A stretch of 49,863 nt of DNA from a virus: positions 1 to 49,863 of the IMG/VR virus record IMGVR_UViG_3300047558_000027. One strand, written 5' to 3'. Below the pieces are notes generated by a model that ran no database searches, was not told the origin of the DNA, and saw only the letters and a list, made by a program, of their open reading frames with translations. Each line of letters opens with the position of its first letter. The first letter of the stretch is position 1. A program made the translations under genes and the position numbers. Of this stretch, positions 1-49,863 are shown one piece after another.

Positions 1-264
1 ATCACGTGCTAGGTTCTTAGCCATGTTTTCTTTAATGGCATCAGCGTAATCCACGTTCTGCTCTTTCAATTTAATAAGTTCTTGCTCTTGAACACGATGC
101 TCAACAACAAACTCATTCAAAGCAAACTGATCAAGAATATCTTGAGTCTTTACTTTTTGTGCTTGACTAATACCAGCAGTATTAGAAGCAGTAGATACCG
201 TGATGGTGCTATTGCTACCATCAAAACTTAAATTTCCTACTGGGGCTTGTGTAGCGACAGACAT
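1..264 (-). CDS. Hypothetical protein, partial (C-terminus beyond window)
   Basis: I read this reading frame directly from the sequence: it starts with ATG at 264 and is still open at base 1, giving 88 residues. Its ATG overlaps the TAA of the upstream gene by one base (TAATG), so translation is probably coupled. The visible part has a Ser/Thr/Asn-rich N-terminal stretch (about residues 10-35), then a charged, Gln/Glu/Lys-rich segment that is probably helical (about 40-88). I do not recognise a family. A short Thr/Ser-rich head before a coil could fit a virion or scaffold-like protein, but that is a guess. Confidence 0.7.
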   Translation of the reverse strand, partial: MSVATQAPVGNLSFDGSNSTITVSTASNTAGISQAQKVKTQDILDQFALNEFVVEHRVQEQELIKLKEQNVDYADAIKENMAKNLARD

Positions 265-1280
265 TAAAAATTCTCCAATCCAATTAAAACAGGTTCTTCA
301 TCATCAAACATCCATTCAAGGTTTTCAAGTTTACCAGTATTAACAAAACTTGAAAACCTTTCTTTATCAATACCACGCTTATGGTCTAATCTTAAATCAA
401 TCGTTTCATTTCGAGCATCCCAAAGAACATCCCAATCAATACCATACCATCCATCATTCTCTGCTTTAATAATTTCTTCTGCCTGACGATCAAGGTAGTA
501 TCCAAGATAACGACCATGATGTTCACGAAAGATTTTCTTGAAAGAACATAGGCAGGTTTCCATAGTGAAGTAGTCAATTTGATTTGCTAGTTCTGGAAAC
601 CTTTCTCTCATTTCAATGATAATCCCCCAGCTAACATTCTCAAGGTATGCATATTCCACTCGATTAAGTTTTCGATCATAATCGTCATCCTTGCCAATGG
701 CCAAAAGTAATCCATTACGATGAGAACGGGAACCATCATAATCATCAAGCATGAGAGAACTAGGCTCAATCCTAATCCCAGCAGTGTGACGAAGATGCTG
801 CATATAGAACCAAGTAGAATACCTACCAAACTTGTGAAGGTTTCCTTTGAGTACGCTCCACAGAGCATCAAAGTTTTGTTTCTCATTGTCTCCGTAGTAC
901 GATTCGAGTGTTTCACGCTGAGTCCTGTTTCCAATAAATTTCTGATACGATTCAAACATTGTAGGTAAATGTCCTTTGTTCCACTTTGTATCAGTTTGAT
1001 ATCTCAATCTCTTATAGTTCGTAGCATTCCATTGAGTCATTCGATCAACAGTCGCCAATTCATAATCAGGAAACTCATTCATCAATACCCAAGCAGTAGG
1101 CAATTGATATGTGTTACCATACAACCAACAAAGCCAAAGACGCTGTTCGTCATTATGCTCATATCGTTTGTTCAGATAGTTTGTAGCCCATACAGCTGGG
1201 TCACAATCATCATATTTTAACGACCAAGCATACCATCGGATAAATGCCTCTCGTCGGTTTTGTTCTAATCTGTAATCCAT
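264..1280 (-). CDS. Putative amino-acid:DNA transferase / aGPT-pyrophosphorylase-like protein
   Basis: This 338-residue protein is rich in Trp and Tyr. Near its N-terminus it has the blocks FIRWYAWS, DCDPAVW, QRLWLCWLYGNTYQLP and NEFPD (residues about 13-75), followed by KWNKGHLP near 100. I associate this pattern with the phage amino-acid:DNA transferase / alpha-glutamyl-putrescinyl-thymine pyrophosphorylase (aGPT-Pplase) group, which was predicted to attach amino acids or amines to activated hydroxymethyl-pyrimidines in DNA. The assignment is from memory of the motif pattern, so treat it as probable rather than firm. The context supports it: it is the last complete gene of a run with a TET/JBP dioxygenase, amidoligase and amidotransferase. 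It has its own promoter at 1286-1314. Confidence 0.5.
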   Translation of the reverse strand: MDYRLEQNRREAFIRWYAWSLKYDDCDPAVWATNYLNKRYEHNDEQRLWLCWLYGNTYQLPTAWVLMNEFPDYELATVDRMTQWNATNYKRLRYQTDTKWNKGHLPTMFESYQKFIGNRTQRETLESYYGDNEKQNFDALWSVLKGNLHKFGRYSTWFYMQHLRHTAGIRIEPSSLMLDDYDGSRSHRNGLLLAIGKDDDYDRKLNRVEYAYLENVSWGIIIEMRERFPELANQIDYFTMETCLCSFKKIFREHHGRYLGYYLDRQAEEIIKAENDGWYGIDWDVLWDARNETIDLRLDHKRGIDKERFSSFVNTGKLENLEWMFDDEEPVLIGLENF

Positions 1281-1285
1281 ACTTT

Positions 1286-1314
1286 ATTATACTATAAATC
1301 GGAATGAAAGTAAA
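1286..1314 (-). promoter_or_regulatory. Sigma70-like promoter (TTTACT-17-TATAAT)
   Basis: On the minus strand there is a -35 TTTACT (1309-1314), a 17-bp spacer and a -10 TATAAT (1286-1291). It lies in the 46-bp gap between the GNAT gene and the putative DNA transferase, so it would drive the latter. The same architecture recurs at many other gaps in the window. Confidence 0.75.
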
Positions 1315-1326
1315 GCGATTTTTGAC

Positions 1327-1878
1327 TCAAAAACCCTCTAAATTGACCCCTATTTGGCTGTTTGCAAGGTCGTAGAGGGTCGTACAGCCCCCCTTACCCT
1401 TTCGGTTGACCGCTTTGTTGATAGTCGTGTCGGAGTAGTCGTAGTCGCCCTCTAAGAAGGTATCTCCCCCTATACGGAAGATAGATAGCTGGCAACCACT
1501 CTTTTGAGCACCCCAGAAGCGGAATCCTAGACGCTCGTAGAAGCCCACGGCAGACTTCTCAGAGGATACCCTGAAGTAAGTTGCCCCATTGGCTCTCGCT
1601 CGTTTTAGCGAGTCCTCGCAGAGTAATCGAGCCGAACCTTTACCCCTATGTTTTGCAAAGGTATGTAGCAACTGTAGATTGGCTACATGTGGTTTAGTCT
1701 TCGAGATTGTAGTAATGATTGCAGCAGTTAATTCGTTACCATCGAATGCGCCAATACAAGAATCCCATTGCTCTTGCATGTCTGCTTTAGCGACGAACGT
1801 CTTTGCGAAGTTATCTTCCTTGGCTTCAGATATTGCGGCAATGAATTCAGTTCGTGTACAGTTACGCAACTTCAACAT
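1327..1878 (-). CDS. GNAT-family N-acetyltransferase
   Basis: A 183-residue protein with the GNAT fold signature. Residues about 74-86 hold the acetyl-CoA loop (HTFAKHRGKGSARLL, the R-x-x-G-x-G/A pyrophosphate-binding motif A). A later GFYERLGFRFWG block (about 110-121) is the usual motif B region. The C-terminal 50 residues extend beyond the typical domain and are Lys/Gly/Asp rich. Its start overlaps the end of the amidoligase gene by 17 bases. GNATs transfer acyl groups to amines, and the substrate here is unknown. Next to an amidoligase, amidotransferase and DNA-modification candidates, an acylation step on a modified base or peptide is conceivable, but this is inference. Confidence 0.85.
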   Translation of the reverse strand: MLKLRNCTRTEFIAAISEAKEDNFAKTFVAKADMQEQWDSCIGAFDGNELTAAIITTISKTKPHVANLQLLHTFAKHRGKGSARLLCEDSLKRARANGATYFRVSSEKSAVGFYERLGFRFWGAQKSGCQLSIFRIGGDTFLEGDYDYSDTTINKAVNRKGKGGCTTLYDLANSQIGVNLEGF

Positions 1879-2737
1879 AGGTTCTTACTTTTTCGCCACG
1901 ATCTTCTGGATGTTTAGTTTTCTCCCAACCAATAAACTGAGCCAAGTCCCACTGCATTGGAGGAAATTTATAGTTGTTTGTTGATATAAGTTCAACTACA
2001 CTTGGTCCATCATTTAATGCTGCGTCAAGAAAGTCTTGAACAAAACGGAAACATGATTCGAGTTCAGTTCGATCTAATGTTCCACGGAACAGTCTAAACT
2101 CTACAGTATCAATATGCTTTAAAGCATACATGTTAATAGCGAAACGGAATGGGCGACCCATTGATACGCCATCTTTACCAGCAGCATGCATCTTGATGAA
2201 TGAATCAAAGTCTGTTGCTAGGTTGATGATGTTATCTGACATGTAGTCAGGCATTGGGCGACCACCATCAAACTTCAAATACATCTTTGCGCCTTTGGCA
2301 CCTTTCATTTGATTGTGCTCAAAGAAACCATAAACATGCTCAATAGCAGCAGCTTGATTCTCTTTGATGTATTTTGTTAGACGCTTGAGCGCATCAATAT
2401 CATTACGTAGATTAGGGACACGACAATGTATATGAGTGTGAGCAGTAACGCCAACAGTAGGTGGAGTTCCGTTATCTGAAAAGATTTTCTCAAGTTCAAA
2501 ATATCTATCAACTTGTTCTTGCCATGTTCTAGTCGGTTTAGTGTTAATCTCCCCACCGACTGGAGGAGTTTCACCAAGTGGGTCAGCGCAGACATATTTG
2601 TAAGGGTCTCTTAGGTTAATAATATCTCGTTCTGAATACTCCCAAGAACCGAGTTCTTCTGGAATTAAAAAAGGGCGAGGCACATCACCCCACTCTATTT
2701 CCATACCGTATGTAAATTTATCAGCTGGATAATTCAT
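1862..2737 (-). CDS. Putative amidoligase (COOH-NH2 ligase)
   Basis: This 291-residue protein carries the landmarks of the glutamine-synthetase-like amidoligase family (Amidoligase_2). It has G-M-E-I-E at residues 11-15 (metal and nucleotide binding), GGEINTKPT at 61-69, H-T-H-I-H at 100-104 and EFRLFRGTLD at 213-222. Members join a carboxylate to an amine with ATP. It overlaps the upstream class II glutamine amidotransferase by 17 bases; this pairing is a known theme in which the amidotransferase is predicted to supply ammonia or act on the same metabolite. Lying within a cluster containing a TET/JBP dioxygenase, it may amidate an oxidised base, an amino-acid adduct or a peptide. The family call is solid; the substrate is unknown. 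Confidence 0.8.
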   Translation of the reverse strand: MNYPADKFTYGMEIEWGDVPRPFLIPEELGSWEYSERDIINLRDPYKYVCADPLGETPPVGGEINTKPTRTWQEQVDRYFELEKIFSDNGTPPTVGVTAHTHIHCRVPNLRNDIDALKRLTKYIKENQAAAIEHVYGFFEHNQMKGAKGAKMYLKFDGGRPMPDYMSDNIINLATDFDSFIKMHAAGKDGVSMGRPFRFAINMYALKHIDTVEFRLFRGTLDRTELESCFRFVQDFLDAALNDGPSVVELISTNNYKFPPMQWDLAQFIGWEKTKHPEDRGEKVRTYVEVA

Positions 2738-3419
2738 AATCTACTTTCTGTAAATCAGGTTTCTTTGTTTTGACAAGGTCAACATTCATTGTCATATTTG
2801 AATCGAATGTCAAGTAAGTGTTCATTGGAACTTCAACAGCTGGCATCTTAATACCTGCTCGTCTAGGAATATCCGCAGTAGAAGTAATTATAACTCCATT
2901 CACCAAAGAAGTCAAATATAATGGACGCTTACCATTTCTGAAAACAAGAAGGTGTTTATCTTTAAGGGATAACTCACAAACTGCCATAGATGCGTCTGGG
3001 TACTCACCAAGAGCATTCGCAGAATGTAAAACTAATTCAGAATCATTCTTTGTTTCACAAGGATAATTAAATATCTTACCCCAGTTCTCTGGAAGTTCTT
3101 GAGTGATAACTCCATTGTGAACAATAGAATGTGTTGCGCTTGTCAACGGCTGGTTATACAGTAGATCGCTAGTGCTATATCTACAATGACCAATGAGATA
3201 AAGAATGCCGTCATCGTTTACCATCTCCTCTAAATTATCTAAATGAACAAATCTATCCGCAGGGACTGCTTCTTTAAATGTAACAATTGTATTACCTTTA
3301 ATATAAGATAACCCAGTTGCGTGCATGCCTCGAATCTTTGATTGAAGGAACACATTACGGATGTTTTCAAAATCTTTGGAAGTTGGATTTTGAATCAACG
3401 CACCTATAACAGAACACAT
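2721..3419 (-). CDS. Class II (Ntn) glutamine amidotransferase domain protein
   Basis: A 232-residue stand-alone glutaminase domain of the GATase II / Ntn-hydrolase type. Met1 is followed directly by Cys2, the expected nucleophile after Met removal. Other family motifs are RGMHATG (30-36), GHCRYST (77-83), HNGVI (101-105) and the DSE acid motif (126-128). These domains normally release ammonia from glutamine for a fused or partner synthase. No synthase domain is fused here, and the overlapping downstream gene is an amidoligase, so that is the likely partner. The start ATG at 3419 shares a base with the stop of the oxygenase gene upstream. Confidence 0.88.
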   Translation of the reverse strand: MCSVIGALIQNPTSKDFENIRNVFLQSKIRGMHATGLSYIKGNTIVTFKEAVPADRFVHLDNLEEMVNDDGILYLIGHCRYSTSDLLYNQPLTSATHSIVHNGVITQELPENWGKIFNYPCETKNDSELVLHSANALGEYPDASMAVCELSLKDKHLLVFRNGKRPLYLTSLVNGVIITSTADIPRRAGIKMPAVEVPMNTYLTFDSNMTMNVDLVKTKKPDLQKVDYELSS

Positions 3420-4015
3420 TATTGTAACTCCAATTTAGTCAAACCATTTTCATCACCAATAATCCCAGTAAAGAATGTATTAAATGCTAACGAAATTCTT
3501 TCTTCTACTCCAGAATTAATATCTACAGAATGTTCAAGTTGTGATGGGAACAACACAAGCATACCCTTTCTAATATTAACCTTATACTCTTTAGAGTTGA
3601 ACGGATTGTGCGAACCAATTTCAAAAGAAATGTCACTATCTTTTTTTCTATAAAATTTTATGCTTGGTGGGATTTCTGGGCAGATATAATATACGCCACT
3701 AACAATGCTGTTATCGTGACTATGTTTATGATGTGCTTGATTAGTAGCATTCCTATTTACCCACGATTGAGTGAACCTTAACCCCACTTTAGTTGACGGA
3801 CATAAAATGTTATCAATATAATTTTGTAGATGTGGTTTGATTCGTTCAGATAAATCTGGCAAAGAGTCAAGAACTTTGGTATCAAGACTATAAGAATTCC
3901 CAGAAACATTCATTGATGTTTCAAGAGAGTTTATAATTTGATATTCCTCTTGGCTCAAATTCCCAACCTCAGCAACATAGACTGGGGTTGGGAATAATGG
4001 CAGAATCTGAAACAT
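3419..4015 (-). CDS. 2OG-Fe(II) oxygenase family protein
   Basis: A 198-residue protein resembling the putative 2OG-Fe(II) oxygenase family common in aquatic T4-like phages. It opens with the typical LFPTPVY segment. It then has a His-rich iron-binding stretch followed by SGVYYI (residues about 95-111), a distal FPSQLEHSV block with His162, and Arg173 in ERISLAFN for 2-oxoglutarate. Such enzymes hydroxylate a protein, nucleic-acid base or small molecule. Position between the TET/JBP-like dioxygenase and the amidotransferase suggests a step in the same pathway, but phages carry this family in many contexts, so the substrate remains open. Confidence 0.8.
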   Translation of the reverse strand: MFQILPLFPTPVYVAEVGNLSQEEYQIINSLETSMNVSGNSYSLDTKVLDSLPDLSERIKPHLQNYIDNILCPSTKVGLRFTQSWVNRNATNQAHHKHSHDNSIVSGVYYICPEIPPSIKFYRKKDSDISFEIGSHNPFNSKEYKVNIRKGMLVLFPSQLEHSVDINSGVEERISLAFNTFFTGIIGDENGLTKLELQ

Positions 4016-5379
4016 CAGAAGAAACCTTCTAGTGATGAAGCATTGGCTTCTGGGTGATACTTATGAAGTTCATCCTTACCAAGTTTCTCTTCACAATAGT
4101 CATACCATTCTTTGCTAGTCCACATAGATTCAGAAACACCATTCCATAAAGGTTTCCATAGAGGATGTTCTTTGTTTAGTCTACGAGATTCAACAAAGTT
4201 GAAACGGCAATCTTCATATTCAAATGAACCCAACTCAAGCATCTTCTCACGGAAATAACATACCAATGAAACACGCTCGGCTTCTTCATCAAGAAGTTTA
4301 ATCTCAGTATTGCCGTGCATAACCTCGTGGTTATTAATTAAGAGCAAGTCACCTGGACGCACATTAACAGCAACACGATATTCTGGAGCAATCAAGTAAC
4401 CACCAGAGTAGTTACCATTGTTAGACAACACCAACAAGTTAGACAAGCCAGAATCTAAATCACCAGCATCAAAGTGTGCGGCAGTGCGGAATGTTTTGTT
4501 GACAGTGATAGTTGTGAACGGAGTTCCAGGAACCAAGAAACGTGGATCTAGTTTCTCTGCTGCTTTCATTTGATTAGCATAACGCCATGGCAATAGATCC
4601 TTGAAACCTTTGGCAAGAGTTTGAAGGAATGGGAATGCCATTTGGAACTTCTCAAAGTTGTCACGTGTATAAGAAGTAGCACGACCATATGGAATACGTG
4701 GGTAACGATCGAACCAGCCAGCGATACCAGAGTTAACAGCAGTGCCGTAAGTAGTGGTACTGATCATCTTCATAACTTCTTCAGTAGCCTTTGCTCGTTC
4801 TTCACGGCTCATAGGTTTAATTGAATCAACCCATGCTTCAAAGTCAAACTTACCACGGAAACGAGAGATAACCCATACATTGTTCTTACCACCGCCACCT
4901 GCCATCTTCTTGTCAGTTTCGGTAGGATACTTATTGCGAACTGTATCAATAACATCTTCTTCAATCAAAGCAGAGTTACGATTCTTGATCAAGGCAGTGA
5001 TCATCTCATCTTGATAGTTGGTAACCCACTCACGACCATCAGAGGTAGCAATGATACCATCTTTAATACCAGAAGCAAGTCCACGATTCTCTGTTCGAAT
5101 CGCTGCTTCACGCAGACCAGCATATGCTGCGTCTTGTTGTTCTTTGCTGAAGTAGTTCTTGCGGAACTTGAAAACAATTCTACGCTCATCAGAACCTGTG
5201 GCGCAATTTGCGCAATCTTTTGGAACATCACAATCAGCTTGGGTTGCTAGGTCGCAGTTCGGTGGTGCGTAAACATCACAATCTTCTTCCACAAGAATAT
5301 CATAATGAGATTCATCAACAAATTTGCCCAACAAATGTGAACAATCAATTTTCTTTTCGGCTACAATTACCTTTACCAT
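4015..5379 (-). CDS. TET/JBP-type 2OG-Fe(II) DNA dioxygenase (putative)
   Basis: A 454-residue protein with a double-stranded beta-helix core near the C-terminus. The iron motif is H-F-D (His302, Asp304). RPGDLLLINNHEVMHGNTE (341-359) supplies the distal His, most likely His355, and ERVSLVCYFR has Arg369 for 2-oxoglutarate. This arrangement matches the phage TET/JBP family, whose members oxidise the methyl of thymine or 5-methylcytosine in DNA. The first 60 residues hold six Cys (13, 34, 42, 50, 56, 59), the last two as C-A-N-C, possibly a metal site or disulfides in an N-terminal extension. No cytosine methyltransferase or thymidylate hydroxymethylase lies in the window, so whether T or 5mC is the substrate cannot be decided. 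The gene follows the gp41 helicase by ten bases. Confidence 0.72.
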   Translation of the reverse strand: MVKVIVAEKKIDCSHLLGKFVDESHYDILVEEDCDVYAPPNCDLATQADCDVPKDCANCATGSDERRIVFKFRKNYFSKEQQDAAYAGLREAAIRTENRGLASGIKDGIIATSDGREWVTNYQDEMITALIKNRNSALIEEDVIDTVRNKYPTETDKKMAGGGGKNNVWVISRFRGKFDFEAWVDSIKPMSREERAKATEEVMKMISTTTYGTAVNSGIAGWFDRYPRIPYGRATSYTRDNFEKFQMAFPFLQTLAKGFKDLLPWRYANQMKAAEKLDPRFLVPGTPFTTITVNKTFRTAAHFDAGDLDSGLSNLLVLSNNGNYSGGYLIAPEYRVAVNVRPGDLLLINNHEVMHGNTEIKLLDEEAERVSLVCYFREKMLELGSFEYEDCRFNFVESRRLNKEHPLWKPLWNGVSESMWTSKEWYDYCEEKLGKDELHKYHPEANASSLEGFF

Positions 5380-5388
5380 TTCTCTCTC

Positions 5389-6783
5389 CTAAAACTTAAA
5401 CCCACTGAAACCTTCTGCTCTTTGTCGCTTGCCAAATTCACTCTTGTCAAACATAGGCACATCGTCTTTATCTTGACCAGAGTCAGACAAACCTACCTGA
5501 GCGGATGCTTCAACATCATATAACTTCATCTTGGCTCTATCGATACCAACAACGAAACGCTTATAGAATCCTGGATCATTGTAACGATTCTTTAATTGTT
5601 TAACAATGATTTGATTCAATTGCTCAAGTTCTTCATTTGAAACTAACGCAAACATAAAGTCAGCAGTGGCTGGTAATCCAAACGATTCAGAAGTATCTTC
5701 CAAACCTGGATCGCTATTAGTGTATCCACTTCGAGTTGTTTGTGTGGCTGAAACAATTGGAACATTATATTCAACAGCCAAACCTCTTAACTCTTCAGCG
5801 ATACTCTTAATATATGTATAAGAGTTAATACTTCCACCTTGCTTCATACGCTGACTTGAACAAATGTTTAGATAATCAATGAAGATAATATCAGGAATAA
5901 ACTCACGCTTCAACTTCAACTCTTCAAGCAATGCTCTGAAGTGACCAGCATGTGCGCCAGCAGTTGGATATTCTTTGACGATTAGTTTGCCCTGAGTTTT
6001 CTTAGAAATCTTTTCAATACGATTGTCGAAGATATCTTTGTCGATAACCTTCAACTCATCCATGGTCAAGTTCAATAGGTTCGCATCGATACGCTCAGCG
6101 ATACGCTCTTCAGCCATTTCCATAGTAATGTAAAGAACATTCTTGCCTTGAACAAGAACTGATGCTCCCACATGACACATAAACAAAGACTTACCAACAC
6201 CAGTACCAGCCAATGCGATGTTTAGGGTTTTCTTCGAGAGTCCACCCTTTGTGATTTTATTGAACATGTCCAAGTCGAAAGGAATCTTCTCTTCAACACG
6301 ATGATAAAATTCATAGCGTGAATTAGCATCGTCAATATAGTCATGACCAACATGATTGTCAAATGATACGGCAAGAGCATCAGATAGAATAGAAGGGATA
6401 GCATCTTTTGTATGAACCTTATCTGCTCCATCAATAATCTTGATTGACTGGAGGATAGCATTATAAACTGCTTTGTCTTTACAGAACTTCTCAGTCTGTT
6501 CAAGCATCCACGATTCGTTTACTTCTTCATGAGTTAATGAATCAACGTAACCATTAATCTCCGCCAGTTCTTTATCATTAATGTCAGTTCGGTTGCCAAC
6601 CTCAATTGAAAGAATTTCTTTGGTCAAAGGTTTGTTATACTTTGTAAAGAAATCTAAAATGATTTTGGCAAGGATCGCTTCCTTTCTATCTGAGAAATAA
6701 TCCTTGCTGATAAAAGGAATTACCTTACGGCAATACTGCTCATCATATACAAGATTACTCAGAATCTTCGTTTCTATTCTCAT
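5389..6783 (-). CDS. 41: Replicative DNA helicase, T4 gp41-like
   Basis: A 464-residue DnaB-type helicase. The RecA-like core begins near residue 165, with Walker A AGTGVGKS at about 192-199, an ITMEMAEERIAERIDANLL block and an IIFIDYLN Walker B. The last residues are Phe/Gly rich (GFSGFKF), as in T4-group helicases that contact partner proteins. I chose the ATG at 6783; the reading frame could begin one codon earlier only at TTG. It overlaps the upstream gene by 29 bases. No separate gp61 primase is seen in the window. A sigma70-like promoter at 6972-7000 lies inside the preceding gene and could serve this one and the modification cluster downstream. Confidence 0.95.
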   Translation of the reverse strand: MRIETKILSNLVYDEQYCRKVIPFISKDYFSDRKEAILAKIILDFFTKYNKPLTKEILSIEVGNRTDINDKELAEINGYVDSLTHEEVNESWMLEQTEKFCKDKAVYNAILQSIKIIDGADKVHTKDAIPSILSDALAVSFDNHVGHDYIDDANSRYEFYHRVEEKIPFDLDMFNKITKGGLSKKTLNIALAGTGVGKSLFMCHVGASVLVQGKNVLYITMEMAEERIAERIDANLLNLTMDELKVIDKDIFDNRIEKISKKTQGKLIVKEYPTAGAHAGHFRALLEELKLKREFIPDIIFIDYLNICSSQRMKQGGSINSYTYIKSIAEELRGLAVEYNVPIVSATQTTRSGYTNSDPGLEDTSESFGLPATADFMFALVSNEELEQLNQIIVKQLKNRYNDPGFYKRFVVGIDRAKMKLYDVEASAQVGLSDSGQDKDDVPMFDKSEFGKRQRAEGFSGFKF

Positions 6784-7072
6784 CAATTCCGCCAGTGTAA
6801 GTAATATTGTTTTTCTGTAACTGGTCCATAATTATAAACTGAAGTAGATCCCCGATATATGTTTCAAATTCGGTTTGATCATACTCCATGTGATTCTCAT
6901 GAACTTCATACTGAAAGTTTAGTTTGCAAGTGTCACCTTGTTCATCAAAAGAAACTTTACCGTATGAGAATATTATACCTCGATACGGTCCAGAAGTCAA
7001 CTTTAAAGCATCGTGACCAGTGTTGCGATTTTCAACCACCACGAATGGTGGTTTAGCCAAATGCTCACTCAT
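6755..7072 (-). CDS. Conserved hypothetical protein between uvsX and helicase
   Basis: A 105-residue protein beginning with the ATG at 7072 (MSEHLAK), which overlaps the end of uvsX as ATGAGTGA. A longer frame is possible only from a TTG. It has a beta-rich middle (VVENRNTGHDALKL, GIIFSYGKVSFDE) and an acidic C-terminus. I do not recognise the family. Coupling to uvsX and gp41 suggests a replication or recombination accessory role, by position only. Confidence 0.75.
   Translation of the reverse strand: MSEHLAKPPFVVVENRNTGHDALKLTSGPYRGIIFSYGKVSFDEQGDTCKLNFQYEVHENHMEYDQTEFETYIGDLLQFIIMDQLQKNNITYTGGIDENRNEDSE
6972..7000 (-). promoter_or_regulatory. Internal sigma70-like promoter (TTGACT-17-TATAAT)
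   Basis: Minus strand -35 TTGACT (6995-7000), 17-bp spacer and -10 TATAAT (6972-6977), wholly inside the coding sequence of the small gene upstream of the helicase. It would transcribe gp41 and the hypermodification genes. Confidence 0.6.
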
Positions 7073-8138
7073 CTTCTGCAAACTCTAAAGCATCAAGAGC
7101 ATCATCAAGTTCGTCGCGCATCATCGCTTCACCCTGACCAATTGAATACTTGTTCTTTACAAATTCATGGAATGTTTTGTTTAGTAAGATAGGCATCCAA
7201 AACTCTTTGGTGTCTGTATCTTTGAGGCGATACTTCTTATCTTCTACAACCCCATCTTCATCAACTTTGGAATACCAACCATTGGATGGTTTAACAACAT
7301 GACCAGACTCCAAGGCAATATCCAATAGACCAGACCACTTAGAAAGACCACCATCAAAAGATACGCTGACAGGAATCTTAGACTTTTCTTTAACATATCG
7401 GCTCTTCTCTACGTTGATAATAAAGTTATAACCAACAATCTCAGTGCCCTCTTTCTCTTGCTGACGTCCAAGGATATAGACATTATCTGCTGAATACATT
7501 GCGCCAGTTCCACCGCCAACAATTGCTTTAGGATACAAACCAATTTCCATGTAGGTATGGTTAACAACAACCAAAGGAATATCCTTCAAGTTCAAGTGTG
7601 GGGTTACCATACGGAACAAGGACTTCATTTGTTTTGCTCGAGTCATGTCAGCTGCAGACTTACCTTCTAACGCATCCTCAACTTCTTTCTTAGAAGCAAG
7701 GTTACCGATTGAGTCAATAACAATAATCAAATGATCACCACGCTCAACATTTTGTAGCTGTTGCATGATGTCAAACTTCAATTGTTCTACATCGGTAAGG
7801 GGAGTGTGGACAACACGTGTTGTGTCGATTCCGAAAGTATCAAAATAAGACTGAGGAGTACCGAACTCAGAATCATAAAATAGTAAAGCAGCATCTGGAT
7901 ATTTGTCCAAGTAAGATTTTGCCATCAATAAACTGAAGGCAGTTTTAAAATGTTTCGATGGACCAGCCCACATAGTTAGACCTGGAGTTAATCCACCATC
8001 AAGGCGACCTGATAAGGCTACATTGATAATAGGAACAGAAGTAGGAATCATATCCTTCTTCTTAAAGAACTTTGATTCAGAAAGAATCGCAGAGTCTTTG
8101 ATAGTTGAGTTCTTTTTGATTTTGTCTAGGATTCCCAT
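7065..8138 (-). CDS. uvsX: UvsX RecA-like recombinase
   Basis: A 357-residue strand-exchange protein of the T4 UvsX branch of RecA. Walker A is GPSKHFKT (59-66), the slightly divergent form found in T4-like phages. LLFYDSEFGT and LIIVIDSIGNLASKKEVEDA form the catalytic Glu and Walker B regions, and VVVNHTYMEIG is the following RecA-core strand. The C-terminus is acidic (ALDALEFAEDE), as usual for UvsX. It catalyses homologous pairing during recombination-dependent replication, with UvsY (39453-39890) as loader. The gene starts one base after the thioredoxin stop. Confidence 0.95.
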   Translation of the reverse strand: MGILDKIKKNSTIKDSAILSESKFFKKKDMIPTSVPIINVALSGRLDGGLTPGLTMWAGPSKHFKTAFSLLMAKSYLDKYPDAALLFYDSEFGTPQSYFDTFGIDTTRVVHTPLTDVEQLKFDIMQQLQNVERGDHLIIVIDSIGNLASKKEVEDALEGKSAADMTRAKQMKSLFRMVTPHLNLKDIPLVVVNHTYMEIGLYPKAIVGGGTGAMYSADNVYILGRQQEKEGTEIVGYNFIINVEKSRYVKEKSKIPVSVSFDGGLSKWSGLLDIALESGHVVKPSNGWYSKVDEDGVVEDKKYRLKDTDTKEFWMPILLNKTFHEFVKNKYSIGQGEAMMRDELDDALDALEFAEDE

Positions 8139-8139
8139 A

Positions 8140-8391
8140 TTATACCTTTAGAAAGTCTAACAATTGTTCTTCATTCATCATACCAACTTTGCGTTTAATC
8201 TCTGCGCCATTTTCATCAATTAGAATCATAGTTGGAACAGAACGAACGCCATATTCAATCGAAGTCATCATCTCATTATCAATATCAAGTTCTTCAATTG
8301 GAACATTAATTTTATCTTTTGCTCCCTTGATAATTGTAGTCAATGCTTTGCATGGTCCACACCACTCTGCGTAAAATTTAAGTACTTTCAT
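8140..8391 (-). CDS. Thioredoxin
   Basis: An 83-residue minimal thioredoxin with the active site W-C-G-P-C-K at residues 9-14 and the cis-Pro segment SVPTMILID near 52-60. It lacks the first beta strand and helix of full-length thioredoxins, as phage thioredoxins often do. It would reduce disulfides, possibly as electron donor to a phage or host reductase; no ribonucleotide reductase is in the window. It is packed tightly between the oxygenase at 8401 and uvsX. Confidence 0.92.
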   Translation of the reverse strand: MKVLKFYAEWCGPCKALTTIIKGAKDKINVPIEELDIDNEMMTSIEYGVRSVPTMILIDENGAEIKRKVGMMNEEQLLDFLKV

Positions 8392-8400
8392 ATATTCTCC

Positions 8401-8949
8401 TTATGGGTTGTTCTTTGAATGCGGCACATCAAAGACAAATGTAACTCTAACACAGTCTCCGATATTTTTAGTGCCATGTGGTAATTTATTATTAAACCAA
8501 AGCAAGGTTCCAGGTTCAACTGTAACTGATTCATCACCTACCGTATATATGTATCTTCCTTGAATGGATAGATGGTAGCGATCTCTTGTTTGATAATAAG
8601 TTCCAATGTCGATATGTTTTCCAACCTCGCCACCGACTGGCAATGAAAGGAAACCACAACGACTAAACTTCTTGAAGTTTCTTTTTAGGAAACCAATAAT
8701 CTCTGTGTGATGTTTTGCTGCTGGTGTTGGGATACAAATCTCAGTATCGCCAACATATTGGTCGAGTGATTCAACACCACCCATAACCAACTGAAGGACA
8801 CCTGCATCAACTTGAGGGAAACCATAATCTAATAATGTTTCAACTCCCTCAATCTTGGTTTGACCACCCCAATCTTCAGGATGGTCTTTTAACTGTTTCA
8901 ATATCTTACTGACATTGATTCCAGTTTTAATAATACGAATGTTAGCCAA
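8401..8949 (-). CDS. Aspartyl/asparaginyl beta-hydroxylase-like 2OG-Fe(II) oxygenase
   Basis: A 182-residue protein with the Asp/Asn beta-hydroxylase core: LPVGGEVGKHID with the H-x-D iron pair at His112 and Asp114, RDRYHLSIQG (122-131) for 2-oxoglutarate, then TLLWFNNKLPHGT with His158 and Arg168. The likely start is TTG at 8949, with a GAGGA Shine-Dalgarno five bases upstream; no suitable ATG exists before the core. The start overlaps the end of the DNA polymerase gene. Relatives hydroxylate Asp, Asn or Arg side chains in proteins; the target is unknown. Confidence 0.82.
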   Translation of the reverse strand: MANIRIIKTGINVSKILKQLKDHPEDWGGQTKIEGVETLLDYGFPQVDAGVLQLVMGGVESLDQYVGDTEICIPTPAAKHHTEIIGFLKRNFKKFSRCGFLSLPVGGEVGKHIDIGTYYQTRDRYHLSIQGRYIYTVGDESVTVEPGTLLWFNNKLPHGTKNIGDCVRVTFVFDVPHSKNNP

Positions 8950-11428
8950 AGAAATCCTCTAATGAACTTTGTTCTGATGTATTCCAACCAAGTGGCTCAA
9001 TAACAATTTGCAAGGCATCTAAGAATACCTTCTCGAATTGTTTATCATAATCTATAAACTTATGCAAGTCAAATTCTTTTGGAAGTTCTGTTGTGAACGC
9101 AATCACATCCTCTTGGAAAGGATTAGGTTTACGAACATAGACAAACTTAATCTTATCACCATCACGGATAGGCTGATACTTCTTATCAAGACCCATACGC
9201 TTTGTGTAATGATTAAACAATAACGCACCACGAACATGAATCGGAGTACCCTTTGCATAGATTGGTGAACCAGCATACTGCTTCATACCATTTACACCAC
9301 GTGGGAATGCGATATCTTGAACTGGAAGTTTGTCAAACTCTTTACGGAAATCCATAACATAATTATGTAGGACTTTCTGATCACCCTTAAGAATAACTTC
9401 AATAGAGTCACGTAACTTATCACGGATGACTGCTGGCGTAGATGACTTGACCATCTCAAGACCCATAACCTTAATCTTGGGTTTTGCGTATTGAACACCT
9501 TCAGAGTTATGCACATTCAGAACATAACGCTTCTTGGCAGTCCAGATACCTTTATCAGCCAGAACCTCTCGCTTCATCTGCATCTTCTGACTATATGCGT
9601 TCATGTAGTCAGCGAGTTCTTGATAACCTGAGTCAATGAAAGGTTGGAAGACATCTTCACAAACCTTATCCATAAACTTAATCTTCTGCTCGTCAGTTTT
9701 ACCTTCGCAGGTTTTCTCAACGAGAGTCTCAAGTGTAAGATAGATTGAGTCAGTATCAATCGCAACTACATAATCTTTACCCTCAGTCTTAAGAGTTTTG
9801 TTCATGAATGCGTTTAACTTGTTAGCCATCCAACGAATAGACAGTTGACCAGAAGTAGTAATACCCTCAGCCATACGGATATCGAAGTAACGGAAGTACT
9901 GGTTACCCATCGCACCATAAGCAGAGTTCAACGCAATCTTCATAGCCATCTGTAGGTTATTCAAACGAGAAATATCTTTCAATAGATGTTTCTTGGTTTT
10001 ATCTTTTTCATATTCCTGTTGAACACCAAGCATCTGTTTCTTAAACTTAGAACGATTCTTGTACATCTCTTCCATCAACTCGGGCATAAACCCTTTGAAC
10101 TCTTTTGTGTAAGTCCAGCCATTGGCAGTCAGAGCAAGATCTCGTTGCTTGACATATGAAGTATCAATCTCTTGATTCAACAACTTGTCAACAGTAACAC
10201 TAATCTTTTCAGAAGTCAAAGTCTCAGGCGAGATATTATACTGCATGATCAAGTGAGGATACAATGAGTTCAAGTCAAAGGAAGCCATCCATTTGTGCAT
10301 ACCAATCAGAGGGTCTTTAACATACGCACCTTCGAACTGAGCATCTTTACCTGAGTGGCTCTTTGCTGGAATAACAATACCCTTCTTACGCAGATGGTTA
10401 TAGATGATTGTGTCCCACATACGAACCTGCGAATAAACATCTTCGAAATTAATCTTAGCATTATAAGCCATGGTCAAATGCAGTTCAATCAAACGCATTT
10501 TGTCTTCAAGTTTGTCAACCAACTCTACGTCATGAATGTTATACTCAACGAATTGTTGCCAGTGGTTGGTATAGAAATCTTTGAATGACTCACCTGGATT
10601 CTCTTTCTTCTTATCGCCAAGTTCTTGTTCAGCGATATAATCCAAACGATAACTTTCCTGTTTAGAATATGTATATTTCTTATACAGTTCAAGATAATCT
10701 AGCTGAGCAATACCAACGATGTCGTAGTGAATCTCTTCATTACCTTTGATAAAGGTTTTACGCTCATTGACATAACCCCATGGGCTCATCTTATTAGATG
10801 TTCCATCGCCCATCTCACGCTCGATGCGTCGGATGAGATATGGCATATCGAAGAAGTCTGTATTCCAACCAGTGACTACGTCAGGATAACTCTTAGTCCA
10901 AAATTCTAGGAATTGAGATAGAAGTTCTTGTTCGTTTTTACAACCAACATAGATTACATCTTCACGACCATGAACGAATGACTTACTACCAAAGGTAATG
11001 ATTCGTTTTGTGTGAAGATCTTTAACTGTGATGAGAAGAACCTCTTCATTGGCAGTTTTAATATCAGGGAAACCATTCTCAGTTGAAGTCTCAATGTCAA
11101 CAGTGAATACTTTAATCTGATCCATATCCCAATTGATATCATGGGAATAGTTATCGCTGATGTACTGATAGGCGTAATTGGAATTCCCATAGACTGAGAA
11201 GCCAGTTACACCATCATATCGTTTGATGAAGTCACGAGTCTCCCTGATAGATCCAGGTTGGACTTCATCAACGAATGTTCCCTCCAGTGTCTTCCACTTG
11301 GAGGGTTTCTGAGAAGTTACATAGAGAGTGGGACTAAAATCTAGTTTGCGTTGATAGCGTTTACCATTCTCAACACCTCTGATGAATATCTTATCACCAA
11401 TAGGATGTACTGAGGTATAAAATTCCAT
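8942..11428 (-). CDS. 43: DNA polymerase, family B, T4 gp43-like
   Basis: An 828-residue replicative polymerase. The 3'-5' exonuclease motifs are present: DIE (Asp111, Glu113), GWNTDFFD (Asp191) and YNIHD (Asp300). The polymerase motifs are DLNSLYP (385-391, motif A), KIALNSAYG (497-505, motif B) and DTDS (558-561, motif C). The C-terminal SLEDFFG resembles the clamp-binding tail of T4-type polymerases. All catalytic residues are intact. At 828 residues it is slightly shorter than T4 gp43 (898). It works with the clamp, clamp loader and gp41 helicase encoded in this window. Confidence 0.97.
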   Translation of the reverse strand: MEFYTSVHPIGDKIFIRGVENGKRYQRKLDFSPTLYVTSQKPSKWKTLEGTFVDEVQPGSIRETRDFIKRYDGVTGFSVYGNSNYAYQYISDNYSHDINWDMDQIKVFTVDIETSTENGFPDIKTANEEVLLITVKDLHTKRIITFGSKSFVHGREDVIYVGCKNEQELLSQFLEFWTKSYPDVVTGWNTDFFDMPYLIRRIEREMGDGTSNKMSPWGYVNERKTFIKGNEEIHYDIVGIAQLDYLELYKKYTYSKQESYRLDYIAEQELGDKKKENPGESFKDFYTNHWQQFVEYNIHDVELVDKLEDKMRLIELHLTMAYNAKINFEDVYSQVRMWDTIIYNHLRKKGIVIPAKSHSGKDAQFEGAYVKDPLIGMHKWMASFDLNSLYPHLIMQYNISPETLTSEKISVTVDKLLNQEIDTSYVKQRDLALTANGWTYTKEFKGFMPELMEEMYKNRSKFKKQMLGVQQEYEKDKTKKHLLKDISRLNNLQMAMKIALNSAYGAMGNQYFRYFDIRMAEGITTSGQLSIRWMANKLNAFMNKTLKTEGKDYVVAIDTDSIYLTLETLVEKTCEGKTDEQKIKFMDKVCEDVFQPFIDSGYQELADYMNAYSQKMQMKREVLADKGIWTAKKRYVLNVHNSEGVQYAKPKIKVMGLEMVKSSTPAVIRDKLRDSIEVILKGDQKVLHNYVMDFRKEFDKLPVQDIAFPRGVNGMKQYAGSPIYAKGTPIHVRGALLFNHYTKRMGLDKKYQPIRDGDKIKFVYVRKPNPFQEDVIAFTTELPKEFDLHKFIDYDKQFEKVFLDALQIVIEPLGWNTSEQSSLEDFFG

Positions 11429-11997
11429 TAAGACTTTCCGTACATTAACATCATAGCATCAAGAGCACAATCATGAACAGGGTGGTGTTTAATAACTTGT
11501 GCTCGGTCAAATTTAGGGTGATCAACTTCACAGTAGCCATTAGTGCCACCACTGAGCAAGTCAACGGCAGTTCTCACGTCCCTCCACATATTATACCCAG
11601 TAATGGGTTGCATGTCAAGTTTTTTAGCGAGAGAATCAATTACCATTTGATCAAGGGAACCTCGTGCCCACATAGTCTGACCATTTGCGTTTACATACTT
11701 GTTCATATAGTTATGTAACTCTTTGATTGCATCTTCAGCAAACATATCAGTTGAGTTTGGCTCAAACGATACTTGTTTAAGGTAATCGTGTTGATTCGCC
11801 CACCACTCAAGAGTGGATATGTCTGCTGTTCGACCAAGACGCTTCGCTTGGTCTTTGGCATTTAATTTAACAAAGCAAGCATTATCAAGTAGATCTTGAT
11901 AGGTTGGTTTATCAGCTGGGTCAAAATGAATTAATGCAGCTGACAAAATGACAGCAGTTGATTCAACACCCAAAGTCTCTACGTCAAAAATAAACAT
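11428..11997 (-). CDS. dexA: DexA-like 3'-5' exonuclease
   Basis: A 189-residue DEDD-family exonuclease related to T4 DexA. The first catalytic motif is at the very start (FDVETLG, residues 4-10). Further motifs are WARGSLDQMVID in the middle and the terminal HHPVHDCALDAMMLMYG, which holds the His/Asp pair. It probably degrades single-stranded DNA or RNA ends. Start and stop each share one base with the neighbouring genes, giving a tightly coupled block with polymerase. Confidence 0.88.
   Translation of the reverse strand: MFIFDVETLGVESTAVILSAALIHFDPADKPTYQDLLDNACFVKLNAKDQAKRLGRTADISTLEWWANQHDYLKQVSFEPNSTDMFAEDAIKELHNYMNKYVNANGQTMWARGSLDQMVIDSLAKKLDMQPITGYNMWRDVRTAVDLLSGGTNGYCEVDHPKFDRAQVIKHHPVHDCALDAMMLMYGKS
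11590..11618 (-). promoter_or_regulatory. Perfect-consensus promoter inside dexA (TTGACA-17-TATAAT)
   Basis: Minus strand -35 TTGACA (11613-11618), 17-bp spacer, -10 TATAAT (11590-11595), all within the dexA reading frame. It would serve the DNA polymerase gene, which begins 160 bases downstream. Both hexamers match consensus exactly. Confidence 0.65.
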
Positions 11998-12287
11998 TAG
12001 TAATCTCTCTCTTCGCCTTCTTTGGTAAAGAAGGCATTAATCTTTTGTTGGTCAGTCCACTCTTGAGTGTAATCATTATCTTCATCGCAGATATCCAATG
12101 CTTCCATTTGAGATACAACACGATGACTTAAAATTGTTTCACCAAGCCACTTCTGCGAAAACTCTTTTGGTCGTTGCATAGTCACATCATCAAGCGCATA
12201 TTCAGGATGTTCTTTAGGACACTCAACCATATAGCGCATACGATACTGACCAATCGCCTCAACCATTACCCATACTTTATCAGTCAT
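11997..12287 (-). CDS. Conserved hypothetical phage protein
   Basis: A 96-residue protein. I chose the ATG at 12287, which follows an AAGGAG site and overlaps the upstream stop (ATGACTGA); the longer open frame would overlap the upstream gene by more than 100 bases. It begins with a beta-strand-like MTDKVWVMVEAIGQYRMRYMV and has an acidic C-terminal half. No catalytic motif is recognised. Confidence 0.8.
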   Translation of the reverse strand: MTDKVWVMVEAIGQYRMRYMVECPKEHPEYALDDVTMQRPKEFSQKWLGETILSHRVVSQMEALDICDEDNDYTQEWTDQQKINAFFTKEGEERDY

Positions 12288-12813
12288 TTTTATTTCTCCT
12301 TGCTTGATATTCTGCTTCATGTTCATCACAAAGGGTTCTAACCCATCCACCATGGCGTCCTTCACCGATATCGCCACATTCTTCACAAGTAACAGCAGTC
12401 ATACCTTCTGCCATAGCAACTAGACCAGAGATATAATCATCACCACCATCATAGTAAAACCGCAATGTTCCAAACTTCTCTTTAACTTGAGCAATAATAA
12501 CCTGTGGGACTTCTGGTGGGATGACAACACCATCCTTCATAATTTCTTCAGCATTCTCAATATCCCAATCACTTGGTTCTCGTTTACCTGAAAGGAACGC
12601 AAGTAGAGCATCATAACCTTGTTCACGAGCATTGAACTTCTCAATCTCTCTATTGCGCTGACTATTCCTCCAGTCGATATGCGTTTGAATATTCTGGCAT
12701 AGGATTCTTAGGATATTGAACCACCCTTTACCGCAGGCAATACCACCATAGTGCTCAGTGAACATCAATGGATATACAGCGGGAAAATAGTTTTGAAATT
12801 CTTCATCAGTCAT
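12280..12813 (-). CDS. Conserved hypothetical protein with zinc-ribbon-like C-terminus
   Basis: A 177-residue protein. The C-terminal third contains VKEKFGTLRFYYDGGD, then C-E-E-C-G and C-D-E-H separated by a short Gly-rich turn, so four potential zinc ligands are present. The N-terminal half is rich in aromatic residues. This layout occurs in hypothetical proteins of many phages, but I know of no function. A zinc-ribbon nucleic-acid-binding role is plausible. Confidence 0.8.
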   Translation of the reverse strand: MTDEEFQNYFPAVYPLMFTEHYGGIACGKGWFNILRILCQNIQTHIDWRNSQRNREIEKFNAREQGYDALLAFLSGKREPSDWDIENAEEIMKDGVVIPPEVPQVIIAQVKEKFGTLRFYYDGGDDYISGLVAMAEGMTAVTCEECGDIGEGRHGGWVRTLCDEHEAEYQARRNKND

Positions 12814-12814
12814 A

Positions 12815-13246
12815 TTAATACCAAGTCCTATGAGTTTCTGCTACATGTTCACGACCATCATACTCTTCAATTTCGTAGTTAACTCCATCTGGAATTTCTA
12901 CAATTGCCAACTCAGCACAACGACCAGAATATAATTCACTGTTCTCTTCAACCAACTGAACTAGATGTGGATCATTTCTTTCAATATCACGACACGAAAT
13001 AGTCTGTTCTGAATATGCAGCGTTATATGCTCTACGATCTTCCATGCTCATCTCATAGAATGTTTTACCCTCTTTTAATTCTACTCGTTCGCCTTCTGGT
13101 AGCAACCAACAAGTAAACAAACCAAGAGATTTAAACTTAGTGTCTTCTTCGATAAAACATGGTAAGCCAGCCAATTCACAATAGCGAACAATACCCTCTT
13201 TTGATAAAGAGAACCCACCAAAGCAACGATTAATCACAACCTTCAT
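12815..13246 (-). CDS. Conserved hypothetical phage protein (MKVVINRCFGGF family)
   Basis: A 143-residue protein beginning with the ATG at 13246, preceded by GGAG and overlapping the upstream TGA; the longer frame starts only from TTG. Its opening K-V-V-I-N-R-C-F-G-G-F-S-L-S is a recognisable start shared by hypothetical proteins of many phages. The C-terminal part is acidic with an EIPDGVNYEIEEYDG block. Function unknown. Confidence 0.82.
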   Translation of the reverse strand: MKVVINRCFGGFSLSKEGIVRYCELAGLPCFIEEDTKFKSLGLFTCWLLPEGERVELKEGKTFYEMSMEDRRAYNAAYSEQTISCRDIERNDPHLVQLVEENSELYSGRCAELAIVEIPDGVNYEIEEYDGREHVAETHRTWY

Positions 13247-13467
13247 ACCCAACTCCTAAAATCTTCTTTCTTAATACCTAACAACTTATGAATCATTTTA
13301 TCCTTGATCATATCTGGAATAGTTAGATATGGGAACTCAAGAATAAATGGACATCCATTATTTCCCCAAGCATGCGTCTTGAGAAAGTTTTTATACATGT
13401 TAATATGTTGCTTACTTTTTGGATCGAAAAACATCTTCGGTTTAATAATCGCAGCGAGTACGCTCAT
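13243..13467 (-). CDS. Conserved hypothetical phage protein
   Basis: A 74-residue basic protein with W-G-N-N-G-C-P-F-I-L-E-F-P-Y-L-T-I-P-D-M-I-K in the middle, a pattern I associate with small hypothetical proteins of T4-like and other phages. Start and stop overlap the neighbours by four bases each. No function assigned. Confidence 0.8.
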   Translation of the reverse strand: MSVLAAIIKPKMFFDPKSKQHINMYKNFLKTHAWGNNGCPFILEFPYLTIPDMIKDKMIHKLLGIKKEDFRSWV

Positions 13468-14777
13468 TTAATATCCTTACTGGCATCAGCCTCATCTTTG
13501 TCATCACGAATCTCAACAAACACTGGAAGGAATAGACTTTCCTCACCAAGTTTATTCTTTATACGACTATTATACTTGACTGCGACAATTTTGTCAAGTA
13601 TTTCTTGACCATAAGTCTTGCGATGCGCATCAGTAAAGCCAGAGCCTACATTAACCTTAACTACACCATCTGATGATTCGCAAACAATAGCACCGAGCAT
13701 TCCTGCATACTTACCAGTACCTTCTTCAATCGCAACAATCTTAAGATCGCATTCGAGTTCGCCTTTGAATTTGATTTGGGTTTTGCTACGCTTGTTTTCC
13801 CAAACACCAGAACCATCTTTGAGGATAATACCTTCTAATCCTTGGGCGAGGTATCCTTCAAATAGTTTAGTTGTTTGTTCTAGATTCTCAACGATATCGC
13901 TAGTAACAATCCAAATCTTTTTACCTTGTGGTGGTTGCTTATCAATAAGCATCTTTAAACTAGAGAAGCGAGTTGAGTATGGAGTTGCACAATAACCTGT
14001 CTCAAATAATACATAAGGGATAACATCCCACACAGTGGCGTGAACCATGGCAGCTTCTTTGGCTGAGATAGTGCCCTTGTTTGCTTTGTTTAGAATACCA
14101 TTTCCTGATTGACGATCCATGAATTGGTAATCCATATCATCCATCACCAGTAGTTCGCCATCGAAAACACAATCAATATCACCAGCAAGAGAAATAAATT
14201 CTTGCTCCAGATTGCCAAGTAGTAATATTTCTTTGCCATTTCTGCTCCTGAATTCACATTTACCATTTCTGACGATGGCGTTGAAGCGCATCCCGTCCAT
14301 CTTTAGTTGGGCGTATGCTGGATACTTTATTTTGTCCACCAACTTTTGGTCGAACTGACTGCACAGCATGCACGGATATTCGCTCACCAAGCCACTCCAC
14401 ACTGCGTTTGCGGTTGATACTTGAACCCCACATTTTAAATCCTTCTGAATAATTCGTTCAATAACCTTTGCGTCATCTGGTGATAGACCAGATAGAATAG
14501 CACGGAGATGCGCAATAGCAGCATTGCCAGTTACTTCACGACTTGACAAGTAGTAAAGGTTATCGATCGCCATTTCTAGAGTTGTTTGGTGTTCTGAATC
14601 CTCGCCAGCAAATTCATACTCTGGGATCTTTCGTTGATAGAATTGAGTAAAAGGATCTAGCGCAAGACGGATAACTTCACGGAGGGTTTGATTATCCTTG
14701 TTGGCTTCCAGTTGTTCAATCTTAAAGTTGCGGGATGCGTTAGCAGCAAGAGAGTTCAAAAATTCATTAATGTTCAT
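13464..14777 (-). CDS. 30: ATP-dependent DNA ligase, T4 gp30-like
   Basis: A 437-residue ligase. The nucleotidyl-transfer motif I is K-M-D-G-M-R (159-164), with Lys159 as the adenylated residue. FRSRNGKE (motif III area), VFDGELLV (motif IIIa), EGIILKDG (motif IV) and TQIKFKGE (motif V) follow in order. The helical N-terminal domain and the OB-fold after about residue 345 complete the family layout; T4 ligase is 487 residues. It seals nicks in replication and recombination. Its 3' end contains a consensus promoter at 13569-13597. Confidence 0.95.
   Translation of the reverse strand: MNINEFLNSLAANASRNFKIEQLEANKDNQTLREVIRLALDPFTQFYQRKIPEYEFAGEDSEHQTTLEMAIDNLYYLSSREVTGNAAIAHLRAILSGLSPDDAKVIERIIQKDLKCGVQVSTANAVWSGLVSEYPCMLCSQFDQKLVDKIKYPAYAQLKMDGMRFNAIVRNGKCEFRSRNGKEILLLGNLEQEFISLAGDIDCVFDGELLVMDDMDYQFMDRQSGNGILNKANKGTISAKEAAMVHATVWDVIPYVLFETGYCATPYSTRFSSLKMLIDKQPPQGKKIWIVTSDIVENLEQTTKLFEGYLAQGLEGIILKDGSGVWENKRSKTQIKFKGELECDLKIVAIEEGTGKYAGMLGAIVCESSDGVVKVNVGSGFTDAHRKTYGQEILDKIVAVKYNSRIKNKLGEESLFLPVFVEIRDDKDEADASKDIK
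13569..13597 (-). promoter_or_regulatory. Perfect-consensus promoter inside the ligase gene (TTGACA-17-TATAAT)
   Basis: Minus strand -35 TTGACA (13592-13597), 17-bp spacer and -10 TATAAT (13569-13574), about 100 bases before the end of the ligase gene. It would drive the small genes at 13467 and below. Confidence 0.65.
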
Positions 14778-14959
14778 TTGTGTTTCAATTCTTTAAAAGT
14801 TCTGTAACGCATGTCCCAACGAATCGGTTGCTTGAATCGCTTAACCTCTTTGGTGGTTGTGTTATAGAAGGCATAGATTTTACTCTTACTGTCATTGGTA
14901 TAATAGATATGGTTGGCTACCTTACCATCCCAAACAGTTGTCTCTTGGAAGACCCGCAT
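14774..14959 (-). CDS. Small hypothetical protein
   Basis: A 61-residue basic, aromatic-rich protein (MRVFQETTVWDGK, then many Tyr, Lys and Arg). Its stop overlaps the ligase ATG by four bases and its start shares a base with the upstream stop, so it is translated in the ligase operon. No family recognised. Confidence 0.7.
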   Translation of the reverse strand: MRVFQETTVWDGKVANHIYYTNDSKSKIYAFYNTTTKEVKRFKQPIRWDMRYRTFKELKHK

Positions 14960-15153
14960 TAGACGAATGACTTTCTAGGGAATCCAACAGCGAAACCAGA
15001 AGTGCCAGTGGAAGCGACACGAGTAGTCTTAGAACGCATCAACATCTTTGGTGCTTTACGAGCCTTAACAACTTCGATTGAGCCACCTTGTTTCAAAAAC
15101 TTCTTCAATGCTTTTTCAGTTTCAGCACGCAACTCAGCTTTAGATTTATACAT
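14959..15153 (-). CDS. Small basic hypothetical protein
   Basis: A 64-residue protein from the ATG at 15153, which has a GAAAGGA ribosome site at good spacing; an upstream in-frame start lacks this. The sequence is very basic (KSKAELRAETEKALKKFLKQ, then ARKAPKMLMRSKTTR), with a helical first half. It could bind nucleic acid, judging by charge only. Confidence 0.75.
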   Translation of the reverse strand: MYKSKAELRAETEKALKKFLKQGGSIEVVKARKAPKMLMRSKTTRVASTGTSGFAVGFPRKSFV

Positions 15154-15168
15154 GATATATCCTTTCAA

Positions 15169-15432
15169 TTAAATACGAGACAAGTTCATAACACGACCTG
15201 GATAGTCATTGTAAGAGACTTTCACAGGCACATAAACAATTTTACCGATACGACCTTTGTCGCTTGGATCTTTCTCATCAATCCATGAATCTTTAGTCAC
15301 GGTAATCTTGTATGCTTCATATCCAGGTTCAGTTGTAATGCGTTCAACGACACCTTCAACAAAACAATCCTCACGACCGATCATAGGTTTGAAGTCATAA
15401 GAACGAATAACATCACGAATCTTTACAATCAT
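15169..15432 (-). CDS. Small hypothetical protein
   Basis: An 87-residue, probably all-beta protein (MIVKIRDVIRSYDF, then CFVEGVVERITTEPGYEAYKITV and KIVYVPVKVSY). It is the first gene of a transcription unit served by the promoter at 15462-15490. I do not recognise the family. Confidence 0.75.
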   Translation of the reverse strand: MIVKIRDVIRSYDFKPMIGREDCFVEGVVERITTEPGYEAYKITVTKDSWIDEKDPSDKGRIGKIVYVPVKVSYNDYPGRVMNLSRI

Positions 15433-15461
15433 TTTGGATCCTTTTCAACTTTCATACATAT

Positions 15462-15490
15462 ATTATACATCAAGATGCAATTAAAGTAAA
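15462..15490 (-). promoter_or_regulatory. Sigma70-like promoter (TTTACT-17-TATAAT)
   Basis: Minus strand -35 TTTACT (15485-15490), 17-bp spacer and -10 TATAAT (15462-15467), about 30 bases upstream of the gene starting at 15432. It lies just downstream of a hairpin terminator at 15502-15524, forming a terminator-promoter boundary. Confidence 0.8.
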
Positions 15491-15501
15491 GCGAAATGTT
15501 G

Positions 15502-15524
15502 AAAACCCTACAGATTGTAGGGTT
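15502..15524 (-). terminator. Hairpin terminator
   Basis: Nine-base inverted repeat AACCCTACA / TGTAGGGTT with a 3-base loop (15504-15524), followed on the minus strand by a short T run. It would end transcription arriving from the rubrerythrin/Hsp20 side, before the next promoter. Confidence 0.65.
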
Positions 15525-15584
15525 ATTCGTAAGTTCTTGATTTTTAAACCTTTTTTATTAGGTTTTAAACCCCGAGAGAGGGCT

Positions 15585-15646
15585 GTAGGGACGTTTGGAG
15601 GGCGAGGGTGGGTAAACCCTCAGGGATAGCCGTAAAACGTCTCTAC
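15585..15646. other. Strongly structured intergenic element
   Basis: Within the 231-bp non-coding gap 15433-15663 there is a nested structure. The outer arms are GTAGGGACGTTT (15585-15596) and AAACGTCTCTAC (15635-15646). Inside are GGC/GCC (15601-15603 with 15629-15631) and an apical hairpin GAGGGT/ACCCTC (15604-15621). The single non-Watson-Crick position in the outer stem is a G-U wobble if the RNA is plus strand, but an A-C mismatch if minus strand. The rest of the gap holds a promoter, a terminator and an AT-rich imperfect repeat near 15541-15570. I see no reading frame there. Confidence 0.45.
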
Positions 15647-15663
15647 GATCGTTTTGGCAGTTC

Positions 15664-15966
15664 TTAGGACGCCATTTTTAGCCCACTCAGGGCACTAGCG
15701 GAAACGACCTCGATACCCGAACCGAAGATACGGTTGTACTCATTAGCCATGTTCGTATTAGGGGTTGCCTCGGATGCGATAGCCGATGCGTATAGAACAA
15801 TGGTACTTTCGGCATATGGCATATACGGAGCAAGTCCAACACCAACACCTTTCTCAGTTTGTTGAATAACAATTGCGGCTGGATCTTCCAATGTATATCC
15901 AAGGGCAGTCACTGCTGTTTTAGCAATAAGTTCTTCACCATTAATTAGTTTAAACACTTTAATCAT
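15664..15966 (-). CDS. Sm-like domain phage protein (putative)
   Basis: A 100-residue protein opening with MIKVFKLINGEELIAKT, then LEDPAAIVIQ and an APYMPYAES block. This pattern fits a family of small T4-like phage proteins with a suggested Sm/LSm-type barrel. A related N-terminus (VIKFNSGEQVMAVL) is present in the product of 37520-37987, so the genome appears to carry two members. A role in RNA binding is possible by fold analogy only. Confidence 0.6.
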   Translation of the reverse strand: MIKVFKLINGEELIAKTAVTALGYTLEDPAAIVIQQTEKGVGVGLAPYMPYAESTIVLYASAIASEATPNTNMANEYNRIFGSGIEVVSASALSGLKMAS

Positions 15967-15967
15967 T

Positions 15968-16168
15968 TTAATCCTCTATCATATTTTCAATAAAATTTGC
16001 TGCCTCATCTTGACTTTGGAAAACCTGCATAACAAATTTATCCATATCATATACGTGGTTCATCAAAACTAAAATCTGTTTGTTTTTATAAACAGAAACC
16101 TTCAGTGTCCAATTCCCCCTACGAACTAGGAAGAATGAAATTAGATTTGGTGATAGTTTTGCTTTCAT
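15968..16168 (-). CDS. Small hypothetical protein
   Basis: A 66-residue protein (MKAKLSPNLISFFLVRRGNWTLKV...) if started at the ATG at 16168. The open frame continues upstream to an ATG at 16201, but that part would translate straight through a GGGGAAC/GTTCCCC hairpin and a CTAAATA motif, so the shorter form looks better. Neither start has a good Shine-Dalgarno site. The C-terminus (QVFQSQDEAANFIENMI) looks helical. No family recognised. Confidence 0.55.
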   Translation of the reverse strand: MKAKLSPNLISFFLVRRGNWTLKVSVYKNKQILVLMNHVYDMDKFVMQVFQSQDEAANFIENMIED

Positions 16169-16173
16169 ACAAG

Positions 16174-16198
16174 TATTTAGGGGAACACGAAGTTCCCC
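16174..16198 (-). promoter_or_regulatory. Hairpin followed by late-promoter-like CTAAATA
   Basis: On the minus strand a 7-bp stem GGGGAAC/GTTCCCC with a five-base loop TTCGT (16180-16198) runs directly into CTAAATA (16174-16180). The stem resembles the terminator after the capsid gene, but no T run follows, so it may be a processing or leader hairpin. CTAAATA is close to T4-type late promoter octamers; this part is tentative. Confidence 0.35.
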
Positions 16199-16208
16199 CA
16201 TACTTGTA

Positions 16209-16337
16209 TTACATCTCTACATAATCTTCTTTACCAACACCACACTCTGGGCATTCAAAGGTATCTGGAAGTTCTTCCCATTTACCTTCAGTGACTTCAT
16301 CGTGGACGTGGCCACAAACAACGCATACGTAATCCAT
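16209..16337 (-). CDS. Rubredoxin (42 residues)
   Basis: This reading frame is short but clear. It begins MDYVCVVCGHVHDE with the first C-x-x-C-G pair and ends with LPDTFECPECGVGKEDY, the second C-x-x-C-G pair, giving the four cysteines that hold one iron. The EGKWEELPDTFECPECG core is typical rubredoxin. Its ATG overlaps the stop of the rubrerythrin gene (TAATG), so the two are translationally coupled. It should donate electrons to the diiron protein and effectively replaces the C-terminal rubredoxin domain of classical rubrerythrin. Confidence 0.93.
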   Translation of the reverse strand: MDYVCVVCGHVHDEVTEGKWEELPDTFECPECGVGKEDYVEM

Positions 16338-16786
16338 TATAAGTTCTCCAATGTTTGTTGATATGCTTGAGCATGACGCTTCTCTACTTTAGCGAGAGCA
16401 GCAAAACGCTTTTCTGCTTTAGCCAAAACTTGAGCAAATTGTTCAGCGTGTTCTTTAGATTCAGCAATCTGATCAGCAAATTCTGAACGAGCCAAAGGAT
16501 TCTGTTCCAACTCTGCATCAGTTTTAAACTTTGGATACATTGTAGTAAACTCATAAGTCTCACCTTCAATTGCTTTCTGTAGGCATTCCTTAGTGGATGG
16601 CTTACCGATTAGCAACTCAAGATGACCCCACGCATGTTTGATCTCTTGATCAGCAGTATGTTCGAAATGTTTTGCAACATCTTCGAAACCTTCTTCACGA
16701 GCGATCATAGCGAAATATCGATATTTGATATGAGCCATTGATTCGCCAGCCAATGCACTCTCAAGATTTTGTAATGTTACAGACAT
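16337..16786 (-). CDS. Rubrerythrin-type diiron protein
   Basis: A 149-residue ferritin-like four-helix protein. The first half has the rubrerythrin signature ALAGESMAHIKYRYFA (Glu15) and HTADQEIKHAWGH (Glu48, His51). The second half has EGETYEFTTMYP (Glu74/Glu76) and IAESKEHAEQF (Glu109, His113). The last motif is not a perfect E-x-x-H, so one ligand position is uncertain. Rubrerythrins reduce peroxide using rubredoxin electrons. The domain lacks the usual fused rubredoxin, which is encoded as a separate gene next door. A phage copy would plausibly protect the infected cell from peroxide. Confidence 0.88.
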   Translation of the reverse strand: MSVTLQNLESALAGESMAHIKYRYFAMIAREEGFEDVAKHFEHTADQEIKHAWGHLELLIGKPSTKECLQKAIEGETYEFTTMYPKFKTDAELEQNPLARSEFADQIAESKEHAEQFAQVLAKAEKRFAALAKVEKRHAQAYQQTLENL

Positions 16787-16792
16787 AATTTC

Positions 16793-16879
16793 TCACTTTG
16801 TTTTATTATGTGGGTTTGGTGGAACCTTTCCGTTCACCCAATCCCAATCGTCATCTGTCATTGGAATCCATTGGTTCAT
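16793..16879 (-). CDS. Very small hypothetical protein
   Basis: A 28-residue frame (MNQWIPMTDDDWDWVNGKVPPNP...) linked by an ATGA overlap to the gene upstream and ending seven bases before the rubrerythrin ATG. The overlap and the Trp/Asp-rich sequence suggest it is real, but it is too short for confident assignment. Confidence 0.5.
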   Translation of the reverse strand: MNQWIPMTDDDWDWVNGKVPPNPHNKTK

Positions 16880-17040
16880 ACCATGCTCCCTCTTCGAAGG
16901 TACGCATAATACTCACGCTCCAATTGCTCCACATGAAGCGGAGTTTGTGGGTTGTGGGCTAAAATGAATTCCTCTAGTGTTGTAGTTCTATCACGCAATA
17001 CATTACCAATTAAGGATTTAAGTGCGGATAGAAATTTCAT
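16876..17040 (-). CDS. Small hypothetical protein
   Basis: A 54-residue protein (MKFLSALKSLIGNVLRDRTTTLEEFI, then HVEQLEREYYAYLRR). Start and stop both use four-base ATGA overlaps, with Hsp20 upstream and the 28-residue frame downstream. The pattern of a short amphipathic N-terminus followed by a charged helix recurs in small phage proteins of unknown function. Confidence 0.7.
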   Translation of the reverse strand: MKFLSALKSLIGNVLRDRTTTLEEFILAHNPQTPLHVEQLEREYYAYLRRGSMV

Positions 17041-17522
17041 AGGTCTTCTTCAGTTAGATACTGTTTACCTTTACCAGTCTTAACTGGAACTTTCTTTGCT
17101 TTCTTTTCTTCTGGCACCAATTGATCAAGAGCGATCTTTAGAACACCATTGAAAAGTTCAGCATCCTTAACTTCATACTGATCACCGATAGCCCACGCAC
17201 GAGTGAACGCACGATTAGAGATACCTTTGAATAAGAAGTTTTCTTCTGGTTCTTTGGATTCAGCGTTACCCTTAACGATCAACTTACCACCATCGATAGT
17301 GATGTCGATTTCGTTTTGAGCGAAGCCAGCTACAGCGATTTCGATCGTGTAAGTGTTTCCGTTCTTACGAACATTAAATGGAGGGTAGTTAGGGATATCT
17401 TTAGTCAAGTCGTCATGCAATTGCTGCATGCGTTTGAATTGGTCATCAAAGCCTACGAATACTTTATCGAAGTCCTTGAAAACATCTTGGCTAAAAAATG
17501 CTGGAATGAATGATTTTGTCAT
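17037..17522 (-). CDS. hsp20: Small heat shock protein, Hsp20 family
   Basis: A 161-residue alpha-crystallin-domain chaperone. The domain spans about residues 48-140 (YPPFNVRKNGNTYTIEIAVAGF, DITIDGGKLIVKG, ISNRAFTRAWAIGD, AELFNGVLKIAL). The N-terminal arm is Phe rich, and the tail is Lys rich without a clear I-x-I anchor. It prevents aggregation of unfolded proteins without ATP. Hsp20 genes are frequent in T4-like phages of aquatic bacteria. Here it heads an operon leading to rubrerythrin and rubredoxin, and its AGGAG ribosome site is strong. Confidence 0.93.
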   Translation of the reverse strand: MTKSFIPAFFSQDVFKDFDKVFVGFDDQFKRMQQLHDDLTKDIPNYPPFNVRKNGNTYTIEIAVAGFAQNEIDITIDGGKLIVKGNAESKEPEENFLFKGISNRAFTRAWAIGDQYEVKDAELFNGVLKIALDQLVPEEKKAKKVPVKTGKGKQYLTEEDL

Positions 17523-17557
17523 AGTGATTTCTCCTATTAAGCGAGTGTAATAAAATT

Positions 17558-17656
17558 TGATACCCCGAAGGCGTATCAGTTGTTGCTGGTTACTGACTCC
17601 AGCGACAGCTTAACGTACTGTCAGCTTTAAACGATTCGTAACTTAGCGGTCCTAAG
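17558..17656 (-). other. Chain of four hairpins between regA-side gene and hsp20
   Basis: The 143-bp gap 17523-17665 has no gene. On the minus strand it contains, in order: CTTAG/CTAAG (17642-17656), GACAG/CTGTC (17604-17622), GCTGG/CCAGC (17585-17603) and TGATAC..GTATCA with a C-C/G-G inner stem and TTCG loop (17558-17577), followed by AAATTTTATT. The last hairpin could be a terminator ahead of hsp20; the whole chain could be a structured leader. Read on the plus strand, 17628-17664 also resembles a conserved 23S rRNA segment (see findings). Confidence 0.45.
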
Positions 17657-17665
17657 GTGAATTCT

Positions 17666-17830
17666 TTAAGCAGCTGGTGCTGCAGGTTCAGCTGGTGCTT
17701 CAGCAGCAACTTGTGGGTCGCCTTGTTGTTTGATCTTCTGGATCAATGCAACAACTTCATCAAATGGGTGCTTACCCAATACACGAAGAATAGCGTTTAC
17801 TTCATTAATTTCAAGTTCAAGTTTAATCAT
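17666..17830 (-). CDS. Small conserved hypothetical protein
   Basis: A 54-residue protein (MIKLELEINEVNAILRVLGKHPFDEVVALI, then an Ala/Pro-rich tail). The first half is a likely amphipathic helix pair; the tail is low complexity. Its ATG overlaps the stop of regA (ATGA). I associate this type with small T4-like phage proteins, function unknown. Confidence 0.75.
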   Translation of the reverse strand: MIKLELEINEVNAILRVLGKHPFDEVVALIQKIKQQGDPQVAAEAPAEPAAPAA

Positions 17831-18246
17831 TTTGATTTTTTTCCTATGTTATATTTCGGTACTAATTCCCACTGGTCTTTCTCTTTAAAAGATACGACCT
17901 TGATTTGCGACAGCGATGCTTTTTGATCAGCTTGCGTACTATTTAGTATCTTTAACAGATCCCAATCTTGTAGCAAACCAGCAATAGCATTTCTGCGCTC
18001 GATATCACCACCAGTGATATTCGATTCTTTACCGTCCAAAGCAAAGAGTTCTTTGAAGTGAACGATGAAATATCTACCCTGCTTATGTAAGATATGGCAG
18101 GATTGATACAATTTGTTTTCTTTTCTGGAAGCGATCCCGATGCGGGTAAGAGTCTCACGAACCTTTAAGAAATTATCAGGTTCAGGTAACACCACCTCAA
18201 GCATGGACTCTGGCGTCCAGTCGTAATAAATCATTTCAACAGTCAT
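17827..18246 (-). CDS. regA: RegA translational repressor
   Basis: A 139-residue protein closely resembling T4 RegA: NFLKVRETLTRIGIASRKE, LYQSCHILHKQGRYFIVHFKELFALDG and DIERRNAIAGLLQDWDLL are present in order. RegA binds start regions of early phage mRNAs and blocks translation. T4 RegA begins near the MLEVVLPEP segment, so this copy carries about 14 extra N-terminal residues if the ATG at 18246 is used; that ATG overlaps the gp62 stop as ATGA, as expected for coupled genes. The order 45-44-62-regA matches T4. Confidence 0.92.
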   Translation of the reverse strand: MTVEMIYYDWTPESMLEVVLPEPDNFLKVRETLTRIGIASRKENKLYQSCHILHKQGRYFIVHFKELFALDGKESNITGGDIERRNAIAGLLQDWDLLKILNSTQADQKASLSQIKVVSFKEKDQWELVPKYNIGKKSK

Positions 18247-18626
18247 GATTTTCCACCTTTATATAGTTTTTCTTTTATCATAATCAAGTTCTCATCGGAC
18301 AAAACTTTTAACGCTTCTGTCGCTTTCTCACTTGAATACCCATAATACTCTTTAACAAGTTCTAGAGATTCAGATTCAGAGTCTTTCTTAGACCACTTAC
18401 TAAACCTCTTCTTCCTTGAAATAATATTTAGGAAAAAGAAAAACTGCATATCCTTATCCAAACCTGGATGTTGGTTCATCTGGTTGGCATAGAATACGGT
18501 ATCGGGGAAATACGATAACCCTCTATTTATTAGGAAAGGTTTATAATCCTTACCTGCTTGCGGATCACTCTCAAATAAATTTTCTTTGGTACTGTTTATT
18601 GCATTTAAAAAATCAAAGGGGGACAT
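18243..18626 (-). CDS. 62: Clamp loader small subunit, T4 gp62-like
   Basis: A 127-residue protein. The position between gp44 and RegA and the SPFDFLNAIN opening, YFPDTVFYANQMN and FFFFLNIISRKKRFSKW segments identify it as gp62. T4 gp62 is 187 residues, so this is a short version. With four gp44 subunits it would load the gp45 clamp. Confidence 0.88.
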   Translation of the reverse strand: MSPFDFLNAINSTKENLFESDPQAGKDYKPFLINRGLSYFPDTVFYANQMNQHPGLDKDMQFFFFLNIISRKKRFSKWSKKDSESESLELVKEYYGYSSEKATEALKVLSDENLIMIKEKLYKGGKS

Positions 18627-18795
18627 ATTCTTTTACAATCCATCGCGATGCGGCATCTTGTGCCTTTTCAATTGTGTGGAAAGTCTCGTATTGAGTATTT
18701 CCAGTTTCATCATCATAAAAAGCAACGGAAAAATCTTTAGTGATTAAAGATTCAATAGACGCTGTTCGTGTTTCACTTTCATAAAAGTCTTGCAT
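18613..18795 (-). CDS. Small hypothetical protein
   Basis: A 60-residue protein (MQDFYESETRTASIESLITKDFSVAFYDDE..., ending ASRWIVKEYVPL). It overlaps the gp62 start by 14 bases. The pattern of beta strands followed by a helix that starts with THTIEKAQDAA-like residues is common in tiny phage proteins. No function assigned. Confidence 0.7.
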   Translation of the reverse strand: MQDFYESETRTASIESLITKDFSVAFYDDETGNTQYETFHTIEKAQDAASRWIVKEYVPL

Positions 18796-18796
18796 A

Positions 18797-19141
18797 TTAA
18801 AAACCCATTTCCTTTAAATTCTCAGGCATTGCCATAAATCGTTTTCCAGGGAATCTGCTAGCAAGAACCTCTTCCAATTCTTCCTTAGTTGCTCCCTGTC
18901 CCATAAAGTCATCAGTATCATTATTAAAAACATAAAAGACTCCACTGTGTCTTTCAATCTTAATAGGGATCAACGACTTCTTATGTTCAGTCATCCTATT
19001 ATCTATATCAGATTCAAGTTCTTTCAATAGAGAATCTGCTACTCGTTTAGCATGGCGCTCACGCAAGCCCCATCCATAGACAGTGCCAAAGGCAAACGCT
19101 ACACAAACAATGACTGCTAGTAAGATAAAATTATCTTCCAT
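18797..19141 (-). CDS. Membrane-anchored conserved phage protein
   Basis: A 114-residue protein with one N-terminal membrane helix (LLAVIVCVAFAFGTVYGWGL, residues about 7-26). It continues with a charged helical linker and a small C-terminal domain containing HSGVFYVFNNDTDDFMGQG and ELEEVLASRFPGKRFMA. The gene sits in the clamp-loader operon. The C-terminal domain is probably cytoplasmic. Function unknown. Confidence 0.78.
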   Translation of the reverse strand: MEDNFILLAVIVCVAFAFGTVYGWGLRERHAKRVADSLLKELESDIDNRMTEHKKSLIPIKIERHSGVFYVFNNDTDDFMGQGATKEELEEVLASRFPGKRFMAMPENLKEMGF

Positions 19142-19148
19142 GTTATCC

Positions 19149-20099
19149 TCACTTAAATTTGCAGTTGGCCATAATCTCGGTCAACGCAGCCATAATATTT
19201 AGTTCATGATCAGCAACGAATGCTGCTTTGTATTGATAATCAGCAAGGACTAATACCAAAGAAGGAATACTCTCTGGAGCCATATTAGTAGTGGCTGTGT
19301 CATAAAGTTGGCGGAACAGAGCAACTGTATCTGAATCAGAATTTTTACCAACCCACTTACGAACATTGGTAAAGTCTTTTTCTTTCATAAGATTGATTAG
19401 ATCTTTGAAAGATTCCTGAGACATATTAACAAGGATGCCTGAATCAATCTTACCTGAAACAGAATATCGTTGAAGTTCATTTAGAACCCTACGGTAATCT
19501 GGGAAATGTTTAGTGATTAATTCAGCAACAACTTTCTGATCAAACTCTACACCCTCTTGCTTGAGGATTGCGCTTGCTCGTTTGAAGAAGTTACCAAGAA
19601 GAACCTGCTTATCTTTAGCATCAATCTTAAAGTCAATACATGCGCAACGAGAATGAATCGCTTCTAGGATACGATTCTTAAAGTTACAAGTAAAGATAAA
19701 ACGACAGTTAGAAGAAAACTCTTCAATGAAACTACGAAGGGCTGGTTGGGTTGAATTGGCTTGAAGATAATCAGCCTCATCAATAATAACGATCTTTGGA
19801 GAATCAGTCAGGGATACTGTTGAGGCAAACCCCTTAATCTTAACTCGGAGGGTATCGATACCTGATTCCTCTGAGCCGTTGATCATAATATATTCAGCAC
19901 CAATCTCATTACATAGTGCTTTGGCTACGGTAGTTTTACCTACACCTGCTGTTCCAGAAAGCAAGAAATGGGGCAACTCGCCTTGCCCGATATATTGTTT
20001 GAAGGTTTGCTTCAAAGATTCTGGAAGAACACAATCGTCAATCTTCTGTGGTCGATATTTCTCTACCCACAGAAACTGGTCATCACGTGATTCAATCAT
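19149..20099 (-). CDS. 44: Clamp loader ATPase subunit, T4 gp44-like
   Basis: A 316-residue AAA+ clamp loader. It starts with the family signature WVEKYRPQKIDDCVLP. Walker A is GTAGVGKT (49-56), Walker B IVIIDEAD (103-110), and HSRC with the SRC arginine-finger motif follows sensor 1 FIFTCNFKNRI. With gp62 it opens and closes the gp45 clamp. All ATPase motifs are intact. Confidence 0.96.
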   Translation of the reverse strand: MIESRDDQFLWVEKYRPQKIDDCVLPESLKQTFKQYIGQGELPHFLLSGTAGVGKTTVAKALCNEIGAEYIMINGSEESGIDTLRVKIKGFASTVSLTDSPKIVIIDEADYLQANSTQPALRSFIEEFSSNCRFIFTCNFKNRILEAIHSRCACIDFKIDAKDKQVLLGNFFKRASAILKQEGVEFDQKVVAELITKHFPDYRRVLNELQRYSVSGKIDSGILVNMSQESFKDLINLMKEKDFTNVRKWVGKNSDSDTVALFRQLYDTATTNMAPESIPSLVLVLADYQYKAAFVADHELNIMAALTEIMANCKFK

Positions 20100-20665
20100 A
20101 AAATAAACTCCATAATATTTGTCTTTGACATTTGATTATCAAAGATTTGACCAAGTGGTCTCAACTCATCATAATTTAAATCAATATGAGCATGAGTCTT
20201 TTTATCTTCAACTCTTGCGTCAAATGATTTCTGTTTTTCTAGAATCAGATCTTTAACCTTTTGAACATTAACTGGGTCATGAACAAATACAACATGAACA
20301 GGATATGTGCTGTCATCGCTATCAAACAAAGAAAAGATAAAGGCATCTGCTTTGAATGTCTTTTCTAAAGACTTTGACATATCAATCTGGTATTTGCTAC
20401 CTCTGATATTATAGTCAAGAGTCTTCTTTCTTTTCTTTGCTTTGGTTGACTTCTGCTCAATGTATGTTAAGTTTAGTTCTTCACAAGCACCATCAGCCCC
20501 ATATCTACCAGCCAACTTATAGATTGTTGGATAATGAGTTTTAAGGTAATGGAATGTTAAGACTTCACGCCAAGCATAATTATCAAAAGGATTATAATTG
20601 TATTCTTTCTTGAAGGCATCAATTGCCTCCAAGATATGAATTAGATCCTTTACTTCTTTTGACAT
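20096..20665 (-). CDS. Hypothetical protein, candidate PD-(D/E)XK nuclease
   Basis: A 189-residue protein inserted between clamp and clamp loader, where T4 has no gene. RYGADGACEE, then TYIEQKS, gives Asp58, Glu70 and Lys72, the spacing of a PD-(D/E)XK active site, with WREV (Glu34) in the preceding helix. The part after it has a Lys-rich loop and alternating strands (KADAFIFSLFD, PVHVVFVHDP), consistent with a restriction-endonuclease-like fold. I do not recognise a named family, so the nuclease call is inference. Start and stop both overlap the neighbours. Confidence 0.5.
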   Translation of the reverse strand: MSKEVKDLIHILEAIDAFKKEYNYNPFDNYAWREVLTFHYLKTHYPTIYKLAGRYGADGACEELNLTYIEQKSTKAKKRKKTLDYNIRGSKYQIDMSKSLEKTFKADAFIFSLFDSDDSTYPVHVVFVHDPVNVQKVKDLILEKQKSFDARVEDKKTHAHIDLNYDELRPLGQIFDNQMSKTNIMEFIL

Positions 20666-21321
20666 TAGAAGTCGAAAGAAGAATCTGCTTCAACTGCTAC
20701 GTAATAAACCAAGTCACCATTGCCTTGGAAGCGAGAGATTTTCTTAGAAGAAACACTCACAGTATAGTCACCTGGAATCATCTTCAAGTTTTCAACCTTT
20801 AGATGAACAGTAAACTTCTTGTCAGTCTCACCAACTGGCTCTTGGAAAGTATTACCAGTAGCATTCTTTTTATCACCAACAACTGCGACAACCTTAGAAC
20901 CATCACCAACGATAGTCAAGTCAGAAGCACGAAGAACACCAGCAGTCTTACGAATCATATCAAGCATGCTTGCTGTAAGTTTGAATTCGATTTCTGCTTC
21001 AGGGAATGTAATTGCTTTTTGTGGAGCAGTCAATACACTTGCTTCTGCGGCAAAGTATTTAATGCTACGATCGCCTTGTTTGATAGTAACAAATTTCTCG
21101 CTGAAGTCCAACTCTGGATCTTCGAAGATTGACATTGCGCCCAAGAACTCATTGAGGTCATAGATACCGAAGTCAGGGAAGGTTTCAGTAACAGTTGCGT
21201 CAGCCATTACATTCTTTTGAGCAGAGATAGTGGCAAGTTTGTTACCAGACTTCAGCAAAAGATTGCTGTTAATCCCAGCAAAGTTTTTGATTAGACCGAT
21301 GGTTTCTTTACTTAGTTTCAT
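20665..21321 (-). CDS. 45: Sliding clamp, T4 gp45-like
   Basis: A 218-residue processivity factor beginning MKLSKETIGLIKNFAGINSNLLLKSG, with the typical YDLNEFLG, TASMLDMIRKTAGVLRASDL and PGDYTVSVSSKKISRF segments. Length matches T4 gp45 (228). It encircles DNA, tethers gp43, and in T4-like phages also activates late transcription with gp55. It leads the replication operon and is served by the promoter at 21364-21392. Confidence 0.95.
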   Translation of the reverse strand: MKLSKETIGLIKNFAGINSNLLLKSGNKLATISAQKNVMADATVTETFPDFGIYDLNEFLGAMSIFEDPELDFSEKFVTIKQGDRSIKYFAAEASVLTAPQKAITFPEAEIEFKLTASMLDMIRKTAGVLRASDLTIVGDGSKVVAVVGDKKNATGNTFQEPVGETDKKFTVHLKVENLKMIPGDYTVSVSSKKISRFQGNGDLVYYVAVEADSSFDF

Positions 21322-21363
21322 TTAGATTTCCTTTTTCAATTAACATAATAATATGTATAAAAC

Positions 21364-21392
21364 ATTATACCCCAAAACGGGACACAAAGCAA
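21364..21392 (-). promoter_or_regulatory. Sigma70-like promoter (TTGCTT-17-TATAAT)
   Basis: Minus strand -35 TTGCTT (21387-21392), 17-bp spacer and -10 TATAAT (21364-21369), about 43 bases before the sliding clamp ATG. Confidence 0.75.
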
Positions 21393-21400
21393 ATTTATTT

Positions 21401-21916
21401 TTACCAATCACTACTTGGTCCAGAGTCTGACGAACTAGAACTATAAGAATCGCTTGAAGAAGAACTCCAAGAACTAGAACTATCCATAGAACTAGAGATA
21501 GACTTGCGACTATCTGGGTCATCAAACCCCCAAGAAGATTCTGATTTAGAAACAGAAACGCTTGGTTCGGATTTGTGTGAGATTGAATTGATAACATTAT
21601 CAATCAACATACCTGTTAACATACCATTCACAAAACCATCATCAGTACTTTGAGCTGGTGATGTTGAATAGGAAGGGGCATTTGTTACAGTAGTTTTCGC
21701 AGGTTTAGATGCAGTTGAAGTAGCAGGTTTTACTACTGGCGCTTTCATTTTTTGGTGCATCTCTTCACGCCATTTACGAGTGGCTTCAAGTTGAAGTTTT
21801 CTCTCAGCCATTTCTTCTTCGTCTTTCTTTTGTCGCCATGTAATTATTTTGGAAAGGGTGAACCAGAAGGCACCCACCAAAAGTAGAATTACTACGATTG
21901 CGAGGATGTCTTCCAT
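21401..21916 (-). CDS. Membrane-anchored protein with Ser-rich tail
   Basis: A 171-residue protein. Residues about 4-24 form a membrane helix (ILAIVVILLLVGAFWFTLSKII). A charged coiled-coil-like stretch (KKDEEEMAERKLQLEATRKWREEMHQKM) and a Thr/Ser/Pro linker follow. The last 45 residues are almost entirely Ser with Asp, Trp and Tyr. Its ATG lies just after the stop of the SPFH lipoprotein gene, so the two are probably co-expressed. The Ser-rich tail could be extracellular or a flexible spacer. No family assigned. Confidence 0.75.
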   Translation of the reverse strand: MEDILAIVVILLLVGAFWFTLSKIITWRQKKDEEEMAERKLQLEATRKWREEMHQKMKAPVVKPATSTASKPAKTTVTNAPSYSTSPAQSTDDGFVNGMLTGMLIDNVINSISHKSEPSVSVSKSESSWGFDDPDSRKSISSSMDSSSSWSSSSSDSYSSSSSDSGPSSDW

Positions 21917-21917
21917 G

Positions 21918-22724
21918 TTACTTACCTTGGTTTACAGAAACAACTGGCTGAGCACCTTGGCCAATGATCAGAGTTTGTCCCTTGAAGTTTGAGATAGCCT
22001 TTGGCATTTCACGGAGATACTCAGCTTCAGATTCAGCTTTCATCAAAGGAATCATAGTAGGGTTGGCTTGCATAGATTCATTACGCTTCTTAGCAGTAGC
22101 AACCTTAATCTCTTCAGTCTTCAGTTCGTTCTTCGCTTTAACCAATTCGTTGGCAGAAGCAACGATAGAATCAGCAGGAACAATATTACGAACCAAGACT
22201 TGAGTAATAGTGATAGTTCCATCCAGCTTCTCATCAGCCAAAGTTTTTGTCACAGTTTCTTTTACGAACTGCTCAATCGCTTGACGATTGTCGCCCATAT
22301 CCAATGCTTCGTATTGACGAGCAGCTTTGTAAATAGCATTACGAGTAGCATTGAAGATGTAGTTATACATCAGGTAAGTATCGCCATTGTGATTAGCGTG
22401 GAACGATTTGTTCTTTGTATTATACAACTCAGCAACTTGCGATTGGTTGATGTTGTAAATAAGGATAGCGTCAAAGTCTTTCATTGTGCTATTATCTTTG
22501 GCTTGAGGGGTCAAGTCATCGATCTTCACCGCAACTTCTTTAACAGGGAAAGTCATAACCGAACCAACGAGGGTTTGGTTAAATGAACCTGGCAACAGTT
22601 CCTCATTCTTAACCTGTTTGTCAAAGCCGACTCGCAAGCCAACTTCACCAGTTTCAATTCGAGTACAGCCAGTAGCGAGAGCCAACAGACCAACGATCAT
22701 ACCAATTTTCAAAAACGATTTCAT
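21918..22724 (-). CDS. SPFH/Band 7 (prohibitin-like) lipoprotein
   Basis: A 268-residue protein. It begins with a lipoprotein signal peptide (MKSFLKIGMIVGLLALATGC; Cys20 is the lipidation site), followed by a prohibitin-type start RIETGEVGLRVGFDK. The SPFH domain runs to about 180 (DFDAILIYNINQSQVAELY, QVLVRNIVPADSI). After it comes a helical Glu/Lys-rich region (ASANELVKAKNELKTEEIKVATAKKR) that in the family forms oligomeric rings. Such proteins organise membranes and regulate FtsH-type proteases. A lipid anchor in place of a transmembrane helix is unusual. The phage role is unknown; membrane protection, exclusion or protease control are options. Confidence 0.85.
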   Translation of the reverse strand: MKSFLKIGMIVGLLALATGCTRIETGEVGLRVGFDKQVKNEELLPGSFNQTLVGSVMTFPVKEVAVKIDDLTPQAKDNSTMKDFDAILIYNINQSQVAELYNTKNKSFHANHNGDTYLMYNYIFNATRNAIYKAARQYEALDMGDNRQAIEQFVKETVTKTLADEKLDGTITITQVLVRNIVPADSIVASANELVKAKNELKTEEIKVATAKKRNESMQANPTMIPLMKAESEAEYLREMPKAISNFKGQTLIIGQGAQPVVSVNQGK

Positions 22725-22733
22725 AATATTTCC

Positions 22734-22910
22734 TTAGAATAAAACAACGATACCAATAACGATAGCAAAAGCAATGATTGCTGTCACCAAACTATACAGA
22801 CCAACCTTGATCATGTTCAGCTTCAGTGACATTGGTGAATGCCAGAAGAAACTGATTCCAACAAATACGATTGCCCATACAGCAAGGAATGCTAGAATTC
22901 CTCTAATCAT
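22734..22910 (-). CDS. Small two-helix membrane protein
   Basis: A 58-residue frame that I read directly: MIRGILAFLAVWAIVFVGIS, then a short loop with SPMSLKLNMIK, then a second hydrophobic helix ending IVIGIVVLF. It overlaps the upstream gene by ATGA and sits immediately before the SPFH lipoprotein gene. Likely an inner-membrane partner of the SPFH protein, by position only. Confidence 0.7.
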   Translation of the reverse strand: MIRGILAFLAVWAIVFVGISFFWHSPMSLKLNMIKVGLYSLVTAIIAFAIVIGIVVLF

Positions 22911-23287
22911 TTCTTCTTACCTTTCCAAGCAACGAATTCTTTTACAAGTTCTTCATGCTTAGCAGCAGAGCAATACAAAGTCCATTCACGAACAATGTCT
23001 TTATAGGTTACACGCTGTTCACCATTCTCACCTTCAGTGTGAACTGCTGGCTCAGATAACATATAACCAAGAATTGTTTTTGGAATACCATTATCCCAAA
23101 CACGCTCAATTGAAAACACTTTCATTGCGTCCCAGTCAACAGCAAATGAAGCAGTTTCCATTTCACCAACAAGACGCTTCTGATATGCGTCATTGGCAAA
23201 CTTCAGTCGTTCATTTTCTTTCTTCAAATCTTCCAATTCCACTTTTAGATTTGAATGAGTAATAGGATTAATACCGAACAAAAACAT
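22907..23287 (-). CDS. Hypothetical protein with N-terminal coiled coil
   Basis: A 126-residue protein. Residues about 14-45 form a likely coiled coil (KVELEDLKKENERLKFANDAYQKRL). The rest is a small mixed domain (MKVFSIERVWDNGIPKTILGYML, then IVREWTLYCSAAKHEELVKEFVAWK). No family recognised. Confidence 0.72.
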   Translation of the reverse strand: MFLFGINPITHSNLKVELEDLKKENERLKFANDAYQKRLVGEMETASFAVDWDAMKVFSIERVWDNGIPKTILGYMLSEPAVHTEGENGEQRVTYKDIVREWTLYCSAAKHEELVKEFVAWKGKKK

Positions 23288-23622
23288 TATACATCCTTAG
23301 AATATTTTACATCATGTTCATACAAGAACATCAAACAACACATGGCGTGAGCCAAGTGATTCTTACCAGTCTCAGGGTCATTCTGCTCACCCTCTTTCCA
23401 TGCCCAAAGATGACGCTGCATCGCATCAAAATATCTACGCTTCGAGTCAGGAACAAATTTCCAATTATCTGGTTCATATTTTTCAGCACCGAAAGTCAGA
23501 ATCTCTGCTGTCGCTCTCAATGCTAGTGGCGGTAGCAAACCATACTGTGGCTTACCACCATCAAACTTTCGCCCACCTGTTGTGGCGATTTGTGACGCTT
23601 TAACTTCTTCTGGAGTTGCCAT
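23287..23622 (-). CDS. dATP/dGTP diphosphohydrolase-family protein
   Basis: A 111-residue all-helical protein matching the phage dATP/dGTP diphosphohydrolase N-terminal family: GRKFDGGKPQYGLLPP, TFGAEKYEPDNW, AMQRHLWAWKEGEQNDPETGKNHLAHAMCC. The E-x-x-x-x-D-P-E-T-G-K-x-H-L-x-H block is the catalytic signature. Such enzymes remove pyrophosphate from purine dNTPs. In some phages relatives help exchange adenine for 2-aminoadenine, but no PurZ-like gene is in this window, so pool control is the safer reading. Its stop shares a base with the next start. Confidence 0.82.
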   Translation of the reverse strand: MATPEEVKASQIATTGGRKFDGGKPQYGLLPPLALRATAEILTFGAEKYEPDNWKFVPDSKRRYFDAMQRHLWAWKEGEQNDPETGKNHLAHAMCCLMFLYEHDVKYSKDV

Positions 23623-23723
23623 TAATCCTCCGCCGATTCAGCTTTGTTTTTAAAACATAGGATTGCTCTGTAGATCAAACCAATCATAACTGCTAAAACA
23701 ATTACCGCAATAAATTCAAACAT
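23622..23723 (-). CDS. Tiny membrane protein
   Basis: A 33-residue frame (MFEFIAVIVLAVMIGLIYRAILCFK, then an acidic tail). It has one membrane helix. The stop overlaps the next ATG (TAATG), and a GGAGATTAT ribosome site precedes the start. Small but well supported by gene spacing. Confidence 0.6.
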   Translation of the reverse strand: MFEFIAVIVLAVMIGLIYRAILCFKNKAESAED

Positions 23724-23736
23724 ATAATCTCCATAA

Positions 23737-23774
23737 CAAAAATGAATCTGGATACTTTCCAATATCCAGATTCA
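23737..23774 (-). terminator. Rho-independent terminator
   Basis: Twelve-base perfect stem TGAATCTGGATA / TATCCAGATTCA (23743-23774) with an 8-base loop, followed on the minus strand by ATTTTTG. It ends the winged-helix transcript before the small membrane-protein operon. Confidence 0.85.
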
Positions 23775-23783
23775 AGTGCTCAA

Positions 23784-24044
23784 TTAGCCACGTGCGAAAA
23801 TGCCGTTGCCTGCTACTTTGTAAGCGAGGGCGAGCATACGCTTGCTTGGTTTACCGATGCGGTATTTAGTAGCAACTTTACCAGTGCTCAATTTAGTTTC
23901 ATTGCTGTAAATGCAATAGCCTTGTTCACGCAAAGAGCGAACTGCTTCATGTGGGTTCTTCAAACCGAAAGATGCTGAGATTTGTTTAGCAGTAAATGCC
24001 TTACCAGCCTGTAGGTGCTTCAAAAGAAGATTCTGTTTACTCAT
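23784..24044 (-). CDS. Winged-helix DNA-binding protein
   Basis: An 86-residue basic protein with a winged helix-turn-helix: LLLKHLQAGKAFTAKQISASFGL (helices 1-2), PHEAVRSLREQGYCI (recognition helix), and ATKYRIGKPSKRML (wing). This is a common small transcription-regulator type in T4-like phages. It is flanked by strong terminators on both sides (24078-24115 and 23737-23774), so it is a monocistronic unit. A weak promoter-like TTGGTT-16-TATACT lies in the upstream gap. Confidence 0.78.
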   Translation of the reverse strand: MSKQNLLLKHLQAGKAFTAKQISASFGLKNPHEAVRSLREQGYCIYSNETKLSTGKVATKYRIGKPSKRMLALAYKVAGNGIFARG

Positions 24045-24077
24045 TTATTAGTAACTCCATAGTATAACCATCATATG

Positions 24078-24115
24078 AAAAAAACCAAAGAGGAGATGGC
24101 AGTAACCTCTTTGGT
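24078..24115 (-). terminator. Rho-independent terminator
   Basis: Ten-base perfect stem ACCAAAGAGG / CCTCTTTGGT (24084-24093 with 24106-24115), followed on the minus strand by seven T residues. It ends the transcript of the gene at 24128. Confidence 0.9.
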
Positions 24116-24127
24116 CGAAAGACGTGA

Positions 24128-24586
24128 TTAGACTTCGATGCCGTTCTCACGTAGAATCTGATTGAAGTCTTCCACATCTTGGTCAACTTCAACAGAGTCA
24201 TTGATAATCTTTTCAAGACGAGTAGTCTCGGAAAGATCGGTAGTCGCAGCAGATGCTTTCTTAGCAGTCACTTTGATTACCTTTTTATTCTTAACAATCT
24301 TCGCAGTGGAAGGTTTGTTGTTCAGGTCTTGAACATAGGTAGAAAGTTCTTTCTCAGTAGGAACAGGCAACTGATACAAACCACGCTCAAGTTTATTAGA
24401 CTTGAATAACCAGTTAGGATAACCGATTTTCGGAGCACCCTTACTGCGTTTCGCAGCTAGATCCTGAGTAATGGAAACAACTTCTTTCAAAGAGATCTTA
24501 CTATTTTTCTTAAGAGAGGGTTGCGCTTCAATCAAAGCCACAACACATTTCTTTTGAGCCATAGACAAGTCAGAAAATTTTAACAT
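24128..24586 (-). CDS. Hypothetical protein sharing an N-terminal module with the MoxR-like ATPase
   Basis: A 152-residue protein from the ATG at 24586, which has an AAAAGGA site and suits the promoter at 24617-24645; earlier in-frame codons lie too close to the expected transcript start. Residues about 60-72 read YPNWLFKSNKLERGLY, resembling SPKWLMTTKVGRGLY in the ATPase encoded immediately upstream. The middle is Lys rich and the C-terminus acidic and helical. The shared module may bind DNA or a common partner; function unknown. Confidence 0.7.
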   Translation of the reverse strand: MLKFSDLSMAQKKCVVALIEAQPSLKKNSKISLKEVVSITQDLAAKRSKGAPKIGYPNWLFKSNKLERGLYQLPVPTEKELSTYVQDLNNKPSTAKIVKNKKVIKVTAKKASAATTDLSETTRLEKIINDSVEVDQDVEDFNQILRENGIEV

Positions 24587-24616
24587 AATAAATTCCTTTT
24601 TCAAGTTTCAGATATA

Positions 24617-24645
24617 ATTATACAACAAATATTGCTGCAAGTCAA
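24617..24645 (-). promoter_or_regulatory. Sigma70-like promoter (TTGACT-17-TATAAT)
   Basis: Minus strand -35 TTGACT (24640-24645), 17-bp spacer and -10 TATAAT (24617-24622), in the short gap after the MoxR-like gene. It supports the start at 24586 for the downstream gene. Confidence 0.8.
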
Positions 24646-24647
24646 GT

Positions 24648-25805
24648 TTAAAATGGAACTTCGTCAGAAGGTGTTGCAGCGACTTGCTCGGGAGCAGGTG
24701 CTACCTCTGGCGCAGGGTTAGCAACCATCTCATACAATTTCAAGAACGCATCTTTAGTTGCAGAGTCAAAACGATTGCAGCAAAGTTCCACTGCTTTCTC
24801 ACGCTTCTTGAAGATAGCGTAAGCACGAACAATGTGGATCATACGACGAGTCGTAATAGTTTCATCCACACCACCATCGGCGAAAGTGCGACGAATTGAA
24901 TCAGCCCACTTGACCAATGTTTCAGCGAACTCTTTATCGGGGCAACCGAAAGAGTCCATAAGATTTTCAATAATCTTACCTTCAACCTTTGCAGAAGGAT
25001 AGTCCTGTTCAAAGGTTACGGCAAATCGTTCCAAGAATGCTTCGTTCAATACGTTGGTACCGATATAGCGACCATCGTCACTACCCTTACCCTTGGTGTT
25101 AGCAGTGGCAAAGATATTGAAACCTTCAGCGGGAACAATCATCTCATTCTTGAGTTTGAAGTAATAAGGTTTACCCTCGAGGATTGGTTGCAAGCAGAGC
25201 AAAGTGTTTGCTGAGCCAGCGTCAATCTCGTCAAGCAACAAAGTGCAACCAGTACGCATAGCGATAAGAACTGGACCCTCAACGATTTGGACGTTGCCGT
25301 CTTCGAGGGTTTTGGTACCGATGAGTTGTTCTTCATCAGTCATCATGTTCAAGTTAACACGAATCAATGGACGTTTGTGTTTGGCACAAATCTGTTCGAC
25401 CATAGTTGATTTACCGTTACCAGTTGGACCACTGATATAGGCTGGGTAGAAAATCTTTGACTTGATAATATTTTCAAGATCAGAGTAGTTGCCGAAAGGC
25501 ACGAAATTTGGATCCTTCTTTGGGATCAGCGACTGAACATCCGTATAATCCACTTGGAATGATTCCTCAACTTTAGGTTTCAATGCGGCATTACCAACAG
25601 TGGCATTACCTCGACCATCGATCGCATACAAGCCACGACCGACTTTGGTTGTCATCAACCACTTGGGTGATGTTTTGGTGCCAAGAGCACGCATAGTTTC
25701 TAGCAACTGAGCATTTTGAACGACTCCCTCGGTTTTAACATCGGGGAACAACTCAAAGAGTTTACCTTCAAATTCAGCTTGAAACGCACTGTCAATTTTA
25801 GCCAT
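24648..25805 (-). CDS. cobS: MoxR/CobS-like AAA+ ATPase
   Basis: A 385-residue AAA+ ATPase with Walker A GPTGNGKS (126-133) and Walker B LLLDEID (190-196), then IFATANTKGKG (sensor 1) and NEAFLERFAV. This matches the CobS-like ATPase found in many aquatic T4-like phages and the wider MoxR group. The N-terminal 60 residues form a separate module with SPKWLMTTKVGRGLY. I chose ATG 25805; the first in-frame ATG at 25847 lies almost on the promoter. MoxR-type ATPases work with VWA-domain proteins, and one is encoded directly upstream. Whether it acts on a metal chelatase is doubtful. Confidence 0.85.
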   Translation of the reverse strand: MAKIDSAFQAEFEGKLFELFPDVKTEGVVQNAQLLETMRALGTKTSPKWLMTTKVGRGLYAIDGRGNATVGNAALKPKVEESFQVDYTDVQSLIPKKDPNFVPFGNYSDLENIIKSKIFYPAYISGPTGNGKSTMVEQICAKHKRPLIRVNLNMMTDEEQLIGTKTLEDGNVQIVEGPVLIAMRTGCTLLLDEIDAGSANTLLCLQPILEGKPYYFKLKNEMIVPAEGFNIFATANTKGKGSDDGRYIGTNVLNEAFLERFAVTFEQDYPSAKVEGKIIENLMDSFGCPDKEFAETLVKWADSIRRTFADGGVDETITTRRMIHIVRAYAIFKKREKAVELCCNRFDSATKDAFLKLYEMVANPAPEVAPAPEQVAATPSDEVPF

Positions 25806-25849
25806 CATTTTCTCCATAACAAAACTACTTTCAATCAATTTATACAACT

Positions 25850-25878
25850 ATTATACGCCAACCTTGCATTAAAGTAAA
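25850..25878 (-). promoter_or_regulatory. Sigma70-like promoter (TTTACT-17-TATAAT)
   Basis: Minus strand -35 TTTACT (25873-25878), 17-bp spacer and -10 TATAAT (25850-25855). It serves the MoxR-like ATPase gene. A hairpin GGGGATTTATTCCCC and a CCCTAC/GTAAGGG pair lie just upstream (about 25890-25925). Confidence 0.8.
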
Positions 25879-25917
25879 GCGATATTTTGTAATCCCTTAC
25901 AAAAAGTAGGGGAATAA

Positions 25918-25942
25918 ATCCCCTTTAAAATCAACAACTTAC
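25918..25942. repeat. 25-bp direct repeat, copy 1 (copy 2 at 28333-28357)
   Basis: The 25 bases 25918-25942 (beginning ATCCCCTTTAAAATC) recur exactly at 28333-28357. Each copy lies at or just after the end of a gene and just before a hairpin and TTTACT-type promoter, so a whole boundary cassette appears duplicated around the HExxH-VWA gene. Confidence 0.85.
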
Positions 25943-28080
25943 GCAACATACCCCACGAACCTATTGAGTAGGACTCGGGAAGTCTTCTTGGTATTGAGGA
26001 ATTTAGTGAAATTCTTAGCAATAACCTTTGCATTCGCATCAGCGTTGACGCTCAATTCACCCTCTTGAATCTTGGTAGAATCTTGAGGGATCAGGAACAA
26101 GTCATCGCGACCAGTGTTCTTGATGGAAGCAAAACCATTATCACGGAATTCTTTCCTCCAAGAATCAATTTGGTTTGAGTGATTACCAGCAAACTTAGGT
26201 AAGTTGGCATTGATAGCACTTTCCAAATCGCGACGAGCATTGCGGCAGATATAGAAACCAACAACCATGATATCATAACGATCTTTGATCATACTCAAGA
26301 TGGTGTTAGTTTGGATACCTGAATAGCGAGACAACTCATAAGTCTTTTGAGTCACTTCATCACGGATAAAGTGTTTCTGTTTGAACTTCTTATATTGACG
26401 ATTCTCATCGTACTCATAAGATTGCTCAGAAAGATCTCCCATGTTAGACTGCAGTGAACCACCCTCGCCATCGGTCAAAGTGATCAAAGTAGTTTTCTCG
26501 ATATTGTTGTTCTTGATGTAGTCACCAAGATTCAAGTATACCCAAGCCAATGCTTCGTTCAGCGGAGTACCACCCATGCTATAACCATCGTTCCATTGGA
26601 AGCGACGATTGATAACACGACGAGCCATAGAATGGAACTCGGTAGTGGTCATCTTGCTAGAGAACAATTCCAACAAGTGGAAATTATTAACATTACTCAG
26701 GATACGCTTACCTTCGTGTTTGACTGCTTTTTGACGATAGAACTCACGCTGTTTATCCCAGTCATTCATACGATCGCGACGATCAGTATACTGAGAAGTA
26801 AAAGCAAGAACACGGAAAGGAATCTGAATGCGTTGGCAGAACATAGTAAGGTTGATAACCTGCTTCAATGTATCTTCCATAACACCATCCATAGAACCCG
26901 ACCAATCAAGCAAGAATACCATGCCATGGTTTTTACCCTGAGGCAAAACAGTGACACGCTTGAACAAGTCATCCTGAAGTTTGTAAGACCAGATACGCTT
27001 CATATCAAGAGAACCAGACTTCGAGATTTGAGCACGCTTATACATCTGAGCCGACTTCTTCATCTCAAACTCTTTGACCAAGTAATTCACGGCACGCATA
27101 GTTTCATTCTTGAACTTCTCGTAGTCGTTGTTACATTGAACAATTGTCAGTTTGTCTTCTTCAGTCATGGCGTCAGAAACCCAGTAAGGTTTTGTCTCAG
27201 CCAAAACTCGCTTGAAGTCAATCACAGGTGACTCATAATATTCTTTGTCAAACTCATAGTAGAAATACTTGGTGTTCTCATCAGCAAGATCTTCAAGTTG
27301 TTTGGCAAAGTTACGCTCAGTCTTAGACTCAAGTTCTTCTGGACTCGCAGCAGATGGGTCTTGCTTAGGTTGAGATTTGGACTTCATAGGTTTGAGATCC
27401 TGATCATCCATGTCATCCATCTGCTCGAAACCATCCATATCTAGATCGTCATCGTCAAACTCGCCATCTGCGTCATCATCAGATTCATCTTCAGGTTCAG
27501 CAGACAATTGTTGTTGCTTCTTCTTTTCCAGCTGTTCTTTTGAATAGGCATAGATCTCATCAGCCAACTCAATAACTTCTTCGATCGTCTCAGTACGCTC
27601 AGCACGATTCACGAATGGTTTCTCGTCAGGTGTAAAGGTAACACCGCATGTGAAGCCAGCTTTGAAGTAAAGGTTGATTTTGTCGATCAACAGCAAGTCG
27701 TCAAAATTCTGAACTTGTTTAACACCAAAGAAGTCACGATCGTTCAGTTGTTTGTAACCTTCGTTCATGCGCTTACGCAGACCTGGATACTTACGCTTCA
27801 TCATCTTCTCAATGCGAACATCTTCGAGGACGTTGAGGTAGCCCATCATCTTAGGGTTATCTTGGATCGGTTTCAGATAATCATCGCCAGTGTAAAGGGC
27901 ATGACCAACTTCGTGACCGACAAGCATATCCTCGATCTCAGGTGTCATATCTTTCCACAGAGGCAAAGTCAACACACGATTTTTAATATCAAACGATGCA
28001 GTGCGTGTTGGAGCACGAACGACTGAAAGGTTTTCAGTAGCCAGCAGTCGCGCCGACAAGTCACTTGTTTTATTGTCCAT
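25939..28080 (-). CDS. cobT: CobT-like protein: HExxH metallopeptidase-like domain plus VWA domain
   Basis: A 713-residue protein. The N-terminal region has a gluzincin-type H-E-V-G-H (56-60), with Glu86 in LNVLEDVRIEK as possible third ligand. Residues about 190-235 are a strongly acidic Asp/Glu/Met linker. A VWA domain follows, with the MIDAS motif D-W-S-G-S-M (Asp392, Ser394, Ser396). The partner ATPase (MoxR-like) is encoded next. This resembles the CobT/VWA proteins paired with CobS in T4-like phages. The peptidase motif looks intact, so proteolysis is possible, but activity is not proven. Its stop codon lies in a 25-bp direct repeat. Confidence 0.82.
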   Translation of the reverse strand: MDNKTSDLSARLLATENLSVVRAPTRTASFDIKNRVLTLPLWKDMTPEIEDMLVGHEVGHALYTGDDYLKPIQDNPKMMGYLNVLEDVRIEKMMKRKYPGLRKRMNEGYKQLNDRDFFGVKQVQNFDDLLLIDKINLYFKAGFTCGVTFTPDEKPFVNRAERTETIEEVIELADEIYAYSKEQLEKKKQQQLSAEPEDESDDDADGEFDDDDLDMDGFEQMDDMDDQDLKPMKSKSQPKQDPSAASPEELESKTERNFAKQLEDLADENTKYFYYEFDKEYYESPVIDFKRVLAETKPYWVSDAMTEEDKLTIVQCNNDYEKFKNETMRAVNYLVKEFEMKKSAQMYKRAQISKSGSLDMKRIWSYKLQDDLFKRVTVLPQGKNHGMVFLLDWSGSMDGVMEDTLKQVINLTMFCQRIQIPFRVLAFTSQYTDRRDRMNDWDKQREFYRQKAVKHEGKRILSNVNNFHLLELFSSKMTTTEFHSMARRVINRRFQWNDGYSMGGTPLNEALAWVYLNLGDYIKNNNIEKTTLITLTDGEGGSLQSNMGDLSEQSYEYDENRQYKKFKQKHFIRDEVTQKTYELSRYSGIQTNTILSMIKDRYDIMVVGFYICRNARRDLESAINANLPKFAGNHSNQIDSWRKEFRDNGFASIKNTGRDDLFLIPQDSTKIQEGELSVNADANAKVIAKNFTKFLNTKKTSRVLLNRFVGYVA

Positions 28081-28262
28081 TATTTTACCTCCGATTCAGC
28101 AAGGTCCATTTCAAAGTCAGTGAGAAGGGTCTCAATGAATTCACGATTCAACAAAGTAAGGTCATCGCCCCACTTCAACTCTTCTTCCATACCGTAGGTA
28201 TAACAGAGTTTGGCTAATTCATAGTCATTAAAGTCAGCCCACATGTCTCTCGTAATCTTCAT
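28080..28262 (-). CDS. Small acidic hypothetical protein
   Basis: A 60-residue acidic protein (MKITRDMWADFNDYELAKLCYTYGMEEEL...). Its stop shares a base with the start of the HExxH-VWA gene, and an AAAGGATAT ribosome site precedes its ATG. It is the first gene of the unit controlled by the promoter at 28294-28322. Confidence 0.75.
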   Translation of the reverse strand: MKITRDMWADFNDYELAKLCYTYGMEEELKWGDDLTLLNREFIETLLTDFEMDLAESEVK

Positions 28263-28293
28263 AATATATCCTTTTCAACCAATTTATACAACT

Positions 28294-28322
28294 ATTATAC
28301 CCCAGACTAGAATGAAAGTAAA
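28294..28322 (-). promoter_or_regulatory. Sigma70-like promoter (TTTACT-17-TATAAT)
   Basis: Minus strand -35 TTTACT (28317-28322), 17-bp spacer and -10 TATAAT (28294-28299). It serves the small acidic gene and the HExxH-VWA gene. Confidence 0.8.
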
Positions 28323-28341
28323 GGGGATAAAAATCCCCTTT
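28320..28341 (-). terminator. Hairpin terminator overlapping a promoter
   Basis: Nine-base stem AAAGGGGAT / ATCCCCTTT with a TTTT loop (28320-28341), whose distal arm runs into the -35 box of the next promoter. A second inverted repeat CCCTAC/GTAGGG lies closer to the AAA+ gene end (about 28362-28378). Confidence 0.65.
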
Positions 28342-28357
28342 AAAATCAACAACTTAC
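28333..28357. repeat. 25-bp direct repeat, copy 2
   Basis: Exact second copy of the 25 bases at 25918-25942, again between a gene end and a hairpin-promoter cassette. Confidence 0.85.
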
Positions 28358-28385
28358 AATCCCCTACTATCCGTAGGGTTATTGT

Positions 28386-29498
28386 TTAGAATGCGAGGTA
28401 GTTGTAGCCTTGTTCCTTCTTACGGGTCAGGATACAGAATACGTTGCCTTGTTGGTAAGTAAACTTACCATCGTTTGCGTCAACCTTAACGATGTTGTTC
28501 GGGGTGAAAGTAATTTCATTGTAGAACTCATCATCTTCATCAGCTGAAGTAACAGCAACAAAGTCTTCATCATTGGCACCACCACCAAAGTTGTAGTCAG
28601 TCTTTGAGTACCAACCGAAAGTAATGGAACCATTAAGAGGGTTACCATTCCATTCAGTGCGGACATTGCGTTCTTTTACAGGCTCACCATTAACAATCAG
28701 CTGAGTCTCAAACTTACCACCATTGTTGAATTCAGGTTTAGCATTCAACATCTTCAGAGCATCTTGCGGAGTTTCATCGTAACGATTCATTTCCTCAACC
28801 AATGCCTTCAGCATATCAAAGTTAAATTGCTCAAACAACGCAGCAAGATCAACGATCTTGTCAATGTGAGATTTATTCAAAAGAACATCCTCGCAGTATT
28901 CACGGATGAAGTCTGGCGTCAACCCTTTAAAGTCAAGCATGTAGTAGATACGACCTGGACGGTTACGCATATGTTCGTTGACACGCCACTTGTCGTTACA
29001 AGTGATAACAAACAATTTACGAGAAGGGAAAACTCCATCAAGCAGAGTCAATGCTTTTTCTTGGTCATCGTTATCGTAAACCTTCTCAAACTCATCAAAG
29101 AGAATGATACAAGGTTGCTCGATATCCTGCATGAACTTGTTGAAACCATCACCAGTCCAAGGTGCGTTGATAATGATAGTTGGGATACCCATCTTTGCGC
29201 CCTCGATAGACAGGGTCTTAGCCAATAGGGTTTTACCTGAACCCTTTTCGCCATTCAGCATCACACCAGTGCTAATGGTGCGATCCATGAACGTGCGAAG
29301 AATTCGATCGGCATGACGAGTCGTATCACCATACAACTTAGTGATCTGTGGGAAAGCATCAACCATTTCTAGAAAGAACTGGTCAGCCATCTGGTTGTAC
29401 TTAACAGTGTAGTTGCCAACAGGCAAGGTTTTGCTTAGATCCATTGCTTCTTCAGAAGCCACACGGAAAGTATTACCAGCACGCAAAAAATAAGACAT
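28386..29498 (-). CDS. AAA+ ATPase with beta-rich C-terminal extension
   Basis: A 370-residue protein starting at the ATG at 29498 (MSYFLRAGN), which has a GGAG site; the longer frame would run into the promoter. The AAA core has Walker A NGEKGSGKT (about 84-92) and Walker B IILFDEFEKV, with ITCNDKWRVNEHMRNRPGRI as sensor 1 and arginine finger region. The last 110 residues (after about 255) are Asn/Gly/Asp rich and probably beta structured. Family beyond AAA+ not recognised. It heads the block with the HExxH-VWA and MoxR-like genes. Confidence 0.85.
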   Translation of the reverse strand: MSYFLRAGNTFRVASEEAMDLSKTLPVGNYTVKYNQMADQFFLEMVDAFPQITKLYGDTTRHADRILRTFMDRTISTGVMLNGEKGSGKTLLAKTLSIEGAKMGIPTIIINAPWTGDGFNKFMQDIEQPCIILFDEFEKVYDNDDQEKALTLLDGVFPSRKLFVITCNDKWRVNEHMRNRPGRIYYMLDFKGLTPDFIREYCEDVLLNKSHIDKIVDLAALFEQFNFDMLKALVEEMNRYDETPQDALKMLNAKPEFNNGGKFETQLIVNGEPVKERNVRTEWNGNPLNGSITFGWYSKTDYNFGGGANDEDFVAVTSADEDDEFYNEITFTPNNIVKVDANDGKFTYQQGNVFCILTRKKEQGYNYLAF

Positions 29499-29525
29499 CT
29501 CAAAACTCCATAATATTGAACACAA

Positions 29526-29554
29526 ATTATACCCCAAGACTTAATAAAAGTCAA
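29526..29554 (-). promoter_or_regulatory. Sigma70-like promoter in an imperfect palindrome (TTGACT-17-TATAAT)
   Basis: Minus strand -35 TTGACT (29549-29554), 17-bp spacer and -10 TATAAT (29526-29531). The promoter lies in an imperfect inverted repeat, TACCCCTTGACTT and AAGTCTTGGGGTA on the minus strand, with two mismatched positions; this could be an operator. It serves the AAA+ gene starting at 29498. Confidence 0.8.
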
Positions 29555-29567
29555 GGGGTATTTTCAA

Positions 29568-30962
29568 TTACTTGTTGCTGTTCTTGCGAACTTCTTCGAA
29601 AGTAATTTCGTTGATAAGTTTGCCATCACGGAAAACTTCTTGCAGAACCTCAGTCCAACCAAGACCTTTGTCAGTCCAGCCAGTGGGCTGAGTAACAGCA
29701 GAGCGATGCTCACCACCAGATTCCCAAAGGGTTACACGACCAGCCTTTGACTTCTTGCCAGAATCAGTAACAGGATCTTTCTGAACATCAACCCAAACTC
29801 CGTTGATCTTAGCAGAAGAACACTTCATTGCGAACTTCTGAGTATCACGATCAACAATTTGAAGAAGAGCACCGCCCATACCGAAAGCAATGTTATCAGC
29901 TGACCACCCATAGGCTTGGAAGCCACCGAGAATCATGCGGATAGTGTGTTCATTAACACCATCACCTTGGATCAAACGAACATTGTTCAGTACTTTGAAT
30001 CCTTTGGCGTTGGTTGTATAACCGAATTTCTCTCCAAGGATTTGGACGAGTTTGCGGCATACGGTGTCAGGATCACCAGAGTCGGGACGGATAACCACAG
30101 TCGCACCAGAGACGATAACTTGCTCCTTGAGTTCTTCACCCCAGAGTTTGCTTGCTGCATTGAAGATGTCATACGAATCACTCACAACTGCCAAGATAGA
30201 ACCTTCACGACCGAATTGCTTCAGCATATTCTCATATGCCTTCACTTCATTGTCTCGCCCCCAGCTTGTGATTGTGCTGTGCTCTGCGGCTGGGATTGAG
30301 AAGCCTGCGATACCAGCGTTATAATACTCACGAGCATAGAGCAAGCCAGTAATAGTATCAGTGCCCATGAAGTTAACCAAGTGGGACGCACCCCCAACTC
30401 CAGCAGACTCAAGGCTAGATACACCACGAGCACCAAAATCGTGTAACTTAAAATCGATAGTAGAAGGGTCACCAGTTTTCTCCAAGTAGTCAAGAATAAT
30501 TTTCTTGATAGATTTAGATTGTGTTGCTACAGTTGTAGGATACCATACAGCACGAAGCAAAGCAGTTTCCAAATAAGTTGTCAACCAGAAACATTCTGGA
30601 TCAGTGTTTTCAATTGTCGCCAGAACATTCTTAACAGGCACCACTGTGCCTTCAGGAACAGCACGAATAACAACTGGAAGGAATCCGTTATGTTTGGTAA
30701 GGATATACTCCCAACCAGCACGGTTGAATGGTTCTCCGTGTGCAGTGAGAATTTCATCTGCGATATCGATATCGGCTTGGGTAATTGGTTCAAGTAAATA
30801 CTCCTTGATGAACGCTTGAAGACCGAAGAATACTGTTTCATCATAGCGTCCGCCACGAGATTCAATATATGAATATACACCAGTTGTACCAGCTGGATAT
30901 TGTTTGAACATGCTAACTTTGTAGCTGTCTGTGTTCAACAGAATGTTTTTTGCGAGTTTCAT
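29568..30962 (-). CDS. nadV: Nicotinamide phosphoribosyltransferase (NadV/NAMPT)
   Basis: A 464-residue enzyme of the NAMPT family: NILLNTDSYKVSMFKQYP at the start, YIESRGGRYDETVFFGLQAF, KLHDFGARGVSSLESAGVGG (catalytic-core loop), SIPAAEHSTITSWGR, VIRPDSGDP and IQGDGVN (phosphoribosyl pyrophosphate binding), and AFGMGGALLQ. Length matches the family. It makes NMN from nicotinamide and PRPP. The next enzyme, NMN adenylyltransferase, is encoded 17 bases upstream, completing a two-step route to NAD+. Confidence 0.96.
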   Translation of the reverse strand: MKLAKNILLNTDSYKVSMFKQYPAGTTGVYSYIESRGGRYDETVFFGLQAFIKEYLLEPITQADIDIADEILTAHGEPFNRAGWEYILTKHNGFLPVVIRAVPEGTVVPVKNVLATIENTDPECFWLTTYLETALLRAVWYPTTVATQSKSIKKIILDYLEKTGDPSTIDFKLHDFGARGVSSLESAGVGGASHLVNFMGTDTITGLLYAREYYNAGIAGFSIPAAEHSTITSWGRDNEVKAYENMLKQFGREGSILAVVSDSYDIFNAASKLWGEELKEQVIVSGATVVIRPDSGDPDTVCRKLVQILGEKFGYTTNAKGFKVLNNVRLIQGDGVNEHTIRMILGGFQAYGWSADNIAFGMGGALLQIVDRDTQKFAMKCSSAKINGVWVDVQKDPVTDSGKKSKAGRVTLWESGGEHRSAVTQPTGWTDKGLGWTEVLQEVFRDGKLINEITFEEVRKNSNK

Positions 30963-30979
30963 GATTATCTCCTAATCGA

Positions 30980-31954
30980 TTAAAGTTTTGCGAAAGCAGG
31001 CATTGGCATAACACCTGTTACTTTTGAAATGATGTCCTTATGGTCATCATACATTTCAATGCTGTTAAGTGCTTCAGTAAGTGGCACCCACTTGCACATA
31101 GCAGCATCGTCAGCACCATTAGCACGTGGCAATGAGTAGTCAGGGTTTGGGCTGATACGCATATACACTGCCATGGTGTTTCTTGGAATACCAAATGAAC
31201 GATTTGGATTATCGAACAATTCAGTCTTCACAATCGAGCCACGTAGAACCTTCTCAGGAACACGGACATTTGTTTCCTCGATTAACTCTCGGATTGCGCA
31301 GTCGAGAAATGTTTCTCGCTGATTTTTAAAACCTCCAGGAACTGCCCACGCATCTTTTCCTGGGCTGAACTTTCTTTGAATGAGAAGGACATGCCCCTGA
31401 CATTCAAGGACTGCATCTGCGCAGTTGAAGTTGAGGGTTTCTGGGAAGGGATAGTCTTTAAATAATTTCTTTTCATTTTGATAAAATTGATAATCACCGA
31501 GCACAGTCTCAGGCATATCAGGATCTTTTAAATCAAACATGCGTTGACGAATTTGTGTGGCATTCATATTATATTGCGCTTCAATACTTCTAAACTCTAG
31601 TTCTGGGAACCACTTGAGGTAATCATTACCTTCTTTCATGTGTCCAAATAGAATCGGTGAACCCATATTGAAGTGTTCAATTGTGGCGCGAACATCAGAC
31701 ATCCATTGAGTGTCTGAATATTTGTAATCGTTTAGTGGGATAATTTCGTAGTTGGTTATCCGAGCATTATGCAGCTTCAGGTGAAGCATTTGCTTACGTT
31801 CATCAAACGTCCAAGGGTTTTTAATACTACGACAGACGTTGGAAGAACCAACTAGGATGTACAGTTTTTGTACTTGGGATGCAGCCAAACCCAGTGCGTG
31901 GATATGACCTTGATGTGCGGGCTGGAATCGCCCAATAAAAATACCAGTTCTCAT
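30980..31954 (-). CDS. nadM: Bifunctional NMN adenylyltransferase / Nudix hydrolase (NadM-Nudix)
   Basis: A 324-residue fusion. Residues 1-160 are a NadM-type adenylyltransferase with GRFQPAHQGHIHALG (the H-x-G-H nucleotide-binding motif at the start) and MNATQIRQRM near 150. From about 180 a Nudix domain has the full box G-x5-E-x7-R-E-L-x-E-E-T (GGFKNQRETFLDCAIRELIEET). The first half makes NAD+ from NMN and ATP; the Nudix half may cleave ADP-ribose. This architecture is known in bacteria and in large T4-like phages. It is transcribed before nadV, from the promoter at 32006-32034. Confidence 0.95.
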   Translation of the reverse strand: MRTGIFIGRFQPAHQGHIHALGLAASQVQKLYILVGSSNVCRSIKNPWTFDERKQMLHLKLHNARITNYEIIPLNDYKYSDTQWMSDVRATIEHFNMGSPILFGHMKEGNDYLKWFPELEFRSIEAQYNMNATQIRQRMFDLKDPDMPETVLGDYQFYQNEKKLFKDYPFPETLNFNCADAVLECQGHVLLIQRKFSPGKDAWAVPGGFKNQRETFLDCAIRELIEETNVRVPEKVLRGSIVKTELFDNPNRSFGIPRNTMAVYMRISPNPDYSLPRANGADDAAMCKWVPLTEALNSIEMYDDHKDIISKVTGVMPMPAFAKL

Positions 31955-32005
31955 TCTTATCTCCTAAGAATTATAAGGATTGACTACCAACCCTTTTATG
32001 TATTT

Positions 32006-32034
32006 AGTATACTACATCTTTCGTTTAAAGTCAA
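32006..32034 (-). promoter_or_regulatory. Sigma70-like promoter (TTGACT-17-TATACT)
   Basis: Minus strand -35 TTGACT (32029-32034), 17-bp spacer and -10 TATACT (32006-32011), serving the NAD+ salvage genes. The octamer ACTAAATA (32001-32008), seen also near two virion genes, overlaps the -10. Confidence 0.78.
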
Positions 32035-32037
32035 GCG

Positions 32038-32065
32038 AAATTTTTGACCCTTCTTGCAACAGGGT
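32038..32065 (-). terminator. Weak hairpin terminator after gp46
   Basis: On the minus strand ACCCT (32061-32065) and AGGGT (32047-32051) frame a 9-base loop, followed by CAAAAATTT. The stem is short, so the call is tentative, but the position after gp46 and just before a promoter fits. Confidence 0.4.
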
Positions 32066-33777
32066 TATACGAGGATAGAGAAGTCATTACGTTTCTCAAA
32101 CTTAATAACTGAACGGAATTTATCGAACAGCTGATCACCCTTATGGCTGATAACAAAGATGTTCGTGTTCTCACCAACTTGATTCATCAGGTTCAAGAAG
32201 TAATCCGTACCTGCAGTATCAAGAGAAGAATCAAAGATCTCATCAAGGATTAGAAGGTTAGTGTTAACTGAGTTCTTCATCTTAGCAATTTGACGCCAAG
32301 TAAAAAGAATAGCCAAGTCAATACGCATCTTCTCCCCCTCAGAGAAACTTGCGTAAGTAAACTCGTCGCGATGACGAGACTTCACAATCTCATTAAATGA
32401 TTCATCAAGTTCAAAGTGGATGTAGGCATCCATAGCATTGAGGTATTTGTTAATCAACTTATTCATTGCTGGTAAATACTCACGAATAATCGCAGTCTTA
32501 ATACCAGTGTCCTTCAACAATACAGAAGCAACTTCTTCAATGTTTCGGTGTTCTTGAAGTTGGTTCTTCTGACTAATTTTATCTAACGCACTCTGAGCAA
32601 GTTCTTTTAGTTTAGACTTCTCTTCATCGATGTTAGTTGTGTCAGACTTAACCCTTTCGGTCTCAGCTTCAAGTTCTGTGTTTTGTTTGTTGAGTAAGGT
32701 GATCGTACTGTTTCTTGTAGATAACTCAATGTTCTTGTCGGTAATTTGTTCAACCACTTTGTTAATCTTAGATAACTTTTCATTGAGTCCAGTGAGTATG
32801 GTTTGGAGTTCATCAACCTTTGAGTTGTTGTCCAACATTTTCTGATTAAGGTCTTTGACAATACTCTCTTTGTATTCTTCTGCGATATCTTGGTTACAAC
32901 TTGGACATACGTCATGTTCGTTAAAAAACTCTGAGTGGTGCTCGCAAGTTTCGATCTTCTGGAGCAACTTTGACTTGAGGGACTTTGCTTTTTCAATGTC
33001 TTCAGATATAGTTTCCTTGTCAGCGATGCTTGCTTTAAGAGTATTGATCTCCGAAAGGATAGATTGGATCTCGCCCTCTGCATGTAGAATCTCATCATTG
33101 TTAGCAGATATTTTTGATAGTATGTTGTTGATGCTTTCAGTCTTTGCTTCGGCAATAGTCTTGATGATCGCTTGTTGCGATTCAACTTTATCCTTTGCGC
33201 TTTTAATTTCATTCTCAGTTTGTGTGATGGCATCCTTAGTCTCCTGCGCCTTTTCTTTCAATAATGAATTCATAGCAGAGAAGATACGGATGTCAAGAAT
33301 ATCCTCAATAACATCTCTGCGTTGACTAGATGGTAACTGCATAAATGGAACGAAAGAAGCAGAACCCAAAATAACAACTTGAGTAAATGTCTTATAGTTC
33401 AAACGAAGGATCTGTTGTTCTAGAACCTTTTGATAATCACGTGATGCTGCGTCTTGATTAAGCATTTCACCATCACACCAAATTTCAAACACATTGGGTT
33501 TAATACCACGAATGATTTTATATTCTTTACCAGCAACAGAAAACTCAATCTCAACTAAACAGTTTTTGCCGTTGATAGAGTTAATCAGTTGACCCTTGTT
33601 AATATTTCGAAATGGTTTTCCAAACAATGAAAAGCACAATGCATCTAAGATTGTGCTTTTACCTTCACCATTCTTACCAATGATTAAAGTTGTTGGTGAT
33701 TTATCAAGTAATACTTTGTTTGGAGAATTGCCTGTAGATAAAAAGTTCTTCCAGGACACGCTCTTGAATACAATCAT
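32065..33777 (-). CDS. 46: Recombination endonuclease subunit gp46 (Rad50-like)
   Basis: A 570-residue SMC/Rad50-type ATPase. It begins FKSVSWKNFLSTG, then Walker A GKNGEGKS (34-41). Long coiled coils follow, with a C-P-S-C zinc hook (DVCPSCNQDI) in the centre. FSEGEKMRIDLAILF (signature) and LLILDEIFDSSLD (Walker B) complete the ATPase. Its partner gp47 (Mre11-like) is encoded at 34600-35655. Together they resect DNA ends for recombination-dependent replication. Confidence 0.96.
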   Translation of the reverse strand: MIVFKSVSWKNFLSTGNSPNKVLLDKSPTTLIIGKNGEGKSTILDALCFSLFGKPFRNINKGQLINSINGKNCLVEIEFSVAGKEYKIIRGIKPNVFEIWCDGEMLNQDAASRDYQKVLEQQILRLNYKTFTQVVILGSASFVPFMQLPSSQRRDVIEDILDIRIFSAMNSLLKEKAQETKDAITQTENEIKSAKDKVESQQAIIKTIAEAKTESINNILSKISANNDEILHAEGEIQSILSEINTLKASIADKETISEDIEKAKSLKSKLLQKIETCEHHSEFFNEHDVCPSCNQDIAEEYKESIVKDLNQKMLDNNSKVDELQTILTGLNEKLSKINKVVEQITDKNIELSTRNSTITLLNKQNTELEAETERVKSDTTNIDEEKSKLKELAQSALDKISQKNQLQEHRNIEEVASVLLKDTGIKTAIIREYLPAMNKLINKYLNAMDAYIHFELDESFNEIVKSRHRDEFTYASFSEGEKMRIDLAILFTWRQIAKMKNSVNTNLLILDEIFDSSLDTAGTDYFLNLMNQVGENTNIFVISHKGDQLFDKFRSVIKFEKRNDFSILV

Positions 33778-34100
33778 TTATCTTTCCATTTCAAACCCAT
33801 AAACAAAGCAACCATCTTTTGATGAAGCCAGTTAGGTTTCTTTTTGTTGTAAAAGTAGAACCCTGTTCCAAGTTCCCAGTAACCAACACTATCATCTTCT
33901 GGTTTGAATGCGATAGTGTTTGAAACAGTTGACCAAGTAGTATATCCAGTTCCACCATTTGTTAGAAACTGTCCAGAACTACCCTCAATGCATCGTTGAC
34001 GATTGAGTTCTTTGGCATATAATCTACTAGGTTCATAATCCAATTCCAACGGAATCTGTTCCGTCAGTGGAAAGAAATACTCAATCTCAAGTTGCTGCAT
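33774..34100 (-). CDS. Conserved T4-like hypothetical protein
   Basis: A 108-residue protein starting MQQLEIEYFFPLTEQIPLELDY at ATG 34100, which overlaps the upstream TAA; a longer frame begins only at TTG. It is rich in Tyr, Trp and Gly (GGTGYTTWSTVSNTIAF, GYWELGTGFYFY). I associate the opening with a small protein encoded next to gp46/gp47 in aquatic T4-like phages, but no function is known to me. Confidence 0.78.
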   Translation of the reverse strand: MQQLEIEYFFPLTEQIPLELDYEPSRLYAKELNRQRCIEGSSGQFLTNGGTGYTTWSTVSNTIAFKPEDDSVGYWELGTGFYFYNKKKPNWLHQKMVALFMGLKWKDK

Positions 34101-34600
34101 TAAAATGGTATCCAATTATTTGGGTGAACTATATTTTGAACAGGGGTAATATTAAATTTCACCATGACCAAGTCATAGTCAAGATCCCATTTAATACTGT
34201 GTTGTTCATCGGTCTCTGGGGAGATTAATAGTAATCCTGTTTCAGCCAAAATGTTTTCCGAAGAACCATCAACCTCAAAAGAAACATGAGTATTATCATT
34301 TCCATTTAGAATGATATAACCAAAATAATTATTGATTAAATTTCGATTAGATTTATGATATACATCAGACCCTTTAGAAAGAATTAGAGAGTTTGCTTTG
34401 ATAAAATATCTATTGTTATTGGTGTTTGGCCAATTACAATAAAATCCACTTTGTATCATATCATACATATGCCAAGAAACATGATCGGCGAAACATAAAA
34501 TATTTTCTTGCCTATTATGATCAACAACATAGTCAATCATAACTTGATCAACTAATTGATTGTCTCTTGTTACAATATGTTTTAAATATTTCTTAGCCAT
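34100..34600 (-). CDS. Hypothetical protein, AT-rich gene between gp47 and gp46
   Basis: A 166-residue Asn/Tyr/Ile-rich protein; the DNA looks more AT rich than its neighbours, a possible sign of separate origin. The C-terminal part (TGLLLISPETDEQHSIKWDLDYDLVMVKFNI) resembles the last strands of a cupin or 2OG-oxygenase barrel, with a His in E-Q-H-S, but the first iron-binding motif is not clear. I would not assign an enzyme function. Confidence 0.7.
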   Translation of the reverse strand: MAKKYLKHIVTRDNQLVDQVMIDYVVDHNRQENILCFADHVSWHMYDMIQSGFYCNWPNTNNNRYFIKANSLILSKGSDVYHKSNRNLINNYFGYIILNGNDNTHVSFEVDGSSENILAETGLLLISPETDEQHSIKWDLDYDLVMVKFNITPVQNIVHPNNWIPF

Positions 34601-35655
34601 TAAACGACCTCAATATTTACTGCCTCAGTATACAGACCACGCATATAAGACTTAATTTTCTCTTTATCAACATCAGTTTCAACTGAATCAATGTAGTTAG
34701 CAAGAACAGAAACTGTGTCTTCTAAGTTAATCTCTTCATTGATTTCACCAGACTCAAATTCAGAAAGGTCTTCAACAATCTTAATTTCGTGGCAACCTTT
34801 ATTATATAACTTCTGAATGAATTTGTCAAATTTATAATAGTCAGTCTTGTCAACTACGATAAGTTTAACATATTTGTCTTTTAATTCTAACTGATCAAGG
34901 TCGATTGGTTCGACTTCTTTATCGGTGTATTCGAGTCTTTCGAACATTCGATAAGGATTTTCAATGAAGTCGAGTTGTCTTGTAGAGAAGTCGAACAAGT
35001 GGAATCCTCGGGGATCGTTATAATCCTGCCAAGTAAGTTCGTACGGATTTCCCAAATAGTAAATATTGCTGTCGTTACTACGATGATGATAATGACCACT
35101 AAAGACCATATCAAATTTGCTGAAAGTTTCTGCAGAAAATCCTTCATGACTTTCCATTCCTCTGTACATTGAGAACCCAGCAATTTCCAAATGCCCCATG
35201 CATAGTGTAGCTGTTGTGTTCGTTATCTCGTCAATACTTTGCGTATAGTTTTCTGGACAAATCCAAGGCAACATACAAACCTCAAAACCATTCACGTTGA
35301 TAGTCTTTGGGTCATCAATAACTTCAATGTTATTATATTCAGCCAACAATAAGTCAGGAGAGTTTACTTCATTAGTGTTCTTGAAATAAGTATCATGATT
35401 CCCAGCCAACATGTAAACAGTAATGCCACGCTCTTCCAATTTATCGAAGAACATTTTTTTGGCTCTATCAAGGGCATAGAAGTTGACGTATTTACGTCTA
35501 TCAAAAGTGTCACCAAGAATAAGAACAGTATCAATGCCAGATACGTCAAGAGTAGGAAAGAAAGTATTGTCATAGAATTTTTGAAAGAAGTCTAAGAACG
35601 CAACACTATCATTCCTAGCACCGAAGTGCTGGTCTGTAATAATCGCTACCTTCAA
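34600..35655 (-). CDS. 47: Recombination endonuclease subunit gp47 (Mre11-like)
   Basis: A 351-residue calcineurin-type nuclease. Metal-binding motifs are TDQHFG (Asp8, His10), LGDTFDRR, GNHDTY, CMGHLEI and FSGHYHHR, the standard Mre11 order. It ends with a Glu/Asp-rich C-terminal region. It pairs with gp46. Its 3' part includes a consensus promoter at 34801-34829. Confidence 0.96.
   Translation of the reverse strand: MKVAIITDQHFGARNDSVAFLDFFQKFYDNTFFPTLDVSGIDTVLILGDTFDRRKYVNFYALDRAKKMFFDKLEERGITVYMLAGNHDTYFKNTNEVNSPDLLLAEYNNIEVIDDPKTINVNGFEVCMLPWICPENYTQSIDEITNTTATLCMGHLEIAGFSMYRGMESHEGFSAETFSKFDMVFSGHYHHRSNDSNIYYLGNPYELTWQDYNDPRGFHLFDFSTRQLDFIENPYRMFERLEYTDKEVEPIDLDQLELKDKYVKLIVVDKTDYYKFDKFIQKLYNKGCHEIKIVEDLSEFESGEINEEINLEDTVSVLANYIDSVETDVDKEKIKSYMRGLYTEAVNIEVV
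34801..34829 (-). promoter_or_regulatory. Perfect-consensus promoter inside gp47 (TTGACA-17-TATAAT)
   Basis: Minus strand -35 TTGACA (34824-34829), 17-bp spacer and -10 TATAAT (34801-34806), inside the gp47 reading frame and 200 bases before its end. It would serve the following genes through gp46. Confidence 0.65.
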
Positions 35656-36650
35656 ATGAAACCTACCTTTCGCTCAGTTGGTTTGTTAGATTGTTTGTTA
35701 AAGATTTCAGCAATGCTATATTTCTTCTTACCTGATTCAACATCGCCAACGCCAAGACGTTTAGCCAAGATGACTGCTTCGTCATAATTCAGTTCATCAA
35801 ATGTAACAATATCAAAACAACGACCTGGACGAACCAACGCTGAATCGATATCACGGATAGATGGAAGGTTGGTAGAGAAGATCATCTTCTTACCTTTGGT
35901 AGTCACAAGACCATCACCCACATTAAGGAATCGGTGCATCATTGTGTTGCCATCGCTACGAGATTTCAAGAATGCGTCAGAGTCTTCAAGAACCATGACA
36001 CTATCATCACCCTCAATAAAGCGAGCAAAGAAACCATCCTTGTCGAGGATGCCTGAGTCATATGAAACAATTGCTGAAGAGTTTGTGTGGGCAAGCAAGC
36101 CACGAATGAATGTAGTTTTGCCAGTACCTGGAGGTCCAATCAACAACAAGATGTTAGCTGATGATTCCATATAACGATCGTAATATGATTCTAGAGATTC
36201 ACCTTTTAAGAAAGGGTACATCTCAGCAACTGGAAGTCGGTCGCGATTCAATGGAACATTAACTGATTGACCATCAGAAGAATAGATCCATTCAATATGT
36301 GATGTTACAATATCAAACTTTGCTTCAACCATAGCAATGATCGCATCAGCAAAATCAACATCACCATAAGCACGAACAGATGTAGTGTTGCTATTAACAT
36401 CAAACTTGATATAGTTATTTGTATCACGCTCAATGATAATACCATTAGAAGAATTTCCTTGGACATGAAGGTCATTCTTGAAGTGCTCTTCAGCCCACTC
36501 AGCCCAATGCTCTCTATTACAAAGAACATTAGTCTCACGGTGAATTGTGCGCTGTCCAGCATCAACACGACGCTTCAAAATCTCTGCGACGATTAGATCA
36601 TCAAAGTCAGAGGCGCCAAGGAAAATTTTATTTTGTTCAGTTTCGTTCAT
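35652..36650 (-). CDS. AAA+ ATPase (conserved in T4-like phages)
   Basis: A 332-residue ATPase from ATG 36650 (MNETEQNKIFLGASDFDDL). Walker A is GPPGTGKT in the middle; SVMVLEDSDAFL is Walker B, IFSTNLPSIRDIDSALVRPGRC is sensor plus arginine finger. The frame stays open to 36842, adding an Arg-rich stretch (RSRGRRGRRRSNTRTLKRY) that would overlap gp55, and the ATG at 36650 has only a weak ribosome site, so the start is uncertain. The 91 bases 36651-36741 hold no other gene. Role unknown; the position by gp47 suggests DNA transactions. Confidence 0.82.
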   Translation of the reverse strand: MNETEQNKIFLGASDFDDLIVAEILKRRVDAGQRTIHRETNVLCNREHWAEWAEEHFKNDLHVQGNSSNGIIIERDTNNYIKFDVNSNTTSVRAYGDVDFADAIIAMVEAKFDIVTSHIEWIYSSDGQSVNVPLNRDRLPVAEMYPFLKGESLESYYDRYMESSANILLLIGPPGTGKTTFIRGLLAHTNSSAIVSYDSGILDKDGFFARFIEGDDSVMVLEDSDAFLKSRSDGNTMMHRFLNVGDGLVTTKGKKMIFSTNLPSIRDIDSALVRPGRCFDIVTFDELNYDEAVILAKRLGVGDVESGKKKYSIAEIFNKQSNKPTERKVGFI

Positions 36651-36741
36651 AATTTTATTCAAAGGTAAAGCATTATCCCAACTATCCCAGCAATATCGTT
36701 TTAGCGTTCTTGTATTACTACGACGTCTACCTCTCCTACCT

Positions 36742-37365
36742 CTAGATCGGATCGGAGGGTAAGTCTTTACTTGCGATAATCCCAGATTCGATATCCACTG
36801 TTGGATCGATGTTGTCGAGGTTCCCATTATCATTCTCATCATTAATAAATGCGTTCAATGTATTTTCCATTTTTTTCTTGGCAGCTTTTTCTTTCTTGCG
36901 ACCAATGAAATCATCGAATGTATTATTTTGTTGCATAAACTCAAGATAAGCATTATGGAATTCACCAGTCTCATCCTGCTCTTGTAACTCAAACATTTCA
37001 AACGGCATGTTCTGAATCAACATACCTTTAATATAACTTTGTTTCTTTTCTTTAGCAATCCTACGAAGAAATGCGTAGTAAATAATTTGTGTAAAGTAAG
37101 CGAAAGGGTTCTTAGATTTAGAAGGATCAAAATTGTCGATGTACTGAATACAGTTTTCAATGCCATCCAAAATCATGTCCTCACGATAAGAGTAATTAAT
37201 AAAGTTGGGTTTGTATGATAGATGCGTTGCGATCTTTAAAATACACTCACCAATATAATTACTCACGATAGGTTTAGGTAAACCATTTTCTTTTGCGTGT
37301 TTTACTTTTTCTCGGTACTCTGTTATTGCTACTAGAAAATCTGCGTTGTTTACGTAATGAGCCAT
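36742..37365 (-). CDS. 55: Late sigma factor, T4 gp55-like
   Basis: A 207-residue protein. YREDMILDGIENCIQYIDNFDPSKSKNPFAYFTQIIYYAFLRRIAKEKKQSYIKG is the diagnostic sigma region-2-like core of gp55 (about residues 60-115). It directs host RNA polymerase to TATAAATA-type late promoters, with the gp45 clamp as activator. The promoter at 37401-37429 serves it. Confidence 0.93.
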   Translation of the reverse strand: MAHYVNNADFLVAITEYREKVKHAKENGLPKPIVSNYIGECILKIATHLSYKPNFINYSYREDMILDGIENCIQYIDNFDPSKSKNPFAYFTQIIYYAFLRRIAKEKKQSYIKGMLIQNMPFEMFELQEQDETGEFHNAYLEFMQQNNTFDDFIGRKKEKAAKKKMENTLNAFINDENDNGNLDNIDPTVDIESGIIASKDLPSDPI

Positions 37366-37400
37366 GACATTGGATTCTTCCTATAATTTAACATACTATG

Positions 37401-37429
37401 ATTATACGCTACACAATTGAAAAAAGCAA
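37401..37429 (-). promoter_or_regulatory. Sigma70-like promoter for gp55 (TTGCTT-17-TATAAT)
   Basis: Minus strand -35 TTGCTT (37424-37429), 17-bp spacer and -10 TATAAT (37401-37406). Its -35 lies in one arm of a 15-base inverted repeat (37420-37434 with 37462-37476); the other arm holds the -35 of a plus-strand promoter. Confidence 0.8.
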
Positions 37430-37466
37430 ACTTATTTTTAACTTGCATTTTGCAGTTATTTTAAAT

Positions 37467-37495
37467 TTGCTTTTTTATTTGACCACATGTATAAT
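37467..37495 (+). promoter_or_regulatory. Divergent plus-strand promoter (TTGCTT-17-TATAAT)
   Basis: Plus strand -35 TTGCTT (37467-37472), 17-bp spacer and -10 TATAAT (37490-37495). It mirrors the gp55 promoter. Downstream on this strand I find only a seven-codon frame (ATG at 37500) and then the antisense of the Sm-like gene at 37520-37987. The gap 37366-37519 otherwise holds only the inverted repeat. Confidence 0.65.
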
Positions 37496-37519
37496 AACCA
37501 TGTCGGGTTTGTTGATGAG

Positions 37520-37987
37520 TTAATGTCTAGTATCGTTTCCTTCTACGAACGATGTAACTAACTCTTCTGCTCTCTCCTCTGCTTCTTCCGACAAAGAGGT
37601 TAGCATCTCGATTCTACGCATTGCCTCTTCCTGAGTAATGCCTTCAGCCTGTCCCCAATACTTCTCTTCTGCCTCACCCTTTGGTTTAAACGAGGTAAAC
37701 TCTTCATGCTCTTGAACGATGCGTTGATAGTGGGGGATCATAATTTCTTTTAGACGCTTCACAAAAAGAATATTTTTCTTTTCAATCAAGAATGTTTTCT
37801 CGTCTGTAAATTGACAGAATGGGTGAGCCGTTACATGCTCTCTACCTTCACTAAGGACTGGGATTGATTTAATAACCATCGGTGAAAGAAGCTGGACATA
37901 CTCACTGTCTTCTTCCTCAAGAACTGCCATGACTTGTTCACCGCTGTTAAATTTTATAACAACATACATATCATTGTCGTCTAGCAT
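37520..37987 (-). CDS. Sm-like domain phage protein (putative)
   Basis: A 155-residue protein. MYVVIKFNSGEQVMAVLEEEDSEYVQLLSPMVIKS, then HPFCQFTDEKTFLIEKKNILFVKRL, suggests a small barrel of the Sm-like phage family, followed by a Glu-rich helical tail (about 95-155). A shorter relative is encoded at 15664-15966. ATG 37987 overlaps the uvsW stop. Possible RNA-binding role, inferred only from fold analogy. Confidence 0.65.
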   Translation of the reverse strand: MLDDNDMYVVIKFNSGEQVMAVLEEEDSEYVQLLSPMVIKSIPVLSEGREHVTAHPFCQFTDEKTFLIEKKNILFVKRLKEIMIPHYQRIVQEHEEFTSFKPKGEAEEKYWGQAEGITQEEAMRRIEMLTSLSEEAEERAEELVTSFVEGNDTRH

Positions 37988-39453
37988 AAATCTACCTCGA
38001 CTATTTTGATTTTAAATTCTTCTTCAGCATATGTTTTGTAACGCTCTGCTGCATGATTAAGCGTATGATTTTTCCAAGACTTCCAATGCAAGTCGTCAGC
38101 CAAATCAAATAAATTACATTTTGTTTTGCCATCTTTTAATCTCAACCCACGACCAATAGATTGTAGGTTGCGGATTTTACTTTTAGAGGGTGACGCAAAT
38201 ATTACATTCTCAAGAGAAGGGATGTTAATACCAGTGGAGAAAGTTCCAAAGGACGCAATAATAATAGCGTCAGTCTCATCCTCAGTTATATGACGGATCG
38301 CTTCACGATCAGCTGTTTCGGTTCCGCCATAAACAAAAAATACTTTTCTATCTTCGTGTACTTTGTTCTTGATAAGTTCGTAAAGAATCTTGCCATGCTT
38401 TTCAACGTATTGAAAAAGAACTAGCGTATTACCTTTAGAATTTACTGCCAAGTTTCGGATAAATTTATTTCTTGGTTCACAAGAAACTAGCCAATCCATT
38501 TCTTCTTGGTACGTTTTATTTTTACGATCCTTACGAATTTCTTCATTGTACTTCAGTATCACGCACATAATATTTAGGTCAGCAAGTTTCCCACTATCCA
38601 TTAATTTCTTAGTAGTAGTGACTCTGTGGACTTGACCAAATACACCCTCAAGAACTAATTTATGAACCTTCTTATTATCTAGTGTTCCAGTAGTTCCGAT
38701 ACGGTAGCGGATCTTATCCATCTTTTCCATAACGCTGGTAAGAGATTTCGCTTTAAAGTTATGCGCCTCATCTCCGAACATAACATTGAATTGAGCAAAC
38801 CAACTACGAGGTTGTAGGTATACTGATTGCCAAGTTGTAATTAAAACATCCTTGGTAAATTCCTTTGTGAAACCACTGTATAATTTTTGGCAGTGTTCAG
38901 AAACACCCCAGTTGTTTACTGTTGAGTAATCCTCAAAGTCAGTATATAACTGTTCAACTAAAGATGTTGTTGGAACGATGATGATACATTTACGTCCTGC
39001 GTTTAGATGCCAACGCATAATAGAGTAAATGATAAAAGATTTGCCAGAGGCAGTAGGTGATAGAAGTAAGGTTCTTTCCTTATCAATAGCAGTGGCCATT
39101 GCTTCTATTTGATAGTCACGGATTTCAATTTTGTCTGGCGTTTCTAATGCCTTAACAAACTTCTCTATGATATCAGTTGTGATGTTATTTGTGTGAGCAA
39201 CTTGATTTACATATTCAATACCGTAACCATTACTTACGGCAAACTGCTCAACATAAGGGACTAATCCAAGGTAAAGGGTTTTTCTTATTGAATCGTATAG
39301 ACGAACTTTTCCATCCCAGAGTCTTGCTCGGAACTGCGGAGTAAACCGAGCACCTGGGTATTCATATGTGAAGAAGTCGGCGAGTTCTTGTTCAATAGAA
39401 GCATCACCAAATATTCTTACATAAACTTCGTCTAACTTTTCAATCTTTATCAT
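37981..39453 (-). CDS. uvsW: UvsW helicase
   Basis: A 490-residue superfamily 2 helicase starting at ATG 39453 (MIKIEKLDEVYVRI), which overlaps the uvsY stop (TAATG). Motif I is SPTASGKS, motif II GDEAH, motif III GTTGTL, and motif VI IQSIGRGLRLKDG-like near the C-terminus. The N-terminal domain (about 1-100) with FRARLWDGKVRLYD matches T4 UvsW. It unwinds R-loops and remodels branched DNA, switching replication to the recombination mode. Confidence 0.95.
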   Translation of the reverse strand: MIKIEKLDEVYVRIFGDASIEQELADFFTYEYPGARFTPQFRARLWDGKVRLYDSIRKTLYLGLVPYVEQFAVSNGYGIEYVNQVAHTNNITTDIIEKFVKALETPDKIEIRDYQIEAMATAIDKERTLLLSPTASGKSFIIYSIMRWHLNAGRKCIIIVPTTSLVEQLYTDFEDYSTVNNWGVSEHCQKLYSGFTKEFTKDVLITTWQSVYLQPRSWFAQFNVMFGDEAHNFKAKSLTSVMEKMDKIRYRIGTTGTLDNKKVHKLVLEGVFGQVHRVTTTKKLMDSGKLADLNIMCVILKYNEEIRKDRKNKTYQEEMDWLVSCEPRNKFIRNLAVNSKGNTLVLFQYVEKHGKILYELIKNKVHEDRKVFFVYGGTETADREAIRHITEDETDAIIIASFGTFSTGINIPSLENVIFASPSKSKIRNLQSIGRGLRLKDGKTKCNLFDLADDLHWKSWKNHTLNHAAERYKTYAEEEFKIKIVEVDLC

Positions 39454-39890
39454 TACATCCCAGCTAGGAATTTCTTCCACTCAACTGCAGTTTTAATTTG
39501 CCAGTCTCTTGCTTTAATTTGACCAAGGACTGACTCAAGGAAATATATCATTGTTTCTAGGTAATCAATTTTTACCTTCAATGTATTTAGTTCAGTATCA
39601 CCAGATAGAAATTCATCCATCTCATTCTTTAAAGGTTTAACACCTTGCCATTGTTCCCAACCCAAAGCAATTAATTCATCACGTGATAGTTCTCCACGAT
39701 ATAAACGGAATTTGTTTTTACGGAGAATGTTGTGGTCAGAACTCAACTTAGTGTGTTTGAGTTTGACATTGACAAGTAACTTTAAATACTTGGCGTGGAG
39801 TTTGGGGGTTGCTGTGGTAGTTTCACCGAGATAGTTATCATCTATCTCGCAATCAGTTTCCCACATTTCTTGAAGTTGTTCGATGTTCAT
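39453..39890 (-). CDS. uvsY: UvsY recombination mediator
   Basis: A 145-residue helical protein. The opening MNIEQLQEMWETDCEID, KLHAKYLKLLVNVKLK, KFRLYRGELSRDE and the C-terminal LESVLGQIKARDWQIKTAVEWKKFLAG match UvsY. It loads UvsX onto single-stranded DNA covered by gp32. It is adjacent to uvsW as in T4. Promoter at 39912-39940. Confidence 0.92.
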   Translation of the reverse strand: MNIEQLQEMWETDCEIDDNYLGETTTATPKLHAKYLKLLVNVKLKHTKLSSDHNILRKNKFRLYRGELSRDELIALGWEQWQGVKPLKNEMDEFLSGDTELNTLKVKIDYLETMIYFLESVLGQIKARDWQIKTAVEWKKFLAGM

Positions 39891-39911
39891 AATATCCTCA
39901 CTTGTTACATC

Positions 39912-39940
39912 ATTATACTACAAATCTGCAATAAAAGCAA
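39912..39940 (-). promoter_or_regulatory. Sigma70-like promoter (TTGCTT-17-TATAAT)
   Basis: Minus strand -35 TTGCTT (39935-39940), 17-bp spacer and -10 TATAAT (39912-39917), in the gap between the virion module and uvsY. It marks the switch from late to early-type control. Confidence 0.8.
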
Positions 39941-39947
39941 ATTTAAA

Positions 39948-40466
39948 TTATGTAAACTTGAAATGTCCAAATCTAAAGGTTGCAGAACCTACTACGTAGT
40001 TAACACCTTCATTAGTGGATGCAAATGTAATTGAATCTAGTGTTGTTGGGAACGCATCATAGAAAGTGATAGTTCTTACAACATTATTGTTTGAGTCAAG
40101 AATCTCTAGGGTCGCATCAGAATAGTTTTTCGCAAGTTCATCGTATTGTGTAGTGTCGCCAGCTAAGAAGGTAACATACTGATCATATGACTCAGGGAAA
40201 CCAAGAGCAACAATCCAGTTATACAATACATTATAGTTTAACATTTCTTCATCAACTAAGAATTGAATCTGAAGAGAGTCATATGTCAACGCATCACCTG
40301 GAACTGGGTTAGTAGCGAAAGGTGTTGAGAATGTTGGCTCACCAAGAGTAATCCCTGGGAGGTTTGCTTGTTGACAATAAAATGCGATGTCTGCTGCTTT
40401 CGAAATGGTAAAGTTAAAACCATTCGGAGAGAGTGGACTCAAATTCGAAGAAGATGGAATTGGCAT
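39948..40466 (-). CDS. Tail-tube-like virion protein
   Basis: A 172-residue protein. NGFNFTISKAADIAFYCQQANLPGITLGEP, then LQIQFLVDEEMLNYNVLYNWIVALGFP and the terminal YVVGSATFRFGHFKF, resemble the gp19/gp54 tail-tube family of T4-like phages. The true gp19 is at 46630-47217, so this may be a baseplate tube-initiator or other tube-fold structural protein. It sits in late genes after the capsid gene. Confidence 0.65.
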   Translation of the reverse strand: MPIPSSSNLSPLSPNGFNFTISKAADIAFYCQQANLPGITLGEPTFSTPFATNPVPGDALTYDSLQIQFLVDEEMLNYNVLYNWIVALGFPESYDQYVTFLAGDTTQYDELAKNYSDATLEILDSNNNVVRTITFYDAFPTTLDSITFASTNEGVNYVVGSATFRFGHFKFT

Positions 40467-40615
40467 TATGGGTGTTGTAGTGGTACTAGGTTGTTAATGT
40501 CTTCACCTACTGGTGGAGTCAATGGAACCAAGTTGTTAATGTCTTCACCTACTGGTGGAGTCAATGGAACTAGATCTTCTGGTTTTACTACTGGAATATC
40601 TGGTGGGTTTGGCAT
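40466..40615 (-). CDS. Small Pro-rich protein with tandem repeats
   Basis: A 49-residue frame that I read directly (MPNPPDIPVVKPEDLVPLTPP...). A 14-residue unit N-N-L-V-P-L-T-P-P-V-G-E-D-I occurs almost twice, with a third partial copy N-N-L-V-P-L at the end. It has a strong AAAGGAG ribosome site, and its stop overlaps the next ATG (TAATG). Likely an extended, polyproline-like peptide or linker in the virion. Function unknown. Confidence 0.7.
   Translation of the reverse strand: MPNPPDIPVVKPEDLVPLTPPVGEDINNLVPLTPPVGEDINNLVPLQHP
40490..40573. repeat. Two tandem 42-bp repeats
   Basis: Unit 1 at 40490-40531 and unit 2 at 40532-40573 are nearly identical (start GTTGTTAATGTCTTCACC). They encode the repeated 14-residue block of the Pro-rich protein. 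The short unit number and in-frame length argue against CRISPR. Confidence 0.9.
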
Positions 40616-40635
40616 TATAATCTCCTTTATTTGTA

Positions 40636-40643
40636 TATTTAGT
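40636..40643 (-). promoter_or_regulatory. Late-promoter-like octamer ACTAAATA
   Basis: Minus strand ACTAAATA, 20-odd bases before the ATG of the Pro-rich protein and directly after the capsid-gene terminator. It differs from the T4 late consensus TATAAATA at two positions; the same octamer precedes the tail sheath gene. Confidence 0.45.
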
Positions 40644-40648
40644 AAATG

Positions 40649-40675
40649 AAAAAAGGGGAACCGAAGTTCCCCTTT
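40649..40675 (-). terminator. Terminator after a late gene, TTCG tetraloop
   Basis: Ten-base perfect stem AAAGGGGAAC / GTTCCCCTTT with TTCG loop (40652-40675), followed by TTT on the minus strand. It lies just downstream of the major capsid gene stop on the template order, ending the highly expressed capsid transcript. Confidence 0.85.
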
Positions 40676-40706
40676 GAAATACCTATCTTACGTAGGTTTC
40701 TAACTA

Positions 40707-41990
40707 TTACATCAAGTTAGCAACTTTAACACGACGGTAGTAGTAGTTTTCGTTAGCAGTCAAGCCACCTGAACCATCCAATGAAACGAATGGGTTAGCA
40801 ACCATGCCATAACGAGTCTTGAAGCCAATCTTTGGTTGGAAGCTGTTTGGATCAACAGCACGAACCATTTGTAGAGGCACGTATGGGCAGTAGAACAAGC
40901 CAGCGTCAAAAGCAGAAGCGCCTTTGTAGCCAACAACGAAGAACTGAGTAGCAGATACGTTAGAAGTATATGGGTCAACATACACTTTGTACTTGCCGTT
41001 TAGAACACCAGCGAAAGTAGTGCTTGTATCATCAACAGTTAGGTTGTTCTTACCAGACAAGCCAGAAGAATAATCCAACACGCCAGCCATTGCTAGAGCA
41101 GAAGCAACGTCAGCTGAAGTGATGATAAAGTTACCACGACCACGACGAGTTTGTTGACCGATAGCGTTTGCTTCACGTTCGATTTGGAACATCAAGCCTT
41201 TGAACTTCTCAACAGACCAACGACCATTAGAGTCAGTGTCTAGGTCGAAAGTACCAGCAGTAGTAGTACCAACTTGAGCACCTGCCTTAGCAGTAGTGTA
41301 AACAGTACGAACAACTTCACGGTTGATTTCAGCAAGGATCTCAGTAGAGAGAATGTTGCTCAATTCGCCTTCAGCGTCAAGACCATGAACAGCCTTCAAG
41401 TCTTGAGCCAATTCAACAGAGTATTCTGCCTTCAAAGCACGAGTCTTTGCAGTAACAGAAGTCTTCTCGATGCTGAATGCCATTTGACCGAAAGAACCAT
41501 CACCTTGACCACCTTGGCCAAGACGTTCAGCTGCAGAAGTAGCCAAACCAGAACCAGTAGTTTCAGAACCACCGAAGTCAAAAGTACCAGAGTGAGTACC
41601 AGTACCAGCGAAGTCTGTGTCAGCTTCGTTGAACAATGCTTCAGTACCACCTTGAGTAGAGTAGCGTGACTTCATTGCGAAGATCAAGCCAGTAGGTTGA
41701 GTCATTGGTTGAACGCCAGCGATATCGTAAGCGATCAATTGTGGCATAGCACGACGAACCAAGCTGATCAACACTGGATCAAACTTAGCAACACCGCCTG
41801 TGTCTGGGTATGAACCAACGCTGTTAGTAGGAGCAGCTTCGAACAATGCTTCAGCTTGCTTGCCCATTTCGCGTTCTTGGTTCTCTAGAAGAACAGCAGT
41901 AACTTCCTTACGGTAGTTATCTTGAATTGGAGCAGAACCCTCGTGATTGAGGATTGGTGCCCATTTTTCCATTAATTGTTTGCGATCCAT
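40707..41990 (-). CDS. 23: Major capsid protein, T4 gp23-like
   Basis: A 427-residue capsid precursor. The N-terminal propeptide (MDRKQLMEKWAPILNHEG) and the L-F-E/A sequence at residues 49-52 give a predicted gp21 protease cut after Glu51. VRRAMPQLIAYDIAGVQPMTQPTGLIFAMKSRY is the gp23 signature, and VQPMTQPTG lies in the HK97-fold N-arm. The C-terminus (NPFVSLDGSGGLTANENYYYRRVKVANLM) is typical. It forms the head shell hexamers. Confidence 0.97.
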   Translation of the reverse strand: MDRKQLMEKWAPILNHEGSAPIQDNYRKEVTAVLLENQEREMGKQAEALFEAAPTNSVGSYPDTGGVAKFDPVLISLVRRAMPQLIAYDIAGVQPMTQPTGLIFAMKSRYSTQGGTEALFNEADTDFAGTGTHSGTFDFGGSETTGSGLATSAAERLGQGGQGDGSFGQMAFSIEKTSVTAKTRALKAEYSVELAQDLKAVHGLDAEGELSNILSTEILAEINREVVRTVYTTAKAGAQVGTTTAGTFDLDTDSNGRWSVEKFKGLMFQIEREANAIGQQTRRGRGNFIITSADVASALAMAGVLDYSSGLSGKNNLTVDDTSTTFAGVLNGKYKVYVDPYTSNVSATQFFVVGYKGASAFDAGLFYCPYVPLQMVRAVDPNSFQPKIGFKTRYGMVANPFVSLDGSGGLTANENYYYRRVKVANLM

Positions 41991-42014
41991 TTGGATTTTT
42001 CCTTTTTTAAATTT

Positions 42015-43037
42015 TTATTTGTTGAGAACTGATAGATATGCTGACATTTTTGGGTCAACATTCTTAGTCACAGCTTCAGTAATAACTTCAACTGGAGTGT
42101 CAGTAACAACAGATTGTACACCTGATGTAGTAGTCTTAGTGAAATAAGATTCACGGATAGTCTTAATCTTAGTCTCGAAAGATTCAGAACCTTCGAAAGC
42201 AACTTCTTCAACTAGGCTAGTGAACTTTTCAGATTCAGTAGCAGTCAAACCTTCGCTAACAGTCTTAATGATTTCGTTACGCTTTGCTTCGTTAACAGTT
42301 TTTGTCAACTCAACATTAGCAGCAACTTGCTCATTAATCTTAGATTCTAGTTCAGCAATTGTTTCTTCCATTTCGCCAAGTAGGTCATACTTTTCTTCTG
42401 GAATATCAATATAGTGTTCTTCGAATAGACCTTTCAATCCACCGACGAAACCTTCAAGAATATCAGACTTAATACCACGCTCAAGGGCAATTTCATTCTG
42501 TTCCATCCACTGCTCAGCAATATAGCCGAGATATCCATCAACTTGTTCAACAATACCCTCAATTTGTTCAGCAACAGTAGTAGCTACTTTTGCTTCAAAC
42601 TCTTCTTCTAAACGAGCAACTTCAGCAGTTACACGTGACATAACAGCTGCTTCAAAAATAGTAGCTGCTTTTGTTTTGAATTCTTCAGATAGATCATCAG
42701 TGCCAAACATAGCATCTAGATCTTCTTTCATGCCTTTAACAGCATTACCCTTACGAACTGGAGACTGGTCACCATTGTGTGGGTTCATAGAACCGCTTGG
42801 TGCTTGCTCAGCTTCTTTTTCTTTGTCCACATTATTGCGGGCATTGTCTGGGTTTGGTGTTTCGCCACCATTTGGAACTGCGTTACCTTGGCGAATAACA
42901 GCTTGGTCACCAGCAGCTGCTCCGTCTTTACCAGAGTCTTGGCCACCTTCTTTACCAGCAAATTTTGCTTCATTAACTTCTGCTTGCTTTGCTTTAGACT
43001 CTGCTAAAATTTCAGCGATTTTTTGTTCGATTGACAT
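42015..43037 (-). CDS. 22: Prohead scaffolding protein, T4 gp22-like
   Basis: A 340-residue Glu/Lys/Ala-rich helical protein between protease and capsid genes. The N-terminal third is Gly/Asn/Asp/Gln rich and probably unstructured; the rest is coiled coil. T4-type cleavage motifs are visible (for example TIFE/A near 127 and ILAE/S near 13), fitting degradation by gp21 during maturation. A TATAAATA late promoter lies 32 bases upstream. Confidence 0.9.
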   Translation of the reverse strand: MSIEQKIAEILAESKAKQAEVNEAKFAGKEGGQDSGKDGAAAGDQAVIRQGNAVPNGGETPNPDNARNNVDKEKEAEQAPSGSMNPHNGDQSPVRKGNAVKGMKEDLDAMFGTDDLSEEFKTKAATIFEAAVMSRVTAEVARLEEEFEAKVATTVAEQIEGIVEQVDGYLGYIAEQWMEQNEIALERGIKSDILEGFVGGLKGLFEEHYIDIPEEKYDLLGEMEETIAELESKINEQVAANVELTKTVNEAKRNEIIKTVSEGLTATESEKFTSLVEEVAFEGSESFETKIKTIRESYFTKTTTSGVQSVVTDTPVEVITEAVTKNVDPKMSAYLSVLNK

Positions 43038-43068
43038 CGTTTTCTCCTAACTGGATAGTTCTATGATT

Positions 43069-43076
43069 TATTTATA
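43069..43076 (-). promoter_or_regulatory. T4-type late promoter TATAAATA
   Basis: Exact TATAAATA octamer on the minus strand, 32 bases before the gp22 ATG, in the gap after gp21. It is the best match to the T4 late consensus in the window and agrees with the presence of gp55 and gp45. It would boost scaffold and capsid transcription. Confidence 0.8.
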
Positions 43077-43078
43077 TT

Positions 43079-43732
43079 TTATCTGATTTTACTCAGAAAG
43101 TGTTGGAAAGCCTGAATCTTTGCTTCCTCTAGATTTCTAGAAGAAGTTTTCTTAATGAAAGATTTTACCTCTTCAATATTTTGTTCCACAAACTTTCCAT
43201 CAACAAATATCCATTCCTTACCTTCCATAATGCCACGTACGTAAGCATCAGGAGCCGAAGGATCAGCAACGATATCAGCTGCGGTTGACAGCATGAAATC
43301 GTCTTGAACAACATTGATACCCTCATTATTCATTTTGAGAGATCCCATTGCTCTTGAAGAAACACCAAGGTTAGCGCCACCATCTAAAAGACCACGAGCG
43401 ATTTGTCCCATTGGGGTTTCTAAAATTTTTGCTTTACCAATATAGTTAGTGCCTTCTTTACGAAGATCAACGATCAAGTGGGACACTCGATCAAGGTTAA
43501 TTCCTGGACCATCTGGATGTCCAAGTTCACCATAAGCACGATTATTGGCAACAGCCTCTTTCATGTAGCGTGAAACTTCACGGTCCATAATACCTTCTTT
43601 GTACATGCGACCATTACGATTAACTAATTCTGATTGAAGGAAAACACCTTCGATAAAGTATTGTTTACCTTTACCTAGTTTTTCTTCAACAATAAGTCTT
43701 GTCTCTTCGACTGTTTCTCTAATAAGTTTCAT
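43079..43732 (-). CDS. 21: Prohead maturation protease, T4 gp21-like
   Basis: A 217-residue serine protease. GELGHPDGP carries His72, and GVSSRAMG carries the nucleophile Ser125 or Ser126, in the spacing of the gp21/U9-type prohead proteases. IEGVFLQSELVNRNGRMY opens the fold. It cleaves capsid, scaffold and core proteins after L/I-x-E sequences. Confidence 0.94.
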   Translation of the reverse strand: MKLIRETVEETRLIVEEKLGKGKQYFIEGVFLQSELVNRNGRMYKEGIMDREVSRYMKEAVANNRAYGELGHPDGPGINLDRVSHLIVDLRKEGTNYIGKAKILETPMGQIARGLLDGGANLGVSSRAMGSLKMNNEGINVVQDDFMLSTAADIVADPSAPDAYVRGIMEGKEWIFVDGKFVEQNIEEVKSFIKKTSSRNLEEAKIQAFQHFLSKIR

Positions 43733-43734
43733 AG

Positions 43735-44196
43735 TTATACCTTATCTGGTGAGCCACTGGCAGTAGTAGAAGCGCCAACACGAGTAGGATCGTCATAAGC
43801 ACCGTAAGTAGCATCTTCAACTTTAGTATCCCAACCTTGGATTTTACGTAAAGTAATATAACCTGTTACTGGCTTAGCAGCATCGTTAACAACAACGATG
43901 TCAGCAGTGTTGTTAGTGCTATCGCTAATACCATATTGTGTTAGATCTAACACTGGAGCATTTTCTGGGGCGCAAGAAATAATATTCTTACCGCTTCGTG
44001 TAATACGAGTACCAGCACCGTCAGCGCCAGTAGCGATAAAACGAACGATATTAACTTTTGGCGTATCACTGTTTCTTGCTTGAGTAGAAGCAGCTAAGTC
44101 AGCGATAGTGATTGTGCCAGATTCAGCAGCGACTGTGTCGAAGTGAATGATAGTTTCTTGGTTTGTATTACGAACTGTTGTAAATAGGACAGCCAT
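43735..44196 (-). CDS. Conserved virion-module hypothetical protein
   Basis: A 153-residue beta-rich, Thr/Ala-rich protein (MAVLFTTVRNTNQETIIHFDT...). I associate it with structural genes of aquatic T4-like phages between prohead core and protease. It may be a head decoration or head-associated protein. No catalytic motif. Confidence 0.7.
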   Translation of the reverse strand: MAVLFTTVRNTNQETIIHFDTVAAESGTITIADLAASTQARNSDTPKVNIVRFIATGADGAGTRITRSGKNIISCAPENAPVLDLTQYGISDSTNNTADIVVVNDAAKPVTGYITLRKIQGWDTKVEDATYGAYDDPTRVGASTTASGSPDKV

Positions 44197-44198
44197 TT

Positions 44199-44744
44199 TT
44201 ATTCCTCTATTTGTTCAAGCACATGAAAGAAGTTCTCTTTTGAATCTCTCATATACTCGATAATCTCTGTTTGATTACCTAATAACTTATTTAGGCGATC
44301 TTGCGTTTCTTCGTTAATCGCTACAATGCTTTCATCAGCAAGCACATAATGCAGCTTACCTTCAACGATACGATCTAATTTATTTAAAGAGCGAATTTTT
44401 TGAACGACTGGATCTACGCTAAAAATGTTTGAAGAAGCAAGTTCTAAGTATGACTCTATTAATGTATCAGTAACTTTAATATTGTGATGTTCTTTGATAA
44501 TGCTAGCAACTGTATTTTCCGAAATTTCTTGATATGTATCTTTTGCTACTTTTTCTGCTAGCTGATGTGTATCGTAATCTTCTTTAATATGTTTTCTTGC
44601 TTCTTCAATAGTTTTAAACTTAGTTGTTAAACCATTAATTAAAACTTCTCCTGAGTCAGCCTGTTCGATTAACTGACCATACGATCTAACACTTTCAACA
44701 ATGTTAGATTTTCTAAGAGAAGATTTAAATTCGTAATAACGCAT
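44199..44744 (-). CDS. Prohead core protein (gp68 position)
   Basis: A 181-residue protein from ATG 44744 (MRYYEFKSSLRKSN), chosen because the longer frame overlaps the neighbouring gene. It is charged and helical throughout (QLAEKVAKDTYQEISENTVASIIKEHHNI). T4 has core protein gp68 here, before gp21, so an analogous role is plausible; sequence similarity is not evident to me. Confidence 0.6.
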   Translation of the reverse strand: MRYYEFKSSLRKSNIVESVRSYGQLIEQADSGEVLINGLTTKFKTIEEARKHIKEDYDTHQLAEKVAKDTYQEISENTVASIIKEHHNIKVTDTLIESYLELASSNIFSVDPVVQKIRSLNKLDRIVEGKLHYVLADESIVAINEETQDRLNKLLGNQTEIIEYMRDSKENFFHVLEQIEE

Positions 44745-44745
44745 A

Positions 44746-45003
44746 TTAACAAGCTGCTTTAGATTTTTTCTTTTTATCTTTGCTAGAAACATCACCAGCG
44801 CCAGCGCCACCACCATCAGGTTGCTCAGGATCCCATGCTTCTTCAACAACTGCTTCTGGTGTCTTAAACATGTTCTGAGCAACTGTAGTACGCATATCTT
44901 CTAAGCGAGTAGAAATTTTATCTGCCATAACATCATTGAAAGAACTTTCAATTGCCATAGCATCTTTGCTCATAATAGCCTGTACTAAATCTAGTGTTGA
45001 CAT
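44746..45003 (-). CDS. 67: Prohead core protein, T4 gp67-like
   Basis: An 85-residue protein. MSTLDLVQAIMSKDAMAIESSFNDVMADKISTRLEDMRTTVAQNMF matches the small prohead core proteins that follow the portal gene in T4-like phages. A Gly-rich linker and a Lys-rich tail follow. It is part of the scaffold core and is removed during head maturation. Confidence 0.75.
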   Translation of the reverse strand: MSTLDLVQAIMSKDAMAIESSFNDVMADKISTRLEDMRTTVAQNMFKTPEAVVEEAWDPEQPDGGGAGAGDVSSKDKKKKSKAAC

Positions 45004-45012
45004 AATATCTCC

Positions 45013-46605
45013 TTATTGGTTATTCGGTTGTGGCGCATCAGCGATAGGGGCTTCAAGTGCTTGTGGCGCATTTGCTTGAAGGAAGTTCTGTTGCGCAGCT
45101 TGAGTAGCTGCAGCCATTTCGCCAGTTCGTTCGGCATTAGACATATGGTATTCTTCTTCACCATCCATCTGTTCTTGCATCTCTTCAATTTCATCTTCAG
45201 ATAATTGTAGCACATTTCTACGCACCCAATCCATAGAATAGAAACGACCGAGATAAGGTTCAATTTGTTGTAACAATGCGATACGGTTACCAAGAACTTC
45301 AGCATTCATTAACTCAGCGTAATGATTATCCTGAACAAAGTTGTAACGGATATCTTGTTTAATCTCGTCCCATTCTTCAGGGCGCATAATATTAGCAGCG
45401 ACTAATTGTACACGCAATGCTTCTGTGAATATAGTAGCAAACTTGTTACGTAAACGAATAATAAATTTATGGAACTTAACTTCATCGCGACTAATTTCTT
45501 GAGCACGACCTATGCTAAATCCTTGTTGTTCTTGAAGGCGACCAATAGGCACATTCAATGAACGATATAACTTCTGCTGGAAATATTCAATATCTTGGAT
45601 CTCGCCTAAGTTTTGACCACCTGGAAGAGTAGTAATCTCAGTACCCTTACCACCTTCACGACGTGGCATCCAGAAGTCTTCCATCATTGATAGATGGCGA
45701 CGATCATCGCGAACTTCTCCAGTTGTTGCATCATAAACAATCTTATTACGGAACTTGTTCATAATGTCATTGACATATTGTTCCGCTTTGATTTTAGGTA
45801 AGTTACCTACATCAACATAAAATATTCTGCGCTCAGGAGCACGACTAATACGATAGATGACTAAACTGTCTTCAATCATCTTTAGCTGGTTAGTTGGTTT
45901 GATTGCTTTATGTAGATATGACATCATCATACCAGTGTTAGCATCCATATAACCAGAAGGAACATAAACTACTGAATCAAGCGATAACTTAACACCTTGA
46001 GTAGTCTGCTCAGTAATTCCTTTGTCATTGTAGAGGTAATATTCTTGAACCTCTTTAACAACTTCAACTCCCTGAGGAGTTCTTGACTTAATTACGTTTT
46101 TGATTTTACGAATTTTACGTGGATCAATATAACGCAATTCTTGAATACCTGCTTTTAGATTTTTCTCATCTAAAAGGATATGATAGTACAAACGACCATC
46201 AACATACCATGAGCGGAAGATATCATGTCCACGCTCACTGAATTTTAACAACTTTAGAATCTTGTTGAACTCAACACGAATCTTTTCTTTAATTGTATCA
46301 GATAACTCAGTGTCATCTAAATTAATAGTAACTGTTTGGTCTTCTTCATCATAAACGATTGCTTCGCCAACGATATCTTCAATAGCACCATCACAGTCAC
46401 TATACGTAGCAACTTCACGGTAACGACGGATTAAATCATTTTCATTCTTGATGATACCATCAAGATCCATGACCATGCCGTAGTACCCACCAGCATTTAC
46501 GCCAGTGTTTACTACGGTAGATCCGTCAGAAGGGCTTGGGCTGACAATACTGTCTAATGGCTTGTCGTCCTTCTTACGTAATATCTCGAATCCAAATAAT
46601 TGCAT
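45013..46605 (-). CDS. 20: Portal protein, T4 gp20-like
   Basis: A 530-residue portal vertex protein. IIKNENDLIRRYREVATYSDCDGAIEDIVGEAIVYD and RRIFYVDVGNLPKIKAEQYV, DFWMPRREGGKGTEITTLPGG and QDIEYFQQKLYRSLNVPIGRL are the family landmarks. Length matches T4 gp20 (524). The last 50 residues are Glu/Met/Gln/Ala rich. It forms the dodecameric ring through which DNA is packaged. Confidence 0.97.
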   Translation of the reverse strand: MQLFGFEILRKKDDKPLDSIVSPSPSDGSTVVNTGVNAGGYYGMVMDLDGIIKNENDLIRRYREVATYSDCDGAIEDIVGEAIVYDEEDQTVTINLDDTELSDTIKEKIRVEFNKILKLLKFSERGHDIFRSWYVDGRLYYHILLDEKNLKAGIQELRYIDPRKIRKIKNVIKSRTPQGVEVVKEVQEYYLYNDKGITEQTTQGVKLSLDSVVYVPSGYMDANTGMMMSYLHKAIKPTNQLKMIEDSLVIYRISRAPERRIFYVDVGNLPKIKAEQYVNDIMNKFRNKIVYDATTGEVRDDRRHLSMMEDFWMPRREGGKGTEITTLPGGQNLGEIQDIEYFQQKLYRSLNVPIGRLQEQQGFSIGRAQEISRDEVKFHKFIIRLRNKFATIFTEALRVQLVAANIMRPEEWDEIKQDIRYNFVQDNHYAELMNAEVLGNRIALLQQIEPYLGRFYSMDWVRRNVLQLSEDEIEEMQEQMDGEEEYHMSNAERTGEMAAATQAAQQNFLQANAPQALEAPIADAPQPNNQ

Positions 46606-46629
46606 TATATAAGACCTTCAGTTTATTAA

Positions 46630-47217
46630 TTAAAGTGGGAACGAACCAACTGGAGTGTCAATAGAAACATTAACACCGAAGCCAGCAGCTGCACCAGTAG
46701 CAGAAGTGAAGAAGTTGTATTGGAACTCCACGTCAAACTGTTCAATAGCGTTTTGTTGCTCGTAATCTAAACCAATAGCAGAGATGCTAGTTGGGTAAGC
46801 ATCAATGAAATTGTAAGTCTTAATAATTGCGCCAGCACGATCTAGTTGATGAACAGCTAGGTCTACTTGGTAGTCAGAAGGGTTAACACGACCATCAGTA
46901 GTGTTATAGTTCTGGATACCAGATTGCCATTGCTCTAGTGCGTTACGGATACCGAAAGTAGTATCGTTGTAAATTGTCACAGTCCATGGTTGGAATGTAC
47001 GCTCACCAGCAAAGTTAACAGGGCGACCACGATATAGAACACCAATGTTCTCGATAGTGGAAGCAGGTAACTGAGCAGCTTTACACAAGAACTGTGCACG
47101 CTGACCAGCTACTTGACCCAATGTAACAAAACTTGGGAATGTAAGTTCAACACGGAATTGGTTTGGGCGAGCACCGCCACCCAACATCTGCGCTTTAAAA
47201 TCAGCAATATTTGCCAT
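46630..47217 (-). CDS. 19: Tail tube protein, T4 gp19-like
   Basis: A 195-residue protein. RPNQFRVELTFPSFVTLGQVAGQRAQFLCKAAQLPASTI and RPVNFAGERTFQPWTVTIYNDTTFGIRNALEQW are typical of T4-group tail tube subunits. Directly after the sheath gene, as in T4. An AATAAATA late-type octamer lies 23 bases upstream. Confidence 0.94.
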   Translation of the reverse strand: MANIADFKAQMLGGGARPNQFRVELTFPSFVTLGQVAGQRAQFLCKAAQLPASTIENIGVLYRGRPVNFAGERTFQPWTVTIYNDTTFGIRNALEQWQSGIQNYNTTDGRVNPSDYQVDLAVHQLDRAGAIIKTYNFIDAYPTSISAIGLDYEQQNAIEQFDVEFQYNFFTSATGAAAGFGVNVSIDTPVGSFPL

Positions 47218-47239
47218 TTAATTCTCCTTTGTTCTCTTT

Positions 47240-47247
47240 TATTTATT
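47240..47247 (-). promoter_or_regulatory. Late-promoter-like octamer AATAAATA
   Basis: Minus strand AATAAATA (7 of 8 bases of TATAAATA) in the gap before the tail tube gene, followed by a strong AAGGAG ribosome site. Confidence 0.5.
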
Positions 47248-47253
47248 ATCTAA

Positions 47254-49422
47254 TTATGCACCCAACTCAGTAAAGCTGATAGCAGAACGAGCAGCAACAA
47301 AGTTTAGAGTAATAAAGTTGATAGAACGATTTGGTTTGACGTAGATGTCAGCAACGAATTGGTTGCTATCGATAACTTCGCCAGTGTTGTTTGAGCCATC
47401 GCAAACAACTTTGAAGTCAGTAATACCACGACGACCTTGGACGTTACGTAGGAATGGTTCTACTAGGTTGCGGAACTGAGCCTGAGTGAATGAATCATTG
47501 AATTCGAACAACTGGAACTTAGCAGCAGTAGCGATAGCCTTTTCCATAACGATGAACAAGCGACGTACGTTGATACGATCAAACGCACTTGGTTTTGCCA
47601 ATAGAGTCTTGTCACCGTAAAGAACAGTACCTTCGCCTGGGAAAGTAACAACTGGGTTAACACCAGCAGCGTAAAGAGTATCACGCTCAGCTTTACCTGG
47701 ATTAACAGCCAATTTAACCACGTTCTTAATTTGACCACGATTCAAACCACCTGGAGAGAACCAAGGATCGTTAGTGTTATCAGTACGAGCGCATAGACCA
47801 GCAACGTCGCCGTTCAATGGGATGAAACGATATTTGTCGTTGTAGCGATCGTATTGGTATTTGTAACCAGAGTCAAGAACTGCGTAAGAAGTGCTTGGCA
47901 ATTCGTTACGGAAAGCAACGATTTGGTCAGTAGCAGCAGAACCAGAACCAACGATTGGCTCATTAGTGTTTACATTAACTGGAGAGATGAATGCAACGCA
48001 ATCTAAGCGAGATTCAACGATACCGATAACAGCATCAGCAACAGTAGAAGAAGCAGCGCCAACTGGTAGCAAGCTGATATCATACTGAGCATCATCGCCA
48101 AATAAAGTCCAAGCAGTAATTACTTCACCATCAGTAGCAGTTAGTGCATCAACACCACCAGCCAATGAACGATCGATAACATCACCTAGCGAGTTAAATG
48201 TTCTTCCAGCAGCTTCGTTACCCCAGTTGCCGCCATCAGTAGGATGATCCATCCAGTAGATGTATTTAGAACCAGAGTTAATTACATTCTTGTAATAGTT
48301 GTTTGTGCCATTTGATTGACGAGCGTCAGATGCTTTAGAAGCATAAGCAAACTTTTCTAGAACAGTGCCTGGAGCACCAGTCCATAAACCATCTTCGTCT
48401 ACAACAACAATGTGTAATTCATCATTAGAAGCGCCAACGCTATCAGCGTATGTAGAAGTATCAGGGGCGCCATTGAAGTTAGCTGCATAAGCCCAATCAG
48501 CAAATGTATCAGCATCAGCCATAGAAACTTTTAGAGAGTTACCTAATGCGCCTGGATAACGAGCAGCGAATTCACCATACACACCAGCGCCATTAGCATA
48601 AGATGCGATATATGAATCAGTGTTATTAATCTTTACGCCACCAGTAGTAATAGTAGAAGTAAAGTTTGCGCCAGTACCAGAACCACCATCAAAGCTGATA
48701 GATGGAGCGCCAGTGTAACCAGTACCATGGTTAGTAATAGTAATACTTGCGATTTGAGAAGCAGCAATAGTTACTGAACCAACAGTAGCGCCAGTACCAC
48801 CACCAACTGCGTTAATAGTAGCAGTAGGAGCAGAAGTGTAACCAGAACCACCAGAAACAATAACGATACCAGTAACTTCACCACCAGAAACAGTAACAGT
48901 ACCAGTAGCACGTGTACCACCAGAAACTTGTGGTAAAGAGAAAGTTACAGTTGGAGAACTATAACCAGAACCACCAGCAGAAACAGTAGCAGCAGTAACT
49001 GCACCACCTGCTAGGACAGCAGTACCAGTAGCACGAATACCACCAGCAATTTGTGGAGCAGAGAAAGTTACTGTAGGAACAGAAGTGTAACCAGAACCGC
49101 CTGATACTCTAGTAACAGAAGTAACAGTGCCAGTTTCAGTAGCAACAGCATTACGTGCGGCATCAACGTCAGCACGAGCAACTAATAGAGCATTAGTATA
49201 TGATAGGAAGTTTGCTGCAGTAAAGAAAGACTGGGCATTGCCATCAACTGGCTTACCGAAGATCGAAACTAATTCGTTCTCAGAAGTAACCTGAACAGGA
49301 GCCAAAACTGGACCCCATTGGAATGTACCTGCAAAAGCACCACGGCTAGTTGAAACCGCTGGAACGATCGCTGAAAAATCTTTTTCTACGACTGCAACGC
49401 CTGGAGATAATTGGAAAGGCAT
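47254..49422 (-). CDS. 18: Tail sheath protein, T4 gp18-like, with inserted Gly-rich repeats
   Basis: A 722-residue sheath subunit. The N-terminus (MPFQLSPGVAVVEKDFSAIVPAVSTSRGAFAG, then FFTAANFLSYTNALLVARA) and the C-terminal part (GLNRGQIKNVVKLAVNPGKAERDTLYAAGVNPVV, GYKYQYDRYNDKYRF, NVRRLFIVMEKAI) are clearly gp18. Between about residues 98 and 262 lies an insertion of four Gly/Thr/Ser-rich repeats, each with G-S/T-G-Y-x-S/G. These beta-type repeats are probably surface-exposed domains on the sheath. The rest is of normal length. Confidence 0.95.
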   Translation of the reverse strand: MPFQLSPGVAVVEKDFSAIVPAVSTSRGAFAGTFQWGPVLAPVQVTSENELVSIFGKPVDGNAQSFFTAANFLSYTNALLVARADVDAARNAVATETGTVTSVTRVSGGSGYTSVPTVTFSAPQIAGGIRATGTAVLAGGAVTAATVSAGGSGYSSPTVTFSLPQVSGGTRATGTVTVSGGEVTGIVIVSGGSGYTSAPTATINAVGGGTGATVGSVTIAASQIASITITNHGTGYTGAPSISFDGGSGTGANFTSTITTGGVKINNTDSYIASYANGAGVYGEFAARYPGALGNSLKVSMADADTFADWAYAANFNGAPDTSTYADSVGASNDELHIVVVDEDGLWTGAPGTVLEKFAYASKASDARQSNGTNNYYKNVINSGSKYIYWMDHPTDGGNWGNEAAGRTFNSLGDVIDRSLAGGVDALTATDGEVITAWTLFGDDAQYDISLLPVGAASSTVADAVIGIVESRLDCVAFISPVNVNTNEPIVGSGSAATDQIVAFRNELPSTSYAVLDSGYKYQYDRYNDKYRFIPLNGDVAGLCARTDNTNDPWFSPGGLNRGQIKNVVKLAVNPGKAERDTLYAAGVNPVVTFPGEGTVLYGDKTLLAKPSAFDRINVRRLFIVMEKAIATAAKFQLFEFNDSFTQAQFRNLVEPFLRNVQGRRGITDFKVVCDGSNNTGEVIDSNQFVADIYVKPNRSINFITLNFVAARSAISFTELGA
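48637..49131 (-). repeat. Repeat region in the sheath gene (four GxGY units)
   Basis: Codes for sheath residues about 98-262. G-S-G-Y or G-T-G-Y occurs at residues 109, 152, 193 and 234, about every 41-43 residues. Two units share P-T-V-T-F-S-x-P-Q and R-A-T-G-T. DNA copies are diverged, so this is an older duplication. Confidence 0.85.
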
Positions 49423-49452
49423 TGTAATTCTCCTTGTTAATAAGTTTTACTT

Positions 49453-49485
49453 TAGACAGAAAATCATGTCTACATTTTATTTAGT
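49453..49485 (-). promoter_or_regulatory. Late-promoter-like ACTAAATA plus leader hairpin for gp18
   Basis: In the 77-bp gap before the sheath gene, minus strand ACTAAATA (49478-49485) is followed by a 6-bp hairpin TAGACA/TGTCTA (49453-49472). The octamer is the one near 40636. The hairpin would sit at the start of the sheath transcript. Confidence 0.45.
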
Positions 49486-49499
49486 TTTTATGAGTTTTC

Positions 49500-49863
49500 T
49501 CAAAAATTCAATGGATCTTTATCGCCATTACCATCATCATAAAACCCAAACGGAGTCAATTCATCTTCAATCGCTTGAATCTGTTTTTCATACATAATTG
49601 TTCTCAGGTTTATGTTATTTAGGTCTTTAAAATACGGCTGGGTAGTTAACCATCCGAATAGCACTAAAGGCATTACCAAGTCATCATGATAACCTTCATC
49701 AGCCTCATAAGACCCTTTCTTCTCGATAAATGTAGAGATTTCTGAGATCGTATCAGCATCAGTAATAATAAGTTTGTCTTCTTCGACTAAAGACTTAAAG
49801 TTATGACACCCAAGTCGTTTAATCTTCTTATAAGTGTTTACACCCAGCAAGGTTTTAACCCCA
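49500..49863 (-). CDS. 17: Terminase large subunit gp17, C-terminal fragment
   Basis: The frame enters from beyond base 49863 and ends at 49500, giving 121 residues. GVKTLLGVNTYKKIKRLGC, FKSLVEEDKLII, and EEGYHDDLVMPLVLFGWLTTQ (written here in parts) match the C-terminal nuclease domain of T4 gp17, with the H-D-D acid motif. Together with the portal it packages DNA. The start is outside the window. Confidence 0.93.
   Translation of the reverse strand, partial: GVKTLLGVNTYKKIKRLGCHNFKSLVEEDKLIITDADTISEISTFIEKKGSYEADEGYHDDLVMPLVLFGWLTTQPYFKDLNNINLRTIMYEKQIQAIEDELTPFGFYDDGNGDKDPLNF

Follow-up and report, generated by a model that had tools for sequence, protein, structure and literature searches.

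Thymidine hypermodification has been described in the Pseudomonas phages M6 and PaMx11, the Salmonella phage ViI and the Delftia phage phiW-14 (W-14) (PMC6449724, PMC5977210), and 5-hydroxymethyluracil (5hmU) is the common intermediate of their pathways (PMC6449724). Like the cassette analysed here, these four phages have a phrog_800 kinase together with an amino acid:DNA transferase (ADDT, PF18724) and tailoring enzymes, theirs including acetyltransferase and radical SAM types. The source of 5hmU is different: the four phages encode a dUMP hydroxymethylase (PF00303) and no TET, whereas the cassette has a TET/JBP dioxygenase and no PF00303. PF18723, which is present in all four, is missing from the cassette genomes, and a class II glutamine amidotransferase (GATase II) is not known in their pathways. 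Actinophages with ParB-TET-ADDT-kinase modules are the Rhodococcus phage Tonitrus (PMC11955845) and the Mycobacterium phage VioletZ. Both resemble the cassette in placing TET beside an ADDT and a gene like that of the 5hmU DNA kinase, and VioletZ likewise has no TS-family hydroxymethylase, but neither module adjoins a GATase II, an amidoligase or a GNAT gene, and the ADDT of VioletZ is only 29% identical to that of the window. TET-ADDT-kinase modules have been predicted before; GATase II and amidoligase were not known for a DNA-decorating pathway of this kind, and a search of the accessible literature turned up no tailoring by the combination of GATase II, amidoligase and GNAT.

The module of phage Simon (PQ683277) combines an M6-type ADDT, an FAD oxidase, an amidoligase, an LMW phosphatase, a kinase and a TS-family enzyme. 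It is similar to the cassette in having an amidoligase (26% identical to that of the window) within a thymidine hypermodification module, and to the class-3 TET cassettes in having an LMW phosphatase, but it is of the dUMP-hydroxymethylase type, its ADDT belongs to the M6 group and its FAD oxidase, 42% identical to that of PaMx11 and absent from TET loci, takes the place of GATase II. In kinetoplastids, base J is synthesised by JBP1/2 and a glucosyltransferase. The proposed analogy is in the initial hydroxylation of thymine in DNA by TET/JBP, which is predicted for the cassette; base J is then formed by glucosylation, in contrast to the kinase/ADDT chemistry of the window cassette, and a glycosyltransferase occurs only in sister cassettes. 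Phage TETs characterised so far, in the 2021 work of Burke and colleagues, reportedly act on 5-methylcytosine (5mC), and their clusters are said to co-occur with C5-methyltransferases. There, as here, TET/JBP heads a tailoring cluster, but the C5-methyltransferase of those clusters has no counterpart in the 14 TET contigs described below.

The window is a stretch of 49,863 nucleotides comprising positions 1 to 49,863 of the IMG/VR record IMGVR_UViG_3300047558_000027. The six overlapping or abutting genes that a preliminary description had placed downstream of the gp41 helicase are all intact and in the order given there.

1..264, minus strand: ORF132, 5' part, cut by the window end (overlap with contig L002)
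264..1280, minus strand: ADDT, amino acid:DNA transferase of the ViI/Cr30/VioletZ group, 338 aa (PF18724, 2e-19)
1327..1878, minus strand: GNAT acyltransferase, 183 aa (PF13673, 7e-12)
1862..2737, minus strand: AMLIG, carboxylate-amine ligase of the Amidoligase_2 type, 291 aa (family matches to PF12224, fold prediction and motifs)
2721..3419, minus strand: GAT2, stand-alone GATase II, putative ammonia donor, 232 aa (PF13522, GATase_6, 1e-8)
3419..4015, minus strand: OXY2, accessory 2OG-Fe(II) oxygenase, 198 aa (PF13759, 2OG-FeII_Oxy_5, 2e-20)
4015..5379, minus strand: TET/JBP dioxygenase, candidate thymine 5-methyl hydroxylase, 454 aa (PF12851, Tet_JBP, 8e-26)
5389..6786, minus strand: DnaB/gp41-type helicase, upstream neighbour outside the cassette (PF03796, 4e-20; phrog_19, 1e-127)
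L002:6225-6848, outside the window: P-loop kinase (PF18751, 6e-8; phrog_800, 1e-15)

The cassette does not end at position 264, as had been supposed. The window stops within ORF132, and the 174 kb contig L002, which is 100% identical to window positions 1-6118 (L002 6118-1), adds the rest of ORF132 and then the P-loop kinase. Catalytic residues of the cassette proteins are at least 97% conserved among relatives, and dN/dS of the genes is about 0.1-0.18. Cultured phages yielded hardly any matches at the nucleotide level, and a scan of genome contigs gave a single distant match, in a MAG, so no host was assigned. F31 appears ParB-like by eye, without confirmation by the Pfam search.

Linkage was surveyed in 207 non-redundant viral loci and scored only where the flank was long enough. 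In scans seeded by the amidoligase or the kinase, rather than by TET, a TET gene was found in every locus with enough flank; this contradicts the refuting outcome named beforehand, homologues that never co-occur with TET/JBP. The set TET-GAT2-AMLIG-GNAT-ADDT-kinase is kept in 84 amidoligase contigs with no exception where there is room, including loci without T4-like helicase or UvsX genes, and none of the 134 ADDT loci is without kinase or TET where room exists. A rearranged cassette, GAT2-GNAT-ADDT-TET-kinase, has unchanged membership. The linkage to TET/JBP, kinase and ADDT supports the earlier view of a base-hypermodification island, and the cassette almost certainly serves base modification. 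OXY2 is an accessory, dispensable member, present in 5 and absent from 53 amidoligase loci with room, and is ruled out as the core step that the second oxygenase had been taken to be.

Of 105 TET/JBP sequences, at least 97% retain the iron triad and the 2OG-binding arginine (H302, D304, H355 and R369), and the TET/JBP profile aligns to TET2 structures across the HxD motif and the distal histidine. Searches of 14 TET contigs, 99-174 kb in length, found neither a TS-family hydroxymethylase (PF00303) nor a C5-cytosine methyltransferase (PF00145) in any of them; these are IMG/VR contigs and possibly incomplete, although all 14 agree. The same searches detected PF00303 in M6, ViI, W-14 and PaMx11, which have no TET, and PF00145 in Melnitz and 10 control genomes. 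Since neither enzyme was found, thymine is the sole evident 5-methylpyrimidine in the DNA of these 14 contigs, and it is very likely the substrate of the cassette.

The kinase beyond the window belongs to the 5hmdU DNA kinase family, and the corresponding activity is predicted. The profile phrog_800 matches the kinases of M6, ViI, W-14, PaMx11, VioletZ and the cassettes and has no match in a TET genome with a glycosyltransferase (G002). Walker A is invariant, and hhalign gives 97.6% over the core, while single-profile scores to the M6, ViI, W-14 and PaMx11 kinases are weak (15-23 bits) and a PDB sequence search returned only generic P-loop matches. PF18723, the helical partner that accompanies the kinases of these four phages, is absent from all 7 TET genomes tested and from Cr30, VioletZ and Melnitz, and the predicted function of the cassette kinase therefore rests on family resemblance. 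The window ADDT (PF18724) passes the curated threshold, as do those of three further genomes (G001, G003 and G004). Its profile scores 130 bits with Cr30, 108 with ViI and 88 with VioletZ, and below 0 with M6, PaMx11 and W-14, which places the window ADDT with the former group and apart from the latter; a PDB sequence search with the profile found no relatives. The ViI group presumably uses serine, and membership of this group would speak for an amino acid rather than ammonia as the nucleophile. In all likelihood the kinase acts before the ADDT. Cultured relatives for the core steps are the Caulobacter phage Cr30, VioletZ and Tonitrus.

GAT2 is above the PF13522 cut-off and conserves the residues of the glutamine site (the Cys2 nucleophile, R80, N102, G103 and D126). 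It is present in 93 of 99 complete cassettes. The caps in these 99 are AMLIG with GNAT (55), another GNAT (28) and an AMLIG variant with an LMW phosphatase (8). The pairing of GATase II with amidoligase does not extend to the 28 cassettes that combine GATase II and GNAT without amidoligase; these, and Simon, which has no GATase II, rule out an obligate partnership. Because every tailored cassette carries GATase II, with or without amidoligase, the enzyme could be the supplier of the amine rather than an amidator of carboxyl groups, a role to which we give not quite an even chance. The window AMLIG itself scores below the 22-bit Pfam cut-off for Amidoligase_2 (PF12224; E 0.014, 15.7 bits), but the profile matches 22 of 26 homologues (best 2e-7). 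The GxExE, HxH and EFR motifs are invariant, and the AlphaFold model (pLDDT 87) is nearest to glutamine synthetase and YbdK at a modest TM of 0.3-0.43. AMLIG thus fits the Amidoligase_2 (COOH-NH2 ligase) family by its predicted glutamine-synthetase-like fold and its motifs; a PDB sequence search with its profile gave no relatives. Only two relatives occur among 50,697 cultured phage records, one in Simon and the other beside deazaguanine genes in Vibrio phage 2.275.O.

A post-replicative thymidine hypermodification pathway is the likely reading of what the genomes show, namely the genes present, their preserved catalytic residues, their obligate linkage and the lack of a rival source of the first intermediate. 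TET/JBP would convert thymine to 5hmU in finished phage DNA, the kinase would turn the hydroxymethyl group into a phosphate or pyrophosphate leaving group, and the ADDT would displace it with a nitrogen or amino-acid nucleophile. Ammonia would be released from glutamine by GATase II, the most economical outcome being 5-aminomethyluracil made by ADDT and GATase II, and the amine could be capped by GNAT and/or by the amidoligase, which would use ATP to join it to a carboxylate as an amide. The resulting thymine would be bulky, carry an amide and guard the DNA against host nucleases. We infer the first three reactions from characterised relatives and the last two from the gene grammar. The chain proposed earlier omitted the kinase that would activate the hydroxymethyl group and put the ADDT last, although it belongs near the start of tailoring; its 5-carboxyl base as the amidation substrate is rejected, as the conserved partners, kinase and ADDT, use a hydroxymethyl base. 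Its hydroxymethyl alternative may hold, as may amide formation followed by acylation. The full scheme, in which a JBP-like TET hydroxylates thymine, GATase II and ADDT form 5-aminomethyluracil, amidoligase and/or GNAT yield an amide-linked, possibly amino-acyl thymine, and sister phages glycosylate 5hmU as a phage counterpart of base J, is put forward tentatively. If true, the first step of thymidine hypermodification moves from the nucleotide pool to finished DNA in an abundant phage group, and amide-bond-forming and ammonia-releasing enzymes have been recruited for DNA decoration.

Alternatively, the ADDT may install an amino acid, for example serine, which has been proposed for ViI, with GATase II and amidoligase amidating the carboxylate of this amino acid and GNAT acetylating its α-amine to give a capped amino-acyl thymine. 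The grouping of the window ADDT, the occurrence of GATase II-amidoligase pairs elsewhere, as in Vibrio phage 1.262.O, and the constant company of AMLIG and its GNAT, which always adjoins the main amidoligase type, are consistent with this route, but the separability of GATase II and amidoligase is not, and it is a credible though somewhat doubtful alternative. Action of TET on 5mC, making the cassette one for cytosine hypermodification, would agree with the phage 5mC dioxygenases mentioned above and with Melnitz, which has a C5-methyltransferase, a TET and a related kinase; it is improbable given the 14 contigs with neither methyltransferase nor TS-family enzyme and the otherwise thymidine-directed kinase and ADDT families.

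GATase II, amidoligase and GNAT might instead be an unrelated operon, for peptidoglycan or surface modification for example, amid DNA-modification genes, and amidoligase and GATase genes of other phages have been interpreted as cell-wall modification modules (PMC11945000, PMC10580990). Their position between TET and ADDT is nevertheless held in 84 of 84 contigs across different backbones, and all three are absent from TET-glycosyltransferase cassettes. A DNA-base role of the amidoligase is favoured since a homologue sits in the M6-type module of Simon; on this placement and the Simon and Vibrio 2.275.O contexts the cell-wall reading, which is very improbable, was rejected. A coincidental grouping of early metabolic genes that do not act together could be imagined in T4-like early regions, which are gene-dense and rich in auxiliary genes, but it is scarcely credible when scans seeded from different genes give no exceptions, reordered cassettes keep their members and the whole set is swapped for a glycosyltransferase.

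A widespread group of bacterial viruses carries a swappable enzyme set that probably oxidises thymine in finished DNA and adds nitrogen-containing groups. The set would be a source of candidate phage TET/JBP enzymes specific for thymine and related to the base J hydroxylases, and would offer new DNA-writing chemistry with a modular grammar of one first step and several interchangeable caps. In the 24 sister loci TET is accompanied by a GT4-type glycosyltransferase, which never occurs together with ADDT in the 207 loci, and the TET tree implies at least 3-4 switches between the two partners. Two loci in which the glycosyltransferase replaces ADDT (L009 and L010) have, at the same position, a kinase remnant without a P-loop; that of L009 is weak by profile (E 0.3) with a BLAST match of 2e-10, and that of L010 is solid.

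The six ORFs of the cassette lie at 264-5379 (minus strand), abutting or overlapping and 3' of a DnaB-type helicase, at the positions given in the preliminary description. Pfam assignments are confident for TET (Tet_JBP), the second 2OG oxygenase (2OG-FeII_Oxy_5), GATase II (GATase_6), GNAT (GNAT) and the amino acid:DNA transferase (ADDT). The amidoligase falls below the Pfam cut-off; 22 of 26 of its homologues match PF12224, and the nearest PDB entries to its predicted structure (pLDDT 87) are YbdK and glutamine synthetase, with modest TM-scores. The catalytic residues of TET (H302/D304/H355/R369) and GATase II (C2/R80/N102/G103/D126) are conserved, as are the amidoligase motifs GxExE, HxH and EFR. 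An Asp/Arg-hydroxylase-like 2OG enzyme at 8401-8949, between DNA polymerase and UvsX, is kept in most sister loci, including those bearing a glycosyltransferase. Other features of the window are:

16337-16786, rubrerythrin
17037-17522, Hsp20
24648-25847, CbbQ-type AAA ATPase

The cassette is cut by the window end. The terminal part of a 174,396-bp contig (L002) is identical to window 1-6118, and on that contig ORF132 and a P-loop kinase of 207 aa come after ADDT. This kinase, assigned by family resemblance and gene context, matches PF18751 and phrog_800, the latter also matching kinase genes of M6, ViI, W-14, PaMx11 and VioletZ. The dN/dS is ~0.1-0.18 for the kinase and five of the six window genes (TET, GATase II, amidoligase, GNAT and ADDT). 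A 5hmdU DNA kinase is established biochemistry in the thymidine hypermodification pathway (PMC6449724, PMC7653180), and pyrophosphorylated 5hmU is a known intermediate in phiW-14 (PMC5977210). Pathway kinases are misannotated as 'terminase small subunit' in the M6 (L086), ViI (L201) and Cr30 RefSeq records, and TET/JBP genes as 'SNF2 DNA repair protein' in Cr30 (L082), DLP6 (L083) and S-CBWM1 (MG450654), so that hypermodification pathways are hidden in these records.

Viral contigs, possibly fragments, were scanned with TET, the amidoligase, a kinase profile and a TET profile; with a few annotated phage loci, this gave 277 loci (207 non-redundant), biased toward close relatives because the best 80 per scan were taken. 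Among the listed loci, GATase II, TET, GNAT, ADDT and kinase occur in every one of 84 amidoligase contigs with room for them, and none of 134 loci with ADDT lacks kinase or TET where the flank suffices. The preliminary description held that cassette homologues never co-occurring with TET/JBP would speak against a base hypermodification island; the presence of TET in amidoligase-seeded and kinase-seeded loci contradicts that outcome, and the test is a fair one since both scans were seeded independently of TET. The cassette also occurs without surrounding T4-like helicase/UvsX genes (L162, L179, L184), and the order is GAT2-GNAT-ADDT-TET-kinase in L261-L264 and L281.

Tailoring was counted over the 99 listed loci with TET, ADDT and kinase. 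The window's class, GATase II with amidoligase and GNAT, accounts for 55; 28 have GATase II and a different GNAT without amidoligase; in 8, GATase II is joined by a divergent amidoligase and a low-molecular-weight phosphatase, without GNAT; 6 have none of these, and 2 are mixed or incomplete. GATase II thus accompanies any tailoring, with or without amidoligase. A radical SAM enzyme is found in 7 of the 99, and one of B12-binding type is inserted between ADDT and kinase in L030 (12009-13502), L068 and L069. Some TET cassettes (L057:1370-3351) carry both a ViI-like and a W-14/M6-like ADDT paralogue and have no GATase II.

M6, ViI, W-14 and PaMx11 encode a TS-family enzyme but lack TET. Except in Caulobacter phage Cr30, where TET, ADDT and kinase stand alongside a TS-family gene, no TS-family enzyme was found in the TET contigs examined, and C5-cytosine methyltransferase is absent from all 14 TET contigs of 99-174 kb. 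This leaves thymine as the only 5-methylpyrimidine evident in these contigs and, judged from gene content, the candidate TET substrate. A C5-methyltransferase clusters with TET, a related kinase and a protein that may be ParB-like in Methylophilales phage Melnitz (L091, 4010-8090), which gives no ADDT match; this is possibly a cytosine version of the pathway.

A GT4-like glycosyltransferase (PF00534), never ADDT, comes after TET in 24 of the non-redundant listed loci. The 449-aa enzyme at L014:8566-9912 replaces the kinase/ADDT set, as in L009, L022 and L288. One such genome (G002) has no C5-methyltransferase, and these loci are candidates for a base J-like phage modification. Quick trees (FastTree) of TET imply at least 3-4 switches between ADDT and glycosyltransferase. 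L009 and L010 retain a shortened kinase frame without P-loop, flanked by ORF132 and the glycosyltransferase, a decay upon ADDT loss that is expected if the kinase serves ADDT alone. In phage C48C1 (L084, 7938-11385), TET is followed by a 344-aa protein and, by eye, a UDP-galactopyranose mutase-like protein; a galactofuranosylated hydroxymethyl base is possible.

TET-ADDT-kinase modules were reportedly predicted in outline by Iyer et al. in 2013. Such a module was also predicted in Rhodococcus phage Tonitrus (PMC11955845). No account of the GATase II/amidoligase/GNAT tailoring, of the repeated exchange with glycosyltransferase, or of the distribution of TET cassettes complementary to the dUMP-hydroxymethylase route with its PF18723 partner (M6, ViI, W-14, PaMx11) was found in the searchable literature, whose incomplete coverage makes absence weak evidence.

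The M6-type phage Simon, which encodes a TS-family enzyme, bears on the amine source. Its module contains an M6-group ADDT, an FAD oxidase (42% identity to the PaMx11 counterpart), an amidoligase homologue, a low-molecular-weight phosphatase and a kinase with PF18723 partner. This M6-type thymidine hypermodification module (L326, PQ683277) is unannotated and also holds an Nmad5 (nucleotide modification associated) domain protein. PaMx11 is reported to make 5-aminomethyl-dU by transfer of glycine and the action of its FAD flavoenzyme, after which a GNAT acetylates the product. No FAD oxidase of the Simon/PaMx11 type was found in TET loci. By comparison of these modules, FAD oxidase and GATase II look interchangeable as amine source, and GNAT and amidoligase as amine cap; on this gene grammar we read GATase II as the amine source in the window cassette, with slightly under even confidence. 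The alternative, that an amino-acid carboxylate is amidated, keeps some weight because the window ADDT falls in the ViI group, which probably uses serine.

Among 50,697 cultured phage records, relatives of the window amidoligase occur in only two: Simon and Vibrio phage 2.275.O. In the latter, the gene adjoins deazaguanine genes. Other phage amidoligases have been published as cell-wall-related (PMC11945000, PMC10580990); in both phages the gene lies in a context of base modification, of DNA or of nucleosides, and this speaks against that reading here. Alongside the amidoligase homologue, the Vibrio phage region (L325, 5866-11074) encodes an Ntn-type 'nucleophile aminohydrolase' as well as the preQ0/deazaguanine genes; an amidated deazaguanine is possible.
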